NCBI GenBank assembly: GCA_029881495.1
Contig: JAOUMJ010000016.1
Span: 1-64,000, forward strand
Direction: 5' to 3'
DNA from: Nitrospinota bacterium
GTDB lineage: Bacteria > Nitrospinota_A > UBA7883 > JACRGQ01
DNA length: 64,000 bases
The notes under the pieces: generated by a model
Told to the model about the DNA's origin: nothing
What the model saw: the letters and a program-made list of their open reading frames with translations, nothing else
The model's database searches: none
Position numbers and translations under genes: made by a program
Shown here: piece by piece, positions 1 through 64,000 of the stretch
Layout: the number at the start of each line of letters is the position of its first letter
Position numbering within the stretch: the first letter of the stretch is position 1

Positions 1-1
1 T

Positions 2-763
2 ATCGAAGCGGACCGTTACCCCTACATCGCCTCCAATACCGGACTGCAGGTACTCCTGCCGGACTGGGCGTTCGACGGAGGACGCGACGCGATAGTGGAA
101 AGGCTCAAGGATCCTGAAACCAGGAAACGCTTCAGGGAAGAGATACTAGCCAACCACCCAGAACCGGAATACTGGGACACCGTTATGGTCTCGCAGGTCG
201 CCACAAAAAAGAACTTCGATATTCAGGGCCTCAGGGTTTCTGAGGCATCGCATAAAAGAGGGAAGGATGTTTTCGACTACATCTTCGATCTGCTGATAGA
301 GGAAAAGACGGAAGTCGAAGCGATCTATTTCTGCATGAACGGCGACAATATGGACAGAGTTTTGACAAAGGAGTATGTGATGGTAGGCTCCGATGCCGGA
401 GCGAGAACAATCGGCGGACCGCTCGGAATCGGCCGTCCCCACCCGAGGACATTCGGCACCTTCCCCCGCTTCTTCCAGGATTTTGTTTTCGGCAGAAAGA
501 TATTCACGATGCAGGAGGCTGTGCGGAAAACATCCACCGCCGCGTGTGAAAGGTTCGGAATAAAGAACAGGGGGAAACTCATGGAGGGATTTCACGCGGA
601 TATCGTGATGCTCGATCCCGACGCCATAGCCGACACCTCCACATACGAAAACCCGCTCTCCTACCCGAAGGGTATTCGCAACGTCTGGGTAAACGGAAAC
701 CTCACCGTTAGCAACGGGGAGTATTCCGGCAAGCTCTCCGGCACAGGATTAAAAATAAACTAG
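2..763 (+). CDS. N-acyl-D-amino-acid deacylase (D-aminoacylase) family amidohydrolase, C-terminal part
   Basis: The frame is open from the first bases, so the N-terminus lies outside the window; about 253 residues are visible. They match the C-terminal half of the amidohydrolase-superfamily D-aminoacylases: the block ending in ASNTGLQVLLPDW followed by GG, the metal-site stretch VGSDAGA, and the family signature HPRTFGTFPRFF. The end is the usual beta-sandwich segment (GFHADIVMLDPDAI, then VWVNG). Family members hydrolyse N-acyl-D-amino acids or related D-amino-acid peptides in the cytoplasm. The substrate here is unknown. The next gene begins 2 nt after the stop, so the two are probably cotranscribed. 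An internal ATG at 95 is not the true start. Confidence 0.8.
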   Translation: MEADRYPYIASNTGLQVLLPDWAFDGGRDAIVERLKDPETRKRFREEILANHPEPEYWDTVMVSQVATKKNFDIQGLRVSEASHKRGKDVFDYIFDLLIEEKTEVEAIYFCMNGDNMDRVLTKEYVMVGSDAGARTIGGPLGIGRPHPRTFGTFPRFFQDFVFGRKIFTMQEAVRKTSTAACERFGIKNRGKLMEGFHADIVMLDPDAIADTSTYENPLSYPKGIRNVWVNGNLTVSNGEYSGKLSGTGLKIN

Positions 764-765
764 AC

Positions 766-1665
766 ATGGTCGAAAACCTGAATGAGGTAAAGAGTGCGAC
801 ACTCGCTTTCCTCGGCAGGATTTGGGAAGAGAACTATTTAAAGAACCGCAACAACATCCGCCGAACGCCGGGGGTGAAAAACCTTTTCGACCGATTCAAG
901 AACCTCCCTTCGATAGTTGTTGGGGCCGGGCCTTCTCTCGACAGGAACATAAAGTACATGCAGTACGCTTCCGGCAAGGCGGTCATCATCGCCTGCGATA
1001 CAGCCCTGAAGATATTAAAACAAAACGGCGTAAAACCCGATATCGTCATCAACCTCGACCCGCAGTCCAACGTAGTGAACTTCTTCGAGGAGATAGATAC
1101 GCGGGAGATCACCCTTGTAGCGCCGACAATCGCCTACCCGCCGCTCAGGGAAGCGTGGAAAGGGCATTTCTTTTTCTACAACAAGAACGCGCCGGACATC
1201 CCATTGCTTGCCGGAATAGCGCACGAACACAGGGAGCTTGGGCTCCTTACTCCGGGGGGATCGGTGCTGTCGGTGGCATTCGACCTCGCTTTCAAGATGG
1301 GCGCCGACCCTATCGCATTCATCGGGCAGGATCTCAGCTACAGCGCCGATAACGCCTACGCCTCCGGAGGACATTACACCGGATACAAATCGGAACAGAT
1401 CTTCGACATCGGCGGCGACAACATCGTGGAGGCGGCCGACCTTTTCGGCAGGAAACTGAAAACGCAGAAATCGATGTTCGTCACGAACGAATGGTTCAAG
1501 TGGGCCTTTGAGAGATGGAACGGCGATAAAAAACGGACAATTTACAACTGCTCCGAGGCAGGGATACTTACGTCGTGCGAACAGTCCACCCTCTCCGATT
1601 TCGTAAGCAGTTACTGCAGGAAAAAACTCAACGTCGCATGGACCATCAAGAAAGCGTGCAAATAG
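766..1665 (+). CDS. Short Maf-type (DUF115 / 6-hydroxymethylpterin pyrophosphokinase MptE-like) protein
   Basis: 299 residues. Residues about 45-210 carry the PF01973-type Rossmann-like fold: SIVVGAGPSLDRNI near residue 50, then IACDTALK, DIVINLDPQ, and the late motif TPGGSVLSVAFDLAF followed by IAFIGQDLSY. These are hallmarks of the motility-associated factor (Maf) glycosyltransferases that modify flagellin, and of archaeal MptE. Full Maf proteins are usually about 600 residues; this one holds little more than the core domain. Flagellin glycosylation or another nucleotide-sugar-dependent role is possible but unproven. It starts 2 nt after the deacylase, and the next gene begins 8 nt beyond its stop. 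No convincing Shine-Dalgarno precedes the ATG. Confidence 0.65.
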   Translation: MVENLNEVKSATLAFLGRIWEENYLKNRNNIRRTPGVKNLFDRFKNLPSIVVGAGPSLDRNIKYMQYASGKAVIIACDTALKILKQNGVKPDIVINLDPQSNVVNFFEEIDTREITLVAPTIAYPPLREAWKGHFFFYNKNAPDIPLLAGIAHEHRELGLLTPGGSVLSVAFDLAFKMGADPIAFIGQDLSYSADNAYASGGHYTGYKSEQIFDIGGDNIVEAADLFGRKLKTQKSMFVTNEWFKWAFERWNGDKKRTIYNCSEAGILTSCEQSTLSDFVSSYCRKKLNVAWTIKKACK

Positions 1666-1673
1666 GGGGAACA

Positions 1674-2000
1674 TTGACAGCTTGGCTCTTTCTCGCTGGC
1701 GCGATCCTCTTTGAGGTGGCGGGAACCACTTCGATGAAGCTCTCCGAAGGCTTCACAAAAACGCTCCCTTCCGTCCTTATGTTCGTCTTTTATATCATCT
1801 CCCTGGTATGCCTCACATACGCGCTGAAGAAGATCGATGTCGGCGTCGCCTACGCGATATGGGCCGGCGTCGGCACCGCGCTCATTGCGGTTATCGGCAT
1901 ATGGCACTTCCGGGAGCCTGCCACCATGATAAAAATAGGCTCCATTGGGCTGATAATCATAGGGGTTGTCGGCCTCCACCTCTCCAGCTCCGGCAGGTAA
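1674..2000 (+). CDS. Small multidrug resistance (SMR/EmrE-like) transporter
   Basis: 108 residues from a TTG start. Upstream in-frame ATGs lie inside the preceding gene, whereas the TTG follows GGGGGA with a 3-nt spacer and gives the canonical SMR N-terminus (WLFLAGAILFEVAGTTSMKL). Four hydrophobic helices fill the chain. The first carries the conserved glutamate (FEVAG) that binds proton and cationic substrate. The WAGVGTALIAVIG loop and the final IIIGVVGLHLSS helix are also typical. SMR proteins act as inner-membrane dimers exporting quaternary ammonium, guanidinium or polyamine-like cations in exchange for protons. The exact substrate cannot be read from sequence. It sits 8 nt after the Maf-type gene. 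Confidence 0.85.
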   Translation: MTAWLFLAGAILFEVAGTTSMKLSEGFTKTLPSVLMFVFYIISLVCLTYALKKIDVGVAYAIWAGVGTALIAVIGIWHFREPATMIKIGSIGLIIIGVVGLHLSSSGR

Positions 2001-2060
2001 GCTTCATATATCTTGAAACTTGACGGAACGGGATTTTCGCAATAGACTTACCTCCTTAAA

Positions 2061-3593
2061 ATGACTGTCAAAAAAATAGAAAGAGCGATAATTTCCGTTT
2101 CGGACAAGACAGGTGTGCTTGAACTCGCCAAAGCGCTTGTCGACGCGGGGGCGGAGATACTCTCCACCGGCGGCACCGCCAAGCTCCTTATCGATAACGG
2201 CATAAAGGTCACCAAAGGTTCCGAATTTACCGGCTTCCCCGAAATCCTCGACGGCAGGGTAAAGACCCTGAACCCGAAGATCCACGGAGGCATACTTGCC
2301 AGGCGCTCGCTTTCAAAACATCTCGACGAAATGAAAAAGAACGACATCAAGCCGATAGACATGGTCGTCGTGAACCTCTACCCGTTTGAAGATACCGTCA
2401 AAAAGGATGGTGTAACGGATGAAGATGCGATAGAGAACATAGACATCGGCGGGCCGTGCATGATCCGCGCGGCGGCAAAGAACCACGAATCGGTCGCGGT
2501 GGTCACCGATCCAAAGGATTATCCTTCCATCATCTCGGAGATCAGCAAAATAGGGGGACTGACAATAGGCGACAGGAGGAAACTCGCCACGAAGGCATAC
2601 GCGCGAACATCCGAATACGACGCGGCAATACACGCCTACCTCTCCGGCAGACCGGATCATGATGAATCGGTTTCGCTCGACTACCGCAAGGTTGCAGACC
2701 TCCGGTACGGTGAGAACCCGCACCAGTCCGCGGCGTTCTACGCAAATCTGAACGACGAGGTCTACACCGGAAAGAACCAGCTTCACGGCAAGGAGCTCTC
2801 CTACAACAACATAGTGGACCTCGACGCCGCGCTTCAGCATGTGCGCGAATACGACAGGACCGCGTGCGTCATCATCAAGCATACGAATCCGTGCGGAGTT
2901 GCCATCAACGACGATCAGAAACTCGCCTACGTTCACGCGAGGGATTGCGATCCGGTTTCGGCTTTCGGCTCCGTAATCGCCTTCAACAGGCCGGTGACGG
3001 AAGCTACAGCTACCGAGTTGAAAGAGCTTTTCGTGGAGGCGATAATAGCCCCCGACTTTGAAAAAGGGGCGTTTGACTTACTTAAAAAGAAGAAGAACAT
3101 CCGCCTCATCAAACCGCAGAATTTCAACATCAAAATATCAAGGGTAATAAAGGACGTTGCGGGAGGGATACTTATCCAAAGCCCCGACAATGTCACTCTT
3201 GATGAAGACAAGCTGGAAGTCGTCTCGAAACGACAGCCGACCGATGCTGAGATGGAATCTATGAAATTCGCCTGGACAGTGGCGAAGCATGTGAAGTCGA
3301 ATGCCATCGTCTTCGCACGCGACGGACGGATAATCGGCGTCGGCGCGGGACAGATGAGCCGTGTTGACTCCTCGAAGATAGCGGTATCGAAGGCCACCAC
3401 CCCCGTGAAAGGGTGCGTGATGGCGTCGGACGCCTTCTTCCCCTTCCGCGACGGGATAGACGCCGCCGGAAAAGAAGGTATAACCGCCGTTATCCAGCCG
3501 GGCGGCTCGATGCGCGACGAAGAGGTGATAGCCGCTGCCGACGAATACGGCATGGCAATGGTCTTTACCGGCATTCGTCACTTCCGCCACTAA
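2061..3593 (+). CDS. purH: Bifunctional AICAR transformylase / IMP cyclohydrolase PurH
   Basis: 510 residues, the normal length. The N-terminal third is the MGS-like IMP cyclohydrolase domain ([42 protein letters not shown]). The remainder is the AICAR formyltransferase domain, with [23 protein letters not shown], the [11 protein letters not shown] segment, and the C-terminal [12 protein letters not shown] and [12 protein letters not shown] motifs. It catalyses the last two steps of de novo purine synthesis (AICAR to FAICAR to IMP) in the cytoplasm. The gene stands 60 nt after the SMR gene and 53 nt before glyQ on the same strand. Confidence 0.97.
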
Positions 3594-3646
3594 TTCGTCA
3601 CTCACCCTTTGTCATTTCACCCTCTGGCGCATATAATCTTGGGACT

Positions 3647-4516
3647 ATGAATTTTCAAAACGTCATTTTCGCGCTGGAGAAATACTGGAGCGACAGGGGT
3701 TGCGTAATCAATCAACCGATAGATACCGAAGTCGGCGCTGGGACGTTTCACCCCGCTACGTTCCTCCGCGTCCTCGGCCCCGAGCCGTGGAACACCGCGT
3801 ACGTTCAGCCTTCGAGACGCCCTACCGACGGACGTTTCGGAGAGAATCCGAACCGCCTCCAGCACTACTACCAGTACCAGGTGATACTGAAACCCTCCCC
3901 CGACGACATACAGCAGATGTATCTCGATTCGCTCACGCACCTCGGCATCGACCTGAAGGCGCACGACATCCGCTTCGTGGAGGACGACTGGGAATCCCCT
4001 ACCCTCGGCGCGTGGGGTCTCGGCTGGGAAGTCTGGCTCGACGGGATGGAGATAACGCAGTTCACCTACTTCCAGCAGGTTGGAGGGATAGACCTGAAAC
4101 CTGTCTCCGGCGAGCTGACCTACGGCCTTGAGCGGATCACGATGTATCTGCAGAACGTAGAATCGGTTTACGACATCAAGTGGAACGACAACGTAACCTA
4201 CGGGGAGATATTCCTCGATGATGAAAAACAGTTCAGCAAATACAATTTCGAAATGACCGACCCGAAGTTCAACGCGGAGCTTTTCACCAATCTGGAATCA
4301 CAGGTAAATAAACTTCTGGAGGAAGGGCTGGTTCTCCCCGCTTACAACACTGTTTTAAAATGCTCGCACACGTTCAACCTCCTCGACGCGAGGGGGGCGA
4401 TATCTGTTACTGAACGGACGAACTACATCGGACGTGTAAGAAAACTTGCAAGCAAGACCGCCAAGGCGTACCTCGAATGGCGCGAATCGCTCGGCTTCCC
4501 ACTACTGAAGAAATAA
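3647..4516 (+). CDS. glyQ: Glycyl-tRNA synthetase alpha subunit
   Basis: 289 residues of the alpha subunit of the bacterial alpha2beta2 enzyme that charges tRNA-Gly. The start [14 protein letters not shown] matches the family; the longer open frame back to 3413 lies inside purH and is not used. Diagnostic blocks are [45 protein letters not shown], the [19 protein letters not shown] class II core and [17 protein letters not shown]. The usual partner glyS (beta subunit) is not downstream, where the 325-bp repeat array begins instead; glyS must be elsewhere for the enzyme to function. Confidence 0.97.
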
Positions 4517-4530
4517 TTTTCGCTATTGCC

Positions 4531-4550
4531 ATCCCCGCGAAGGCGGGGAT
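4531..4550. repeat. Short perfect hairpin (ATCCCCGC / GCGGGGAT) downstream of glyQ
   Basis: An 8-bp perfect inverted repeat with a GAAG loop begins 14 nt after the glyQ stop. The CCCCGCGAAGGCGGGG core is a widespread intergenic palindrome in many bacteria. It could help stop or stabilise the glyQ transcript, but no T tract follows, so it is not called a canonical intrinsic terminator. Confidence 0.6.
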
Positions 4551-4604
4551 CCAGAAAACATCAGACTGTAACCTCTCTTCGCTGGAACACCATCTTTGAA
4601 AAAG

Positions 4605-5579
4605 ATTATTCCAGGAATTCCTTGACGATGCAGACCGGTTTGCAGAGCCACTGGCGAGCATTACCGCGAATGCCGGGGCAAGAATGAAATGGAAATAATC
4701 GATAGTCTACAATATTTTTCCCCTCCTTTTTGTAAGGAGGGGCGCAGGGGTGGTTCACAAAAGTGGTCATTGCGAGCGGAGCGAAGCAATCTCTCCCGTG
4801 GGTGAATCCGGGGAGAGATCGCCACGGCCTCCTTCGGAGTCCTCGCGATGACATCGAACCCCGGTTCCCTCTTGCAGAGAATTTAAACCGCGCTGACCGA
4901 AAACGCGGGGAATTTTTCCCCGTTACGATATTATTCCAGGAATTCCTTGATGATGCAGACCGGTTTGCAGAGCCACTAGCGAGCATTACCGCGAATGCCG
5001 GGGCAAGAATGAAATGGAAATAATCGATAGTCTACAATATTTTTCCCCTCCTTTTTGTAAGGAGGGGCGCAGGGGTGGTTCACAAAAGTGGTCATTGCGA
5101 GCGGAGCGAAGCAATCTCTCCCGTGGGTGAATCCGGGGAGAGATCGCCACGGCCTCCTTCGGAGTCCTCGCGATGACATCGAACCCCGGTTCCCTCTTGC
5201 AGAGAATTTAAACCGCGCTGACCGAAAACGCGGGGAATTTTTCCCCGTTACGATATTATTCCAGGAATTCCTTGATGATGCAGACCGGTTTGCAGAGCCA
5301 CTAGCGAGCATTACCGCGAATGCCGGGGCAAGAATGAAATGGAAATAATCGATAGTCTACAATATTTTTCCCCTCCTTTTTGTAAGGAGGGGCGCAGGGG
5401 TGGTTCACAAAAGTGGTCATTGCGAGCGGAGCGAAGCAATCTCTCCCGTGGGTGAATCAGGGGAGAGATCGCCACGGCCTCCTTCGGAGTCCTCGCGATG
5501 ACATCGAACCTGGGTTCCCTCTTGCCGAGAATTTAAACCGCGCTGACCGAAAACGCGGGGAATCTTTCCCCGTTACAAT
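4605..5579. repeat. Three tandem 325-bp repeats (4605-4929, 4930-5254, 5255-5579)
   Basis: The unit recurs at an exact 325-bp period, and the first about 35 bp reappear a fourth time at 5580-5616 as the real 3' end of the adjacent minus-strand glycosyltransferase gene. Each unit contains, in order, a diverged copy of that gene end (encoding KPVCIVKEFLE on the minus strand), a GC-rich stretch, a CCCCTCCTT hairpin, a long 87-bp imperfect palindrome and an AT-poor spacer. Units 1 and 2 are nearly identical; unit 3 has a few more substitutions toward its right end. The unit length is not a multiple of three, and no frame looks like a real protein. The rest of 4517-5580 holds no gene. Confidence 0.95.
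4720..4852. repeat. REP-like palindromic elements inside the 325-bp unit (first copy)
   Basis: Two structured elements lie side by side. At 4720-4756 a CCCCTCCTT/AAGGAGGGG hairpin is followed by GCGCAGGGGTGG. At 4766-4852 an 87-bp imperfect palindrome opens with GTCATTGCGAGCGGAGCGAA and closes with CCTCGCGATGAC. The same pair recurs 325 and 650 bp downstream, and the hairpin element is found again, inverted, at 56911-56950. This resembles dispersed REP/BIME-type sequences mobilised by RAYT transposases in other genomes; no such transposase is in this window. Confidence 0.75.
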
Positions 5580-5580
5580 A

Positions 5581-6513
5581 TTATTCCAGAAATTCTTTGA
5601 CGATGTAGACAGGTTTTTTAAGGAGGTGGCGGAAGAGGCCGGAGGCGCGTTCGTTTATCAGCGCGAGAACGGCGGAGACAAGCCCACCCATGAAGAACAT
5701 GTATGGATAGATTATGTATTCGAGGAGCGTCACTTCACCCGACTTCAGAGCGGGGTAGCCGACAATAAAAGCGGTGAAACAGAGGAGGACGGAGAGCGCA
5801 GCCGTCGCCATAAGGATGGTTGTCGCTATCGGTTTCGATGCTGACGTTATCAGAAGGTCGAGGCTAAGCTGTAAAAGGCGCATGAAGTTGTAGCGCGATT
5901 TCCCTTCGCTCCTTTTTCGTTCCTGTATCTTCACCTCCGTAACTGGAACCCCCTTCGAGGCGATGTAGGTAGTAATATGTTTCAGGAAGTCGAGATTGTC
6001 CGAAAGCTCGTCTATGAACTCCCGCCTGAATACGTTAAGCGCGCATCCGTAGTCGTGAAGGGGATGTTTAAGGAACCTGTTCCGCATGAAGTTGAACATC
6101 TTCGACGGGATCCTTCGCATGAAGAAGGAGTTCTCCCTGTTCACCCTCCATCCGAAAGCGGCGGCGAACCCGTTATTCTCTATTTCGTTTATGAAGCGGG
6201 GTAGCTCTGCGGGATCGTTCTGCAGGTCGGAATCTATCATGGCGACAAGGTCACCCTTCGCCACCTGGAACCCGGCGGCGAAGGCCGCGTGCTGTCCGTA
6301 ATTGCCGTTGAACCTTATTATCTTTATTCTCCTGTTGCTCTCCCGTTTCTCTTTCAGGATTTCGTAGCTCTTGTCTACACAGCCGTCGTCGATGAATATC
6401 AGCTCGTAATCGTATGGGGCAAGGTGCCGCGCCAGCTCTTCCAGCAGTAAAGGTATGTTCTTCTCCTCATTATATACGGGGATGACCACGCTCAGGTAGG
6501 GGCGGTTTGCCAT
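5581..6513 (-). CDS. Family 2 glycosyltransferase, dolichyl/undecaprenyl-phosphate sugar transferase type
   Basis: 310 residues. The GT2 catalytic domain (about 1-230) starts LSVVIPVYNEEKNIPLLLEE, has the nucleotide-binding IDDGCVDKSYEIL, and the metal-binding DSDLQNDPAE. Two hydrophobic helices follow (about 232-256 and 268-290), giving the DPM1/ArnC/GtrB layout. Such enzymes move a sugar from a nucleotide donor to a polyprenyl phosphate on the cytoplasmic face, for later use in lipid A, O-antigen or glycan modification. The sugar is not predictable. Its ATG overlaps the stop of the PLP-decarboxylase-like gene by 1 nt, so the two are translationally coupled. Its 3' end is the sequence duplicated in the adjacent tandem repeats. 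Confidence 0.88.
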   Translation of the reverse strand: MANRPYLSVVIPVYNEEKNIPLLLEELARHLAPYDYELIFIDDGCVDKSYEILKEKRESNRRIKIIRFNGNYGQHAAFAAGFQVAKGDLVAMIDSDLQNDPAELPRFINEIENNGFAAAFGWRVNRENSFFMRRIPSKMFNFMRNRFLKHPLHDYGCALNVFRREFIDELSDNLDFLKHITTYIASKGVPVTEVKIQERKRSEGKSRYNFMRLLQLSLDLLITSASKPIATTILMATAALSVLLCFTAFIVGYPALKSGEVTLLEYIIYPYMFFMGGLVSAVLALINERASGLFRHLLKKPVYIVKEFLE

Positions 6514-7769
6514 TATGTGAACCTCCTGTTCGTCTGGTTCGCGAAGAGGTGCGCGTCCTCGCTCGGCTTTCTGATGAGTGAAAGGATCCCGCCATCCGCG
6601 AGAACTTCCGCGGGGAGCGGGTGGCTGAGGAAAAAGTTCATCGATGCGGAATAGCCGTACGCCCCTGAATTGAAAATCCCAAGAATATCCCCTTCCCTTA
6701 CCTCAGGGAGCGAGACCGGAAGCTCCGACTGGTCGAGGGTTGTGCAGAGCGGGCCACCGAGGATATATTTTTTCATCTTCCCTTTCGGTTTTCTGTTCAG
6801 CAATCTTACCGGGAACTCCCTGCTTACGCGGAAAGGGAAGAGTGCGTGATGTATACCGCCGTCGGTGAGTGCGAAGCTCTTTCCCCTTATATTTTTCACC
6901 GCAACTACCTTCATCACATACAACCCTGCCGGCCCGCAAAGATACCGGCCAGGCTCCAGAAAATATTTTACCCTTTTTAACTCACTGTACTTATCGTTCT
7001 CTTCGGCCATCTTCTTTAGGCCGCGTTTCAGGCGGGCGAGGTCGAACTCCTTCTCCCCTTCCCTGTACGGGATCCCCAATCCTCCGCCGAAATTGATATA
7101 GCGCGGTGCGAACCTGCTTTTCATGGATGCCTTTGCCAGCCAATCCCTGAAAAGGGACGCCCCTTTCAGCCATGCGTCTGCGGAGAGTATCTGCGTCCCC
7201 ATGTAAACATGGAAGCCTACGAGATCGAGATTCTCAAAACTCCCCTTTTCCATGAGAATCTTCAGCGCGTCATCCTGCGAAAAGCCGAATTTCTCGCTCC
7301 CCCCTGTCATGACAACTCCGCTCTTCCCGTTTTTGACGGAAAAATCGGGATTGACCCTTATGGCAACTTTCTGTCTTCTGCCGGAAGAGTTGAGGCGCAA
7401 AAGCTCCTCTTTCGATTCCGCGTGTATGACATTGAATGATTTTTTTTCAAAAAGGGAGAATTCCTTATCGGTCTTTACCGGCCCGGAGAAAGAAATTTCG
7501 CCAGGCTTAAAACCCCCCTTGAGAGCCCCCTTCGCCTCGCCAGCAGAGGCGACCTCCGCGTACGCGCCCAGCTCCCGGTAAAGCCTGATAACCGAAATGT
7601 TCGGATTCGCCTTGACGGCGAAACAGATCTTCCACCCTTTCGGCAAGGCTGAAGCAAGCGCCTTATACCTTGATCTGATTATTCCGGCATCGTAAAGATA
7701 GAACGGTGTTCCCGTCTTTGAAACGGCATCAAGGATATCGTGGTCGGAGAAACTGCTGATAGGGTTCAA
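6513..7769 (-). CDS. PLP-dependent decarboxylase, DAP/ornithine decarboxylase (fold III) family
   Basis: 418 residues. The alanine-racemase-like barrel carries the PLP lysine in FAVKANPN (K53), the phosphate-binding GGGLGIPYREG, EPGRYL, and the C-terminal NSGAYGYSASMNFF that contributes the active-site tyrosine. The usual diaminopimelate decarboxylase substrate motif around the catalytic cysteine is replaced by GGPLCTTLDQ, so this is probably not housekeeping LysA. It is closer to the decarboxylases attached to surface-polysaccharide, siderophore or butirosin-type pathways. The substrate is unknown. The start is TTG at 7769, 3 nt after the cheV stop, with only a weak upstream AGG. It is tightly coupled to the downstream glycosyltransferase. 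Confidence 0.75.
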   Translation of the reverse strand: MNPISSFSDHDILDAVSKTGTPFYLYDAGIIRSRYKALASALPKGWKICFAVKANPNISVIRLYRELGAYAEVASAGEAKGALKGGFKPGEISFSGPVKTDKEFSLFEKKSFNVIHAESKEELLRLNSSGRRQKVAIRVNPDFSVKNGKSGVVMTGGSEKFGFSQDDALKILMEKGSFENLDLVGFHVYMGTQILSADAWLKGASLFRDWLAKASMKSRFAPRYINFGGGLGIPYREGEKEFDLARLKRGLKKMAEENDKYSELKRVKYFLEPGRYLCGPAGLYVMKVVAVKNIRGKSFALTDGGIHHALFPFRVSREFPVRLLNRKPKGKMKKYILGGPLCTTLDQSELPVSLPEVREGDILGIFNSGAYGYSASMNFFLSHPLPAEVLADGGILSLIRKPSEDAHLFANQTNRRFT

Positions 7770-7772
7770 GCG

Positions 7773-8714
7773 CTATTTGGCGAGCCTGTCCACATGATGA
7801 ACCAGCTTTGCCAGGTCTGGTTTGCTGAGGAAATGATCCACGCCGATAGATTTCCATTTCTTCTTGTTTTCATCCGTAACAAGAGAGGAATAGACCACTA
7901 CAGGAACATCCTTGAGAACATCGTGCTTTTTTAAATTCGTAACAAGATGAAGGCCGTCCATCGCAGGCATTTCAATGTCTGTGATTATCAGGTTGAGGTA
8001 ACTTTTGATCTGCCTGCTGCTTTTCCGGGCTTCCTCCGCGGCGGTCGTCAGCTTTGTAAGCGCCTCCCTGCCGTTTGAGGCGGTGAAGACCCTGTATCCG
8101 GCAGTTTTGAGCATCTCGCTCATCTGTTTCCTCACAAAGGCCGAATCCTCCGCGATGAAAATCGTTTTCCCCGCTCTCTTGCCAGAACTTCTAATATCGA
8201 TCTTGCTGACGCGCCCCATATCTGGATTAATCTCGGAGACTATCCTCTCGAAATCAAGCATCATCAATATCTTTTCGTCAAACTTAACCATCCCGGTGAT
8301 GCACTCTTTTTCGGCCTGGTTCATTATCCCCGCCGGGGTTTCAACCGACGTCCATGATACTCTATGTATGCGCGCCACCTCATGCACCATAAACCCGGTA
8401 AGTATCCGGTTGAACTCAGTAATTATCACCCTTTTGCAGGTCGATCCGTCATCTTCCTTATCGAGCCATTGGGGGAGATTTACTATCGGGATGATCTTTC
8501 CACGAAGGTTTATAACCCCAATGATCGATGGATGCGCTTTTGGAACATCGGAAAATTTGGGGGGAGTTTTGATGATCTCCTTTACCTTCGCTACATTTAC
8601 CCCGTAATAGCTCGGTACGATATTCCCATGTTCATCGTTGTAATTTATCTGGAATTCGACTATCTCAAGTTCGTTCGTGCCGCTTTCCAGCAATATACCT
8701 GTTTTGGACATCAT
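7773..8714 (-). CDS. cheV: CheV-type chemotaxis coupling protein (CheW domain + receiver)
   Basis: 313 residues. Residues about 15-160 form a CheW-like domain (YYGVNVAKVKEII, VINLRGKIIPIVNL, the FDEKILMMLDFE end). Residues about 183-310 form a response-regulator receiver with acidic pair E189-D190, phospho-acceptor D246 in ITDIEMPAMDG, a serine at YSS, and K298 in LSKPD. CheV couples chemoreceptors to CheA and is tuned by phosphorylation. No other che genes are nearby. A purine-rich GGGAAGAG precedes the ATG, and a promoter is proposed at 8744-8772. The two genes downstream probably ride on the same transcript. Confidence 0.9.
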   Translation of the reverse strand: MMSKTGILLESGTNELEIVEFQINYNDEHGNIVPSYYGVNVAKVKEIIKTPPKFSDVPKAHPSIIGVINLRGKIIPIVNLPQWLDKEDDGSTCKRVIITEFNRILTGFMVHEVARIHRVSWTSVETPAGIMNQAEKECITGMVKFDEKILMMLDFERIVSEINPDMGRVSKIDIRSSGKRAGKTIFIAEDSAFVRKQMSEMLKTAGYRVFTASNGREALTKLTTAAEEARKSSRQIKSYLNLIITDIEMPAMDGLHLVTNLKKHDVLKDVPVVVYSSLVTDENKKKWKSIGVDHFLSKPDLAKLVHHVDRLAK

Positions 8715-8743
8715 ACTCTCTTCCCTTCACTCCTCTAGAATTG

Positions 8744-8772
8744 AGTATATATCATAGTGTTCTGGCGGACAA
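8744..8772 (-). promoter_or_regulatory. Probable sigma70-type promoter of cheV
   Basis: On the minus strand TTGTCC (8772-8767) is followed after 17 nt by TATACT (8749-8744), about 30 nt upstream of the cheV ATG. It lies in the 167-nt gap behind the GAF gene, the first sizeable gap after the division operon. The match is 4 of 6 at -35 and 5 of 6 at -10. This is inferred from sequence only. Confidence 0.5.
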
Positions 8773-8881
8773 ATGCTTAATATTTTTGACTATACCGCCC
8801 GAAAACGGAGAAATACGGACGCAGGAAAGACGGCTAAAACAGTACCGGAATCGGTTTCAAACCCGATTTGAAGATAACCAG

Positions 8882-9523
8882 TCAGTTCACATTTTTCACA
8901 TGATCATTCAATTGGCTTTTCAACTCATGAATCGAGATCGTTAGTGAAAGTATCTTCGCCATTTGAGTCAAAAAATCTACCGGCGTACCGCTACGATACC
9001 TTGAAGGGGTATTGCACCCCAGATTCAATGTCCCGATATTGTCCCCAAGATGGAATAGCGGCACGATGGCCTCCGATTTTACACGTCTGAACAGTCTGAA
9101 ACCAAAGTGATCCACCGAACCATGCTCCAGGTCTCCGCGAAGGATCGGCAGGCCGGATGCTCCCCTCATCTCTGCCAGCTTTTCTCTATCCATGTAGAAC
9201 AGCCTTTCAAAAAGCGCGTCGTTCAACTCTCCATTTTCCACTTTCTGTTTGCCAAGATACTTTTCGAACCTTCTGTCCAGGCAGAAAGTAACGGCGCTGA
9301 TGGCAAACTCCTTCCTGATCATTTCTGAAGTTTCCAATACCAGCGACCGTAAATCGGCGCATTTCAAAATTCTGTCCCCAACATCGTTGAACTTCTGGAG
9401 AATTTCATAGTTTTTCTGGTTCGACTGTACAACGAACGTCAGTTTTTCCCTAAGGACGAAATTGTCTTTCCTCAAATCCCTGTTAACGATTTTCCTGGCA
9501 AGCTCCACGTTTCTTTTATTCAC
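8882..9523 (-). CDS. GAF-fold, DUF484-like protein behind ftsZ
   Basis: 213 residues. An N-terminal charged helix (about 1-40) precedes a GAF-like domain: the FNDVGDRILKCADLRSLVLE helix, FAISAVTFCLD, then EAIVPLFHLGDNIGTLNLGC and PVDFLTQMAKILSLTI. Overall it resembles DUF484 proteins, whose function is poorly defined. GTG at 9523 is chosen because AAAGGAG lies 6 nt upstream; the in-frame TTG at 9529 would abut the Shine-Dalgarno. The gene starts 15 nt after the ftsZ stop, so it appears to be the last member of the dcw operon. A ligand-sensing role linked to division is a guess from position. Confidence 0.65.
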   Translation of the reverse strand: MNKRNVELARKIVNRDLRKDNFVLREKLTFVVQSNQKNYEILQKFNDVGDRILKCADLRSLVLETSEMIRKEFAISAVTFCLDRRFEKYLGKQKVENGELNDALFERLFYMDREKLAEMRGASGLPILRGDLEHGSVDHFGFRLFRRVKSEAIVPLFHLGDNIGTLNLGCNTPSRYRSGTPVDFLTQMAKILSLTISIHELKSQLNDHVKNVN

Positions 9524-9538
9524 GGGCAACTCCTTTTA

Positions 9539-10732
9539 TTAATCGGCCTGTCTTCTCATGAAAGTCGGTATCTCCACGGGATCCGTGAACTCATCGAAGT
9601 CCATGCTGATCGCGTGCTTTTCCTGTTTTACTCTCGGCAGGCTCATCAGGTTCTGTTTGGTTTTCACTGCCTCCTCCTTGGCCACTCTTGCTTCTTCGGC
9701 CTTTTTGGCTTCCAGCATTTCCTCTCTGCGCGCCGCTTCAGGATCGAAACCGGTTGCGATGACCGTAACCATTATCTCTTCCTTGAAAGTCGGATCTATG
9801 ACAGAGCCGAAAATGATATTGGCGTCTTCATGGGCATTCCTCTGTATCTCCATTGCCGCTTCGTTTACCTCGTAGAGGGTCATGTCCGGCCCACCGGTGA
9901 TATTTATAAGAATTCCTTTTGCACCCTTTATTGAAGCTTCCTCAAGCAACGGTGAATGAATAGCCTTTTGAGCCGCTTCAATAGCCTTGTTGTCGCCAAC
10001 CGCTATACCGCTCCCCATCAGCGCCTGACCCATTTCGGACATTATTGTCTGCACGTCCGCGAAGTCGAGGTTCACGTGTCCATGCACCGTTATGAGATTT
10101 GATATACCCTTCACAGCGTTTACGAGCACCGAATCAGCGGTCGTAAAGGCATCTAGCAGGGAGGTTTTCTTGTCGACTATTCCGAGGAGTCTTTGGTTCG
10201 GGATGGTTATAAGGGTATCGGTACACTTTTCAAGTTCCTTCAGCCCCATATCCGCCTGTAGCGACCTCTTTTTACCTTCGAAACTGAAAGGCTTCGTTAC
10301 CACGCCAACAGTCAGCGCGCCTTTGTCCTTTGCTATCGAAGCGACTATAGGAGCGGCGCCGGTCCCTGTACCGCCACCCATACCTGCCGTGACAAACACC
10401 ATATCGGCGCCGTCCAGAATGGCGCTGATTGCTTCAATATCCTCAAGCGCCGCCTTTTTTCCTACTTCAGGATTTCCGCCAGCGCCAAGACCTCTTGTGA
10501 GATTCTTGCCTATCTGGATCTTTACCGGAACATTGGAGCGGTATAGCGCCTGTGAATCCGTATTGCAGATCACAAATTCCACCCCTTCAATTGAGTTGCT
10601 CATCATCGCAAGAACGGCGTTCCCGCCACCTCCGCCACATCCGACCACCATAATCTTTGCCGAACGATTCGCGTCGCTGGCAAAATTAAAGAGCGGTTGC
10701 TCTACCTTTAAAGTATCCTTATCTTTTCCCAT
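9539..10732 (-). CDS. ftsZ: Cell division protein FtsZ
   Basis: 397 residues; the tubulin-like GTPase that polymerises into the midcell Z ring. GTP-binding features are visible: [18 protein letters not shown], the tubulin signature [15 protein letters not shown], and [11 protein letters not shown] in the C-terminal domain. A charged linker (about 320-375) leads to the conserved C-terminal peptide [12 protein letters not shown] that binds FtsA and other partners. AAGGGAG precedes the ATG by 6 nt. It follows ftsA by 45 nt. Confidence 0.98.
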
Positions 10733-10777
10733 GACATACTCCCTTCTAAACCAAATATCTTTTGACTGCCCTGCCTG

Positions 10778-12010
10778 TTAAAAGAAATCTTCAATCCATC
10801 CTTTCATCCGATCCGTTATATTGTTGAAAAGGTTTCTACCCTTTAACGGTGCTTTCACCCCTTTTTTCCTATCCCTGTAGCCAAAGAGAAGAAGGCCCAC
10901 TGCTGTGGCGAACTGCGGATGATTAACCACATCCGTAAGACCGCCAAGATTTGACGGTACGCCGCGCCGAACCGGCAAACCAAAAACCTTTTCGGCCACC
11001 TGCGTCATACCTTCAAGATTCGTCGTCCCTCCGGTAATCACTATTCCCGACGTAAGAAGATCCAGATATCCGGAACTTACGATGTCGTGCCGTATCATCT
11101 GAAACATCTCTTCCACGCGCGGCTCGATTATCTCCGCAAGCATCTGCCTGCCTATAACCCTTGGTTCACGGCCTCCTACGCTTGGAACCTCTATCTTTTC
11201 GTCGCTACCCACCTCCGAGGTCAAGGCGCAACCATGCTTTATCTTTATTTTTTCAGCCTCGGCATGAGGGGTCCGCAATCCTATCGCTATGTCATTTGTT
11301 ATATGGTTTCCACCTACGGAAATGACCGACGTATACTTGATCGAGTCCTCCGAGAAAATCGCAATATCTGCCGTGCCTCCGCCGATATCCACAAGTGCGA
11401 CCCCTAGATCTCGCTCATCCGGATCCAGCACCGACTCCGCGGAAGCCAGCTGTTCTACAATTATGTCAGCCACATCAAGGCCCGCCCTGTTCACACATCG
11501 AACAATATTCTGCGCGGAAGTTACTGCGCCCGTAATGATGTGGATCCTGGCCTCAAGCCGAACGCCGGACATCCCTTTCGGCTCCTTGATACCGCTCTGG
11601 CCGTCAAGTATGTACTGCTGGGGCAATACATGAAGCAACTCCCTGTCCATCGGAATTGCGACCGCCTTGGCGGCTTCAATCACTCGTTCCTTGTCGGTAT
11701 CGCTTACTATCCCGTTCTTTACAGCAATGATCCCATGCGAATTGAAACCTTTTATGTGTCCGCCAGCAATACCGGCATATACCGACTGAACTTCCGACCC
11801 GGCCATAAGTTCTGCTTCCTCGATAGCGGATTTAATCGACTCAACCGTACCTTCTATATTTACTACAACCCCTTTTCGCAGTCCCTTCGATGGATGCGTG
11901 CCGATTCCGATTATGCTTAAAGTGTCGTCATCCAGCTCCGCTATTACCGCGCATATCTTTGTCGTCCCTATATCAAGGCCTACTATTATTTCCTTGTCTT
12001 TTTTTGCCAT
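10778..12010 (-). CDS. ftsA: Cell division protein FtsA
   Basis: 410 residues from ATG 12010; a GTG at 12025 is possible, but GAGGGGTGG upstream of the ATG favours the shorter form. Actin-like ATPase motifs are present: IIVGLDIGTTKICAVIAEL (phosphate 1), GVALVDIGGGTADIAIF (phosphate 2) and SGIVITGGTTNLEGM (adenosine). The SHS2/1C subdomain follows the first motif. The C-terminal KGWIEDFF is the expected amphipathic membrane-targeting helix. FtsA tethers FtsZ filaments to the inner membrane. The gene lies 11 nt downstream of ftsQ. Confidence 0.97.
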   Translation of the reverse strand: MAKKDKEIIVGLDIGTTKICAVIAELDDDTLSIIGIGTHPSKGLRKGVVVNIEGTVESIKSAIEEAELMAGSEVQSVYAGIAGGHIKGFNSHGIIAVKNGIVSDTDKERVIEAAKAVAIPMDRELLHVLPQQYILDGQSGIKEPKGMSGVRLEARIHIITGAVTSAQNIVRCVNRAGLDVADIIVEQLASAESVLDPDERDLGVALVDIGGGTADIAIFSEDSIKYTSVISVGGNHITNDIAIGLRTPHAEAEKIKIKHGCALTSEVGSDEKIEVPSVGGREPRVIGRQMLAEIIEPRVEEMFQMIRHDIVSSGYLDLLTSGIVITGGTTNLEGMTQVAEKVFGLPVRRGVPSNLGGLTDVVNHPQFATAVGLLLFGYRDRKKGVKAPLKGRNLFNNITDRMKGWIEDFF

Positions 12011-12021
12011 TTCACCACCCC

Positions 12022-12915
12022 TCACAATGTAAAATTGTTTTTCTCTTTCCGAAGCGGTTCGTTTTCCTGTCCGCCACGGACAACCACAACCTGATTTTTA
12101 AATGAAAGATCTATCGCCTTTGCTGTTTCGCCCCTTGAAGCCAAAATTTTCCTGACAGCAAGATACTCAAGAAATTTTTCCTTCCATTCTTCCCTCTTTG
12201 AAGGAAATGAAATGAATATTCTGTCCTTGCCTGTCACCGCTTTCAGCCTGTCGGGATTGCCTATGTCAACCTCAACTATCTGATCATGAAATACATTTTC
12301 CCTGTTAAAAAGGTTCTTGATTGCAAAGGCGTCGTCGAATTCCGCCCTATCGATCACGTCGCCCGGACGAAAACCGCCGCTAAATCCCGTTACCATGAGA
12401 AATCCGTCCGAATCGGATGCCTTCCCTAAAATTATTCCGTCCCTGCTCACCAGGTATTTTTCCTCCCCTGCAACTATTACAGCTTCCGCTTTCCTTACTG
12501 CCACTGTAACGGCCAATGTCGACGGGAGTTCCTTTTCGAACGAAACCGATTCGAGCCACGGGTTTTGCAGGATGATCTCGGAGACGGCATCAAGATCGGT
12601 CATAAAGATATTGCCTCGCAGACTCCCTGCGGCTTTGCCGAGAATGTCGCTGACTGCTATCATCTCGTTTCCGATTACTTTCACTTTCTTGATAATAAAT
12701 ACCGGGTGCGTAACCGCCACATGATAACAAGCTGTCAATATCAAAGCCGTGACAGTAAAGAGAACCAGCTGCATAAGGAATTTCCCGAAAATTCCCGGCC
12801 CCTCCTGTTTTGCCGCAGCCAGATGCACTCTTTGAGAACCAAGGGCGCTCTTGTATTTTGGCAATTCTGAGATCCTGTCAGTCCGGATCTTGTTTTTCAC
12901 CAATGTCCGCATCAT
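12022..12915 (-). CDS. ftsQ: Cell division protein FtsQ
   Basis: 297 residues. A basic cytoplasmic tail precedes one transmembrane helix (about 47-68, LMQLVLFTVTALILTACY). The periplasmic POTRA domain begins IKKVKVIGNEMIAVSDILG, and the beta domain includes NPWLESVSFEKELPSTLAV and VSRDGIILG. FtsQ bridges early and late divisome proteins (FtsB/FtsL). The ATG overlaps the murB stop by 4 nt (ATGA). No ddl gene lies between murB and ftsQ, unlike E. coli. Confidence 0.93.
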   Translation of the reverse strand: MMRTLVKNKIRTDRISELPKYKSALGSQRVHLAAAKQEGPGIFGKFLMQLVLFTVTALILTACYHVAVTHPVFIIKKVKVIGNEMIAVSDILGKAAGSLRGNIFMTDLDAVSEIILQNPWLESVSFEKELPSTLAVTVAVRKAEAVIVAGEEKYLVSRDGIILGKASDSDGFLMVTGFSGGFRPGDVIDRAEFDDAFAIKNLFNRENVFHDQIVEVDIGNPDRLKAVTGKDRIFISFPSKREEWKEKFLEYLAVRKILASRGETAKAIDLSFKNQVVVVRGGQENEPLRKEKNNFTL

Positions 12916-13772
12916 ATATTTCCTGCCGTTATTATTTCGCGCTGAAGGGATATCCCCCTCTTTTCCTTGACCGTCGTTTCGACTTTCCTTATCAACTCCA
13001 TTACCTGAGCGGCGGTCGCGTTGCCTAGATTGATAATGAAATTGGCATGCTTTTCACTGACCATCGCGTCGCCAACTTTTTCTCCCTTGAAGCCAAGTTC
13101 TTCAATAATCTTTCCCGCATATTCGCCCGGAGGATTTTTAAAGATAGAGCCTGCCGAAGGGTAGTTCAAAGGCTGGCTGTTCTTTCTTTTTTCGTACAAG
13201 GCCATCATCGTTTCCTTTATCTCTTTTTCAATACCTCTCTCCAGCACGAATGAAGCCGCAATAATCACCGCTCCTTTTGGCAAAGAACTCTCCCTGTAAG
13301 AGAGAGAGAGGTCTTTTGCGTCAACCGTTTCATATCTGTTGTTTACAAGGAGCCGCACCCTGGACAATACATCTTTCACTTCTTTCCCGTTGGCCCCCGC
13401 GTTCATCACTACCGCGCCACCCACTGTGCCGGGTATGCCGAAAGCAAATTCCATCCCTTTCAATCCAAGCCGGGAAACTTTTCTTGCAAGCGCGGTAAAT
13501 CCATATCCGCTACCCACAGTCACTTCCACAGCCCCGTCCTCCAACTGAGTCGATTCAAACTCGCACATCCCTTTCATGGATATCACTACCGGTACCCCTT
13601 CATCCGAAACAAGCATGTTTGTTCCGCCGCCAAGCAGAAGCGCATTGTTGTTTTCATCAAACAGGGCAGCAACTTCCTCTTCGCTGTCTGGAATAAAAAA
13701 CAGACCTGCGTTACCCCCAATCCTGATGGACGTGTGGTTTTTAATCGGTTCATTTTTTCGAATTGTTTTCAT
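12912..13772 (-). CDS. murB: UDP-N-acetylenolpyruvoylglucosamine reductase MurB
   Basis: 286 residues from ATG 13772; the open frame extends further upstream, but only into murC. FAD-binding features are NHTSIRIGGNAGLFF, LLLGGGTNMLVSD and GIPGTVGGAVVMNAGA. The catalytic serine region is YPSAGSIFKNPPG and the final block is EKHANFIINLGNATA. It reduces enolpyruvyl-UDP-GlcNAc to UDP-MurNAc with NADPH. The start overlaps the murC end by 23 nt, with GGAGAGAAG upstream inside murC. Confidence 0.96.
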   Translation of the reverse strand: MKTIRKNEPIKNHTSIRIGGNAGLFFIPDSEEEVAALFDENNNALLLGGGTNMLVSDEGVPVVISMKGMCEFESTQLEDGAVEVTVGSGYGFTALARKVSRLGLKGMEFAFGIPGTVGGAVVMNAGANGKEVKDVLSRVRLLVNNRYETVDAKDLSLSYRESSLPKGAVIIAASFVLERGIEKEIKETMMALYEKRKNSQPLNYPSAGSIFKNPPGEYAGKIIEELGFKGEKVGDAMVSEKHANFIINLGNATAAQVMELIRKVETTVKEKRGISLQREIITAGNI

Positions 13773-15135
13773 TTTCCAGATACTTCTCTCCCTGGAGGAA
13801 GACGTTTCCCGCTCCAAGCGTTAATAATATGTCACCTTTCTTAAGGTTTTTATTCAGCCACTCTACGGAATCATCGACCGACTCCAGCAGGTGCACGTTC
13901 TTATGCCCATTTGCGATCGCACCATCGGATATCAGATTCGAACTTATTCCCTGTATAGGCTTTTCGCTGGCGGCGTATATCGGAAGAACTGCCAACACGT
14001 CCGTGTCAGAAAACGATTCCGTAAAACCGTTCAGGCAATCCCGTGTTCTCGTATATCTGTGAGGCTGAAAAAGAGTTACTAATCTTCTATCGCTGAACGC
14101 TCCTCGCAATCCCTTCAGTGTCGCTTTTATTTCATTCGGATGGTGGCCATAATCATCGATTACCTTCACACCGTTCTTTTCACCTTTAACCTCAAGACGT
14201 CTGGCGATACCGGAAAAGTCGTTCAACGCTTTCTTGATAGTTTCAAAATCGATCTCAAGTAGCAATCCCGTCTGTATCGCAGCCAGGGAGTTCAATACGT
14301 TATGCCTACCGGTAAGATTCAGCTGAACCTTTCCCATCGGCCTTCCGTCTTTTACCAAGGTGTAACTGCTTCTCAATCCATCCTGTGCGTAATCTGTAGC
14401 CGAGAGATCACAATCCTCTGAAAATCCGAACGTGATGAACCGTTTGTTCATCCGGGGCGCAAAGGAACTCAATACTGGATCGTCTCCGTTCGCAATGGTA
14501 GCCCCGAAAAACGGAACATTGTTGCAAAACTCCATGAAAGCTTCGTGAAGCTTCTTTTCTGTGCCGTAGTAGTCGAGATGCTCGGCATCAATGTTCGTCA
14601 CTACAGCGACTATCGGCGCAAGATGCAAAAAGGAACCGTCCGATTCATCCGCTTCCGCTACAAGATATTCGCCCCTGCCGAGCTTTGCGCCCGATTCAAA
14701 ACGCTTCACCCTCCCGCCTATAACGACAGTTGGATCAAGGCCCGCTTCAACAAGTATCGCGGCTACAAGAGTGGATGTCGTGGTTTTGCCATGCGCACCT
14801 GCCACGGCTATCCCCTCTTTCATTCGCATCAGTTCAGCGAGCATCTCTGCGCGCGGGATTACTGGTATCCTCTTCCCGATGGCGGTAACCACCTCAGGGT
14901 TGTCCGGCTGAACAGCGGAGGAAACCACTAGAACCTCCGCGTCGCCTACATTTTCGGAGGCGTGCCCTATAAATATTTTAGCTCCGAGTTTTTCAAGCCT
15001 GTAGATAACATCCGAGCGGGTGATATCCGAACCCTGCACTTTGTGTCCCAGATTCAAAAGTATCTCCGCTATCCCGCTCATGCCGGAACCGCCTATTCCA
15101 ACAAAATGAATTATCCGAGGTTTATTCAGCCCCAT
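13750..15135 (-). CDS. murC: UDP-N-acetylmuramate--L-alanine ligase MurC
   Basis: 461 residues from ATG 15135, preceded by GGAGGGAAC; this start is preferred over one seven codons upstream. Mur ligase signatures are the N-terminal IHFVGIGGSGMSGIAEILL, ATP loop AGAHGKTTTSTLVA, EADESDGSFLHL, TNIDAEHLDYYG and the C-terminal DDYGHHPNEIKATL. It adds L-alanine to UDP-MurNAc, the first step of the peptide stem. It overlaps the murG end by 10 nt and murB by 23 nt. Confidence 0.97.
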   Translation of the reverse strand: MGLNKPRIIHFVGIGGSGMSGIAEILLNLGHKVQGSDITRSDVIYRLEKLGAKIFIGHASENVGDAEVLVVSSAVQPDNPEVVTAIGKRIPVIPRAEMLAELMRMKEGIAVAGAHGKTTTSTLVAAILVEAGLDPTVVIGGRVKRFESGAKLGRGEYLVAEADESDGSFLHLAPIVAVVTNIDAEHLDYYGTEKKLHEAFMEFCNNVPFFGATIANGDDPVLSSFAPRMNKRFITFGFSEDCDLSATDYAQDGLRSSYTLVKDGRPMGKVQLNLTGRHNVLNSLAAIQTGLLLEIDFETIKKALNDFSGIARRLEVKGEKNGVKVIDDYGHHPNEIKATLKGLRGAFSDRRLVTLFQPHRYTRTRDCLNGFTESFSDTDVLAVLPIYAASEKPIQGISSNLISDGAIANGHKNVHLLESVDDSVEWLNKNLKKGDILLTLGAGNVFLQGEKYLENENNSKK

Positions 15136-16196
15136 GTTCCCTCCAGTGCTTCGCATATCCCTCGCGCGATGGTCTCACCCGCGAAAGGCTTTGCCAGTTC
15201 CCTTGCGTTCGCCGACATTAATTCAAGTTTCTTCGCATCAGTGATCAGTTCCCTTATTTTCGAGGAGACCGACTCTCCGGAAAGTTCGGCGTTATCAAGA
15301 TAGATTGCGGCGCCTTCATCGGAGAGAGATAACGCGTTCAGCTTTTGATGCCCACCTGCTCCCGGATACGGGACGAGTATTGAAGGCAAACCTGAGAGCG
15401 TCAGCTCGGCGCATGTCGACGCGCCGGCCCGACAGAGAGCGAGGCTCCCTTTACTCATGATTTCCGCAATGTTTTCAAAATAGGGCTGAACATGCGCACT
15501 GGGAAATATCTTTTCATACGAACTTTTCACCGATTCGAAATCAAGCTTTCCGGTCTGATGATAGATCGTGCACCCGATATCCTTTATCAGCGGGAGCGCT
15601 TCCACGACAGCATTGTTTATCGAGCGGGCCCCCTGAGACCCCCCCATGACGATGAGAACCTTTTCCCCTTTTGAGAACCGGTTGTTATCGCCAAAAGAGA
15701 AACCTTTTCTCACTGGATTTCCGGAGATTACGACATTTGCACCTTTCAGCCATTGAGCGCTTTTCTCAAACGATGTAAACACTTTCCTCGCCTTCAGCGA
15801 AAGTTTTCTGGTTACCAGCCCGGGATAGACATTCTGCTCGATAAGAAAGAGCGGAATTTTTTTCAGTATCGCGGCTATCGCCGTTGGAGCGGAAGCGTAC
15901 CCTCCCGCGCCTATCACGGCGTTCGGCCTGAACGTGTTGAGCATCTTCATCGCTTTCAGAACCGCAAGCGGCAGGAGGAACAGAGCGGTTAGCGATTTGA
16001 ATAAATCCTTTCTGTCGAATCCTTTTATGTTTACACCGAAGAATTCGAAACCGGCCTTCTTTGCCAATTCCTTTTCCGGACCGTAAAGACCGCCGGAAAA
16101 TAGTATCGCGTGATTCATTCCTTTAAGTTCCTCAGCTACGGTCAACATTGGATATATATGTCCTCCGGTTCCTCCGGTGGAAACAACAATCCTCAC
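15126..16196 (-). CDS. murG: UDP-GlcNAc:lipid I N-acetylglucosaminyltransferase MurG
   Basis: 356 residues. GTG 16196 is chosen because AAAGGGG lies 5 nt upstream and it gives the family N-terminus RIVVSTGGTGGHIYP; the longer frame would run into ftsW. The second glycine loop is VLIVMGGSQGARSINNAVVE, and the donor-binding segment is CRAGASTCAELTLSGLPSIL. MurG adds GlcNAc to lipid I on the cytoplasmic membrane face, producing lipid II. It begins 11 nt after ftsW. Confidence 0.96.
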   Translation of the reverse strand: MRIVVSTGGTGGHIYPMLTVAEELKGMNHAILFSGGLYGPEKELAKKAGFEFFGVNIKGFDRKDLFKSLTALFLLPLAVLKAMKMLNTFRPNAVIGAGGYASAPTAIAAILKKIPLFLIEQNVYPGLVTRKLSLKARKVFTSFEKSAQWLKGANVVISGNPVRKGFSFGDNNRFSKGEKVLIVMGGSQGARSINNAVVEALPLIKDIGCTIYHQTGKLDFESVKSSYEKIFPSAHVQPYFENIAEIMSKGSLALCRAGASTCAELTLSGLPSILVPYPGAGGHQKLNALSLSDEGAAIYLDNAELSGESVSSKIRELITDAKKLELMSANARELAKPFAGETIARGICEALEGTWG

Positions 16197-16207
16197 GCCG
16201 ACCCCTT

Positions 16208-17308
16208 TCAAGTTGTGTGTTCTGATACATTCAACAAAATTCCCGTGCTGATCATCCACATGACAAGCGCCGATCCTCCTACCGAAATGAACGGGAGAGG
16301 GAGGCCTTTCGTAGGTAGCAAGCCTGTGGTAACGCACATGTTAACTATCGCCTGGATACCGATGCTCAGTGTGATCCCTGTGGCAAGGTACATGCCGAAC
16401 GAATCCGGCGCCCTGAAAGCAACCTTCAGCCCCCTGTAAATGATTATCGAAAAAAGGGCTATGACCACAAGGCATCCTATCAATCCCGACTCTTCCCCGA
16501 TAATCGAGAATATAAAGTCGGTATGCGCATCAGGGAGGTAGAAATTTTTCTGCATGCTGTCACCTAGCCCCAGCCCAAAAATGTGCCCATTCCCCAGCGC
16601 GATATACGATTGAATTATCTGGAAACCGCTGTCGGAAGGATCGGCCCATGGATCCAGGAAGGCGAGAATGCGCTTCCGCCTGTATTCAACGCTTAGTATC
16701 GCGACGTAAAGGAACGGGAGAAGCGAAAGAAATGTCCCGATAATGTATGAAGTCTTGATCCCCGAAACGAAAAAGAGCGAAAATATCACAAGCGCAAGGA
16801 TGAGTGATGTTCCAAGATCCGGCTGTTTTAATATGAGAAGGAATCCAACTCCAAGCGCTATTGCGCTCGGCATGTAACCTGTCACAAAATCCTTCAGCTT
16901 CCCCTCCTCCTCTTTTTTTACGAGGAACGCCGAGAAAAATATTATCAGCGCCAGCTTTGCGAACTCCGCAGGCTGAAATGAAACGAATCCGAAGCTTAAC
17001 CATCTTCTCGCGCCGCCTACCTCCCTGCTGAACTGGGGAATGAATACGATAACCAGCATTGCAATGGAAACCAGATAAAATACCGGCGCAAGTTTCCTAA
17101 GGTTCCTATAGTCGACTCGCATCGCCACAAACATTCCCGCAGAGCCTATCAGCACCCAGAGGAGATGCCTCTTTATAAAAAACGACGGGTCTCCATACCG
17201 GAACCCCGCTATCGTACCGCTTGCGGAATAAACCATCGCAATGCCGATGATAACCAGGGTGACAACCGAAAACAGGATCTTATAATCTATTTCTCTTCTT
17301 TTAGGCAT
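16208..17308 (-). CDS. ftsW: Lipid II glycosyltransferase / SEDS protein FtsW
   Basis: 366 residues with about ten transmembrane helices. SEDS signatures are SASGTIAGFRYGDPSFFIKR near the N-terminus, GGARRWLSFGFVSFQPAEFAK, LKQPDLGTSLIL, the DAHTDFIFSIIGEESGLIG loop and LPTKGLPLPFISVGGSALV. FtsW polymerises septal glycan with the transpeptidase FtsI, encoded in the same operon. It overlaps the murD end by 8 nt. Confidence 0.96.
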   Translation of the reverse strand: MPKRREIDYKILFSVVTLVIIGIAMVYSASGTIAGFRYGDPSFFIKRHLLWVLIGSAGMFVAMRVDYRNLRKLAPVFYLVSIAMLVIVFIPQFSREVGGARRWLSFGFVSFQPAEFAKLALIIFFSAFLVKKEEEGKLKDFVTGYMPSAIALGVGFLLILKQPDLGTSLILALVIFSLFFVSGIKTSYIIGTFLSLLPFLYVAILSVEYRRKRILAFLDPWADPSDSGFQIIQSYIALGNGHIFGLGLGDSMQKNFYLPDAHTDFIFSIIGEESGLIGCLVVIALFSIIIYRGLKVAFRAPDSFGMYLATGITLSIGIQAIVNMCVTTGLLPTKGLPLPFISVGGSALVMWMISTGILLNVSEHTT

Positions 17309-18653
17309 GCGCCACCTCGTTATTCGAAACTATTTTTTCCACGGCCTCGCGAAACTTGTCGCCTCTATCCTCGAAATTTCGGAACATATCAAAGCTCGCA
17401 CACGCTGGTGAAAGCAGAACGCTTCCAGCACCTACAAGTTCAGCACCCTTTTTTACCGCCTCCGCCATTGATGACGCATTGACTACTTTTTTATAATCGC
17501 CGAACGATTTGGCTATCTTTTCAGCCGCTTCCCCTATGAGCACAACGTGCCCATTTTTTTTGCGAATGAGATCAGCAAGCGGTGCGAAATCACCGGCCTT
17601 GTCGCGTCCACCAAGAATTACGCAGACGCCTTCTTCCATACCTTCAACCCCCTTCAATGCCGCATTGACGTTAGTAGCCTTTGAGTCGTTGATATACCTG
17701 ACGCCCCGATATTCTCCAACCAGCTCCATTCTGTGAGGGAGCCCCTTGAAAGTGAAAAGCGCTTCCCTTACAGCTTCGATATCAACGCCCGCGCAGTAAG
17801 CGATTGCCGATGCGGCGGCGCCGTTCTCGATGCCGCTTTTACCTATCAATTTTATCTCCGATGTTTTGCATATTTCCGTTTCCCGCCCTTTATCCGACAG
17901 GATCATTTTTTCTCCGGAAACGTAAACGCCATCCTTCATTTTTTTCTCGCATGAAAAACCGAAAAGGCGGGATGGTATTTCACCGGACAGCGATGCCGTG
18001 GTCACATCATCCATGTTCAGCACGCAAAAATCGGCGGATGTCTGCCTGGCAAATACCCTCTTTTTCAACTCCACATATCTTTCAAGCGTCTTGTGCCTGT
18101 CGAGATGATCCGGTGTAATATTCAGAATTGCCGATACCTTTGGCGCGAATGTGACCGCCCCTTCAAGCTGAAAAGAGCTGATCTCGGCTACGACGTTTGT
18201 TCCGAAAATGGAAAGCCCCTCTTCACCGATCACCGGATTACCGATGTTGCCGCAGACGATGGCTTCCTTGCCGCCTCTCTTGAGCATTTCACCCACCAGC
18301 ATGGTCGTAGTGCTTTTTCCGTTTGTCCCGGTAATCGCTATCCAATCCCTCTTGTATTCCGTGAATGCAAGTTCTATTTCGCTTATAACCGTAACTCCGG
18401 CTTCCCTGAAATACGAGAGGACATCACCTTCCCATGGAACACCGGGCGAGGTTACCACAAGATCGTACTCGGATTTCATAACGGAGGCGAAACCGCCAAC
18501 TGAAACGGAGACGCTTTTGTCCAGCAAAGCGATGCTATCAGTAAGCTCCTTTTCCGTCTTGTTGTCGGTAATAGTTACCGTGTGATTTTTATCGGCAAGA
18601 TAGTTTGCAACCGCGATCCCGCTTTTTCCCAAACCTACAACAAGTATTTCCAC
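17301..18653 (-). CDS. murD: UDP-N-acetylmuramoyl-L-alanine--D-glutamate ligase MurD
   Basis: 450 residues from GTG 18653, which follows GAGG by 5 nt and gives the family start EILVVGLGKSGIAVANYL; the upstream extension lies in mraY. Motifs are VVTSPGVPW, ATP loop AITGTNGKSTTTMLVGE, NITPDHLDRH, NDSKATNVNAALKGVEGM and LSPACASFDMFRNFEDRG. It adds D-glutamate to UDP-MurNAc-L-Ala. The start is 2 nt after the mraY stop. Confidence 0.96.
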   Translation of the reverse strand: MEILVVGLGKSGIAVANYLADKNHTVTITDNKTEKELTDSIALLDKSVSVSVGGFASVMKSEYDLVVTSPGVPWEGDVLSYFREAGVTVISEIELAFTEYKRDWIAITGTNGKSTTTMLVGEMLKRGGKEAIVCGNIGNPVIGEEGLSIFGTNVVAEISSFQLEGAVTFAPKVSAILNITPDHLDRHKTLERYVELKKRVFARQTSADFCVLNMDDVTTASLSGEIPSRLFGFSCEKKMKDGVYVSGEKMILSDKGRETEICKTSEIKLIGKSGIENGAAASAIAYCAGVDIEAVREALFTFKGLPHRMELVGEYRGVRYINDSKATNVNAALKGVEGMEEGVCVILGGRDKAGDFAPLADLIRKKNGHVVLIGEAAEKIAKSFGDYKKVVNASSMAEAVKKGAELVGAGSVLLSPACASFDMFRNFEDRGDKFREAVEKIVSNNEVAHA

Positions 18654-18655
18654 AA

Positions 18656-19735
18656 TTACCTCAGTTTCAAAGTGCTTAAAGAGATCAACGCGAGAAGGAT
18701 GGCGATGATCCAGAACCTGATTATCACCTTCGGTTCCGCCCACCCCTTCTTCTCAAAATGATGATGCAGTGGGGCCATAAGGAATACCCGTTTCCTCGTC
18801 GCCTTGTAATAAACGACCTGGATGATCACCGACAGCGCTTCAACCACAAATATCCCGCCGACCAGTATCAGAATGATCTCGTTCTTCGTCATTACCGCTA
18901 TCGTCCCTAAAAGCGCGCCCATCGAAACGGAACCGGTGTTCCCCATGAATATCTGCGCAGGATATGCGTTGTACCAAAGGAATCCAAGCGACGCACCCAC
19001 TACCGCTCCGCAAAGTACCGCAAGCTCGCCGGCCCCCTTGATAAACGGTATCTGCAGGTATTCTGCGAATCCGGCATGACCGGAGACGTATGTAATGACC
19101 AGATATGATGAAAACGCTATGATTATCGGCCCGATAGCAAGCCCGTCTAGGCCGTCCGTAAGATTCACTGCGTTTGACGAACCTACTATCACAAGTATGG
19201 CGAAGACATAGTATCCCCACGATAGATCAGGCTGCAGATTCTTGAAAAACGGGATGTATAGATTGGTAAACATTCCGTTATAGCTTGCGTCGCCTGATAT
19301 GATCCATAGCACTGGAACACAGGCTAGCACCTGCAGTAAAAAATATTTTTTCGCCGACAATCCGTTGCCATGCCTCATCTTGATCAAATCGTCATATGCT
19401 CCCAACATTCCGAACAGCACGATTGCCAGGAGAGCGGCCCACATGAACCGGTTCGAGTAGTTCATCCAAAGGAGGCAAGGAATGACCGAAGAGATGATGA
19501 TCAGCAATCCCCCCATTGTCGGTGTTCCGGCCTTTACATTATGATGCGCGGGGGCGTCTTCCCGGATCCTTTCGCCGAGCTCTTTTCTTTTCAGCCACCC
19601 TATCAGCAAAGGACCAAGCAGAAATGAGAGCAGTACGGCGGTTATTACAGCGTATGTGGTCCTGAAAGTGATATACCTGAACACGTTGAATATCTGATAT
19701 TGCTCGTGCAATGGATAAAGGAGTTCGTACATCAT
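18656..19735 (-). CDS. mraY: Phospho-MurNAc-pentapeptide transferase MraY
   Basis: 359 residues with about ten transmembrane helices. Catalytic features are GTPTMGGLLI, the Asp pair of GAYDDLIK, NAVNLTDGLDGLA, FMGNTGSVSMGA and the histidine cluster APLHHHFEKKGW. It transfers phospho-MurNAc-pentapeptide to undecaprenyl phosphate, giving lipid I. The start overlaps the murE stop by 4 nt. murF, which normally sits between murE and mraY, is absent. Confidence 0.97.
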   Translation of the reverse strand: MMYELLYPLHEQYQIFNVFRYITFRTTYAVITAVLLSFLLGPLLIGWLKRKELGERIREDAPAHHNVKAGTPTMGGLLIIISSVIPCLLWMNYSNRFMWAALLAIVLFGMLGAYDDLIKMRHGNGLSAKKYFLLQVLACVPVLWIISGDASYNGMFTNLYIPFFKNLQPDLSWGYYVFAILVIVGSSNAVNLTDGLDGLAIGPIIIAFSSYLVITYVSGHAGFAEYLQIPFIKGAGELAVLCGAVVGASLGFLWYNAYPAQIFMGNTGSVSMGALLGTIAVMTKNEIILILVGGIFVVEALSVIIQVVYYKATRKRVFLMAPLHHHFEKKGWAEPKVIIRFWIIAILLALISLSTLKLR

Positions 19736-21204
19736 GGCTTGCCGACCCCTTTCAAGACATCAGCCGCAATGAGCCTGTCGTCAAAATCGAATTTCTTTTT
19801 ACCAATGATCTGGTAGGTTTCATGCCCTTTTCCGGCGATGAGCACGCAGTCCCCCTGCTCGGCAAGCTCTATCGCGTCCCTTATCGCTTTTCTCCTTGAT
19901 TCGATAACGCGCACCCTTTCGCTTGCAGGACTTTCTATTCCGGTGAGGATCTCCTCTATTATTTTCCCGGGCTCTTCCGTCCGCGGGTTATCGGACGTTA
20001 CTATCACTATGTCAGCTAGTTTGTCCGCTACGGCTCCCATTAATTTGCGCTTGCCGTGATCGCGATCCCCTCCACATCCGAAGAGACAGATCACCCTCCC
20101 TGTCGTAAGCTCCCTCGCGGTCTGCAAAAGGTTCGCTAAAGCGTTATCCGTATGCGCGTAATCGACTACCACGGCGAACTTCTGGCCGGCCTCAACCAGC
20201 TCGAATCTCCCTGGGATCTTTTTAACCGACGAAACTGCTTTTGATATCACGCTCTGGCTGAATTTTTCCGCTACCCCTACTCCGATGGTAGCAAGCACGT
20301 TATATACGTTATGTTTTCCAGGGAGGCTTGTCTTTATCGAATATTCGCCATCTGGAGTAGCGAGGGTAAGGAGAGAACCTTCCCATCCCCCTTTTCTTTC
20401 CACCACCCTGATATCAGCGTTTTCCGAAAATCCGAAAGTGATCACTTTGCCCGGCAACCCTTCGCTCACCCACTTTTTACCGACTGCATCATCAACATTA
20501 ATTACCGAATACTCCGGCTTGAATTCGGTAAAGAGTTTTCTTTTCGCGTTTTCATAGTCATTCATGTCCGGGTGAAAATCGAGATGATCCTGCGTGAGGT
20601 TCATAAACACTCCACCCTTGAACGACGTTTCTTTAAGCCGTCCAAGAGCAAGACCGTGAGAGCTGACCTCAAGAACACACCGAGGATTCCGGTAGTCGGC
20701 TGACTGTGCCAAAAGCTTTTGCAAGTCAGCCGACTCCGGAGTTGTGTTGGGGGAGCCTAGTGTCTTGTCAGGAAAATGGTATTCGATCGTTCCGAAACGG
20801 GAGACGCTGTGTCCAGCCTCCTGCAACATCCTTTCAACCAGGTATGAAACAGTGGTTTTGCCGTTTGTCCCCGTTATCCCGATCAATCCAAGTTTCCCCG
20901 AAGGGTGCCCGTAAAATCTGTCGGAAAGTTTTGCCAGTTCCCTGCGAGAATCTGGAACTACAACTACCGGAACGTCAGTTTCAAAATCCGGCTTCCTTTC
21001 GAGGACTATCAGCGAAGCCCCTTTTGAAATCGCGTCTTTGATGAAGTCGTGTCCGTCTACCGTAAAACCTTTCACTGCCACGAAACAGCTATCCTTCACA
21101 ACCTGCCTTGAATCGTATTCAATGGAACTTACGCGTATGTCCCCCAGATTGAGTGAAATCCCGTTAAACAGTTCGGATGCCATTACCCCTTCCGTCATCA
21201 TCAT
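19732..21204 (-). CDS. murE: UDP-MurNAc-tripeptide ligase MurE, meso-DAP type
   Basis: 490 residues. Features are DSRQVVKDSCFVAVKG in the N-terminal domain, ATP loop GITGTNGKTTVSYL, TTPESADLQ, LTQDHLDFH, VVVDYAHTDNALANLL, and the substrate-selecting DNPRTE motif. DNPR indicates meso-diaminopimelate rather than lysine. The first ATG overlaps the ftsI end by 4 nt; three ATGs in a row follow GAGGG, and the third (21198) has the best spacing. Confidence 0.96.
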   Translation of the reverse strand: MMMTEGVMASELFNGISLNLGDIRVSSIEYDSRQVVKDSCFVAVKGFTVDGHDFIKDAISKGASLIVLERKPDFETDVPVVVVPDSRRELAKLSDRFYGHPSGKLGLIGITGTNGKTTVSYLVERMLQEAGHSVSRFGTIEYHFPDKTLGSPNTTPESADLQKLLAQSADYRNPRCVLEVSSHGLALGRLKETSFKGGVFMNLTQDHLDFHPDMNDYENAKRKLFTEFKPEYSVINVDDAVGKKWVSEGLPGKVITFGFSENADIRVVERKGGWEGSLLTLATPDGEYSIKTSLPGKHNVYNVLATIGVGVAEKFSQSVISKAVSSVKKIPGRFELVEAGQKFAVVVDYAHTDNALANLLQTARELTTGRVICLFGCGGDRDHGKRKLMGAVADKLADIVIVTSDNPRTEEPGKIIEEILTGIESPASERVRVIESRRKAIRDAIELAEQGDCVLIAGKGHETYQIIGKKKFDFDDRLIAADVLKGVGKP

Positions 21205-23042
21205 CCCTCAAGCATTCCCGAAAAATCTGCCGCCAAGAACTTTTCAACAAGGCCTCTTGGCTTGTCTGTCCCTTTTTCTTTTTCATCCTTGAAATATTTT
21301 TCTTCAAGATCCGTCCAGTTGACGACATACCTGGTATCAAGCGATGAAGGGATATCCAATATTCTCGCGGTCTCAATGGCGATATCCTTTGCCATCGGAG
21401 CCGCCACTTTGCCGCCCCATCCGGCGCCCGCAGGTTCGTCCACCATGACCAGTATCGAGAGCATCGGATCTTCCGCGGGAAAGAGCGCCATGAACGAAGC
21501 AAGGTGCTTATCCTTTGAATAGCGTTTCAATGTTCTGTCGAATTTCTGCGCCGTCCCTGTCTTCCCCGCAAGCTCATACCCAGGGGCGTAGGCGTCTTCA
21601 CCGGTCCCTTCCCTTACCGCCAGCTCCAGTATCTTCATCGTCCCTAAAGCTGCTTCTCGCGAGATAATCCGCCTTGGGGTTGGCGATTTGAATTCCCATT
21701 CCACCTTGCCGTTCCGTGTAACCTTGCGGACGATATGCGGTTTCACATACATCCCGCCGTTTCCTATTACCGAAAGCGCCGATACCAGCTGGATCGGTGT
21801 CGCTGTAATCTCCTGCCCGAATGAGATTGACGGCAGGGAAAGACTCGACCACTCACGGTAATCCTGCAACAGGCCCGATGTCTCCCCCGGAAGGTCAACC
21901 TCCGTGCGGCTTCCGAAACCGAATTTCCTGATGTAATGATAGAAACGCCGCTCACCGAGGAGCCGTGCGATCTTAATGGAACCGATATTCGACGACTTCA
22001 CAATGACGTCCGAAAATGACAACTCGCCGAAACTGTGCCCCATCGCTTCGCTGATTACATTTTCACCGACTTTGATGGAGCCGTTCCCGCAATCGAACTT
22101 GTCCTCAGGTTTGGCAACGCCGGAATCGAGAGCGGCTGCTGCCAGGAATACCTTGAACGTCGAGCCCGGCTCGTAGCTCTGGGTAACCGACAGCGATTTG
22201 AAACTGCTTGTCGGATAATCGGCAAAATTATTGGGATTGAATTCCGGCTGTTCCGCCATCGCGAGGATCTCACCACTCTTTGCCGACATGACTATCGCTA
22301 TGGCGGCCTTTGCCTGGTACTCCTCGAATGCCTCCCTTACCACCTTTTCGGCGGCCTGCTGGATACGTACGTCGATAGTAGTCACCACTTCAAACCGGTC
22401 ATTCGGGTCGCGCCCATCTGCGTAACCGTATACGCGGCCGAGAGCGTCCTTGTTTGCGACAAAGAGAGCCTTCTCACCAGCCAGCAACTTTTCATATTCA
22501 TACTCGATCCCGGCCAGACCCTGGTTATCGATTCCGCAGAAGCCTATCACTCTCGCCCCGATGTTCTTATAGGGGTAAAACCTTTTGTCCTCCTCAAGGA
22601 AAGAAACACCTTTCAGATCTTTCTCCTTCAGCGAGGCATACTGCTCATCCGTAATCTTTCTCTGTACCCAGACAAAATTCTTCTTTTTGCTTATAAGCTT
22701 TAAAACGCTATCAGCATCCAGCCCGAGCTCTTCCGCCAAAACCCCGGCTGTCTTTTCCCGGTTCTCTATCTGCAAAGGATGCGCGAACACCGACCTCATG
22801 GGAATTGTCAGCGCCAGCGGCGTCCCGTTCTTGTCGAGTATCTTTCCTCTCGTCTGGTTCAGCTGGACCGTCTGGAAATACTGGCTCTTGGAGTAGCTCG
22901 CATACCGTTCGTGCTGATTTATCTGGATGTAATAAAGCCTTGCGATAACCGACACCGCGGCACAGACCATAAAGAAGCCTACAAGCCCAAGCCTGAAACG
23001 CTTGAACTTTATCTCCTTCTCTGCGCTCTCTTTTCTGCTCAT
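21201..23042 (-). CDS. ftsI: Septal peptidoglycan transpeptidase FtsI (PBP3)
   Basis: 613 residues. A basic tail and one transmembrane helix (about 18-38) precede a class B PBP dimerisation domain with RGKILDKNGTPLALTIP. The transpeptidase domain follows: the active-site serine in YEPGSTFKVFLAAA, SSN in IVKSSNIGSIKIA, and AGKTGTAQKF. It crosslinks septal peptidoglycan as partner of FtsW. The C-terminus runs about 40 residues past the catalytic core without a PASTA domain. It overlaps ftsL by 4 nt and murE by 4 nt. Confidence 0.95.
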   Translation of the reverse strand: MSRKESAEKEIKFKRFRLGLVGFFMVCAAVSVIARLYYIQINQHERYASYSKSQYFQTVQLNQTRGKILDKNGTPLALTIPMRSVFAHPLQIENREKTAGVLAEELGLDADSVLKLISKKKNFVWVQRKITDEQYASLKEKDLKGVSFLEEDKRFYPYKNIGARVIGFCGIDNQGLAGIEYEYEKLLAGEKALFVANKDALGRVYGYADGRDPNDRFEVVTTIDVRIQQAAEKVVREAFEEYQAKAAIAIVMSAKSGEILAMAEQPEFNPNNFADYPTSSFKSLSVTQSYEPGSTFKVFLAAAALDSGVAKPEDKFDCGNGSIKVGENVISEAMGHSFGELSFSDVIVKSSNIGSIKIARLLGERRFYHYIRKFGFGSRTEVDLPGETSGLLQDYREWSSLSLPSISFGQEITATPIQLVSALSVIGNGGMYVKPHIVRKVTRNGKVEWEFKSPTPRRIISREAALGTMKILELAVREGTGEDAYAPGYELAGKTGTAQKFDRTLKRYSKDKHLASFMALFPAEDPMLSILVMVDEPAGAGWGGKVAAPMAKDIAIETARILDIPSSLDTRYVVNWTDLEEKYFKDEKEKGTDKPRGLVEKFLAADFSGMLEG

Positions 23043-23347
23043 CGTTCCTTCTTCACGTAAATAATCTGCCCCTCGCGCGGTTCCGACAACCCGTACCGCC
23101 GGGCGATAACTTCCATCTCTTCATTCGTAATTATCAGTTCATATTCAAGTCTCAGTCTGTTCTGCTCCTCAAGCATCCTTCCTATCTCCGCGTTCACGCG
23201 CTCCTTCATGTAATTCTTCTGGAGCATGTGGATGGAGGGGTATGTGTAAATAAGAATGCTGTACAGCAGGAGAAGAACCCCGCCCGTGTAATACATCTTC
23301 TCCCTGTGGTTCAGCTTCGACTTCTCACGAGCAAACGAATATGTCAT
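23039..23347 (-). CDS. ftsL: FtsL-like divisome protein
   Basis: 102 residues with the FtsL/DivIC layout: a short basic N-terminus, one transmembrane helix (about 20-40) and a coiled-coil stretch with YMKERVNAEIGRMLEEQNR. It ends in a segment typical of the family (YGLSEPREGQIIYV). Assignment depends on this topology and on its position between rsmH and ftsI, since FtsL sequences are poorly conserved. Four-nt overlaps on both sides imply translational coupling. Confidence 0.85.
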   Translation of the reverse strand: MTYSFAREKSKLNHREKMYYTGGVLLLLYSILIYTYPSIHMLQKNYMKERVNAEIGRMLEEQNRLRLEYELIITNEEMEVIARRYGLSEPREGQIIYVKKER

Positions 23348-24276
23348 ACCGCTACCCTCTCCGCTACGCGGAGTTTCGCGCTTCTGGCGCGGGGGTTCAT
23401 TCCGATCTCGCTATCGTCCGCAGTGACCGGCTTTCTTGTCACCATCTTCACGATAGGCTTTTTGCCGCAGACGCACTGGGGGAGCGACGGGGGGCAGTCG
23501 CACCCTTTGGCGAGCCGGGCGAATGTCTGTTTCACTATCCTGTCCTCAAGGGAGTGGAAGGAGATAACGGCTATTCTCCCGCCCGGGCTGAGTCGGTCGA
23601 TACCGTGGAGGAGCGCCTGGCCCAGCTCTTCAAGCTCGCCGTTGACTGCTATGCGGAGAGCCTGAAATATCTTCGTGGCCGGGTGTACTTTTGATTTTTT
23701 GTATGGGAGCGATTCGGAAACTATCCGGGCAAGCTGGAGTGTGGTCTCGATAGGGGCGATGGCTCTTTCACGATCTATTCTGGCGGCTACCTTTCCGGCG
23801 AACGGCTCCTCTCCGTACTTGCGGAAAATGTGGGCGAGGTCGCGCCTCTCCCAGCTGTTTACTATTTCATGGGCGGTTAGCGATTGCCCCCTGTCCATCC
23901 TCATGTCGAGTGGACCGTCCTTGTCGAATGAAAATCCGCGCGACGGGTCGTCGAGCATGAACGAGGATACCCCGAGGTCGAACAGAATGCCGTCGACATT
24001 CCTGTCCCCAATGATGCCCGATAGATCTTCATACCGGCCGTAATGCAACTCGACGTTACCCCCATAGCCCTTTAACAAAGCCTTTGCGCGCTCCAGCGCC
24101 GCTTCGTCCCGGTCGATTCCGATCAACCGGGCGTTTCCGCCTCCAACTTTCAGTATCTCCCCGGCATGGCCCGCGCCACCCAGAGTGCAGTCAACATACA
24201 ATCCCCCAGCCCGGGGAATTAAAAACTCAACAACTTCTTTTAATAAAACTGGCCGATGAACATGCCCATCGTTCAC
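23344..24276 (-). CDS. rsmH: 16S rRNA m4C1402 methyltransferase RsmH (MraW)
   Basis: 310 residues, normal length. The SAM-binding core is YVDCTLGGAGHAGEILK, followed by GIDRDEAALERA, GILFDLGVSSFMLDDPSRGF, and the inserted helical domain before VHPATKIFQALRI. The end carries GGRIAVISFHSLEDRIVK and the C-rich stretch before KPIVKMVTRKP. It N4-methylates C1402 of 16S rRNA. The gene overlaps mraZ and ftsL by 4 nt each. Confidence 0.97.
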   Translation of the reverse strand: MNDGHVHRPVLLKEVVEFLIPRAGGLYVDCTLGGAGHAGEILKVGGGNARLIGIDRDEAALERAKALLKGYGGNVELHYGRYEDLSGIIGDRNVDGILFDLGVSSFMLDDPSRGFSFDKDGPLDMRMDRGQSLTAHEIVNSWERRDLAHIFRKYGEEPFAGKVAARIDRERAIAPIETTLQLARIVSESLPYKKSKVHPATKIFQALRIAVNGELEELGQALLHGIDRLSPGGRIAVISFHSLEDRIVKQTFARLAKGCDCPPSLPQCVCGKKPIVKMVTRKPVTADDSEIGMNPRARSAKLRVAERVAV

Positions 24277-24707
24277 AGCAGCCCAAATTCATCCAGGTCG
24301 TCCCGCAGTGAGGAACCGTCTTCGGGCGCCTCCTGCTCCAGCCATGTCGACTGGTTCCAAATCTCTATCTTGTTGTCCATGCCGACTATCTGCAATTTCT
24401 TTTCAAGTTCGAACGTGGTGCGTATCTCCTGCGGGATGAGGAGCTTCCCGCTCTTGAACGTCCCCGCGAAAGAGCCTGCGAAAATGTTGCGTGCCTTGCG
24501 CACTTTCGCTGGATCCTTCGATAGCTTCGCCTCTTCCCTTAAACTTTTCGCCATCTCTTCGAAGAACGGCATCGGAAAAGCGGCCAAACATTCGCCCCAT
24601 CGCGCTACAACCATCTGGTCATCGTCCCCCAGCTCTTTTCCGAGGATGGAAGGTATATGCACCCGCCCCTTTTCGTCTAGCGTCCCCGGATAATTACCAA
24701 AAAACAT
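24273..24707 (-). CDS. mraZ: Transcriptional regulator MraZ
   Basis: 144 residues made of two SpoVT/AbrB-type swapped-hairpin domains. The N-terminus FFGNYPGTLDEKGRVHIPS is diagnostic, and the second copy is seen near SGKLLIPQEIRTTFELE. MraZ forms a ring-shaped oligomer that binds direct repeats upstream of its own operon, usually repressing dcw expression. Matching repeats occur at 24714-24746. It is the first gene of the division/wall operon. Confidence 0.96.
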   Translation of the reverse strand: MFFGNYPGTLDEKGRVHIPSILGKELGDDDQMVVARWGECLAAFPMPFFEEMAKSLREEAKLSKDPAKVRKARNIFAGSFAGTFKSGKLLIPQEIRTTFELEKKLQIVGMDNKIEIWNQSTWLEQEAPEDGSSLRDDLDEFGLL

Positions 24708-24713
24708 GCTTCA

Positions 24714-24746
24714 CACTTCCTGTCACAATAGACCACATTGCGACAC
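24714..24746 (-). promoter_or_regulatory. Putative MraZ operator: four GTG-type repeats at 10-bp spacing
   Basis: Read on the minus strand, GTG triplets begin at 24746, 24736, 24726 and 24716, exactly 10 bp apart: GTGTC, GTGGT, GTGAC and GTGTG, each followed by 5 nt. Known MraZ boxes are G/TGGGN-type direct repeats with 5-nt spacers, so both spacing and core match. The array begins next to the proposed -10 and ends 6 nt before the mraZ ATG, so bound MraZ would cover the transcription start and leader. Autoregulation is inferred. Confidence 0.65.
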
Positions 24747-24747
24747 A

Positions 24748-24775
24748 TTTTTACATACGCGCAGGAATACGTCAA
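24748..24775 (-). promoter_or_regulatory. Probable promoter of the dcw operon
   Basis: On the minus strand TTGACG (24775-24770) is separated by 16 nt from TAAAAA (24753-24748), about 40 nt upstream of the mraZ ATG. The -35 is 5 of 6 and the -10 is 4 of 6 to the sigma70 consensus. Its position against the GTG repeats supports it. Confidence 0.55.
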
Positions 24776-24896
24776 CATTATTTTTTAACGAAGTGCTTGT
24801 TTTATTTACCGAAAATTAGCCGAAAGTTGAAGAGAAAGAGAAGTGCATAACAAAGTCTATGCTACAAGAAGAGAGATTGTCGCCCTCTGGGCGGCA

Positions 24897-24916
24897 CACA
24901 GGCAAGAGTGCCTGTG
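24897..24916. repeat. Hairpin CACAGGCA / TGCCTGTG between sdhE and mraZ
   Basis: A perfect 8-bp stem with an AGAG loop lies in the 235-nt gap between sdhE and mraZ, about 27 nt beyond the sdhE stop. There is no clear T tract, though T-rich sequence lies between the stop and the hairpin on the minus strand. It may help end the fum-sdh transcript or be a dispersed palindrome. Confidence 0.45.
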
Positions 24917-24942
24917 CCACCAAGAAGAGAAAAATAATTAAA

Positions 24943-25821
24943 TCAGGCGGGGATCTTTTCGGCTATGTGGTCGGCCTTCACGATGTGATTGGCGAGCCTC
25001 AGATCCTTTGCCGAAGCGCCGAGCGCGAGCGCGACCATCTGCGAATAGTGCAGGATAGGAACGCCGAGGCTGAGGCCGAACATGCTCTCCGCTTCACCCT
25101 GATACGCATCCAGGTTCAGGTGGCAAAGGGGGCATGGCGTGACGATGAAATCGGCGCCGGCCTTCTTCGCGCTTTCAAGAACGTTCCCGGCGAGTCTCAG
25201 CGAGTTGCTCTTGTTCGGCATCAGTATCGGGAAACCGCAGCATTTCTGGCTAGCGTCGAACTCCACGACCTCCGCGCCGAGCGCGGTTATTGTCTTTTCA
25301 AGTACCGACGTCTTGTCCGGCACTTTTGTATCCATCGTCTCATGTGGTCTTAGCGCGTAGCATCCGTAATACGGCGCTATCTTCAAACCTTTAAGGCTCT
25401 TCGTAGCCTTTTCCGCCATCTTGTCGATCCCGTACTCCTCATCGACTATCTGGTAGAACTGGCGTATCTTCACCTTACCTTCGTATGTCCTGCCGGTATC
25501 CTTGACCAGCTCCTTGTTCACCTTCTCCTTGTAGGAGGGCTTTTCTGCGAACTTGTGCTGAACATGTTTCATAACCCCCTGACAGGTGGAGCATATCGTC
25601 ATGATGTCGAGCCCCATCTCTTCCGCGATGGAGAACGTCCGCGCGTTGAGCGCGTCGGCGAGCATCGGGTTATCCTCATGTATGACCCCCGCGCCGCAAC
25701 ATGAGGCGTCTTTCATCTCTACCAGTGAAATGCCGAGCGCGCGCGCCGCTATCTCGGTAGAGACCATCAATTCCTTTCCGGCGCCCTTTGCGACGCATCC
25801 TGTATATAGCGCGTATTTCAT
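24943..25821 (-). CDS. sdhE: SdhE/MfrE-type subunit with two CCG (HdrB-like) domains
   Basis: 292 residues. Two cysteine-rich CCG domains are complete: C9, C41-C42-G43, C77-x2-C80; and C154, C194-C195-G196, C230-x2-C233, matching the Cx31-39CCGx33-36CxxC pattern of heterodisulfide reductase HdrB. In SdhABE (class E) succinate:quinone reductases and Campylobacter-type methylmenaquinol:fumarate reductase this subunit replaces the cytochrome b anchor and passes electrons to or from quinone. It overlaps sdhB by 4 nt. No SdhC/SdhD anchor gene is present. Whether the complex runs as succinate dehydrogenase or fumarate reductase cannot be decided here. Confidence 0.88.
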   Translation of the reverse strand: MKYALYTGCVAKGAGKELMVSTEIAARALGISLVEMKDASCCGAGVIHEDNPMLADALNARTFSIAEEMGLDIMTICSTCQGVMKHVQHKFAEKPSYKEKVNKELVKDTGRTYEGKVKIRQFYQIVDEEYGIDKMAEKATKSLKGLKIAPYYGCYALRPHETMDTKVPDKTSVLEKTITALGAEVVEFDASQKCCGFPILMPNKSNSLRLAGNVLESAKKAGADFIVTPCPLCHLNLDAYQGEAESMFGLSLGVPILHYSQMVALALGASAKDLRLANHIVKADHIAEKIPA

Positions 25822-26792
25822 CCGAGGTACTCCTTGAATCTGCGGAACATCTTTTTAACTTCGCTCATCTTGTCTATAACGTGCGGCATAAGCGGAGGCT
25901 GTTTACCCCTGAGGAACATCCTCAGGCCGACCGGCATAATGTCGAGCAGACCGCTGATATTGAAAAATCCTACCGAGCGGACGGGGATGTAGTTCTCGTT
26001 AATCATTCCGCCGCCGGTGATGGGGGGGAACGCCCCGCCTACCGATTCGCGGAACGCGAGGACGTGCCGCGCGCCGTTGTTATTATGGAAACCGTCCTTC
26101 ATCGCGGCGGCTTTCAGCTCGAGTATCCTTGAAAGAGGTTTCGCCTCCGTCGGACAGCGGGTGGAGCATTCGGCGCAGTGGGTGCAGTCCCACATCCCGC
26201 CGACCTTGCTAAGCTGTTTGAGCCTCGCGTCCCTTTCGCAATCCCTCGTGTCGTAGACGAATCTCTGCGCCTTCGCCAGGGTAGCGGGGCCGAGGAACCT
26301 GTCGTCTATTTCTAGGACGTTACAGTCGGAGTAGCATGAGGCGCAGAGTATGCAGTTTGAAGAGGGATCTATCAGGTGGAAATCTTCCGACGACTGGAGC
26401 CTCTCCCTTTCGTACTTTATCGATTCATCCGGCTTGAGCCACGGATCTATCTTTTCGAGAGAGCGCCAGAATGTTTCCAGGTCCACCGCGAGATCCTTTA
26501 TTATCTCGAAATTGCCGAGCGGCTCGATGGTGATAACGTTATTTTCAACTACGTCCACCGCCTGCGTTTTGCATGCCAGCTTTGCGTGCCCGTTCACCCT
26601 CATCGCGCACGAGCCGCAGATGGCGCTCCGGCACGACATTCTGAAAGTGAGCGTGCCGTCCTGCTGCCACTTTATGAGATTGAGACAGTCGAGAAGCGTA
26701 GACGACTTCGGTATGTCGAGCATGAACTCCTGTATATGCGATTTCGCGTCGCTTGCCGGGTCGAATCGTGAAATTCTGAATTTTGTAGCCAT
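25818..26792 (-). CDS. sdhB: Succinate dehydrogenase/fumarate reductase iron-sulfur subunit
   Basis: 324 residues, longer than the usual 230-260. The [2Fe-2S] ligands are C54, C59, C62 and C74 (CRSAICGSC, then KLAC). The other two clusters are ligated by C147-x2-C150-x2-C153-x3-C157 and C203-x2-C206-x2-C209-x3-C213. The last is CxxCxxCxxxCP, so it can hold a [4Fe-4S] cluster; the second group, lacking the usual proline, also has all four Cys. The long C-terminal tail (about 225-324) is typical of class E/MfrB enzymes. The ATG overlaps the sdhA stop by 1 nt. Confidence 0.93.
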   Translation of the reverse strand: MATKFRISRFDPASDAKSHIQEFMLDIPKSSTLLDCLNLIKWQQDGTLTFRMSCRSAICGSCAMRVNGHAKLACKTQAVDVVENNVITIEPLGNFEIIKDLAVDLETFWRSLEKIDPWLKPDESIKYERERLQSSEDFHLIDPSSNCILCASCYSDCNVLEIDDRFLGPATLAKAQRFVYDTRDCERDARLKQLSKVGGMWDCTHCAECSTRCPTEAKPLSRILELKAAAMKDGFHNNNGARHVLAFRESVGGAFPPITGGGMINENYIPVRSVGFFNISGLLDIMPVGLRMFLRGKQPPLMPHVIDKMSEVKKMFRRFKEYLG

Positions 26793-28507
26793 CAGTATTT
26801 CCTCTCCTCCGGCTGGAATTTTGTTATCGAGACCGGCTTGTATTTAAGCTGTATCTCGCCGTTTGTCCCCTGATAGGCGAGAGTGTGTTTGAGCCATTTC
26901 ACGTCGTCCCTCTTCGGGAAATCGGTCCTTGCGTGGCCCCCCCTGCTCTCGGTCCTCTTTGTCGCCCCTTCGATTATCACTTCGCTGAAGGTAAGCATGT
27001 TATCGAGTTCGATAGCCTCCATCAGCTCCGTGTTGAATACCTTCCCCTTGTCGGAGATCCGCATGTTCACGAACCTCCCCTGGAGTTCCTTGACCTTTTT
27101 CATTGCCATGCCGAGCTTCTCTCCGCTTCGGAATACGCCGCAATTTTCCGTCATCGCCTCTTTCAGTTCGTTCCTTATGTTGAATGCCGATTCGGTGGAT
27201 GCGGATGAAAGCATTTCGTTCATCCTCTTTTTGACCTTTTCTTCTTCCCTCTTCGCGTCGATCTTTTCATGTTTCGCTTCCAGAGTGTATTTCAACGCGG
27301 CTTTCCCGGCCCTTCTGCCGAACACTACCGCTTCAAGAAGGGAGTTTGTGCCGAGCCTGTTTGCGCCGTGAACCGACACGCAGGCGCACTCGCCGGCAGC
27401 GAAGAATCCTCGCGCCGGAGTGGAGTGTTCATCCACTATCACCTGACAGTCGACGTTGGTAGGTATTCCACCCATGCTGTAGTGCGCCGTCGGCTGAATC
27501 GGGATAGGATCGTCGATCATATCTATTCCGAGGAAATCTATGCCGAGCTGTCTTACCTGCGGCAGTCGGTCGAGTATTTTCGCTCTTCCGAGGTGGCGCA
27601 TGTCGATATGGATGAAATCCTTGCCGCCTATCCCTCTACCTTCGTTTATTTCGGTCTGTTCCGAACGTGAAACTATGTCGCGCGGAGCGAGTTCCATCTT
27701 GCCGGGAGCGTATTTTTCCATGAAGCGCTCACCCTTGCCGTTGAGGAGGTATCCCCCTTCGCCACGAGCCGCTTCGGAAACGAGTATCCCCTGCAGGTAC
27801 AATCCTGTCGGGTGGAACTGTACAAACTCCATATCCTCAAGCGGTATCCCCGCGCGGTACGCCGCAACGACACCGTCGCCGGTATTTGCGTAGGCGTTCG
27901 ACGTGATCTTGAATGCCCTGCCGTATCCTCCGGTGCCGAAGATAACCGTTTTCGCGTGGATCACCTCGATGTCGCCTGTCTTAATATCCATTATGACCAC
28001 TCCCCGCGCGGAGCCTTCTTCGTATATCAGCGAAAGGAGGAAATACTCAGCGTAAAGAGTGATCTTTTTCCTGTGTTTCATCGACTGCTCAAAGAGGACA
28101 TGAAGGAGTGCGTGTCCGGTCCTGTCGGCGGCGTAACATGAACGCCTCTTCTGGTGTCCACCGAACGCCCGCTGCGCTATCCGCCCTTTTTCATCGCGGG
28201 AGAAGACGCATCCGAGCTTTTCCATCTCGATGATGGCTTCCGGCGCTTCCTTTGTCATAAGTTCGATAGCATCCTGATCACCGAGGAAATCGGAGCCTTT
28301 TACCGTGTCGTACATATGTATTTCCGGTGAATCATCGGGATCGAGATTCGCCATCGCGGCGGCCACGCCCCCCTGAGCCGCGCCCGAGTGCGAACGCGAC
28401 GGATAAACCTTTGTCACTATCGCAACATCGAGCTTGCCCGCCATTTCAAGCGCCGCGCCAAGGCCGGCAAGTCCTGAGCCTACTATTACTACGTCATGCT
28501 GTTTCAT
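26792..28507 (-). CDS. sdhA: Succinate dehydrogenase/fumarate reductase flavoprotein subunit
   Basis: 571 residues. FAD-binding features are [18 protein letters not shown] and [14 protein letters not shown], where H40 is the expected site of covalent FAD attachment. The active-site region has [23 protein letters not shown] and [10 protein letters not shown]; the C-terminal segment contains [14 protein letters not shown]. It interconverts succinate and fumarate on the cytoplasmic side of the membrane. The start overlaps the upstream fumarase beta gene by 4 nt, so fumarate production and consumption are co-translated. Confidence 0.95.
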
Positions 28508-29064
28508 TCGGACACCTTATATTTTTGTTTACCGATATCGTATAAATCGTTTCCGTTTATATCATTGATAACCACTGCCTTGAAATCTTCCACCTCTAGT
28601 TTCCTTATGGCCTCCGGGCCAAACTCTTCATAGGCAACTATTTCAACTGCCTTTATGGACTTTGCAATAAGCGCCGCCGCGCCACCGATAGCGGCGAAGT
28701 ATACGGCCTTGTATTTCTTCATCGCGTCGATCACCGACTGGTCTCTTTTTCCCTTCCCGATCATCCCCTTTGCGCCTTTCTCCAGAAGCCTTGGGGCATA
28801 TGGATCCATCCGGTAGCTTGTGGTCGGACCTGCGGACCCTATTATCGCTCCGGGCTTTGCGGGTGACGGACCTACATAATAAATTACCTGCCCCTTTAAA
28901 TCAAATGGGAGAGGCTCCCCTTTGTCCATCGTCTCTACCAGTCTCTTGTGGGCTGTATCGCGGGCTGTGTAAAGAGTTCCCGAAATGGATACTCTGTCCC
29001 CCGCTTTCAGGCTCGCCACGGTTTTATCATCGAGCGGAGCGGTTATTTTTATTTCGTCCGACAT
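28504..29064 (-). CDS. Class I fumarate hydratase, beta (C-terminal) subunit
   Basis: 186 residues from ATG 29064; an upstream in-frame start would fall inside the alpha gene. The Fe-S hydro-lyase beta domain shows [20 protein letters not shown], the [13 protein letters not shown] substrate loop, GMIGKG, and [10 protein letters not shown]. With the alpha subunit it forms an oxygen-sensitive [4Fe-4S] enzyme hydrating fumarate to malate; L-tartrate dehydratase is the main alternative. Context with sdhAB supports fumarase. Its ATG overlaps the alpha stop by 1 nt. Confidence 0.92.
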
Positions 29065-29903
29065 TACAGCACCGCCTCCTTGTGTCTGCTGGCATGGCAA
29101 CAGATGTTTACGCTTACCGGCAGCGAGGCGATGTGGCTCGGGTACTTTTCTATGTGCACCGCCAGGGCGAACACCTTCCCACCAAGCCCCTGAGGTCCGA
29201 TGCCGAGATTGTTAACCTTCGTCAGTATCTCCTCCTCAAGCGCCGCCAGTTCCGGATCGGGATTTTTCTCTCCGATATGACGGAGAAGCGCCTTCTTTGC
29301 GAGTATCATGCACTTTTCGGCAGAACCTCCTATCCCGACCCCTACTATAACCGGAGGGCATGGATTCGACCCGGCCTCGTCACAGCGCTTTACCACGAAG
29401 TCGATTATCCCCTTTTTCCCCGCGGCAGGCGCAAGCATGGTTAATCGCGCCATGTTCTCGCTTCCGCCACCTTTTGGCGCGGCGATGATCTTCAGTTTGT
29501 CACCCTTTACGAGGTCGACAATAACCACAGTAGGTGTGTTATCCCCGGTATTCTTTCGCGTGAACGGATCGCAGATGGATTTTCTAAGATAGCCATCCTT
29601 GTATCCCTGCCGGACCCCTTCGTCGATTGCATCGTTCAGGAGTCCTCCTTCTATATGGACATCCTGCCCAAGCTCTACAAAAAAAACGGCATACCCCGTA
29701 TCCTGACAGATGGGAACCTGGTTATCTCTGGCTATATTCTGATTTTTAAGAAGCGCGTTGAAAACGGCTTTCCCCGCCGGCGAAACCTCCTCGGCAAGCC
29801 CTTTTTCAAACGCTTTTACTACGTCTTTCCCCAAATCGAAATTTGCGGAAGTAACAAGGTTTTTGACGGTTTTTGCAATTTCGTCTACATGAACAGTCTT
29901 CAA
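29064..29903 (-). CDS. Class I fumarate hydratase, alpha (N-terminal) subunit
   Basis: 279 residues. Motifs are VPICQDTGYAVFFVELGQDV, carrying one cluster cysteine, SNPCPPVIVGVGIGGSAE with another, and GIGPQGLGGKVFALAVHIE. A third cysteine near the C-terminus (VNICCHASRH) completes the expected ligand set. The start is TTG at 29903, preceded by AAAGGGGGG; no ATG fits. It opens the fumA-fumB-sdhA-sdhB-sdhE operon. Confidence 0.92.
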   Translation of the reverse strand: MKTVHVDEIAKTVKNLVTSANFDLGKDVVKAFEKGLAEEVSPAGKAVFNALLKNQNIARDNQVPICQDTGYAVFFVELGQDVHIEGGLLNDAIDEGVRQGYKDGYLRKSICDPFTRKNTGDNTPTVVIVDLVKGDKLKIIAAPKGGGSENMARLTMLAPAAGKKGIIDFVVKRCDEAGSNPCPPVIVGVGIGGSAEKCMILAKKALLRHIGEKNPDPELAALEEEILTKVNNLGIGPQGLGGKVFALAVHIEKYPSHIASLPVSVNICCHASRHKEAVL

Positions 29904-30018
29904 CTACCCCCCTTTATACGAAGCTACATTTTTACCACAACGGCAGAATAATTCCTAGCCTTAACATTCTGGAGGAATCGGTATCATGCAGACATACCGC
30001 GGAATATCCGGAACAGAG

Positions 30019-31782
30019 TTAGATAGTCTGCTCCATCACCGCTTTTTTATAGGAGTTTATGACATCTTTTCTCTTTATCACGCCGAGCATTTTGACCACC
30101 TTCCCCTTCGTGACGACCGGGAGTTCATCCAGGTCCTTTATGGAAAACTTTTCCATTGCATCGTTTAGCGATTCATCGGGATGGATGGTTATCATGTCCT
30201 GCTTGGCAAGCTCCTTTGCAATCACGATATCCGCCAGGCTCGCTTCGAAAAGGAATTCACGCATATCCTGTACCGAAAGGATCCCGGTCAGCCTTCCGCT
30301 CTCGTCTATCGTATGAAAGTAAAGTTCCCTGGAGGATTTAACCAGCGCAAGTATCTTTTTGAACGGGAGGTTTTCAGGAATCGTTTCAAACTCCCTTATC
30401 ATGACATCTTTCACCTTGATCCCTTCCATTATGCGGGACTCACGACCCTCCCATATCATTACCCCTTTCCTTTTCAGCTTCTGCTGATAGATAGAATCCG
30501 GGAGGAAGTAGGAGTAGGTAAACGTGGCTGAAATGCAGGCCAGCATAATCGGAAGAATGATCTGGTAGTTATTGGTAAGTTCGAAAACCATCAGTATATT
30601 TGAGAGCGGCGCGTGGGCGGCGGCGGACATGACAGCCCCCATTCCAACGAGCGCGTAGGCTCCGCTCGGTCCTGTATGTTCCGGCAAAAGGGTATTCAAT
30701 ATCATGCCGAAGACCCCCCCTGTCATACTCCCTATGAAAAGAGCCGGAGCGAACATTCCCCCCGAACCGTTCGACCCTATCGTTAGCGATGTGGCGAACA
30801 TCTTTACGAATATAAGGAAGAACGCGAGCATCAAACCCATCTTGCCGGTCAGCACCATATCCATCGATTCGTAGCCATTTCCAAGAACATCCGGAAATAC
30901 GATACCCACAAAGCCGACAGCGACCCCTCCGAGCGCCGGTTTTAACGCCGGGTGCACCGGCAGATTTTCAAAAAGATCTGTAAACTTGAAATAGAACTTG
31001 TAGAAGAGCGCGGCGAGAAGGCCGCAGAGTATGCCGAGTATTACGAAGAAGATGAACTCCCATGTCGAGACAAGGGAGTAGTTCGGCAACTGGAAAACAG
31101 GCACATCACCTTCCATGTGGCGCGCGGTAACTGTAGCGATGACCGCGGAGAATATCAGCGGTGAAAAGACCTTGATATTGAAATCGCCGAGGATAACCTC
31201 GATAGAAAAAATCAATCCACCCAATGGGGCGTTAAACGCCGAGGCTATAGCCGCGGCCGTACCGCAACCTATCAAAAGCCTTATCCTTTCGGATGACGCC
31301 TTTATTCTTTTGCCGACCCATGAACCGATAGCGGCTCCTATCTGAACAATCGGGCCTTCCCTTCCTCCGGAGCCTCCGCTTCCTATAGTAAGCGCGGACG
31401 CCAGCGGCCTGAACCAGATGACCCGGGAAGGAACTCTCCTGTCGATAGCAGCCCATTTCATGGCTTCTGAAACAGCGGCTGATTCGCCATGCGGATTGAA
31501 AAAGTGATTCAGCAACCCGACCAGAAGGCCCCCGAAGCCGACTATCAGCGGGAGGAAGAGCAAGTCGAGCGACCAGTCGCCGCCGTTATTGATATCAACT
31601 GAGGAATAAAAGAGGTGGTGAAACCATGATATCAGCTGTTTGAACCAGACAGCGGCAACGCCGACAAGGAAACCTACAAGGCAGGCGATGCCGACCATGA
31701 AGATATGTTCCTGGCGTAATATGCGGTAGAACGTCCCCAGGTAGCGGGACATGTAATCCATATAACGTTGAAACATGTTCAC
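30019..31782 (-). CDS. ClC-family chloride channel/transporter with C-terminal CBS pair
   Basis: 587 residues. The ClC membrane domain (about 30-440) has GSGGREGPIVQIGAAIGSW with the gating glutamate E142, and GSNGSGGMFAPALFIGSMTG. Two CBS repeats occupy about 455-580, the last with KDLDELPVVTKGKVVKMLGV. The selectivity loop that is usually GSGIP (or GxGxP) is HGESAAVSEA here. The residue aligned with the proton glutamate E203 of E. coli ClC is valine (E195-V196). This suggests channel-like or altered coupling rather than classical 2Cl-/H+ exchange, but alignment by eye is not proof. The 115-nt gap to the fumarase gene holds nothing recognised. Confidence 0.88.
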   Translation of the reverse strand: MNMFQRYMDYMSRYLGTFYRILRQEHIFMVGIACLVGFLVGVAAVWFKQLISWFHHLFYSSVDINNGGDWSLDLLFLPLIVGFGGLLVGLLNHFFNPHGESAAVSEAMKWAAIDRRVPSRVIWFRPLASALTIGSGGSGGREGPIVQIGAAIGSWVGKRIKASSERIRLLIGCGTAAAIASAFNAPLGGLIFSIEVILGDFNIKVFSPLIFSAVIATVTARHMEGDVPVFQLPNYSLVSTWEFIFFVILGILCGLLAALFYKFYFKFTDLFENLPVHPALKPALGGVAVGFVGIVFPDVLGNGYESMDMVLTGKMGLMLAFFLIFVKMFATSLTIGSNGSGGMFAPALFIGSMTGGVFGMILNTLLPEHTGPSGAYALVGMGAVMSAAAHAPLSNILMVFELTNNYQIILPIMLACISATFTYSYFLPDSIYQQKLKRKGVMIWEGRESRIMEGIKVKDVMIREFETIPENLPFKKILALVKSSRELYFHTIDESGRLTGILSVQDMREFLFEASLADIVIAKELAKQDMITIHPDESLNDAMEKFSIKDLDELPVVTKGKVVKMLGVIKRKDVINSYKKAVMEQTI

Positions 31783-31805
31783 CCGATGGCATCAAGGTCT
31801 AAAAA

Positions 31806-31839
31806 GTAAAAAAAGCCCCTCTCCGTCAGGAGAGGGGCT
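31806..31839 (-). terminator. Intrinsic terminator downstream of rpoC
   Basis: On the minus strand a perfect 11-bp stem AGCCCCTCTCC/GGAGAGGGGCT with a 4-nt loop (31839-31814) runs straight into a T tract. It lies 18 nt past the rpoC stop and is a textbook Rho-independent terminator for the ribosomal protein/RNA polymerase operon. Confidence 0.93.
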
Positions 31840-31856
31840 GTAATCGTATGATAATT

Positions 31857-34800
31857 TTAATCGTTCTTATTCGCGGTCTCTTCTTCCTCTTCCTTTGCCT
31901 CTTCCAGCTTCAGTTCAAAACCTGGAAGTTTCGCAATATGAATACCGATATTCTGGTACTGCATTGAGCCTGTTCCTGCAGGAATCAGCCGCCCCATGCT
32001 TACGTTTTCCTTAAGGCCCCTCAAGTAGTCGACCTTTCCGGAAATCGAAACATCCGTCAGCACCCTTGTCGTTTCCTGGAACGATGCGGCTGATATAAAG
32101 CTGTCGGTAGCGAGCGAAGCCTTGGTAATGCCGAGCAACACCGGTTTTCCTTTTGCCGGAATTCCGCCAGCCGCTATCACAGCCTGGTTTTCCACCTGGA
32201 AAATCTTCTTGGTAACCTGCTCCCCCTCAAGGAAGTTCGTATCACCCGGATCCTCAATAATAAGGTGTCTCAACATCTGCCTGACGATAACCTCGATATG
32301 CTTGTCGGCAATGGTAACGCCCTGAAGCCGGTAAACTTCCTGTATCTCATTCACAAGATATTTCTGCAACTCCTTTTCACCCATGATATTCAGGATATCG
32401 TGAGGATTCAGCGCGCCGTCAACCAGCGGTTCTCCCGCCTCAACATAATCACCCTCGTGTACGTTGATATGCTTACCGCGCGGAACAAGATACTTGTGCT
32501 CCGTTTCGTCCTCGGTGGTGATAAAGACTTCCCTTGTGCGCTTTACGAACGCGCCGTACTTGACCTTACCGCTGACTTCCGCGATAGTTGCCTGTTCGTG
32601 AGGCTTTCTCGCTTCGAAAAGCTCCGCAACACGCGGAAGACCGCCTGTTATGTCTTTTGTCTTGGTGGTTTCTCGCGGTATCTTAGCGATGATATCGCCT
32701 ATCTCTACGCGCTCGCCCTCTTTCACGTTTACGTGCGCACCCGCGGGCATCATGTAGCGCGTAAGGGTTTTACCCTTATCATCCTTAATGGATATACGAG
32801 GATGTTTCTTCTCTTCCCTGTGGTCGAGAATAACCTTCTCGGAATGCCCTGTTACCTCGTCGACTTCCTCGCGCATTGTCACGTTTTCCATGATATCGCC
32901 GTAGGCAACGGTACCCGCGACTTCTGTAAGGATCGAGAGTGTATATGGGTCCCATTCCGCCAGTGTGTCGCCATCTGTAACGCGCTGGCCGTTCTTTACC
33001 TTAAGCCTTGCTCCGTAAATGACCTTGTATCGCTCGCGCTCCCTGCCGTCGTCATCCTGAATGATAAGTCCGCCGTTTCGGTTCATGACGATAAGCTCTT
33101 CGCCTTTAAGGGTAACCGTTTTGAGTTCTACGAATTTGACTATACCGCCCTTCTCGACCTGCAGTTTCGTCTGCTCGGCCACCTTGCTCGCAACACCTCC
33201 GATGTGGAAGGTACGCATTGTAAGCTGTGTTCCCGGCTCGCCGATTGACTGCGCGGCGATAACGCCCACGGCCTCGCCTATCTCAACCGGTTTTCCGGTC
33301 GCCAGGTTCCTTCCGTAGCATTTCGCGCATACACCCTCTTCGGCTTCACATGTAAGCACCGAGCGAAGTTTGATCTGCTCGACACCCGCGTTCTCTATCT
33401 TGGCAACAAGCTTTTCATCGATCAGCTCATTAGGTCCGAGGAGTTCTTCCTTGGTAAAGGGATCGATAACCGATTCAAGCGTAACGCGACCGAGGATTCG
33501 TTCTCCAAGTTTTTGGATTACTTCGCCACCTTCGACCAGCGCCGTCATCTCGATGCCGTTCATCGTTCCGCAGTCATGAATGTTCACTATCTGATCCTGG
33601 GCAACGTCTACCAGTCTTCGCGTCAAGTAGCCGGAGTTTGCGGTTTTTAACGCGGTGTCGGCAAGACCTTTATGCGCGCCGTGCGTTGAGATAAAGTACT
33701 GCGCTACTGTCAACCCTTCTCGGAAGTTCGCGATGATCGGCGTTTCTATGATCTCGCCCGAAGGTTTCGCCATAAGTCCGCGCATACCGGCAAGCTGAGC
33801 TATCTGCGCCTTGCTTCCCCTTGCGCCCGAATCAGCCATCATGTAAAGACCGTTGAAATCTTCACCAGGCGCGTCGCCATCAACCGCCCTTTTATCCTCC
33901 GATTTCAGCTCAAGGAAAACCTCTTCGGTAACCTTGTCCGTGACATGCGACCATACGTCGATGATCTTGTTGTATCCTTCACCTTTGGTTATCAAACCGT
34001 TCCTGTACTGTTCTTCTACCTTCACAACCTCTTTTCGAGCGGCATCAACCAGTTCAGTTTTCTTCAGAGGTATATGCATATTCGACAATCCGATCGAAAC
34101 GCCGGCTTTCGTGGCGTAAAAGAATCCGATGGCCTTCAATTCGTCCAGGAACTTGACTGTCCTGTCGCGGCCTACTTCTATGAAGCAGTCGTTTACAAGA
34201 CTTCCAAGAGCGCCCTTGTTCATCAGTTTGTTTATGCGCGAGAACGGGATCTCATGCGGTATTATCTCGTAGAAAAGCGACCTTCCGACAGTAGTATCGT
34301 AGACGGTGCCGTCGATCCTCACGCGGATCTTCGCCTGCAGATGCACTTTTTTCGCATCGTATGCGGAGCGAACCTCCTTGATGTTTGAGAAAGCCTTCCC
34401 CTCGCCCATCACCTTGCCGCGTTCCCTTGTAAGGTAATAACAGCCAAGGACTATGTCCTGCGAAGGTACGGCAATAGGCCTTCCGTTCGACGGCGAGAGA
34501 ATGTTGTTTATGGAAAGCATAAGCATCCTTGTTTCGATCTGGGCTTCAAGCGACAGCGGCACATGCACCGCCATCTGGTCGCCGTCGAAATCGGCGTTGT
34601 ATGCCGCGCAAACCAGCGGATGAAGCTGGATCGCCTTCCCTTCGATCAATATCGGTTCAAATGCCTGTACCGAAAGTCTGTGAAGCGTCGGTGCGCGGTT
34701 CAGGAGCACCGGATGGTTTTTTACAACCTCGTCGAGTACTTCCCAGACCTCTTCCTGCTCATTTTCGACCATCTTCTTTGCAGATTTAATGGTTGCGGCG

Positions 34801-35978
34801 TAGCCTTTTACTTCGAGCTTGTGATAGATGAAAGGCTTGAAAAGTTCGATCGCCATCTTCTTTGGAAGGCCGCACTGATAAAGTTTCAGATCTGGCCCAA
34901 CAACGATAACGGAACGACCGGAATAGTCAACGCGCTTTCCGAGAAGGTTCTGACGGAACCGTCCCTGTTTACCTTTAAGCATATCGGCAAGCGATTTGAG
35001 CGGCCGTTTGCTCGGCCCTTTCAGCACTCTTCCTCGGCGGCCATTGTCAAAAAGTGCCGCTACCGATTCCTGCAACATTCTCTTTTCATTGCGGACAATT
35101 ATCTCCGGCGCGCGAAGCTCCATCAGCCTCTTGAGCCTGTTGTTCCTGTTTATAACCCTTCTGTAAAGATCGTTAAGATCCGATGTAGCGAACCTTCCGC
35201 CGTCAAGCGGCACGAGGGGGCGCAAGTCGGGCGGGATAACCGGTATTACCGAAGGAATCATCCATTCCGGCCTGTTGCCGGATTTTCGGAACGCTTCGGA
35301 GATCTTAAGCTGTTTGGCAAGTTTGCGCCTTGTTTGCACCGAATTGGTCTTTTCAAGGGCGACTTTCAGCTCTTCCGAGAGCTCTTCGAGATCCATGTTC
35401 TTAAAAATGGTCTGTATCGCCTCTGCGCCCATGCCGACTTCAAAGGCGTCTTCACCGTGCTCTTCAACCGCTTCCTGATAATCATCTTCGTTAAGGAGCT
35501 GTTTGTATTTCAGCTTGGTCTCGCCCGGCTCGATGACGATATATTTTTCAAAATAGATAACCGCTTCGAGTTCGGACATGGTCATGTCGAGGAAGTTGCC
35601 TATTTTGCTCGGCAACCCCTTGAAGAACCATACGTGCGCAACGGGTGCGGCAAGCTCGATGTGCCCCATCCTTTCGCGCCTTACTTTTGAAAGGGTGACT
35701 TCAACGCCGCACTTTTCACAGACGGTCCCCTTGAATTTCATCCTTTTGTATTTTCCGCAGAGACACTCCCAATCCTTGACCGGGCCAAAGATCTTCGCGC
35801 AAAAGAGCCCGTCCCTTTCCGGCTTGAACGTCCTGTAGTTTATTGTCTCAGGTTTCTTTACTTCGCCGAACGACCACGACCTGATCTTTTCAGGCGAAGC
35901 GAGTTTTATCATCACCGAGTCGAAGGACAGCGGGTCTTTTGGTCTCTCCATGAACCGGAAAGTATTATCCATTTCCAT
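31857..35978 (-). CDS. rpoC: RNA polymerase beta' subunit RpoC
   Basis: 1373 residues. The N-terminal zinc ribbon (CLCGKYKRM, then [10 protein letters not shown]) is intact, the Mg2+-binding active site is [17 protein letters not shown], and the trigger-loop/bridge region is recognisable around [20 protein letters not shown]. The second zinc site is [17 protein letters not shown]. Length and motif order are those of a proteobacterial-type beta'. The C-terminus is acidic ([15 protein letters not shown]). It follows rpoB by 17 nt. Confidence 0.98.
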
Positions 35979-35995
35979 CTTCTTTATTTCCTTCC

Positions 35996-38900
35996 TTAAA
36001 AGACCTTTTTCTTTATTTCGTCCAGAGAAATATCAAGACATAATGCCTGAAGCTCTTTTATCAAAACATTGAAGGATTCCGGCAAACCTGGCTGTAGGGT
36101 GTTGTCACCCTTGACAATCGCCTCATACATCCGCTTTCTCCCTTCAACGTCATCCGACTTGACAGTCAGCATTTCCTGAAGCGTATATGCCGCGCCGTAC
36201 CCCTCAAGAGCCCAGACTTCCATCTCACCAAGCCTCTGTCCGCCGAACTGCGCTTTTCCGCCGAGCGGCTGCTGCGTAACGAGAGAGTATGGTCCTGTGG
36301 ATCTGGCGTGCATTTTATCCTCAACAAGGTGGTGCAGTTTCATCATGTAGATGTAACCCACAAATACCTTCTGGTCGAAATACTCGCCTGCTCTGCCGTC
36401 AATTACCCTTCTCATGCAGTTTTCCGGTACTCCTGCGTTACGAAGAAGCGACTTCACATCGTTTTCGCTGGCGCCGTCGAACACCGGCGTTTCGTAGTGA
36501 GTGTCGTTTGCCTTCGCGGCCATTCCGAGCGATGTCTCCATCAGCTGCCCGACGTTCATACGTGATGGAACGCCTAGCGGATTGAGGAGTATCTCAAGCG
36601 GTGTACCATCTTCGAGCCTCGGCATATCCTCTTCAGGAACGATAACCGATACTACGCCCTTGTTACCGTGCCGGCCGGCCATCTTGTCGCCAACCTGCAT
36701 CTTCCTTTTGATCGCAACATATACCTTGATGAGCTTGATAACGCCGGGGGCAAGTTCGTCGCCCCTGTCGACTTTCGCAAGCTGTTCGTTCATGTCCGAC
36801 TTCAGGTCTTTAATATGCTCATTCGAGTTCTCCTCGATCTTGAGTATCTTCTCCTTGATATCGCCCGAAGCCGATACCTGAAGCTTGAGAAGGTCCTTTC
36901 CTTCTATCTGGTCGAGAACTTCTTTCGTAAGGGTTGCGCCTGCGCTGACAAGCTTCTCTTTTGAACCAGCAAGAGTAAAATCCTTGTCCGCTTTCTGACC
37001 TGCGAGAATGGACCTTATCCTGTCGTCCTTATCGAGCTTTATAATTCGAATCTCCTCGTTGTAATTCCCTTCGATAGATTTTTTCTCTTCTTTCTCGATA
37101 GCCAGTGTGCGGTCATCCTTATCGGTACCGCTTCTGGTAAAGACCCTTACATCCACGACGGTGCCGTTTACTCCAGGCGGTACGCGGAAAGAGGTATCCA
37201 TTACGTTGCCTGCCTTTTCACCAAATATTGCTTTGAGCAGTTTTTCTTCCGGCGAAAGGAGTGTCTCTCCCTTGGGGGTAAGCTTGCAGACGAGGATATC
37301 ACCGGGATCTACTTCCGCACCAATCCTCACGATACCGCTCTCATCAACATTATGAAGAGCATCCTCGCTAAGACCGGGGATATCCCTGGTTACTTCTTCC
37401 TTGCCGTATTTCGTGTCGCGGGCGTCAATCTCGAACTCTTCAACATGTATGGATGTAAACACATCCCTTTTGATAAGCGACTCGCTCAGTATTATCGCGT
37501 CCTCGAAGTTGTAACCGTGCCAAGGCATGAACCCGACGAGGACGTTCTTGCCAAGCGCCAGTTCGCCACGGTCGGTCGCCTGACCGTCCGCCAGCACATC
37601 CCCTTTTTTCACGGCCTGACCCGGCTCAACAAGAGGTTTCTGGTTTATGCAAGTGTTCTGGTTCGACCTTCCGAATTTTGTAAGTGGGTAAATGTCGACT
37701 TTTGGAAGTCCGCCATTGTCTCCGCTCTTGTTTCGTCTGACAACTATTCTTCTGGCATCCACGTTGATGACAACGCCGTCAGCCTTCGCCATAACCAGCG
37801 TGCCGGAATACCTTGCGGCGACCTTCTCCATGCCGGTTCCGACAACCGGCGCTTCAGTCCGAATTGGCGGCACCGCCTGGCGTTGCATGTTTGATCCCAT
37901 CAATGCGCGGTTCGCGTCATCGTGCTCAAGGAACGGTATCAACCCGGCGGCAACCGAAAAGACCTGCCCCGGGGAAACGTCCATATATTCCAGCTCTTCA
38001 ATAAGAATTGAGCCGAATTCGCCGCCGAAGCGCCCAATAACGGAAGGATTCTTGAAAGAATTATCTTCCTTTAGCGGGGCGTTTGCCTGGGCTATCTTGT
38101 GTTTATACTCTTCCGCCGCGGTGAAATACACAACCTCATTCGTCACCTTGCCGTCCACAACCTTCCGGTAGGGGGTTTCAATAAATCCGTACTTGTTTAC
38201 CCGCGCGTATGTAGCGAGCGACGATATAAGACCGATGTTCGGACCTTCAGGCGTTTCGACCGGACAGACCCTGCCGTAATGGGTCGGGTGAACGTCTCGC
38301 ACTTCAAATCCCGCGCGCTCTCTCACAAGACCTCCCGGTCCAAGCGATGAAAGCCTTCTCTTGTGAGTAAGACCGGACAGAGGGTTCGTTTCATCCATGA
38401 ACTGTGAGAGCTGTGATGAAGCGAAGAACTCCTTTATCGCGGCAGTTATCGGTTTGGAATTAACGAGGTCATGCGGCATCGCCGTTTCTAGATCCATGAT
38501 GTTCATTCTCTCAAGGATGGTCTTTTCCATCCTTACCATGCCAACCCTGAACTGCGCGGCAACCTGCTCGCCTACCGAGCGGACGCGCCTGTTTCCGAGA
38601 TGGTCTATGTCATCCTTCACGCCAAGTCCCGCTTTCAATTTGAAGAGATACTTTACTGTCGCCAGGATATCCTCTCTGGTAAGTACCCTTTTATCCGGCG
38701 GAACGTTCAGCTCCAGCTTTTCATTTATCTTCTTTCGCCCGACTTCACTCAAGTCATATCTCTTCTCGTTAAAGAAGAGATTTTCGAAAAACATCTTTAC
38801 CGATTCCGGTGTTGGTGGATCGCCCGGACGCATCCTCTTGTATATCTCGCGTAGCGCCTCATCCTCGCTCTCAACGCCGTCAACGGCGAGAGTATCCCTG

Positions 38901-40063
38901 AAAGAGGTGTCCTTCAACTGGTCATCAATGGCAAGCACCTTGAATGAGGTTATCTTGTGATCCGCGATAGATTCGAGAATTTCTTCCGATATTGATGAGT
39001 TCACTTCGAGAATTACCTCTCCGGTCTCCTCGTTGATAATATCTTCTGCAAAATATTCACCGAGCAACTGGCTCTTTTCAATCTGGAATTTTTCAATTCC
39101 AGCATTCTTGCACTTTCTCATTGCGCCTTTTGTGATCTTGCGCCCTGCTTTTACGAGAACTTCACCGCTCTTCGGTTCGAGAATATCGTCAACCGGCTTG
39201 TACCCAAGCATGTAGGAGTAATCGCTAATTGTGGACCAGAACTCCCCTTTCGCGGGAACATACTGTATCTCATGGAAATTGTAAAATTCCCCAATAAGTT
39301 CGTTTATCCCGTAGCCGAGCGCTTTAAGCAGGATGGTAGAGGGGAATTTCTTCCTTCTGTCTATTCGTACGTGGGAGATCTCCTTTGTATCGAATTCGAA
39401 ATCAAGCCAGCTTCCCCTGTGAGGTATTATCCTTGAAGAATAAATTGTCCTGCCAAGCTGGATACCTTTTCCTTTTTCCTTTATGAACACGACGCCTGGT
39501 GAGCGGTGGAGCTGGTTCACTATAACTCTCTCGGTGCCGTTCACTATGAACGTACCGTAAGGTGTCATCAGCGGTACTTCGCCAAGATATATCTTCTGCT
39601 CTTTTATTTCACGAATCTCCATTTCCGTGGAATTTTCGTTTTCCTCGCGAAGGATCAAGCGAACTATGATCTTCAGCGGGTCGGAGAAGCTGACCCCCCT
39701 CTGACGACAGTCAAGAAGTGAATATTTCTGCTTGAAAACAACGCTCTTTTTACATTTATCGCATACTACGCCAGGTCCGCCGAGACTTTTATATTCTCCG
39801 CATTTGCAATGCCAGGTGCCAAGCTCATACCCAAGATATTCAAGGGTTGCGGTTTTTTTGTAATTTGTTATCGGGAAAATAGATCGGAAAACCTCCTCGA
39901 TACCCTTGTTTTCCCTCTGATCCGGTCTTACTCCGGCCTGTATGAGAGCTTCAAAGGACTCAAGTTGGGTCTCGATGAGGTTGGGCAGTTCCAGCACCTG
40001 CCCCAAACGGGAAAAACTTTTTCGGGATATCGGTTCTTTCCCGGGAGAATACACCTTAGCCAT
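35996..40063 (-). CDS. rpoB: RNA polymerase beta subunit RpoB
   Basis: 1355 residues. The rifampicin region reads [20 protein letters not shown] then [19 protein letters not shown]; the residues aligned with E. coli D516, H526 and S531 are the sensitive ones. Further signatures are [45 protein letters not shown] and the end block [20 protein letters not shown]. It is separated from rplL by 111 nt containing strong palindromes. Confidence 0.98.
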
Positions 40064-40101
40064 TTAACTATGCCTCCTGGCAGCAAAGATTACTTGAGAA
40101 A

Positions 40102-40162
40102 GCCTGAGCGTGGGCGCAGCTGCGCCCATGAACAGGCAAAAATACTCTGTCTTTTAAAAGAC
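40102..40162 (-). promoter_or_regulatory. Nested palindromes in the rplL-rpoB gap (attenuator/RNase III-type candidate)
   Basis: The 111-nt gap has an 18-bp perfect palindrome TGGGCGCAGCTGCGCCCA (40111-40128), flanked at equal 4-nt distance by GCCTG (40102-40106) and CAGGC (40133-40137). The RNA could fold into a long stem with one symmetric internal loop. Twelve nt further toward rplL is a second perfect palindrome GTCTTTTAAAAGAC (40149-40162). In E. coli the same gap carries an attenuator and an RNase III site that separate ribosomal from polymerase expression; an analogous role here is inferred. Confidence 0.55.
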
Positions 40163-40174
40163 GAAACAAGTTAA

Positions 40175-40555
40175 TTACTTAACCTCTACAGTCGCGCCGG
40201 ACTCCTCAAGTTTTTTCTTGATATCTTCTGCTACATCCTTGGCGACCTTTTCCTTCACTACTTTCGGCGCACCATCAACCATGTCCTTGGCTTCCTTCAA
40301 TCCAAGTCCGGTAATTTCCCTGATTACCTTGATAACCTGGATTTTCTTGTCGCCAGCGGCCTTCAATTCAACTGAGAATTCGGTCTTTTCAGCGGCGGCC
40401 TCTCCACCGCCAGCTGCTGGCGCAGCTACTGCAGCTACCGGCGCGGCGGCTGATACGCCCCACTCCTCTTCAAGGGCCTTGGTCAGCTCAACAAGTTTCA
40501 AAACAGAAAGGCTGTTGAGATAGGATTTCACATCTTCGGTTGACAAATTGGACAT
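40175..40555 (-). CDS. rplL: Ribosomal protein L7/L12 (internal start within the fused frame)
   Basis: 126 residues from ATG 40555. The N-terminal dimerisation helix pair is [20 protein letters not shown], an Ala-rich hinge follows (about 43-60), and the C-terminal factor-binding domain has [34 protein letters not shown], and GATVEVK at the end. A very strong Shine-Dalgarno (AAAGGAGGAG, 5-nt spacer) precedes the ATG, so free L7/L12 should be made in excess over any fused form, as the stalk stoichiometry requires. Confidence 0.95.
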
Positions 40556-41098
40556 TTCTTCTCCTCCTTTAAAATCGTGGTTGTTTTCTCTATTTTCCTT
40601 AACGGCGGCAAGTAGGTATAAAAACTTCCTCACAACACCAGCTAATACATACACAAACATTCTTGGCGATCCCTGCAACGTGCTGAGAAACATCGCCTGT
40701 AACACAGGTTTATCGGGAAGGTTCCCAATGCTTTTTACGCCTTCCTCGGAGAATATCTCTCCTTCAGCCATCCCGGCAATGATCTTGAATGCCGACTCTT
40801 CCTTCGCGTACTTGGAGAGTATCCTGGCTGGTGAAGTCGGGCTATCGTAGCTTATCGCTATCGACATAGGCCCTACAAAACGGTCATGCAGACCCTCCAC
40901 AGGCGTTCCTTTGGAGGCGATCTTCGCAAGACGGTTCTTCACTACTTCAAACTCGATGTTCTCACTGCGCAATCTCGCGCGCAGATCATCCATCTTCCCG
41001 GCGGTTACGCCGCGGTAGTCGGCCTGCACCACACCGGTGGCACGGCTGAACTTCTCGTGCAACTCTTTTACTTTTTGCTCTTTTACCAATGTCGCCAT
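40175..41098 (-). CDS. rplJ: Ribosomal protein L10 reading frame continuing in frame into L7/L12 (L10-L7/L12 fusion)
   Basis: 307 codons without a stop. Residues 1 to about 170 are L10: [44 protein letters not shown] and the helix [21 protein letters not shown]10 normally ends here, but the frame continues through a hydrophilic linker ([15 protein letters not shown]) into a complete L7/L12 starting at residue 182. L10 anchors two or three L12 dimers on the ribosomal stalk. As written, the sequence encodes a tethered L10-L12; a missing stop through sequencing error is the main alternative. The gene is 19 nt downstream of rplA. Confidence 0.85.
40556..40570 (-). promoter_or_regulatory. Strong internal ribosome binding site for rplL
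   Basis: AAAGGAGGAG (40570-40561) and a 5-nt spacer precede the rplL ATG. The site lies inside the open frame coming from rplJ and is translated as KGGEE if ribosomes read through. It argues that rplL is still initiated independently. Confidence 0.85.
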
Positions 41099-41117
41099 AT
41101 TATTTCCCCCTGTAGCG

Positions 41118-41822
41118 TCAGTTTAAGGAACTGGCAACCGCGGATTCATCTACCTTGATCCCTGGTCCCATTGTTGTTGAAACTGAGATACTCCTCAGAT
41201 AAATTCCTTTCGCGGAAGACGGTTTAAGCCTTTGGATCGCCTCCAGAAACGCGCTCGCATTCTCCAGCAGGGTCTTGTGCTCAAATGACGATTTCCCTAT
41301 TGAAGCGTGCACCACGCCCCCTTTGTCGACGCGGAACTCAACTCGCCCGGCCTTGATCTCCGATATTGCCTTCTTGATGTCGACGGTAACCGTTCCCGAT
41401 TTCGGGTTCGGCATAAGTCCGCGAGGCCCAAGGAGCTTTCCTATCTTACCTACGGTGCCCATCATGTCCGGCGTTGCCACTGCAACGTCGAATTCCATCC
41501 AGCCACCCTTGATCTTTTCAACCAGGTCGTCACCGCCAACGAAATCGGCTTTAGCCTCCTTCGCTTCTATCTCTTTATCACCTTTGGCGAATACGAGAAT
41601 TCTCTGATTCTTGCCAGTTCCTCCCGGCAGTACAACCGAGCCGCGGACCATCTGGTCGGCCTTGGTCGGATCTACGCCGAGCCTTATAGCCATATCGACC
41701 GACTCGTTGAACTTGGCCATTTTTGTTTCCTTCGCCAGCTTAAGGGCGTCTTCAAGGGTATACTTAACCCCCACTTTTACCTTATCAGCCACTGCCTTCT
41801 GATTTTTTGTAAGTTTTGCCAC
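41118..41822 (-). CDS. rplA: Ribosomal protein L1
   Basis: 234 residues, normal length. Motifs are [19 protein letters not shown], the [19 protein letters not shown] domain II start, [20 protein letters not shown] and [18 protein letters not shown]1 forms the tRNA-exit-side stalk of the 50S subunit and often represses the rplKA mRNA. It begins 3 nt after rplK. Confidence 0.97.
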
Positions 41823-41825
41823 AGC

Positions 41826-42254
41826 CTAGCCCTCCACCACAATGCCCATGCTTCGAGCCGTACCTTCAATAATACTCATTGCGGCTTCCTCTGATGCCGC
41901 GTTCAAATCATTCTTCTTGGTAACCGCTATCTCCTTTATCTGAGCCTTCGTCACCTTGCCTACCTTGTTCTTGTTCGGCTCGGAGGAACCTTTCGCTATA
42001 CCTGCCGCCCTCTTCAAAAGAACCGGAGCCGGAGGCGACTTTGTAATAAATGAGAACGAGCGGTCGGCATAAACCGAAATTACAACCGGGATAATGAGGC
42101 CTTCCTTCCCTTTTGTTTCGGCATTGAACGCCTTGCAGAATTCCATAATGTTCACTCCGCGCTGTCCGAGCGCCGGACCGACTGGAGGCGACGGGTTTGC
42201 CTGGCCCGCCGGTACCTGCAATTTAATGTACGCTGTAACTTCCTTACCTGCCAT
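41826..42254 (-). CDS. rplK: Ribosomal protein L11
   Basis: 142 residues. The N-terminal domain carries [20 protein letters not shown] and [12 protein letters not shown]; the rRNA-binding C-terminal domain has [18 protein letters not shown] and ends with [14 protein letters not shown]11 binds the GTPase-associated centre of 23S rRNA. It follows nusG by 17 nt. Confidence 0.97.
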
Positions 42255-42271
42255 AGTTCCGCCTTTTTATG

Positions 42272-42799
42272 TTAAATTTTCTCAATCTGCGGGAAATCAA
42301 GTTCAACAGGCGTTGCGCGCCCGAAGATGGAAACCATCAGTTTCACTTTTCCCCGTTCAGTATTTACTTCTTCTATCTTCCCGGAGAAATGCGTAAAGGG
42401 TCCGTCAATAACCCTTACATTGTCACCGGACATAAACGAGAACTTCGGCCTCGGTTTTTCCACCGTTCCGGCCAGCTGTTCCTGTATCTGTTTTACTTCC
42501 TTATCCGAAAGCGGGGTCGGTTTGTTTCCGCCAAGAAACCCGGTTACCCTTGGGCAATCCTTTATCGCCGTCAATGCCTTGTCTGTCAGCACCAGCTGCA
42601 CCAGCACATATCCGGGAAAGAACTTGCGCGAAACAACTTTCTGCTTGCCGCCGCGAAATTCCTTCACGTCTTCCATCGGAACAAGGATCTCTCCCAGGTG
42701 GTCGGAAATTCCCATCTGCGCAAACTGCTCCCTAAGTGAAAGCTTCACCTTCTGTTCATACCCGGAATAGGCGTGGATTATGTACCACTTAAACTCCAC
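42272..42799 (-). CDS. nusG: Transcription antitermination factor NusG
   Basis: 175 residues from GTG 42799, chosen because AGGTGG lies 5 nt upstream; an earlier GTG at 42808 is possible. The NGN domain has FKWYIIHAYSGYEQKVKLSL, FFPGYVLVQLVLT and VTGFLGGNKPTPLS. The KOW domain has GDNVRVIDGPFTHFSGKIEE. NusG binds RNA polymerase and couples it to Rho or the ribosome. Its start overlaps the secE end by 11 nt. Confidence 0.95.
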   Translation of the reverse strand: MEFKWYIIHAYSGYEQKVKLSLREQFAQMGISDHLGEILVPMEDVKEFRGGKQKVVSRKFFPGYVLVQLVLTDKALTAIKDCPRVTGFLGGNKPTPLSDKEVKQIQEQLAGTVEKPRPKFSFMSGDNVRVIDGPFTHFSGKIEEVNTERGKVKLMVSIFGRATPVELDFPQIEKI

Positions 42800-43010
42800 T
42801 AAAACCACCTATAAGTTTCTTGATTAACGTCGAGAACACCCAGTCCACCGTTGCCAGATAAAATCCGATTATAAAAACCGAAATTATTACAACGATTGTC
42901 ACAGCTGTCGCTTCCCGCCTCGCAGGCCACGCGACCTTGCGAAGTTCATTCTTCGACTCCTGTACAAACTGCAACCCTCTTTCAGCAGGATTGCCTTTTT
43001 TAGCGCTCAT
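42789..43010 (-). CDS. secE: Preprotein translocase subunit SecE
   Basis: 73 residues, the short single-helix form. GLQFVQESKNELRKVAWPAR is the conserved amphipathic segment, followed by one transmembrane helix (about 35-58). SecE clamps the SecY channel in the inner membrane. It lies between tRNA-Trp and nusG as in many bacteria. Confidence 0.94.
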   Translation of the reverse strand: MSAKKGNPAERGLQFVQESKNELRKVAWPARREATAVTIVVIISVFIIGFYLATVDWVFSTLIKKLIGGFSGV

Positions 43011-43037
43011 CTAATCCTTTCAACCAACACAAAAAAA

Positions 43038-43114
43038 TGGCAGGCCAGGAGGGACTCGAACCCCCAACACCCGGATTTGGAGTCCGGTGCTCTAACCATT
43101 AGAGCTACTGGCCT
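43038..43114 (-). tRNA. tRNA-Trp (anticodon CCA)
   Basis: A 77-nt cloverleaf can be drawn on the minus strand. The acceptor stem AGGCCAG pairs with CTGGCCT, followed by discriminator G and an encoded CCA. The D arm is AGCTCTAATGGTTAGAGC, the anticodon loop is CTCCAAA with anticodon CCA, and the T arm contains GGTTCGAGTCC. It lies between rpmG and secE, in the usual tuf-trnW-secE arrangement. Confidence 0.96.
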
Positions 43115-43138
43115 ATCAATACTGCCAGTACCTTGTTC

Positions 43139-43291
43139 CTAAACCTTCACCTCTTTGTGCATGGTGTGCTTTCTGCAAAAACGGCAGTATTTCTTAATTC
43201 CCAGCTTTTCCGGCTGGAGTTTCTTGTTCTTTGTCGTCGTATAGTTCCTGTGCTTGCTTTCCTCGCACTGGAGCCCGATTATTTCACGCAT
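43139..43291 (-). CDS. rpmG: Ribosomal protein L33
   Basis: 50 residues starting 2 nt after the tuf stop. The sequence [20 protein letters not shown] and [20 protein letters not shown] is typical L33. Zinc-ribbon L33 has two CxxC pairs; here the second (C36, C39) is intact, but the first is CEES, so only three of four cysteines remain. The protein may bind zinc weakly or not at all. Being so short, it is easy to miss. Confidence 0.93.
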
Positions 43292-43293
43292 TT

Positions 43294-44484
43294 TTACTCC
43301 AATACCTCGGAAATGACACCCGCGCCGACGGTGTGACCGCCTTCACGTATAGCAAACCGAAGCCCTTTTTCCATTGCTATCGGAGCTATCAGCTCCGCGT
43401 CCATCGTGATGTTGTCGCCGGGCATTACCATCTCCACGCCGTCGGGGAGCTTGATGTTGCCGGTTACGTCTGTCGTTCGGAAATAAAACTGCGGCTTATA
43501 ACCCTTGAAGAACGGAGTATGGCGACCACCCTCCTCCTTCGTAAGAATATACGCCTCGCATTTGAACTTCGTATGAGGGGTTATGCTTCCGGGAACGGCA
43601 AGAACCTGTCCGCGAATTATCTCTTCCCTCTTCGTTCCGCGAAGAAGAAGACCCACGTTGTCACCTGCCTGACCGTCGTCAAGGAGCTTCCTGAACATCT
43701 CAACGCCGGTAACAGTCGTCTTCGCAGTATCCTTGATACCGACTATTTCCACCTCTTCGCCTACCTTTATCTTTCCGCGCTCGATCCTGCCGGTCGCAAC
43801 CGTTCCGCGACCCGATATCGAGAACACGTCCTCAACAGGCATAAGGAAAGGCTTATCCACCTCGCGCTTCGGCTGGGGAATGTAGCTGTCTATCGCATTC
43901 ATCAGATCCCATATGCATTTCGTCTTCGCTTCGTCGTCCGGATTGTTCAACGCCTCAAGAGCGGAACCCCTCACCACAGGAATGTCGTCGCCGGGGAATT
44001 CGTACTTGCTGAGAAGCTCGCGGATCTCAAGCTCAACCAGGTCGAGCAGTTCAGGATCGTCTACCATATCGGCCTTGTTCATGAAGACCACTATGTACGG
44101 AACGCCTACCTGCCTCGCAAGGAGGATGTGCTCGCGGGTCTGCGGCATAGGGCCGTCAGCGGAGCTTACGACCAGTATCGCGCCGTCCATCTGCGCCGCG
44201 CCGGTGATCATGTTCTTTACGTAGTCGGCGTGACCCGGACAGTCAACGTGCGCGTAGTGACGGTTCTCGGTGTTGTACTCAACGTGAGACGTCGATATCG
44301 TGATACCGCGCTCCCGCTCTTCGGGCGCCTTGTCTATCTTGTCGAACGGAACATAGTCCGCAAGACCTTTCTTAGCAAGAACTTCCGTTATCGCCGCGGT
44401 AAGAGTAGTCTTCCCGTGGTCTACATGACCGATCGTTCCCACGTTTACGTGAGGTTTACTACGGTCAAACTTCTCTTTCGCCAT
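43294..44484 (-). CDS. tuf: Elongation factor Tu
   Basis: 396 residues. G1 GHVDHGKTT, the G2-region threonine in [13 protein letters not shown]3 [21 protein letters not shown]4 NKAD and G5 GSALEA are intact, and domains II and III are complete to the final [13 protein letters not shown]-Tu delivers aminoacyl-tRNA to the ribosome. Only one tuf copy is present here, serving both as the end of the str operon and as the gene preceding rpmG-trnW-secE. Confidence 0.98.
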
Positions 44485-44508
44485 TAGCCATTTCCTCCCA
44501 AATAATCT

Positions 44509-46620
44509 CTATACAGCAACGCTTTCCGGATTCTTTCCGGAATATTTTGCTATTATTTCTTCGCCTATATTTTTCGGCACTTCTTGATAATTTTTAAACT
44601 GCATCGTGTATGTAGCGCGTCCCTGACTCATTGAGCGGACATCGGTGGCATACCCAAACATCTCCGCAAGCGGCACTTCTGCGCGGATCACCTTCGCGTT
44701 GCCGCGCTCAGTCATTTCCTGCACCTTGCCACGCCTTGAGGAAAGGTCTCCCACTACATCGCCCATATATGTATCGGGCGTTACAACCTCAACGTCCATT
44801 ATCGGCTCAAGCAGAACCGGCTTCGCCTTTTTCGCCCCGGCCTTGACACCCATAGAACCGGCGATCTTAAACGCCATTTCGGATGAGTCAACATCATGAT
44901 AAGAACCGTCAAACAGCGTGACCTTGACGTCTATCATCGGGAACCCGGCGATAATACCGCTATCAAGAGCCTCTTTCACACCCTTATCCACAGCGGGTAT
45001 ATATTCCTTTGGAATCGAGCCGCCGACTATTTTATTTTCAAACTGATACCCGACGCCTACCTCGGTCGGCTCAACTATCAGCCATACATGACCATACTGA
45101 CCGCGACCGCCGGACTGACGAACGAATTTACCTTCCTGCTCAACCTTGGCGCGGATCGTTTCACGATACGCAACCTGAGGTTTGGAGACGTTGGCATCCA
45201 CGGAAAATTCACGCTTTAGCCTGTCGACAATTATCTCAAGATGGAGCTCTCCCATGCCGGAGATGATCGTCTGGCCGGTTTCCGGATCAACTCGAACCCT
45301 GAATGTCGGATCTTCCTGAGCCAGCTTGCCAAGACCTGTACTGAGCTTTTCATGCTCCGCCTTGGTCTTCGGCTCAACCGCAATGGAGATAACCGGTTCC
45401 GGGAAGACCATCTTCTCAAGAATTACCTGGTTTTTCTCACCGCAGAGCGTATCGCCTGTCAGTGTGGATTTTAATCCAACTATGGCAGCAATATCTCCCG
45501 CCCTTATTTCCTTTATCTCTTCCCTTTTGTTAGCGTGCATCTGCAGGATACGGCCAATGCGCTCCTTCTTGTCGCGCGTCGTGTTAACTACTGCGGAGCC
45601 GGATTCGATCGTGCCCGAATAAACCCTGGCAAATGTAAGATGACCAACGAAAGGGTCAGTCATGATCTTAAACGCAAGCGCTGAAAAATGCTCATCATCG
45701 GATGGCTTCCTGTAAACAACCGTTTCATGATTATCCACGTCAATCCCTTTCACAGGAGGGATATCAACAGGTGATGGACAGTATCTTACTACTGCATCCA
45801 GAAGGGCCTGAACACCCTTGTTCTTGAATGCTGAACCGCAAAGCACAGGAATGAACTTGATGGCACAGGTGCCTTTCCTTATCGCGGCGATAATCTCCGC
45901 TTCCGTAAAATCGGTCTTGCCTTCAAGATAACGCTCCATCATGCTGTCATCCATCTCACAAGCGGCTTCGATCAGCTTTTCCCTTGCCTCTGCCGCCTGT
46001 TCCTTCAAGTCGTCCGGAATCTCCTTTTCCTTGAAGGTGGAACCGAGCACATCGTCCGATGTATAGATAACGGCTTTCATTCTTACAAGGTCAACTACAC
46101 CGGAAAACGTCTCTTCGGCGCCAATCGGCAACTGGAGCGGAACAGTGTTGTGCCCCAGGCGCTCTTTGATCTCTTTTACCACCCTGGGGAAATCCGCGCC
46201 GGTACGATCCATCTTGTTAACGAACGCGATACGCGGTACGCGATATTTGTCAGCCTGCCTCCAGACCGTTTCAGACTGCGGCTCTACTCCGCCAACGGCA
46301 CAAAAGACGCCTACGGCGCTGTCAAGCACGCGAAGCGATCTCTCAACTTCGATCGTAAAATCGACGTGCCCCGGAGTATCAATGATGTTTATTCGATGTT
46401 TATCCCATGAACATGTGGTAGCGGCGGAGGTTATTGTTATTCCTCTCTCCTGCTCCTGTTCCATCCAGTCCATCGTAGCGGTACCGTCATGAACCTCACC
46501 AATCTTGTGAGTTACACCGGTATAGAAAAGTATTCTTTCCGTCGTGGTGGTTTTGCCCGCGTCAATATGGGCCATGATCCCGATGTTCCGGACCTTTTCA
46601 AGCGAAATTTTTCTAGCCAT
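44509..46620 (-). CDS. fusA: Elongation factor G
   Basis: 703 residues. The GTPase domain has [50 protein letters not shown] and [10 protein letters not shown]. Domains III-V follow, with [31 protein letters not shown] and the domain V end [22 protein letters not shown] drives translocation and ribosome recycling. It is 15 nt after rpsG and 24 nt before tuf. Confidence 0.98.
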
Positions 46621-46635
46621 CCTGATGCCCGCCTG

Positions 46636-47106
46636 TTACCAACGATAATGGGAGAAGGCCTTGTTCGCCTCTGCCATCTTGTGGGTATCTTCCTTTTTCT
46701 TTACCGCGGAGCCTGCATTATTGGCCGCGTCCATTATCTCACCAGCCAGCTTGGCCTTGAAATCGCGCTCCCCGCGCTTCCTGGCATTTGTCACTATCCA
46801 TCGGAGGGCAAGAGCAACCTGCCTTCCGGGGCGGACTTCAACCGGCACCTGATATGTCGCGCCGCCGACCCTCCGGCTTTTCACTTCCAGGGAAGGCTTT
46901 ACGTTACTTACAGCCTTCTTGAAAATCGGCATCGGATCCTTGGTAGTTTTTTCCTTCACAGTATCAAGGGCTCCGTAGAACATCCTTTCGGCTGTCGATT
47001 TCTTCCCCTGTTTCATGATCACGTTTATACATCTGGTAACCAGTGTATCGCCGAACAGCGGATCCGGCAGGATATCCCTTTTAACTACTCTTCGTCTTCT
47101 TGACAT
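46636..47106 (-). CDS. rpsG: Ribosomal protein S7
   Basis: 156 residues: [57 protein letters not shown], and the C-terminal [21 protein letters not shown]7 organises the 3' major domain of 16S rRNA and is the usual str-operon repressor. It follows rpsL by 32 nt. Confidence 0.98.
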
Positions 47107-47138
47107 TTAATTAACCTCTGCCAACCTTTATATATGGG

Positions 47139-47516
47139 CTATTGCTTCTTGGCCCGTTTGGTGCCGTATTTTGAACGGCCCTGATTCCTTTTATCAACAC
47201 CCTGAGTATCAAGCGTACCCCTCACAATATGATATCGAACACCGGGAAGATCCTTTACGCGCCCACCCCTCAGCAGGACAATCGCGTGCTCCTGAAGATT
47301 GTGGCCAACACCCGGTATGTATGTAGTTACCTCAAACCCGTTCGAGAGCCTTACACGGGCAACTTTTCTCATGGCGGAATTCGGTTTTTTCGGAGTTACG
47401 GTATAAACACGTGTGCATACCCCGCGCCTCTGAGGACATGCCATCAAAGCGGGACACTTGGTCTTTGTCTTTATCTTCTTTCGACCATTTCGCACAAGCT
47501 GATTTATCGTAGGCAC
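47139..47516 (-). CDS. rpsL: Ribosomal protein S12
   Basis: 125 residues from GTG 47516, with GGAGGGC upstream. The sequence [53 protein letters not shown] and [14 protein letters not shown] is canonical. The lysines at the two streptomycin-resistance hot spots (TPKKPNSA and GGRVKDLPG) are wild type. It is the first gene of the str block. Confidence 0.98.
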
Positions 47517-47564
47517 TTACGCCCTCCCTACACAGTAAATTTATGTAAAATTACGTTTTCCAAA

Positions 47565-47583
47565 TCGTGATACGAAATCACGA
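47565..47583 (-). promoter_or_regulatory. Perfect inverted repeat in the rpsL leader
   Basis: TCGTGAT, 5 nt, ATCACGA: a 7-bp perfect inverted repeat within about 25 nt of the predicted transcription start. As RNA it is a 5' hairpin; as DNA it is a 19-bp operator-like palindrome. Its role is unknown. Confidence 0.5.
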
Positions 47584-47594
47584 ATAAAGAAGGG

Positions 47595-47623
47595 ATAATA
47601 TATCCATGAAGCGCTGATGTCAA
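47595..47623 (-). promoter_or_regulatory. Strong sigma70-type promoter of the str block
   Basis: On the minus strand TTGACA (47623-47618, perfect) is separated by 17 nt from TATTAT (47600-47595, 5 of 6). The predicted start near 47588 gives a leader of about 70 nt before rpsL. Consensus quality fits a highly expressed ribosomal operon. Confidence 0.85.
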
Positions 47624-47722
47624 ACAATATTTCTTAATTTATTATCCCTTCGCCCAGCCGGACCGGGACCTTGGGAAAAGGCCGAAAATCCCACGATTTC
47701 CAGAAATAAAACTCCCCGCACC

Positions 47723-47753
47723 TTGCCATAAACCAAATGCGCGTATATATAAT
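47723..47753 (+). promoter_or_regulatory. Candidate promoter of batD
   Basis: TTGCCA (47723-47728) is 17 nt from TATATA (47746-47751), which overlaps TATAAT (47748-47753). Transcription would begin about 47759, so batD starting at 47761 would be nearly leaderless; no Shine-Dalgarno is visible before that ATG. The ATG at 47737 would then be upstream of the transcript. Confidence 0.45.
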
Positions 47754-47760
47754 ACATAAG

Positions 47761-49596
47761 ATGATCCGGAGCAGAATTTCAAAAACACTATTATCAATAT
47801 TTTTCGTGCCTTGGCTACTGCTGATACCGGGCATATCTACCGCCTCAAATAGCGACCTTGAGGTATCCATAGAGATAGATAAATCAACCGTGAGCGTGGA
47901 TGACTACCTAACTCTTGAAGTCACGATCTCCGGAGGTGATTCCGGTTCCGTGGAAAATCCGGAAATATCCGGCATTGAGAATTTCGAAGTTCTTGGGATA
48001 GCCACCGGCACCCAAATTTCAATAATCAACATGAGCATGCACAAATCCAAAACCTTCACCTACACCCTGCAGCCGAAAAAAGCCGGAGAAAAATCGAAAA
48101 TTTCCGCCACGGCTGAATATGACGGAACCAAAGCAACATCGAACAGAATTGAAGTCACTACTGTTCAGCCAAGCCAGAATCCAAGACCAAGAAGAGGCTT
48201 CAGACAGCCAAACCTTTTCGGTGACTTTTTTGGCAAACGCGACCCGTTTGGCACATTTGGAAGCAGGAATGTCAAGAAGGATGATTTCATACTTCAGTCA
48301 AATCTAAATACTTCAGAAGTCTATGTCGGCCAGGAGGTTATATACAACCTCAGCTTCTATCGCGCCTACAACATCTGGTCCAACGCGCAATACAATTTTC
48401 CCGACGCGAACGGCTTCTGGGTCGAACTGCTACCTGATGACCAAAAGATGACCACCAGGAACGAAACCATGGCGGGAAGGAACTACCTGATAAATGAAAT
48501 GGCTACCCTCCTTTATCCCCTTACGGATGGAGAGAAGATAATCGAACCGGGCACGATAAAATTCCAGCCAAACGCCTTTTCACCCCCTCTCCAGCTTGAA
48601 TCAAATCAGGTAAAGCTGAAAGTAAAACCGTTGCCGGAGAAGGGGAAACCCAAGGATTTCTCTGGACTGGTAGGCGATTTTGAAATCCTGCTTTCGAGCG
48701 ATAAAATCACAGCGCCAGACTATGTGGAGGCAGGAAAACCGGTAACCATTGACGTGACAGTCTCAGGGAGCGGCAATATCCAATCAATACAGAAGCCCTC
48801 ATTTCCAAGAAATGAAAACGGTGAGATGTATGAACCTGAAGTCATTGAAAATTTCAAAAGGACCTCTCTTGGAAGCAGTGGATCAAAGAGATTCAAGTTC
48901 ATATTCGTTCCAGAAAAGGAGGGACCTATTACAATCGGCCCTTTCAAGACAAACTACTTCGACCCTAAAACCGGCGCTTACGAATATCTTTCGTCCGAAC
49001 CGGTCACATTTGATGTCAAGGCTGGAGGATCACACGGCAAATCTGCCGTCCAGGCTCCTCTTTCAGGCCATGATAATGCAGCCGGAATGTCGGCAGTTTT
49101 GAGATATATAAAACCTGATATGGAGAAGCTTCATTCTCATAAAAGGGAATACTATCGAAATCCGTTCTTCTGGCTATATCCGCTTACGCTCGCAACGCTC
49201 CTTGCCTTTTTCGGAGGAAGGATCAAAAGCGGCAAACCGCTTCTCTTCCGGGATAAATGGGAATCGCTTACGCCAAGGCAAAAACTTTCAAAACGCATGG
49301 AACCAGCCGGCTTGTACGCGGAAAATGGCGATTCGGAACGCTTTTATGAAACCATTTCAGTGGCCCTTAAAAAATATCTTTCGGAAAAGCTGGATATGCC
49401 GGTATATGAACTATCAGAAGGAAATTTGAAAAACAGCCTCCCCGAATGCGAAGCGAACATCTCGCACCTCTACCGGATACTGAACGAATGTGACAATGCC
49501 AGGTTCTCGCCTGGTGAGCGGAAAAATGGAGACATGAAAAAGATCCTGGTCGAAACCGAAGAGATCGCCAATCTTCTGGATAAGAGCTTGAAATGA
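47761..49596 (+). CDS. batD: BatD-family (aerotolerance operon) protein
   Basis: About 611 residues from ATG 47761; an in-frame ATG at 47737 would add 8. A signal peptide-like helix (SKTLLSIFFVPWLLLIPGIS) leads to extracytoplasmic beta-rich domains with VSIEIDKSTVSVDDYLTLEV, the typical BatD opening, and repeated FILQSNLNTSEVYVGQEVIY and PVTIDVTVSGSGNIQSI modules. One transmembrane helix (NPFFWLYPLTLATLLAFFGG) precedes a cytoplasmic tail. BatD usually works with MoxR, BatA and BatB, which contain AAA+ and VWA domains, but these are not adjacent. The exact function of Bat proteins is unsettled. Confidence 0.85.
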   Translation: MIRSRISKTLLSIFFVPWLLLIPGISTASNSDLEVSIEIDKSTVSVDDYLTLEVTISGGDSGSVENPEISGIENFEVLGIATGTQISIINMSMHKSKTFTYTLQPKKAGEKSKISATAEYDGTKATSNRIEVTTVQPSQNPRPRRGFRQPNLFGDFFGKRDPFGTFGSRNVKKDDFILQSNLNTSEVYVGQEVIYNLSFYRAYNIWSNAQYNFPDANGFWVELLPDDQKMTTRNETMAGRNYLINEMATLLYPLTDGEKIIEPGTIKFQPNAFSPPLQLESNQVKLKVKPLPEKGKPKDFSGLVGDFEILLSSDKITAPDYVEAGKPVTIDVTVSGSGNIQSIQKPSFPRNENGEMYEPEVIENFKRTSLGSSGSKRFKFIFVPEKEGPITIGPFKTNYFDPKTGAYEYLSSEPVTFDVKAGGSHGKSAVQAPLSGHDNAAGMSAVLRYIKPDMEKLHSHKREYYRNPFFWLYPLTLATLLAFFGGRIKSGKPLLFRDKWESLTPRQKLSKRMEPAGLYAENGDSERFYETISVALKKYLSEKLDMPVYELSEGNLKNSLPECEANISHLYRILNECDNARFSPGERKNGDMKKILVETEEIANLLDKSLK

Positions 49597-50402
49597 AGCG
49601 GATAACATTCATCACATTGGCGCTCACTTTCGCATTAGCCGCACCATCCGATAGCGGTGAAGCTCCCGCCGAAACAGTGGCCGGCGGATCGCCAAAAAAG
49701 CTGGCGGAACTCTACAACAAGGGGAATGCCGCATACAGGGATGGCGGATACGATACGGCCGTAAACCTTTACACAAGGATAGCGGAAGAAGCCGGAGTAT
49801 TTGACCCCTCCCTTTATTACAACCTGGCGAACGCTCACATGAAGAGGGGAGAGATCGGCAAGTCGATCCTTTATTACAGGAGAGCGCTGGAAATAGATCC
49901 AAGGGACGCCGATATCATAGCCAACCTTGAATACGCCAGAACCCTGCGGGAAGACAGAATTGACGAGGAAAGCTCCCCTGCCGCCACAGGAAAGATCTCA
50001 AAAATCATCCCCAGACTAACTTTGAATGAATATGCCGGCATTGAACTGGTTCTGTTCACGGTATTCTCTATTCTCATTTTTACCGTAACTGCCATTAAAC
50101 TTGATAACACTGCACTTTTGATCAAACTGAAAAAATTGTCTCTAATATTCGGGATACTCCTTGTTGCCCAAACCCTGCTTTTAGGCGCAAGAACTTCAAC
50201 ATACATCAGCAGGGAAGATGCGGTTATCCTCGAAAAAACCGTTTCGGTCTTTTCGGCCCCATCGGCAGGAGCTGAAAAGCTCTTCGATTTACATGAGGGG
50301 ACCGAAGTCTCAATCCTTCAGAGCGATAACGACTTCCTGGAAATAACTCTCCCGACCGGATGGAAGGGGTGGATACATCATATGACACTTGAATTAATCT
50401 GA
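49593..50402 (+). CDS. batE: BatE-like TPR and SH3 domain protein
   Basis: 269 residues overlapping the batD stop by 4 nt. A signal peptide (about 1-22) is followed by TPR repeats (KLAELYNKGNAAYRDGGYDT, then DPSLYYNLANAHMKRGEIGK and SILYYRRALEIDPRDADIIA). Two transmembrane helices (about 152-172 and 185-203) lead to a C-terminal bacterial SH3-like domain ending EITLPTGWKGWIHHMTLELI. This TPR-TM-SH3 order is that of BatE, partner of BatD in the cell envelope. Confidence 0.8.
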   Translation: MKRITFITLALTFALAAPSDSGEAPAETVAGGSPKKLAELYNKGNAAYRDGGYDTAVNLYTRIAEEAGVFDPSLYYNLANAHMKRGEIGKSILYYRRALEIDPRDADIIANLEYARTLREDRIDEESSPAATGKISKIIPRLTLNEYAGIELVLFTVFSILIFTVTAIKLDNTALLIKLKKLSLIFGILLVAQTLLLGARTSTYISREDAVILEKTVSVFSAPSAGAEKLFDLHEGTEVSILQSDNDFLEITLPTGWKGWIHHMTLELI

Positions 50403-50504
50403 AATTTCGAAAAAACTTTCATAAATCTCCCCCTGGATTTCTTTTCATAATATTATACATTTTCATCTCCGCTTTTGATGTTACATATGGTAAATTATCG
50501 TTAC

Positions 50505-51386
50505 ATGATTATTAAAGAAAACAATCAATTAAACAGGCTTGAATCAAGGCGAATCGCCATTCAAAAGCTGGAGGACCTGCCAACTATCTCCTTGGTTTTG
50601 CAGAAGGTATTGGAAATAGTTAACAGTGATAAAGCCTCTGCAAACGATTTGGCGAAACTTGTATCTCATGATCAATCCCTTATGTCTATCATCCTCAAGC
50701 TTGTTAATTCCGCGTTTTTTGGCCACATGAGAAAAATCTCCTCGATACATCAGGCAACAGTAATACTTGGTTTCAATACGGTAAAGAGCATCGCACTTGG
50801 AGCCACACTCTTCCAGCCGGACAAATCGGGGAAAGGGGGGGACAGCATCGATCGAAAAGCTCTCTGGCTTCACTCACTGGCAACCGCTCAAACATCAAAG
50901 TTTCTGGCCCAGATCGTTTCATACCCTGATCCCGATGAAGCATACATTGGCGGGTTGTTGCACGACCTGGGCAAAGTGGTTTTGGATATAACATTCCCAA
51001 TAGAATTCCAAGAGGCATACCAGCACACCAAAAAAGAAAATAAACCTATCATTGACCTTGAACAAGAAAAAATCGGAATAGATCACGCTGAGGCTGGCTA
51101 TATACTTCTGAACAAGTGGCAATTACCGGTCGCGGTCGCTGAAGGGATACGGTTTCACCACTCCCCCGATAAAGCAAAAATAACTTCGAAGAATCTCGCG
51201 TCTATAATAAACGTCTCCAATCACATTTCCGCAATACTTGGATTCAGCATCGGCATAAATAATACGCCCAGTGAACTCGATGAGGGGGCTGTAGAATGCC
51301 TGAAACTTAAAGAATCTCACATTGAAAGAATTATCGTTGAAATGGAAGAGAAGAAGGACGAAATAGTAAAGTTCGGGACAGCATAA
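50505..51386 (+). CDS. HDOD-domain signalling protein
   Basis: About 293 residues from ATG 50505. In-frame starts at 50478 and 50487 also exist, and none has a clear Shine-Dalgarno. The HDOD domain opens IQKLEDLPTISLVLQKVLEI and includes LAKLVSHDQSLMSIILKLVN and the central YIGGLLHDLGKVVLD. Some HD-type residues (HDLGK, then HH in IRFHHSP) are kept, so residual metal binding is conceivable, although most HDOD proteins lack enzyme activity. Its stop overlaps the ATG of the histidine kinase by 1 nt, so the products probably act together. Confidence 0.82.
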   Translation: MIIKENNQLNRLESRRIAIQKLEDLPTISLVLQKVLEIVNSDKASANDLAKLVSHDQSLMSIILKLVNSAFFGHMRKISSIHQATVILGFNTVKSIALGATLFQPDKSGKGGDSIDRKALWLHSLATAQTSKFLAQIVSYPDPDEAYIGGLLHDLGKVVLDITFPIEFQEAYQHTKKENKPIIDLEQEKIGIDHAEAGYILLNKWQLPVAVAEGIRFHHSPDKAKITSKNLASIINVSNHISAILGFSIGINNTPSELDEGAVECLKLKESHIERIIVEMEEKKDEIVKFGTA

Positions 51387-52750
51387 TGATTGAAGAAAAA
51401 AAGGAAAATATCCAAATATTGAGAGAGCGGCTGAAGACAGCTCTCCGCGAGAGGAAAATCTATTCGGAAGCGCTTTCCGAATCAAACAGACGTTTCAACA
51501 CGATGATAAAGGAGATGTCCATTCTGCGGAGGGTCACCGAATCGATTTCGGCATCCATTAATAAAAGGAGCGTATGTGAAAGCCTGGTGGAGATAATAAT
51601 CTCGGAAACAGCCGCTGAAAACTGCTCGCTTATGCTTCTTTCAAACGACAGGCAACATCTGATCCTGACCGCAGCCATGAGCCAGTCGGACAGCAAACCT
51701 GCCTACTTTTCCCCTGAAGATTCACCACGAATAATGAGAGTCGGCGAAGGGATTGCCGGAAACGTTGCTCTAAGCAACAGCGAACAATTTGTTGTCGATA
51801 CCGGGAATTCCGAATTGTTCATGCATTTCCCAGACGGCAGAGAGGACATAAACTCCCTATACTGCCTCCCTATCTCTGGCAAGCAGGGACTCTTGGGGGT
51901 GCTAAACCTCAGTCATCCCTACACCGGATCTCTCCTTTGGGAGAATAAGAAGGTGCTTGAGATCGTCACGCGCGAAACGGCGCTTGCCCTTTCCAATATC
52001 CAGATTTTTTACGACATAAGAGAATTCACTGGAAAGCTTGAGCAGGCCGGAGAAGATGCCGCTCTTGCCGCAAAGATGACCGCGCTAAGCGATCTGGCAG
52101 GGGGTCTGGCCCACGAGATAAACAATCCCATCGCCATAATACATGGCAACGCTGAAGACATGCTGGAAAGGATAGAATCCGATGATGTGCCGGATGCCGA
52201 CACTACCAAGGAAACGCTGCAAACGATTATAGATTCAGCCAAGCGCTGCTCTTCCATTATCGAAAGCATACTTGAGTTTGCGAAACCTGTTCCTCATTCA
52301 TTCAAGGAATGCTCAGTCGATGAGATAGTGTCCAGCAGCTTGAATAAATACCAATCAAGTGGAAATGGAGAAAAAGTCGAAATTTCAGTCAATGGTAACG
52401 GTCTTGGGTCGAACATAACCACAAGCCCTGTCCATCTGTCGCGCGTGCTTATTAATCTGCTTGATAACGCGATTGAAGCGTCCAAGCATGGATCAAAAAG
52501 AGAAAAAGTGGAATTAGCTGTTGAAAAACGCGACCAAACTATTATTTTCAGCATTACGGATTATGGAAGAGGGATTCCAAAGGAGAATTTCTCAAAGATA
52601 TTCAATCCGTTCTTTACCACGAAAGAGCCAGGCAAGGGGCCGGGCATGGGACTTACAATCTCATACCTGCTGACGAGAAAATTAGGCGGGAATATTTTTG
52701 CGAATTCGGATACCGGAAAAACTACTTTTACGGTATCCTTGCCATTATAG
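51386..52750 (+). CDS. Soluble GAF-domain sensor histidine kinase
   Basis: 454 residues with no transmembrane helix. An N-terminal coiled coil (about 1-45) precedes a GAF domain (about 60-210), with VGEGIAGNVALSNSEQFVVD and SLYCLPISGKQGLLGVLNLS. The HisKA domain has phospho-acceptor H243 in GGLAHEINNPIAI. The ATPase domain shows the N box NLLDNAIEAS, G1 DYGRGIP and G2 GKGPGMGLTISYLL. The kinase senses an intracellular signal through GAF and probably passes phosphate to the regulator encoded 21 nt downstream. Confidence 0.92.
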   Translation: MIEEKKENIQILRERLKTALRERKIYSEALSESNRRFNTMIKEMSILRRVTESISASINKRSVCESLVEIIISETAAENCSLMLLSNDRQHLILTAAMSQSDSKPAYFSPEDSPRIMRVGEGIAGNVALSNSEQFVVDTGNSELFMHFPDGREDINSLYCLPISGKQGLLGVLNLSHPYTGSLLWENKKVLEIVTRETALALSNIQIFYDIREFTGKLEQAGEDAALAAKMTALSDLAGGLAHEINNPIAIIHGNAEDMLERIESDDVPDADTTKETLQTIIDSAKRCSSIIESILEFAKPVPHSFKECSVDEIVSSSLNKYQSSGNGEKVEISVNGNGLGSNITTSPVHLSRVLINLLDNAIEASKHGSKREKVELAVEKRDQTIIFSITDYGRGIPKENFSKIFNPFFTTKEPGKGPGMGLTISYLLTRKLGGNIFANSDTGKTTFTVSLPL

Positions 52751-52771
52751 TGTGAGGAGAAAGGGAGATAA

Positions 52772-54115
52772 ATGACGGACAAGATCAGGCTATTGATTGT
52801 TGATGACGAGGAGATGTTCAGAAAACTTCTTCTTGAACGATTTTCGAAACAGGAATTCGAAACTACCGGATGCGCCAGCGCCGAAGAAGCGCTCGACGTA
52901 ATTACAAAAAAGGAATTCGATGTAGGCATTTTCGACATGAGGATGCCGGGGATGGACGGAATCGACCTGTTCAAGACAATCCGGAAATCGCATCCGCATT
53001 TCGAAACAATAATCCTTACAGGGGCCGCGTCTGTCGACACCGCGATCGAAGCGCTGAAACATGGCGCATACGATTACCTTACCAAACCCTGCAAGCTCTT
53101 TGAGCTTGAGCTGATAGTTCATAAGGCGTACGAAAAGAAAATGCTCTCGTTCGAAAATACAAGGCTGAGAAATTCGATTACCGCTGAAAACCGCAACTAC
53201 AAGATCATCGGTGACAGTGAAAAAACCCAGGAGCTGAAAAAGCTCGCCGAAAGAGTGGCGTCGTCACGCGCTCCGATATTGATTACAGGAGAATCAGGCG
53301 TGGGGAAAGAGTATCTCGCAAGGTGCATACACCAGATGGGCAAATCAAAGGATTCGCCGTTCATATCCGTAAGCTGTGGCTCACAGCCTCACGGCATCCT
53401 TGAAAACCAGCTCTTCGGCCACGAAAAGGATGCATTCGCCGATGCGGTCAGCGCAAAAACAGGGTGGCTTCAGCTTGCCGAAGGGGGGACGATCTTTCTT
53501 AATGATATTGAGGAGATCCACCAGTCGACGCAGGTGAAACTGAACCATTACCTCGAGACAGGCGCCTTCCAGATGGTCGGGGGCCATTCAGACATTCGTT
53601 CAAATGTCAGAATCATCGCCGCCACTGAAAATGTGCTTCGGGATATGGTACTGAAAAAGAATTTCAGGGAAGACCTTTATTACAAACTTAGCGTTATAAC
53701 GATCGAAGTCCCCCCCCTGCGTGACAGGAAGGAAGATATACCAAGCATAATCGAAATGTCCCTTCAGCATAAACAGGATATGGGGAACGGAAAAAAATTC
53801 TCGAACAAGGCTATCAACGCAATGCTTAAATACGATTGGCCCGGCAACATAAGGGAACTTATCGCCGTTGTTGAGAGGGCAACAATGGTCGCGAGCAAAA
53901 GGACTATTCAGGCCAAGGATATTCCGCTTTCAATCGAAAACAAGACGAAGAAAAACAAGCTCCGCCATCTCCTTTCCCTGAGCGATATAGAGAAAGAACA
54001 CATCCTGTATGTGCTGAACGCAACCGGCGGAAATATCTCGCGGGCCGCTAGAATTCTCGGTATAAGCAGGCCTAAACTGTACAGAAAAATAGAGCAATAT
54101 AAAGCGGGGGTCTGA
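52772..54115 (+). CDS. NtrC-family response regulator with degenerate sigma54-contact and Walker B motifs
   Basis: 447 residues. The receiver (about 5-118) has LLIVDDEEM, phospho-acceptor D55 in FDMRMPGMDG and K105 in YLTKP. The AAA+ domain has Walker A GESGVGKE (173-180), and the arginine-finger region FREDLYYKLSVITI is kept. The GAFTGA loop that contacts sigma54 is DAFADA (220-225), and the Walker B LDEI is LNDI (N244-D245). The C-terminal Fis-type HTH is intact (GGNISRAARILGISRPKLYR). It is therefore likely a DNA-binding regulator that does not activate sigma54 in the standard way. Confidence 0.9.
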   Translation: MTDKIRLLIVDDEEMFRKLLLERFSKQEFETTGCASAEEALDVITKKEFDVGIFDMRMPGMDGIDLFKTIRKSHPHFETIILTGAASVDTAIEALKHGAYDYLTKPCKLFELELIVHKAYEKKMLSFENTRLRNSITAENRNYKIIGDSEKTQELKKLAERVASSRAPILITGESGVGKEYLARCIHQMGKSKDSPFISVSCGSQPHGILENQLFGHEKDAFADAVSAKTGWLQLAEGGTIFLNDIEEIHQSTQVKLNHYLETGAFQMVGGHSDIRSNVRIIAATENVLRDMVLKKNFREDLYYKLSVITIEVPPLRDRKEDIPSIIEMSLQHKQDMGNGKKFSNKAINAMLKYDWPGNIRELIAVVERATMVASKRTIQAKDIPLSIENKTKKNKLRHLLSLSDIEKEHILYVLNATGGNISRAARILGISRPKLYRKIEQYKAGV

Positions 54116-54121
54116 AGCAAC

Positions 54122-54166
54122 TGTCAATTCCGCTATTACGGCAATGAACCGATACCGGGATTGACA
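54122..54166. repeat. Long inverted repeat between convergent genes
   Basis: TGTCAATTCCG (54122-54132) and CGGGATTGACA (54156-54166) pair over 11 bp with one G-U, enclosing 23 nt. It lies between the regulator stop and the stop of the convergent small gene. It may act as a two-way terminator, but there is no T tract. Confidence 0.4.
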
Positions 54167-54167
54167 C

Positions 54168-54359
54168 CTATGCCTTTACGCAGTCTACATACCAGAGGCA
54201 GTTTGTCCTCTGGCAATTATAGCCGACATCCCGCCTGAAACAGTCTTCGTTCCCTTCGGCAAGTTGTATAGTCCTGATCAGATCATCTTTCTTCGTGAAT
54301 TTTGACACTGACTGAATACCAAGCGTCTTCGCGAACTCCCTGATCTCTTCCATTTTCAT
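54168..54359 (-). CDS. Small SAP/Rho-N-like protein with four C-terminal cysteines
   Basis: 63 residues from ATG 54359, preceded by GGGTGG; an in-frame GTG three codons earlier overlaps that site. Residues 1-35 (KMEEIREFAKTLGIQSVSKF, TKKDDLIRTIQLAEG) form a SAP/Rho-N-like helix-extended-loop-helix fold associated with nucleic-acid binding. The tail CFRRDVGYNCQRTNCLWYVD ends with a fourth cysteine and could bind metal. Similar small proteins are common in deltaproteobacteria. The function is unknown. Confidence 0.65.
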   Translation of the reverse strand: MKMEEIREFAKTLGIQSVSKFTKKDDLIRTIQLAEGNEDCFRRDVGYNCQRTNCLWYVDCVKA

Positions 54360-54489
54360 AAAAACCACCCGGAGAAATGTTTAAAAACAAAAGGGCAGAG
54401 CAATGCAGGGTGACTCGTCGTAAACTACCCTTTGTACCATTGTACAGCATAAGCAGGAATAAGGCCCTATTTCAATTTCCACTACTTCC

Positions 54490-55416
54490 TCAGGATTTAC
54501 TGCCGTGTTCCACGGTGATAACAACATGCCCCTTCTTGTGCCCTTTGTCGACGTATCGATGAGCCTCGACAATCTGATCCAACGAATAACGTCTATCTAT
54601 GACAGGTTTGATCTTTCCCAGCTCAACTAGCTCTGAGAGGAAAATCAGATCTTCGCCTTTCAAGCCTGTTGAAGATTTTTCAGAAAGATATACACCTTTT
54701 ATTTTTAACGATCTTTTACATAATGAACGCGAAATCTTGCCTACCGAATCAAATACAACATCATAGATTTCACCATTATTGGTAAAATCCTCTTTTGTGT
54801 AATCGATGACCTTTTCCGCTCCCAAAGATTTTACCAATTCCAAATTTGAAGTACTGCATACTCCCGTAACATTGGCCCCAAGATACCTGGCAAGTTGTAC
54901 AGCGTAAGTCCCCAAGCTCCCAGAAGCACCATAGACAAGGACCTTTTGACCACTCTGGATATTCGCTTTTCCAAGTATGCTCACGACTGTAAGCCCTCCG
55001 GCAGGAATAGCGGCAGCTTCCTCAAAAGTAATATTGGGTGGCTTTAATGCAATCAAACCATTCCTTAGCGCCCCACCATCTTCACGCATACATTTGTACT
55101 CGGCATAAGCGCCAAATCCGAAACCAGTAAAGGCAAATACCTGATCGCCTATCTTGAATCGTTTAACCTCTTCACCAACTGCTTCAACTTCTCCTGCCAG
55201 CTCCATCCCTAATATCTTTACTCTTTTGGGCCTTAGGAGGCCATTAAAAAGCCTCGCAACAAACGGCTCAGGCTTTCGCATTCTTGTGTCGCCTCGATGT
55301 GCCGTTGTAGCGAAAATTTTGATGAGTATTTCATTCTTCTTAGGTGTGGGTTTTTCTATCTCTTTTATATGGAGAACCTCAGGTAGCCCGTATCTTTCAT
55401 ATACAATCGCTTTCAT
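54490..55416 (-). CDS. MDR-family NAD(P)-dependent oxidoreductase (quinone reductase-like)
   Basis: 308 residues. A GroES-like N-terminal domain ([40 protein letters not shown]) precedes a Rossmann domain with [20 protein letters not shown] and [20 protein letters not shown]. The zinc ligands of alcohol dehydrogenases are absent, which points to a quinone oxidoreductase or enoyl-reductase-type enzyme. The substrate is unknown. The 121 nt between it and the SAP-like gene, and the 240 nt upstream to the repeats at 55657, hold nothing recognised. Confidence 0.85.
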
Positions 55417-55656
55417 GAATACCTTTCCTATGGACTACTTCACAAATTAAGACCCCTCGACTGATAATATCTTACGCCAGAACAGAAGATTATCCGAATG
55501 AAGAGCAGAATATATACAAAATGAATTGAAACCAAAAACAGACCTCCCTCGACAGGCTCGGGACACCATTTGACGTATTTCAGTCCACCAACACACACAA
55601 ACACCCATGGCCCGCCATGAGCAAACCACGCGCAAAGCGTGGGGTGTGTCTAATGA

Positions 55657-56020
55657 TGGAGGCGAGGGGAGCAGGTCACTCTCGCGTTGCTCCTGCAACG
55701 CTCGCTCGACCCCGATTCGCCGACTAAACAGACTTCCTGTCTGTTTGCGCTCCCTCTTCGGTCGCGCCGTCGGCTCACTTTCAACTCCCAAAACAATACA
55801 AAAAAACAGAAAGCCCGGATGGGCTTTTGTTTTTTTGGTGGAGGCGAGGGGAGTAGGTCACTCTCGCGTTGCTCCTGCAACGCTCGCTCGACCCCGATTC
55901 GCCGACTAAACAGACTTCCTGTCTGTTTGCGCTCCCTCTTCGGTCGCGCCGTCGGCTCACTTTCGACTCCCAAAACAATACAAAAAAACAGAAAGCCCGG
56001 ATGGGCTTTTGTTTTTTTGG
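55657..56020. repeat. Two tandem 182-bp repeats abutting the tmRNA gene (55657-55838, 55839-56020)
   Basis: Each unit starts with TGGAGGCGAGGGGAG, a copy of the tmRNA 3' end, which recurs a third time 182 bp further at 56021 as the genuine gene. A unit then holds a structured GC-rich segment including the perfect hairpin AAACAGAC/GTCTGTTT, and ends with a terminator-like hairpin AAAGCCC/GGGCTTT between poly-A and poly-T. The two copies differ by very few bases. They contain no plausible protein. Nothing else is seen in 55417-55656. Confidence 0.93.
55982..56009 (-). terminator. tmRNA terminator
   Basis: Nine nt past the tmRNA 3' end on the minus strand, AAAGCCC/GGGCTTT forms a 7-bp stem with a 4-nt loop, followed by CTG and seven T. 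It is T-flanked on both strands, so it may be bidirectional. A second copy lies 182 bp further on in the tandem repeat. Confidence 0.8.
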
Positions 56021-56373
56021 TGGAGGCGAGGGGAGTCGAACCCCTGTCCGAAAACCTTCTCACGGAGAGACTACATGCTTAGTCTTTAATTGTTTTCTCG
56101 CATTCATCGTGCCTAAAGACAGGTCGTCTCAAATGCCAGCAACTAAAATCTCGCCCCCTGCCAAGTTGCCTGACAGGGAACCATCCCGAATTTGTATAAC
56201 ATCCTTTGCGGCGCCTCGGGAGGGCTACACAAAGAACGTAGCCGGCTTAAATTAAGCGGCTAAAGCGTAATCAAAATCGTTGGCGATTATGATTTTTTCC
56301 ACATTTTTACGAGGCGTGGACCTCGACATGCCTCTTCCGGGATACGAATTCCCGTCGAAACCGTTACGCCCCC
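56018..56373 (-). ncRNA. ssrA: Transfer-messenger RNA (tmRNA)
   Basis: 356 nt. The 5' end GGGGGCG pairs with CGCCTCC before the 3' ACCA, forming the acceptor stem, and the TpsiC arm is GGACAGGGGTTCGACTCCC. GACTAAGCATGTAG is the conserved stretch before it. The tag frame (56284-56252) reads ANDFDYALAA then stop, with resume codon GCC aligned to the E. coli GCA; the -ALAA end is the protease signal. tmRNA rescues stalled ribosomes with SmpB, whose gene is not in the window. Confidence 0.95.
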
Positions 56374-56391
56374 GGTTTCTTTGTCTCTACA

Positions 56392-56399
56392 AGTATAAT
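56392..56399. promoter_or_regulatory. Shared divergent -10 region between tmRNA and the DUF302 gene
   Basis: AGTATAAT reads TATAAT on the plus strand (56394-56399) and TATACT on the minus strand (56397-56392). It sits in the 66 nt between the two divergent genes. Minus-strand initiation near 56385 would need RNase P trimming to the mature tmRNA 5' end, as is normal. No good -35 was found for either direction. Confidence 0.35.
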
Positions 56400-56439
56400 A
56401 GCATAACGTTAGAAAACCGAACATAAAGGAGGACTATTA

Positions 56440-56829
56440 ATGAACACTGGATACGGATTCTCGAAAACCGTCAAAATGACCTTCGCCGATGCCGAGGCAA
56501 AAGTGCGCAACACCCTGAAAGAACGTGGCTTCGGGATACTGACCGAGGTCGATGTAAAGAAAACTCTCAAGGAGAAAATTAACGCCGAATTCATGCCATA
56601 CAAGATCCTCGGTGCCTGCAACCCCCCGTTCGCGCATAAGTCATTAAACGCTGAGAGGGAAATCGGGCTCATGATGCCGTGCAACGTGATCGTCTATGAG
56701 GACGAAAAAGGGGTACACGTCAGCGCCGTTGACCCGAAGGCTGCCATGGGGATGATAAAGAATCCTGAACTCGAAAAGGTTGCCGGTGAAGTAAGCGCGA
56801 AGCTGAAAGAGGCTATCGAAGCGGTCTGA
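56440..56829 (+). CDS. DUF302-family protein
   Basis: 129 residues preceded by AAAGGAGG. DUF302 features are FADAEAKVRNTLKERGFGIL, VDVKKTLKEKI, KILGACNPPFAHKSL and IGLMMPCNVIVYE. The fold is a small alpha/beta domain; C60 in GACNPPFAH and C82 in MMPCNV are typical of the family. No biochemical role is firmly established. It is divergent from tmRNA. Confidence 0.88.
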   Translation: MNTGYGFSKTVKMTFADAEAKVRNTLKERGFGILTEVDVKKTLKEKINAEFMPYKILGACNPPFAHKSLNAEREIGLMMPCNVIVYEDEKGVHVSAVDPKAAMGMIKNPELEKVAGEVSAKLKEAIEAV

Positions 56830-56910
56830 TCAACATAATAAATCCTTCCCTTTTATACAGGAAGGTGTCACCCGCTATTGCGGGGGGCGGAAGGGTTATC
56901 CTTTAATGAG

Positions 56911-56950
56911 AACCACCCCTGCGCCCCTCCTTGCGCTTCGCAAGGAGGGG
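56911..56950. repeat. Dispersed GGGTGG/GGAGGGG hairpin element, inverted copy
   Basis: AACCACCCCTGCGCCCCTCC followed by TTGCGCTTCG and CAAGGAGGGG. It is the reverse complement, with a different loop, of the element found three times in the 4605-5579 array. It lies in the 291-nt gap between the DUF302 gene and anmK, which otherwise holds no feature I can name. Confidence 0.7.
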
Positions 56951-57120
56951 ATCAATTGGATATATAGCACTTTCCGGCCAATATGCTCGCCAACATACAT
57001 GCATTCCTAAATAAAAAGGTTTTACCCTTGATACGGAAGCTAGGCTACTTCCCCGCCTCCTAATCTTACAAAAGGCCAGGGTAGCTGATTCGTCCCTTGG
57101 GGGATGCGGGAAGAAGAGAA

Positions 57121-58269
57121 CTACCGAGAAATCGGCGGGGGCGTTACCTTGCCGAGAACGGCGCCGCTCTTTGCGCCAGTGACGCGGGGAAGATTGCCCG
57201 ACAACCCTTCAAGCGTGCGATGCGCCAGTATCGCCATCAGCACCGCTTCAACCGACTTTTCACCGATGCCGTAATCCGCCGTCGTCGCCACGCTGCCCCT
57301 GTCGCCTAGCGCCCTCCGCAACTCTTCCATCACAGCCTTGTTGAACGCGCCGCCGCCGCACACAATCCAGCGCACCTCGTAGAACGGCTGAAAAAATTTC
57401 AACGCCTGCCTAACCGCCGAATGCGCCGTTACAGCGGAAAGTGTTCGCAGAAAATCGGACTCCTTCACCTTGCGAAATTTTTTCAGCAACTCCTCAAAGT
57501 ACGCTTCGCCAAAAATCTCCTTGCCGGTAGACTTCGGCGGCTTCTTTCTGAAGAACGGATGGGACATGCAGTGATCGAACATCCCCTCATCGACCTCCCC
57601 CTTCAGGGCTCTCTTTCCGTCCTTATCATACGCGTCGCTCCCTTTGCTGAAATGCGCGGTCGCAAGATCGAGTAGGGAGTTCGCCGGGCCGGTATCGAAT
57701 CCCCAAACCTTCTCCATCTCCCCTTTCACCGGCAGATATGTGACGTTGCTTATCCCGCCAAGATTATGGATTATCCTCGCTTCGCTCTCACTCCTGAAAA
57801 GAATATAGTGCGCCATCGGCGACAGCGGCGCCCCCTCCCCCCCCGCGGCAATATCCGCGGTGCGAAAATCGGAAACAACTGTCCGTCCGGTCAAAGCCGC
57901 TATCTCCGCCGACTCCCCTATCTGGAGGGTTGACGAAATATTCCCTTTTGCGTTTCCAGGCTGGTGGCGTATCGTCTGCCCGTGTGAGCCGATGAAATCG
58001 ACATCTTCAAGCGGTATTCCGTTCTTCCCGCAAAGCTCCAGCGCCGCCTTGCCGAACAGTTTCCCCAGCTCCGCGTTGAGACTGCATATCAGCTCCGCCG
58101 GGCCGTCCGGCCTCGATACACGGGCGATATCATCGCGAATCTTTTTCGGGTACGGGAGGAATCCGCTTGCTTTAAGTTCGATCCCCCCTTTGTGGAACCG
58201 GACGAGCGCGCTGTCAATTCCGTCGCCGGATGTACCGGACATGAGCCCTATTCCAAATTTTTCGGTCAT
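57121..58269 (-). CDS. anmK: Anhydro-N-acetylmuramic acid kinase AnmK
   Basis: 382 residues. The N-terminus FGIGLMSGTSGDGIDSALVR is diagnostic, followed by DFIGSHGQTIRHQPG, VVSDFRTADIAAGGEGAPLS, NLGGISNVTYLP and GFDTGPANSLLD; the C-terminal part has WIVCGGGAFNKAVMEEL. It hydrolyses and phosphorylates 1,6-anhydro-MurNAc to MurNAc-6-phosphate during wall recycling. Its presence supports a peptidoglycan-recycling Gram-negative cell. It is far from the dcw operon. Confidence 0.95.
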   Translation of the reverse strand: MTEKFGIGLMSGTSGDGIDSALVRFHKGGIELKASGFLPYPKKIRDDIARVSRPDGPAELICSLNAELGKLFGKAALELCGKNGIPLEDVDFIGSHGQTIRHQPGNAKGNISSTLQIGESAEIAALTGRTVVSDFRTADIAAGGEGAPLSPMAHYILFRSESEARIIHNLGGISNVTYLPVKGEMEKVWGFDTGPANSLLDLATAHFSKGSDAYDKDGKRALKGEVDEGMFDHCMSHPFFRKKPPKSTGKEIFGEAYFEELLKKFRKVKESDFLRTLSAVTAHSAVRQALKFFQPFYEVRWIVCGGGAFNKAVMEELRRALGDRGSVATTADYGIGEKSVEAVLMAILAHRTLEGLSGNLPRVTGAKSGAVLGKVTPPPISR

Positions 58270-58408
58270 AACGGATTAAGATTATCACAAAAGAAAACCG
58301 TAACCCCCCTCTTTTACTCACACTCAAATGCCGATACATATCGAAGAGATTTATACTTAGGAAAATAGACGCAAAAACCAACACGAAAGGGTGTGCTAGA
58401 ATTTGAAA

Positions 58409-59809
58409 ATGTCATCAACTAGAGTTTTGCTTGTAGCACCCGCTGGCGATCTGGCGCACATACTAACCCCCGATCTCGGGATAGGATTCGTCGCCTCCGC
58501 GCTCCGTCATGCCGGTTACCAGGTCGATTTCATCGATATAAAGCGCGACAGGATATCAAATGAAAAACTTGCCGAGACCATAAGGAAGAACGATTATCTG
58601 ATGGTCGGCGTGAAAGCCTTTTCTCCGTTTCTCCCCGAGGTGAACATGGTGATAGATACTATCAAGGAAGCGTCCCCCGGAATAAAAGTGATCCTCGGCG
58701 GCCCCCACCCGACATACGCATGGGACAAGGCGCTGAAGTCGTGCCCGAACGCGGATATCGGCATCATCGGCGAAGGGGAGATACCTGTAGTGAAAATTGC
58801 GGATGCCATACGCGCCGGGAAGGGTTTCGAAGGTATCGAATCCATTTCATACAAGGACGGAGATGAAATAAAAGCGAGCAGGCCAAGCGGTAACTTTCAA
58901 AGCCTGGAGAACCTCCCTATTCCGGCGTGGGATCTTATGGATCCCCGCCTATATCTCGATTACGAAAACTTCTGGTACTTCAGCAAAGGGGAAACAGTTG
59001 CCAATATCTCTATCAGCAGGGGGTGCCCTTTCTCCTGCGCGTTCTGCTCCGACTTCATGAACTACGGCAAGAAGGTGCGCTACAGGAACATGAAGCACGT
59101 CATCGAGGAGATACAGAGACTGCAGGAGTATTACGGCGTTGATGAACTCCACATCACCGATTCGATCTTCACCGTGAACAGGAAATACGCATACGAATTC
59201 TGCGAGACACTTATACGGAAAAGGATAAAGATACACTGGGCGACGATCGACGGGACACGGCTCGATACGCTTGATGCTCCCCTGCTCCGCGCGATGGAGG
59301 AGTCGGGCTGTTACGGCACGTCGGTCGGCATAGAGAGCGGTTCCGAAAGAATCCTCGAATTCATGAAAAAGGGGATCACAAAAGAAAAGATAGAAGAGAA
59401 GGTACACCTGATAAAGGATACTACCAATTTCCTCGTGCAGGGGTACTTCATTCTCGGATATCCGACCGAAACACTGGAGACGATGAACGAGACCATAGAT
59501 TTCGCGGTGAAGCTTCCGCTGGACATGGCGGCCTTCTCCCCTTTCCGTCTCACACCCGGGACGGAGATAGCGCACTATCTCGAACAGCACGAGCCTGAAT
59601 CGGCCCCCGACTGGAGCGGACAGACGATGGAGAGAATACGCTACTTCCCGAAGGGGGTCACGCCTGAAGAGATGAAAGCCATTCACAAGAAGGCGTACCG
59701 CGCCTTCTACTTCCGCCCCCACATGGTTTGGAAATACCTGAAATTCGCCAAGGGGAAAAAACAGTTCAAGATACTCGCCAGCAAAATGAAAAAGAGAATT
59801 TTCGGCTAG
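58409..59809 (+). CDS. Radical SAM protein with B12-binding-type N-terminal domain
   Basis: 466 residues from ATG 58409; a TTG two codons earlier is possible. The N-terminal half (about 1-150) resembles a cobalamin-binding fold: VGVKAFSPFLPEVNMVIDTI, KVILGGPHPTYAWD, and IGIIGEGEIPVVKIADAI. The radical SAM core has the cluster motif in SISRGCPFSCAFCSDF, then ELHITDSIFTVNRKYAYEFC and GTSVGIESGSERILEFMKKG. B12-radical SAM enzymes usually methylate or rearrange unreactive carbon centres; the substrate is unknown. Membrane-lipid or natural-product roles are possible. Confidence 0.85.
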   Translation: MSSTRVLLVAPAGDLAHILTPDLGIGFVASALRHAGYQVDFIDIKRDRISNEKLAETIRKNDYLMVGVKAFSPFLPEVNMVIDTIKEASPGIKVILGGPHPTYAWDKALKSCPNADIGIIGEGEIPVVKIADAIRAGKGFEGIESISYKDGDEIKASRPSGNFQSLENLPIPAWDLMDPRLYLDYENFWYFSKGETVANISISRGCPFSCAFCSDFMNYGKKVRYRNMKHVIEEIQRLQEYYGVDELHITDSIFTVNRKYAYEFCETLIRKRIKIHWATIDGTRLDTLDAPLLRAMEESGCYGTSVGIESGSERILEFMKKGITKEKIEEKVHLIKDTTNFLVQGYFILGYPTETLETMNETIDFAVKLPLDMAAFSPFRLTPGTEIAHYLEQHEPESAPDWSGQTMERIRYFPKGVTPEEMKAIHKKAYRAFYFRPHMVWKYLKFAKGKKQFKILASKMKKRIFG

Positions 59810-59934
59810 AACCCTTTAACTGACTGGAAGAGCACGAAGAGAAAACAGAGGATAAAGCCGATAACCGGCTCCCCTTTCCGTCCACACGTACGTGCCGCTT
59901 GAGGAGTGGCGTATATATTTAGTATCGTGCGGCG

Positions 59935-61101
59935 ATGAAGCATGTACCGCGCACCGTTTTCACACTCGGCCTGGTAAGCCTCTTTACAGACATATCCGCC
60001 GAGATGATCTACCCGCTTCTTCCGCTCTTCCTCACGTCGGTACTGGGAGCGGGGGCGGCCGCCATCGGTATCATCGAAGGTGTAGCCGAAGCCACAGCAT
60101 CCCTCCTGAAGGTCTTTTCGGGGATATGGTCCGACAGGGTGCAGAAGAGAAAACCGCTCATCCTTGCGGGATACGGACTAGCGGGAGCCGTAAGACCGCT
60201 GATCGCTTTCGCCTCCACATGGTTCGCTGTCCTGATGCTCCGGTTTTTCGACAGGATAGGGAAAGGGATAAGGACATCCCCGCGCGACGCGCTGATAGCC
60301 GACGTTACCCATCCCGAATCGAGGGGGAGCGCGTACGGCATCCAGCGCGCAATGGATCACTCGGGGGCCGTCATCGGGCCGCTTATCGCCAGCGCGATCC
60401 TTACCTTCACCGCAATAGAGATGAGAAGCGTATTCCTCCTTGCCGCGATCCCCGCCGCGATATCCTTCCTCATCCTCCTTTTCGGCGTGAAGGAAGAAGC
60501 GGTGCACAATGACCGGCAAAAAATTAATTCAGACAGCTTTTTCCAGTGGCGAAGTTTCAGCAAGGACTTCAAGCGCCTCCTTGCGGCAATACTGATATTC
60601 ACTCTCGGAAACTCCACGGACGCGTTCCTCCTTCTCCGCCTGTACGAATCGGGCGTTCAATCCGGTTACATAGCGGTGCTCTGGTCGGCGCATCATGTCG
60701 TGAAAGCAGTCACCACCTATTACGGAGGGCTTTATACCGACAGGCTGGGACGGCGTTTCATGATACTGGCCGGGTGGCTTATCTACACTCTGGTCTATTT
60801 CGGATTCGCAGTAACCGATTCACCGACCGGGCTGATACTCATCTTTCTTTCATACGGCATTTATTTCGGGTTTACGGAACCGTCGCAAAGGGCGCTGGTG
60901 GCGGACCTTGTCCCAGCGCACCTGAGGGGGACGGCATTCGGGTATTACCACTTGACTGTCGGCATTGGAGCGTTGCCTGCGAGCGTGATGTTCGGCCTTA
61001 TCTGGCAGACGTGGGGCGCTCCGTCGGCGTTCCTTACAGGCTCATGCCTTGCGCTTGTCGCCTGCGGAATGCTGATGTTCGTCCATAAAGCCGACACCTG
61101 A
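59935..61101 (+). CDS. Major facilitator superfamily transporter
   Basis: 388 residues with about twelve transmembrane helices. The N-terminal half has FTDISAEMIYPLLPLFLTSV, the loop 2-3 motif SGIWSDRVQKRKPLILAGYG, and DRIGKGIRTSPRDALIADVT. The second half repeats the motif as GGLYTDRLGRRFMILAGWLI. A proton-coupled efflux role is most likely, but no substrate can be named. It lies between radical SAM genes and converges with the next one (12-nt gap). Confidence 0.88.
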   Translation: MKHVPRTVFTLGLVSLFTDISAEMIYPLLPLFLTSVLGAGAAAIGIIEGVAEATASLLKVFSGIWSDRVQKRKPLILAGYGLAGAVRPLIAFASTWFAVLMLRFFDRIGKGIRTSPRDALIADVTHPESRGSAYGIQRAMDHSGAVIGPLIASAILTFTAIEMRSVFLLAAIPAAISFLILLFGVKEEAVHNDRQKINSDSFFQWRSFSKDFKRLLAAILIFTLGNSTDAFLLLRLYESGVQSGYIAVLWSAHHVVKAVTTYYGGLYTDRLGRRFMILAGWLIYTLVYFGFAVTDSPTGLILIFLSYGIYFGFTEPSQRALVADLVPAHLRGTAFGYYHLTVGIGALPASVMFGLIWQTWGAPSAFLTGSCLALVACGMLMFVHKADT

Positions 61102-61113
61102 TGTCGGAAGCGA

Positions 61114-62685
61114 TCACTTCACCATGAGGTCGCGCAGGTTGGCGAAACGCCGTATCTCCTGCAGTGTCGTCGTGCCGGCCCTGAGACGTTTCAGCACGAT
61201 GAACCCTAGCTTGATGAAATTCATTACCCACGCAAAACCTACAAGGGGCGCAGGGAACTTCTTAAGCAACCATGATTTCGAAAGGAGTTTTATGAACGGC
61301 TTCGGCACGAAATCCTTTGTTAACAGCGATATCAGCGCGAGCCAGAACCTGTCTTCAGCCGACCTCTTATAGGTTAACGAAACCTCCCACTGGAAGAGGG
61401 AGTTGTCGGCATAACCTTCCACATCCTCCGTCTTTATATACCCCTCTTCCAATAGCTGTTTCGTAAGAGGGGTTTTCGGCATGTGAGTAAGGGATACGAC
61501 GATCAGCGAATAGGGTCGCGGCACCTGGAGCATGAACTCGAAATTCTTCCTCTTGTCCTCGCTTGTCTCCAGGGGATTGTCAATTATCAGGTCATAATTG
61601 CTATTCACGCCGTGTCGGGTCAATATGCGAGTGGCATTAAGAACCTTTTCGTTCGACAGCCTTCGTCCGTAAAGGTCGTTCGATACCCTTTCAGAGCCGC
61701 TTTGAATCCCCATATCAACCGTGTACATACCGGCTGAAACCAGCTTCGCCACGAGATTATCGTTTATATGATGAGGATGCAGGAACGCGTCAAACGGGAC
61801 GCCAACCTGTCGCCCGTATTTCTCAACGAATTCCTCTGTCCATTTTTTATTCGTCGCAAAAAGCTCGTCATAAAACTTGACGCGCCTTACATCCATGATC
61901 TTCTGCGCCGCCTTTATCTCGGAAATAATTCTATCAATGTTGCCAAGCCTGATGTATTTGGAATTCGCCTTAGGGAAAAACGAATTCATGCAGAAATTGC
62001 AGGCATGGGGACATCCGCGCGAGCCGACCATCGACAGCGAAGTATCGTTAAGAATAGGATCGCCCTTTATAACTTCCCCGCCGCGTGTATGGTACTTCCC
62101 CGGCGCGTCATAGTGGATTATCGGGAGATCGTTGATATCGACCCACTCAGTCATCCCGTTTTTTATAATGCCGCCGTCCGGCTTTTTCAACCAAAGACCC
62201 TGTATACCTGTGATGTCGCTCCCCTCTTCAAGCCCTTTCATGAAACTCAGGAGAGCCTTCTCCCCGTCACCGACGCAAGCCGCGTCCGCGTACTCCATTG
62301 TTTCATCGGGGCAGGAGGTCGGATCGATGGAACCGCAGATGACAGGCACGCCAAGCTCCTCGCGGATGACGGGCGCTATCAGCTTCGCCAGCTTCCTGTA
62401 TGACGATGTGACCGACAGGCCGACAAAGTCGACCTTGTGTTCCCTGAACAGGTTGATGACATTCTTGAGTTCGTGCGGCTTCGGATAGCGGAAGTAGTTC
62501 CTCTTCAAATCCTCGTAAAAGAGCTCCACACACTCGTAGCCCGCATTCCGAAACGTAGCGCCAAGGTTTCGTATCCCGAGCGATTCATAGCAGAACAGGG
62601 CCATAAGGCCGATAACCGGTTTTTTCCCGTGAAGATTCAATTCCAGGAATGATGGTGCGTTTTTATGTGACATGCTACTTGGCAT
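61114..62685 (-). CDS. Radical SAM protein with B12-binding-type domain, paralogue A
   Basis: 523 residues from ATG 62685; alternatives are TTG 62694 and ATG 62673, and no clear Shine-Dalgarno was seen. N-terminal B12-like domain: GLMALFCYESLGIRNLGATF, FVGLSVTSSYRKLAKLIAPV, VICGSIDPTSCPDETMEYAD and CVGDGEKALLSF. The radical SAM core has GSRGCPHACNFCMNSFFPKA, then RVKFYDELFATNKKWTEEFV and DMGIQSGSERVSNDLYGRRL. The C-terminal about 120 residues contain hydrophobic stretches (FVPKPFIKLL, APLVGFAWVMNFIKLGFIVL) suggesting membrane association. It is closely related to the next gene along its visible length. Confidence 0.88.
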   Translation of the reverse strand: MPSSMSHKNAPSFLELNLHGKKPVIGLMALFCYESLGIRNLGATFRNAGYECVELFYEDLKRNYFRYPKPHELKNVINLFREHKVDFVGLSVTSSYRKLAKLIAPVIREELGVPVICGSIDPTSCPDETMEYADAACVGDGEKALLSFMKGLEEGSDITGIQGLWLKKPDGGIIKNGMTEWVDINDLPIIHYDAPGKYHTRGGEVIKGDPILNDTSLSMVGSRGCPHACNFCMNSFFPKANSKYIRLGNIDRIISEIKAAQKIMDVRRVKFYDELFATNKKWTEEFVEKYGRQVGVPFDAFLHPHHINDNLVAKLVSAGMYTVDMGIQSGSERVSNDLYGRRLSNEKVLNATRILTRHGVNSNYDLIIDNPLETSEDKRKNFEFMLQVPRPYSLIVVSLTHMPKTPLTKQLLEEGYIKTEDVEGYADNSLFQWEVSLTYKRSAEDRFWLALISLLTKDFVPKPFIKLLSKSWLLKKFPAPLVGFAWVMNFIKLGFIVLKRLRAGTTTLQEIRRFANLRDLMVK

Positions 62686-62757
62686 AATCGGCAATTATCG
62701 CAAAAACTGAAGTAAAAGGCCGCATTGCCTCAATTATTAAATTCAATTTGCTTTTCC

Positions 62758-63999
62758 TCATTTAACGATGATATCCCTCAAATTGGCATGCCTTCTTATC
62801 TCCTGGAAAGTAATGGTACCAAGGCGGAGTCTTTTTAGCACCATAAGCGAGAGTTTAACGATATTCGCTGTCCATGCGAAAAAGATAAGCGGAGCGGGAA
62901 ACATTTTCAGCAATCCGATCTTCGACAGCATCTTGATGAATGGTTTGGGGATGAAATCCTTCGTAAGAAGAGAAATAAGCGCAAGCCAGAACCTCTCTTC
63001 AGCAGGCCTGTTATGCGTAAGTGAAACTTCCCACTGGTAAAGAGTATGGTCGTTTCTCCCTTCCACATCGTCTTCAGTGATATACCCATCATCCAGAAGT
63101 TTTTTCGTGAGTGCTGTTCCGGGAAGATGCGCAACGGAAAAGATGAATAGCGTAAACGGCCTCGGTATCTGGTAAAGAAATTCGAAGTTGGCCTTTCTGT
63201 CTTCCGGTGTCTCCAGCGGGTTATCGATAAGGAGGTCATAATTCGCGGTAACGCCGCTTCTGTTTATTACCTTTATCGACTCAAGCACACGTTCATTCGA
63301 TATGCCTCTCCCATACACCTCATTCGCCATCCTCTCCGATCCGCTCTCGATCCCCATTGAAATTATCGAAGCCCCGGCGGAAACAAGTTTTTGCATTAAT
63401 GGTTCGCTTACATGGTGAGGATGAAGAAAGGCGTCGAACGGAAGGTTAATTTCCGCCCGGTATTTCTCCACGAACTCATCCGTCCATTTTTTATTGGTGG
63501 CGAAAAGCTCGTCGTAAAACTTTATCCGCCTGACGTCCATGTATCTCTGCGCCATCTTTATCTCTGCAATGACGTTGTCGACTTTTCTCATCCGCAGGAA
63601 ACCTTTCGAAGACTCCACGAAAATCGGATTCGAGCAGAACGAACAGCTGTGGGGGCACCCTCTCGCCGAGATGACGGTAAGCACCGGATCCTTTATCATC
63701 GGATCGCCTGGAAATACCTCCCCGCCACGAGTATGGAACTTGCCCGGCACGTTATACTCCGGGTCGGGGGTCACATTAACGTCAACCCACCCGGCCCATC
63801 CGTTATCAACGATGGAACCGTCCTCTCTCCTTAACCATATTCCGCTGATATTGCCCGCTCCCTCACCCCTCTCCATAGCTTTTAGCAGGGAGACGATGGC
63901 GACTTCTCCATCGCCGACACAAACCGCGTCAGCCGATTCCAATGAATCCTCGGGGCATATCGTTGGGTGCATTGAGCCCCAAATGACAGGTATTCCAAG
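62758..63999 (-). CDS. Radical SAM protein with B12-binding-type domain, paralogue B (N-terminus beyond window)
   Basis: About 413 residues are visible and the frame stays open to the window edge (LGIPVIWGSMHPTICPEDSL at the right end), so the start lies outside; an internal ATG at 63972 is not the start. The core has SARGCPHSCSFCSNPIFVES, then RIKFYDELFATNKKWTDEFV and GIESGSERMANEVYGRGISN. The C-terminus matches paralogue A almost block for block (LISLLTKDFIPKPFIKMLSK, ANIVKLSLMVLKRLRLGTIT). A tandem duplication is clear. The 72-nt gap between the two genes has no terminator. Confidence 0.88.
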   Translation of the reverse strand, partial: LGIPVIWGSMHPTICPEDSLESADAVCVGDGEVAIVSLLKAMERGEGAGNISGIWLRREDGSIVDNGWAGWVDVNVTPDPEYNVPGKFHTRGGEVFPGDPMIKDPVLTVISARGCPHSCSFCSNPIFVESSKGFLRMRKVDNVIAEIKMAQRYMDVRRIKFYDELFATNKKWTDEFVEKYRAEINLPFDAFLHPHHVSEPLMQKLVSAGASIISMGIESGSERMANEVYGRGISNERVLESIKVINRSGVTANYDLLIDNPLETPEDRKANFEFLYQIPRPFTLFIFSVAHLPGTALTKKLLDDGYITEDDVEGRNDHTLYQWEVSLTHNRPAEERFWLALISLLTKDFIPKPFIKMLSKIGLLKMFPAPLIFFAWTANIVKLSLMVLKRLRLGTITFQEIRRHANLRDIIVK

Positions 64000-64000
64000 C

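Follow-up and report, generated by a model that had tools for sequence, protein, structure and literature searches.

What is left for an NtrC-like response regulator to do once its sigma-54 contact loop and its ATP-hydrolysing residues have both been replaced? The question is raised by a gene in a stretch of 64,000 nucleotides (the window) from a Nitrospinota bacterium (assembly GCA_029881495.1, contig JAOUMJ010000016.1, positions 1 to 64,000). A preliminary description of this DNA had read DAFADA for GAFTGA and LNDI for LDEI in the open reading frame 52772-54115, and both motifs were recovered at codon level. Its statement that the receiver, Walker A and helix-turn-helix (HTH) are intact was borne out by their strong conservation across the orthologue rows, and the altered sigma-54-contact and hydrolysis residues proved to be degraded across the orthologue clade.

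52772..54115, + strand: NtrC-like response regulator of 447 aa (REC, AAA+, lid, Fis HTH), from the open reading frame and Pfam
52793..53110, + strand: receiver domain, aa 8-113 (Pfam PF00072, 97.7 bits)
52934-52936, + strand: phospho-acceptor D55 of the receiver; D55, T83 and K105 in 16/16 orthologue rows
53288..53311, + strand: Walker A GESGVGKE, aa 173-180, intact; K179 in 16/16 orthologue rows
53429..53446, + strand: L1 loop DAFADA replacing GAFTGA, aa 220-225, judged against 96 background rows
53498..53509, + strand: Walker B LNDI replacing LDEI (D244N, E245D), aa 243-246, from the alignment
53618..53632, + strand: sensor I AATEN with Glu at the Asn position (N286E); Asn absent in 18/18 orthologues
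53684..53686, + strand: second Arg finger changed to Lys (K305, R305K); K in 11/16 and R in 5/16 orthologue rows, R in 96/96 background rows
53978..54100, + strand: Fis-type HTH, aa 403-443, with the helix SRPKLYRK (Pfam; mean identity 0.77 over 16 rows)

The Pfam domains of the regulator are Response_reg (8-113), Sigma54_activat (145-312, 187.8 bits), AAA_lid (317-396) and HTH_8 (403-443), and the helix SRPKLYRK is presumably the recognition helix. The loop region reads LFGHEKDAFADA and the surroundings of Walker B read IFLNDIEEI. Two further losses, sensor I Asn286 to Glu and the second Arg finger R305 to Lys, go beyond the preliminary description; R299 (first Arg finger) and R361 (sensor II) are both retained. 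The roles ascribed to individual residues in activator AAA+ domains are partly general background. The protein scores below the curated cut-off of the NtrC (NR(I)) equivalog TIGR01818 (343.4 against 558.6 bits) and below that of the NtrX equivalog NF051870 (313 against 600 bits). On the criterion of a Sigma54_activat domain with a non-canonical L1 motif, it matches the GAFTGA-less, sigma-70-acting NtrC-like regulators, which are a functional class and not a single family.

The changed residues were compared with those of 96 activator domains from other bacteria, which, because they were selected by similarity to the regulator, are not a random sample of activators. The Walker B Asp, replaced by Asn in the regulator, is present in 96/96 of these domains, and the Glu, replaced by Asp, in 93/96 (D in the other 3/96). 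The Thr of GAFTGA, here Ala, is T in 93/96 and S in 3/96; the first loop Gly, here Asp, is G in 96/96; the second, also Asp, is G in 86/96 and D in 4/96. The sensor I Asn, where the regulator has E286, is N in 86/96; this alignment is ungapped, and we kept the ungapped reading, E286-N287 being alternatively readable with Asn one place later. The change at S201, which we take to be the switch-Asn position, was not counted, since this position is variable in the background as well (57 N, 20 H, 13 S, 6 other). Combined, the motif changes exceed what chance would give against this background.

A sequencing or assembly error at the motif codons would be the simplest explanation of such changes, the genome being a draft in 72 contigs. 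Against this, the reading frame is open, the motifs are spelled by ordinary sense codons, and the same positions are altered in relatives; we regard an error as extremely improbable. Orthologues were sought in 60 relatives and 24 genomes of the phylum; the contig search for relatives returned at least 80 matches at 34-42% identity. An orthologue was found in 18 of the 24 phylum genomes. Identity to the regulator is 60-64% among orthologues of its own family, 49-52% among those of the class's other families, and 46% for a receiver-less orthologue in G014. None was found in five of the 24 (G002, G006, G007, G022 and G023); in G003 the contig stops about 80 bases past the operon box, and no orthologue was counted there. 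The matched stretches of all 18 orthologues are free of stops. The preliminary description had named sequence error or local decay as what would refute it; the orthologue clade, altered at the same positions, rules both out. It had also proposed to check whether orthologues share both substitutions: not all of them do, yet both motifs are canonical in none of the 18.

The losses follow a pattern across the clade. The loop GA[FY]TGA is kept in 4/18 orthologues, all from one genus (g6), each with EE or ED at Walker B; conversely, the 5/18 that keep Walker B DE all belong to families other than the window's and have the loop D-A-F/Y-V/I-G-A. The Walker B Asp is lost in all seven members of the window's family, four of which have a canonical loop, and the loop Thr is changed in all 11 members of other families, five of which keep DE. 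Both motifs are lost in the regulator and in its orthologue from the sister genome G001. Over 16 orthologue rows K179, D55 and R361 are invariant (16 each) and R299 nearly so (15), and D244 (5), E245 (12), T223 (4) and R305 (5) drift. The G014 orthologue has GEQGSGKQ at Walker A and LAGA at Walker B.

In a tree of 66 of 149 non-redundant sequences, the orthologues (17 rows, the partial L038 being left out) form one clade with support 100/100, sister to a canonical protein of G047 with support 100/93; the bootstrap of this tree had yet to converge completely. Agreement comes from a larger tree of 95 sequences, built by a quick method, in which the clade has support 100 and the sister relation 92. 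The G047 protein and two relatives from its class (3/3 genomes) carry GAFTGA, IDEV and CATNK, and since this sister lineage is canonical throughout, the ancestor of the clade was likely a canonical activator.

Conservation was measured as mean pairwise identity over the 16 orthologue rows that remained after duplicate, partial and receiver-less rows had been dropped. It is 0.68 for the receiver, 0.50 for the AAA+ core, 0.56 for the lid and 0.77 for the HTH. The corresponding values are 0.63/0.76/0.59/0.74 (8 rows) and 0.61/0.67/0.54/0.54 (5 rows) in two canonical paralogue groups of the same class, 0.40/0.57/0.40/0.35 in the 96 background rows and 0.41/0.60/0.43/0.37 in the first 40 of these. 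Conservation is therefore inverted in the orthologues, where the AAA+ core is lowest, relative to their canonical relatives, where it is highest; receiver and HTH are conserved as much as in the two canonical groups or more. The inversion persists in each subset by itself, with values of 0.72/0.61/0.66/0.82 within the window's family (6 rows) and 0.71/0.58/0.63/0.82 in the other families (10 rows).

Substitution rates point the same way. In three pairs from genus g6 the AAA+ core has dN/dS of 0.208, 0.245 and 0.303, whereas a canonical paralogue in that genus has 0.016, 0.038 and 0.025; the orthologue receiver gives 0.068-0.089, the HTH 0.016-0.055, and no domain exceeds 0.303. Two other orthologue pairs, for which there was no matched control, gave AAA+ values of about 0.10 (G016/G015) and about 0.19 (G011/G018). 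Pairs with the window protein were excluded because silent sites were saturated in most domains. The AAA+ motor is thus under relaxed yet purifying selection, far from neutral.

A gene on its way out, with passive loss of the motifs, would also show an AAA+ dN/dS several times that of the canonical paralogue in genus g6, and would fit a window kinase that lacks a PAS domain and the lack of an orthologue in 6/24 phylum genomes. Decay of this kind is nevertheless improbable, given 18 orthologues free of stops, a conserved receiver and HTH, a dN/dS in genus g6 that stays at or below 0.303, and the persistence of the regulator where the adjoining kinase or HDOD gene is gone.

That persistence is seen in the gene neighbourhood. 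The regulator gene is the last of a cluster that begins with the following features.

50475..51386, + strand: HDOD-domain protein, first gene of the cluster (Pfam; co-occurs with the regulator)
50480..50508, + strand: promoter- or operator-like box GTTACATATGGTAAATTATCGTTACATGA, with 14 invariant columns over 7 family loci
51386..52750, + strand: putative cognate histidine kinase, GAF-HisKA-HATPase, 454 aa (Pfam; syntenic)

The order HDOD, kinase, regulator is found in the window and at 12 of 17 other orthologue loci; among these 12, one HDOD match is partial and one regulator is cut by a contig end, and G016 and G019, where the contig starts at the regulator, fall outside this judgement. Pfam finds a PAS domain between GAF and HisKA in 3/3 scanned kinase orthologues and none in the window kinase. 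In G012 the HDOD gene and the regulator have no kinase between them. The G015 regulator adjoins neither HDOD nor kinase and is preceded by a gene that we presume from its sequence to be KdsC-like. G014 has, in a similar place, a 330-aa AAA+HTH frame with no receiver and no adjoining kinase or HDOD. At a threshold of E 1e-25, neither G014 nor G015 gave an HDOD match. From these three loci it follows that the regulator outlives its neighbours and that the AAA+ domain outlives the receiver. In the window, the listed TTG start of the HDOD gene (50475) precedes the conserved box, and the in-frame ATG at 50505, immediately past the box, fits better and is the likelier start; the leader would then be almost absent.

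The box could be read as GTTACA repeats lying over an extended -10 (TGG-TAAATT), and it looks like a sigma-70 promoter or operator. Its core TGGTAARKTRNCGTTACA is matched exactly once per genome in 8/11 family genomes. Allowing up to 2 mismatches in these 11 genomes added 7 hits, all with 2 mismatches, against 11 hits for the reversed control pattern; a wider regulon of the family box was rejected on this count. A sigma-70 promoter scan of window positions 50300-54500 listed 5 sites, with 5.6 expected from shuffles, and the box was not among them, so the promoter claim rests on its conservation.

Outside the family, ATGTATCAT is common to five of six loci and is preceded, at a distance of about 16-17 bases, by a TTG-type hexamer, which gives a promoter-like TTG/TATCAT pattern; the sixth, in G012, has no clear box and was left out of this alignment. 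The family thus has one box and the other families of the class another, although their HTH is nearly identical. With up to 3 mismatches, the non-family box gave 17 hits in 13 genomes against 4 for the reversed control, a small excess. It is exact in three genomes (G013, G018 and G020) and has 2 mismatches in G011, in all four ahead of HDOD; the 13 remaining hits have 2-3 mismatches, 12 of them with no adjoining HDOD, kinase or regulator match and one with a receiver-like match. The chances that the regulator autoregulates its own operon appear even, and the box is, with less certainty, a candidate for its own binding site.

The presence of rpoN was another check proposed in the preliminary description, and its outcome was divided: the locus is there, and its reading frame is split in the assembly into overlapping ORFs of 370 and 183 aa in different frames (L052, G000:C6 at about 88.7-92.1 kb); the split could be an artefact of the draft or a genuine break. 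Long intact rpoN frames are present in relatives. The sigma-54 DNA-binding domain was matched in 22 of the 24 phylum genomes searched, weakly in one (G023), and not in G001 or G019; in G001, which is 98% complete, rpoN may have escaped assembly. The window genome has 13 paralogous activator domains above 200 bits, 12 with GAFTGA or GSFTGA and one with NVATGV, and all 13 keep DE at Walker B. Loss of rpoN was accordingly rejected as the cause of the motif loss: with canonical paralogues and a possible assembly gap in G001, rpoN status does not account for the finding.

The same genome content lends some colour to the view that the regulator is still a sigma-54 activator that tolerates its altered motifs, perhaps in mixed rings with a canonical paralogue. 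An rpoN locus and about a dozen canonical activators are at hand, the g6 orthologues keep GAFTGA or GAYTGA, and a GVATGV variant in Desulfovibrio is predicted to be functional in the part of PMC4641369 available to us. We nonetheless consider this quite unlikely. Seven positions are altered (the two acids of Walker B, one residue each in sensor I and the second Arg finger, and three in the loop, namely Thr and the two Gly), the rpoN frame is split, with none found in the 98% complete sister G001, and there is no convincing -24/-12 site ahead of the operon. In a check of 13 upstream regions, run without a shuffle control, no site combined the GG and GC pair with more than 7/12 matches; one locus (L155) reached 9/12 without the GC pair. 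The regulator is very likely not a sigma-54 activator. Some members of the clade may retain partial motor activity, because genus g6 keeps GAFTGA or GAYTGA and five relatives from the class keep Walker B DE.

The AAA+ domain nevertheless appears to have kept its shape. The structure model of the regulator has a pLDDT of 89.7, and its best full-length fold match is NtrC1 (1ny5; Z 35.6, rmsd 5.1, 383 aligned, 39% identity), with further matches to NtrC4 of Aquifex aeolicus (3dzd; Z 34.7, 37% identity), NtrX (5m7o; Z 32.9, rmsd 8.2, 421 aligned) and the AAA+ domain of FleQ (5exp; Z 30.3, rmsd 1.7, 249 aligned); VIA-align re-examined Foldseek's own matches and so covers the families listed there. 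Given these close matches, the AAA+ fold is predicted to be intact although the motor chemistry is not. NtrC1 and NtrC4 of A. aeolicus have canonical GAFTGA and LDE(I/V) in the alignments, both of which the regulator lacks. It resembles the ATP-bound Walker B mutant of NtrC1 (PDB 3m0e) in that the Walker B Glu is gone; that mutant is engineered, whereas here the change arose naturally and the sigma-54 loop has been lost as well. The available part of PMC7175178, from which some of the residue roles are taken, describes rings of the NtrC1 Walker B mutant E239A and GAFTGA mutants that are mostly unable to activate.

Two characterized proteins are among the closest known parallels. According to the portion of PMC10274813 at hand, the loop-less NtrC of Rhodobacter capsulatus acts at sigma-70 promoters and needs ATP binding, not hydrolysis, and the NtrC of Caulobacter, also without GAFTGA and likewise active at sigma-70 promoters, requires its Walker B (Asp) in vivo. 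As far as that portion goes, both resemble the regulator in having kept the phosphorylation site and lost the sigma-54 loop. They differ in that their loop is deleted, whereas that of the regulator is full length and substituted; in that the regulator is also degraded in Walker B, sensor I and the Arg finger; and in that they are NtrC orthologues, whereas the regulator is no NtrC equivalog. In the sections of PMC3162934 available to us, TyrR, DhaR and HupR are sigma-70 dependent and VpsR and YplP probably not sigma-54 dependent; all five share a non-canonical sigma-54 loop with the regulator and are compared here by the loop alone, as that source treats them. In the regulator's clade, loop, Walker B and sensor I change together, in traceable steps.

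From these parallels and the retained Walker A, the regulator would seem somewhat more apt to bind ATP without usefully hydrolysing it than to do otherwise, and the need of Caulobacter NtrC for its Walker B would count against a non-hydrolysing protein. Alternatively, the AAA+ pocket might have been converted into a ligand sensor, either for c-di-GMP, as in FleQ and VpsR, or for a different nucleotide, and the regulator would then integrate two signals. These two fold neighbours respond to c-di-GMP (PMC10714721, in the part available, and the titles of entries 5exx and 7v2b). In addition, all 16 rows have the Walker A Lys, and purifying selection still acts on the AAA+ core. Of all parts of the protein, however, that core is conserved least, as would be expected of a scaffold more than of a specific pocket, and we consider a ligand sensor unlikely.

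We therefore favour, with reasonable though far from full confidence, a reading drawn from the sequence in which the regulator is sigma-54-independent and non-hydrolysing, a phosphorylation-switched DNA-binding protein with a disarmed AAA+ motor, probably autoregulatory. The interpretation offered in the preliminary description, a phosphorylation-controlled DNA binder or repressor at sigma-70 promoters or an ATP-binding scaffold, is supported in part. It would descend from a normal sigma-54 activator and now serve as the output of the HDOD, GAF-histidine-kinase and response-regulator cluster. Phosphorylation of D55, together with ATP binding without productive hydrolysis, would set its oligomeric state, and this state would govern DNA binding at promoters of the housekeeping RNA polymerase instead of sigma-54 activation. 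A first target, less certain, would be its own operon through the box ahead of HDOD; there, the overlap of the box with the putative -10 and start region makes repression the most likely mode of action. The weaker relaxation in G016/G015 and G011/G018, the differing boxes and the lack of a clear box in G012 speak against this reading.

NtrC-like homologues defective in GAFTGA are already known, about 110 being counted in the available sections of PMC3162934, where many NtrC-like proteins are said to have been falsely identified as sigma-54 activators. To these the present case adds the stepwise loss of the ATP machinery across a clade, the inverted conservation and the receiver-less survivor. 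In open-licence PMC articles we found no account of an HDOD/GAF histidine kinase/NtrC operon, nor of an enhancer-binding response regulator with a catalytically inactive Walker B; either may still be published. NtrC-like proteins are easily annotated as sigma-54 activators when the loop is not inspected, and we suggest that L1, Walker B and sensor I be checked jointly for excluding false sigma-54 activators in poorly studied phyla. The clade offers a naturally occurring series of stages in the residue-by-residue dismantling of the motor, with signal input and DNA binding under strong selection, and it can therefore show what use an AAA+ ring has once ATP is no longer burned.

Other NtrC-like modules of these genomes also depart from the canonical form. 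Three response regulators of the same architecture have a degraded motor: L015:1054-2478 (TSAGNS/LEHV), its relative L193:1015-2439 in G001 (IKDIGA/LERV) and L016:1045-2445 (SETAGT/LSDI). As they lie outside the regulator's clade, the motor has been lost more than once in these genomes. In L012:1057-2466 and L191 the loop is NVATGV, beside a canonical LDEI and ATN; it may be compared with the GVATGV loop of Desulfovibrio DVUA0100, which is predicted to be still a sigma-54 activator in the part of PMC4641369 available.

The only LpxC match of the window genome is fused behind an NtrC-like REC and a degenerate AAA+ domain (L017:232-2265, - strand; G000:C8 at about 94.1-96.1 kb). The 678-aa protein comprises Response_reg (7-117), Sigma54_activat (144-253), lid (300-381) and LpxC (407-674), with no HTH match. 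Exactly one LpxC match, in an open frame of 538-962 aa, was found in 20 of the 24 phylum genomes, and the match in G022 is partial; the three LpxC frames that were read (L259, L260 and L261) have, by eye, a receiver-like start. A receiver-gated version of the first committed lipid A enzyme would be very unusual, and among the titles listed by a literature search none named such a receiver-LpxC fusion.

As a tentative and rather speculative extension, the NtrC-type REC-AAA+ module of this phylum may have been freed from sigma-54 repeatedly, to serve now as a non-hydrolysing oligomerisation switch gated by phosphorylation and ATP binding, both in DNA binding and in the LpxC fusion. One role would be in DNA binding at housekeeping promoters, for which the G014 form would do without a receiver; the other, elsewhere in these genomes, would be as the regulatory N-terminal half of an LpxC fusion. 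The same proposal would have the motor lost by two routes within the regulator's clade, Walker B first in the window's family and the sigma-54 loop first in the others. Apart from these modules, the window holds a tandem direct repeat at 55654-56017, with two 182-base copies that are 98% identical, between a dehydrogenase gene and a DUF302 gene.
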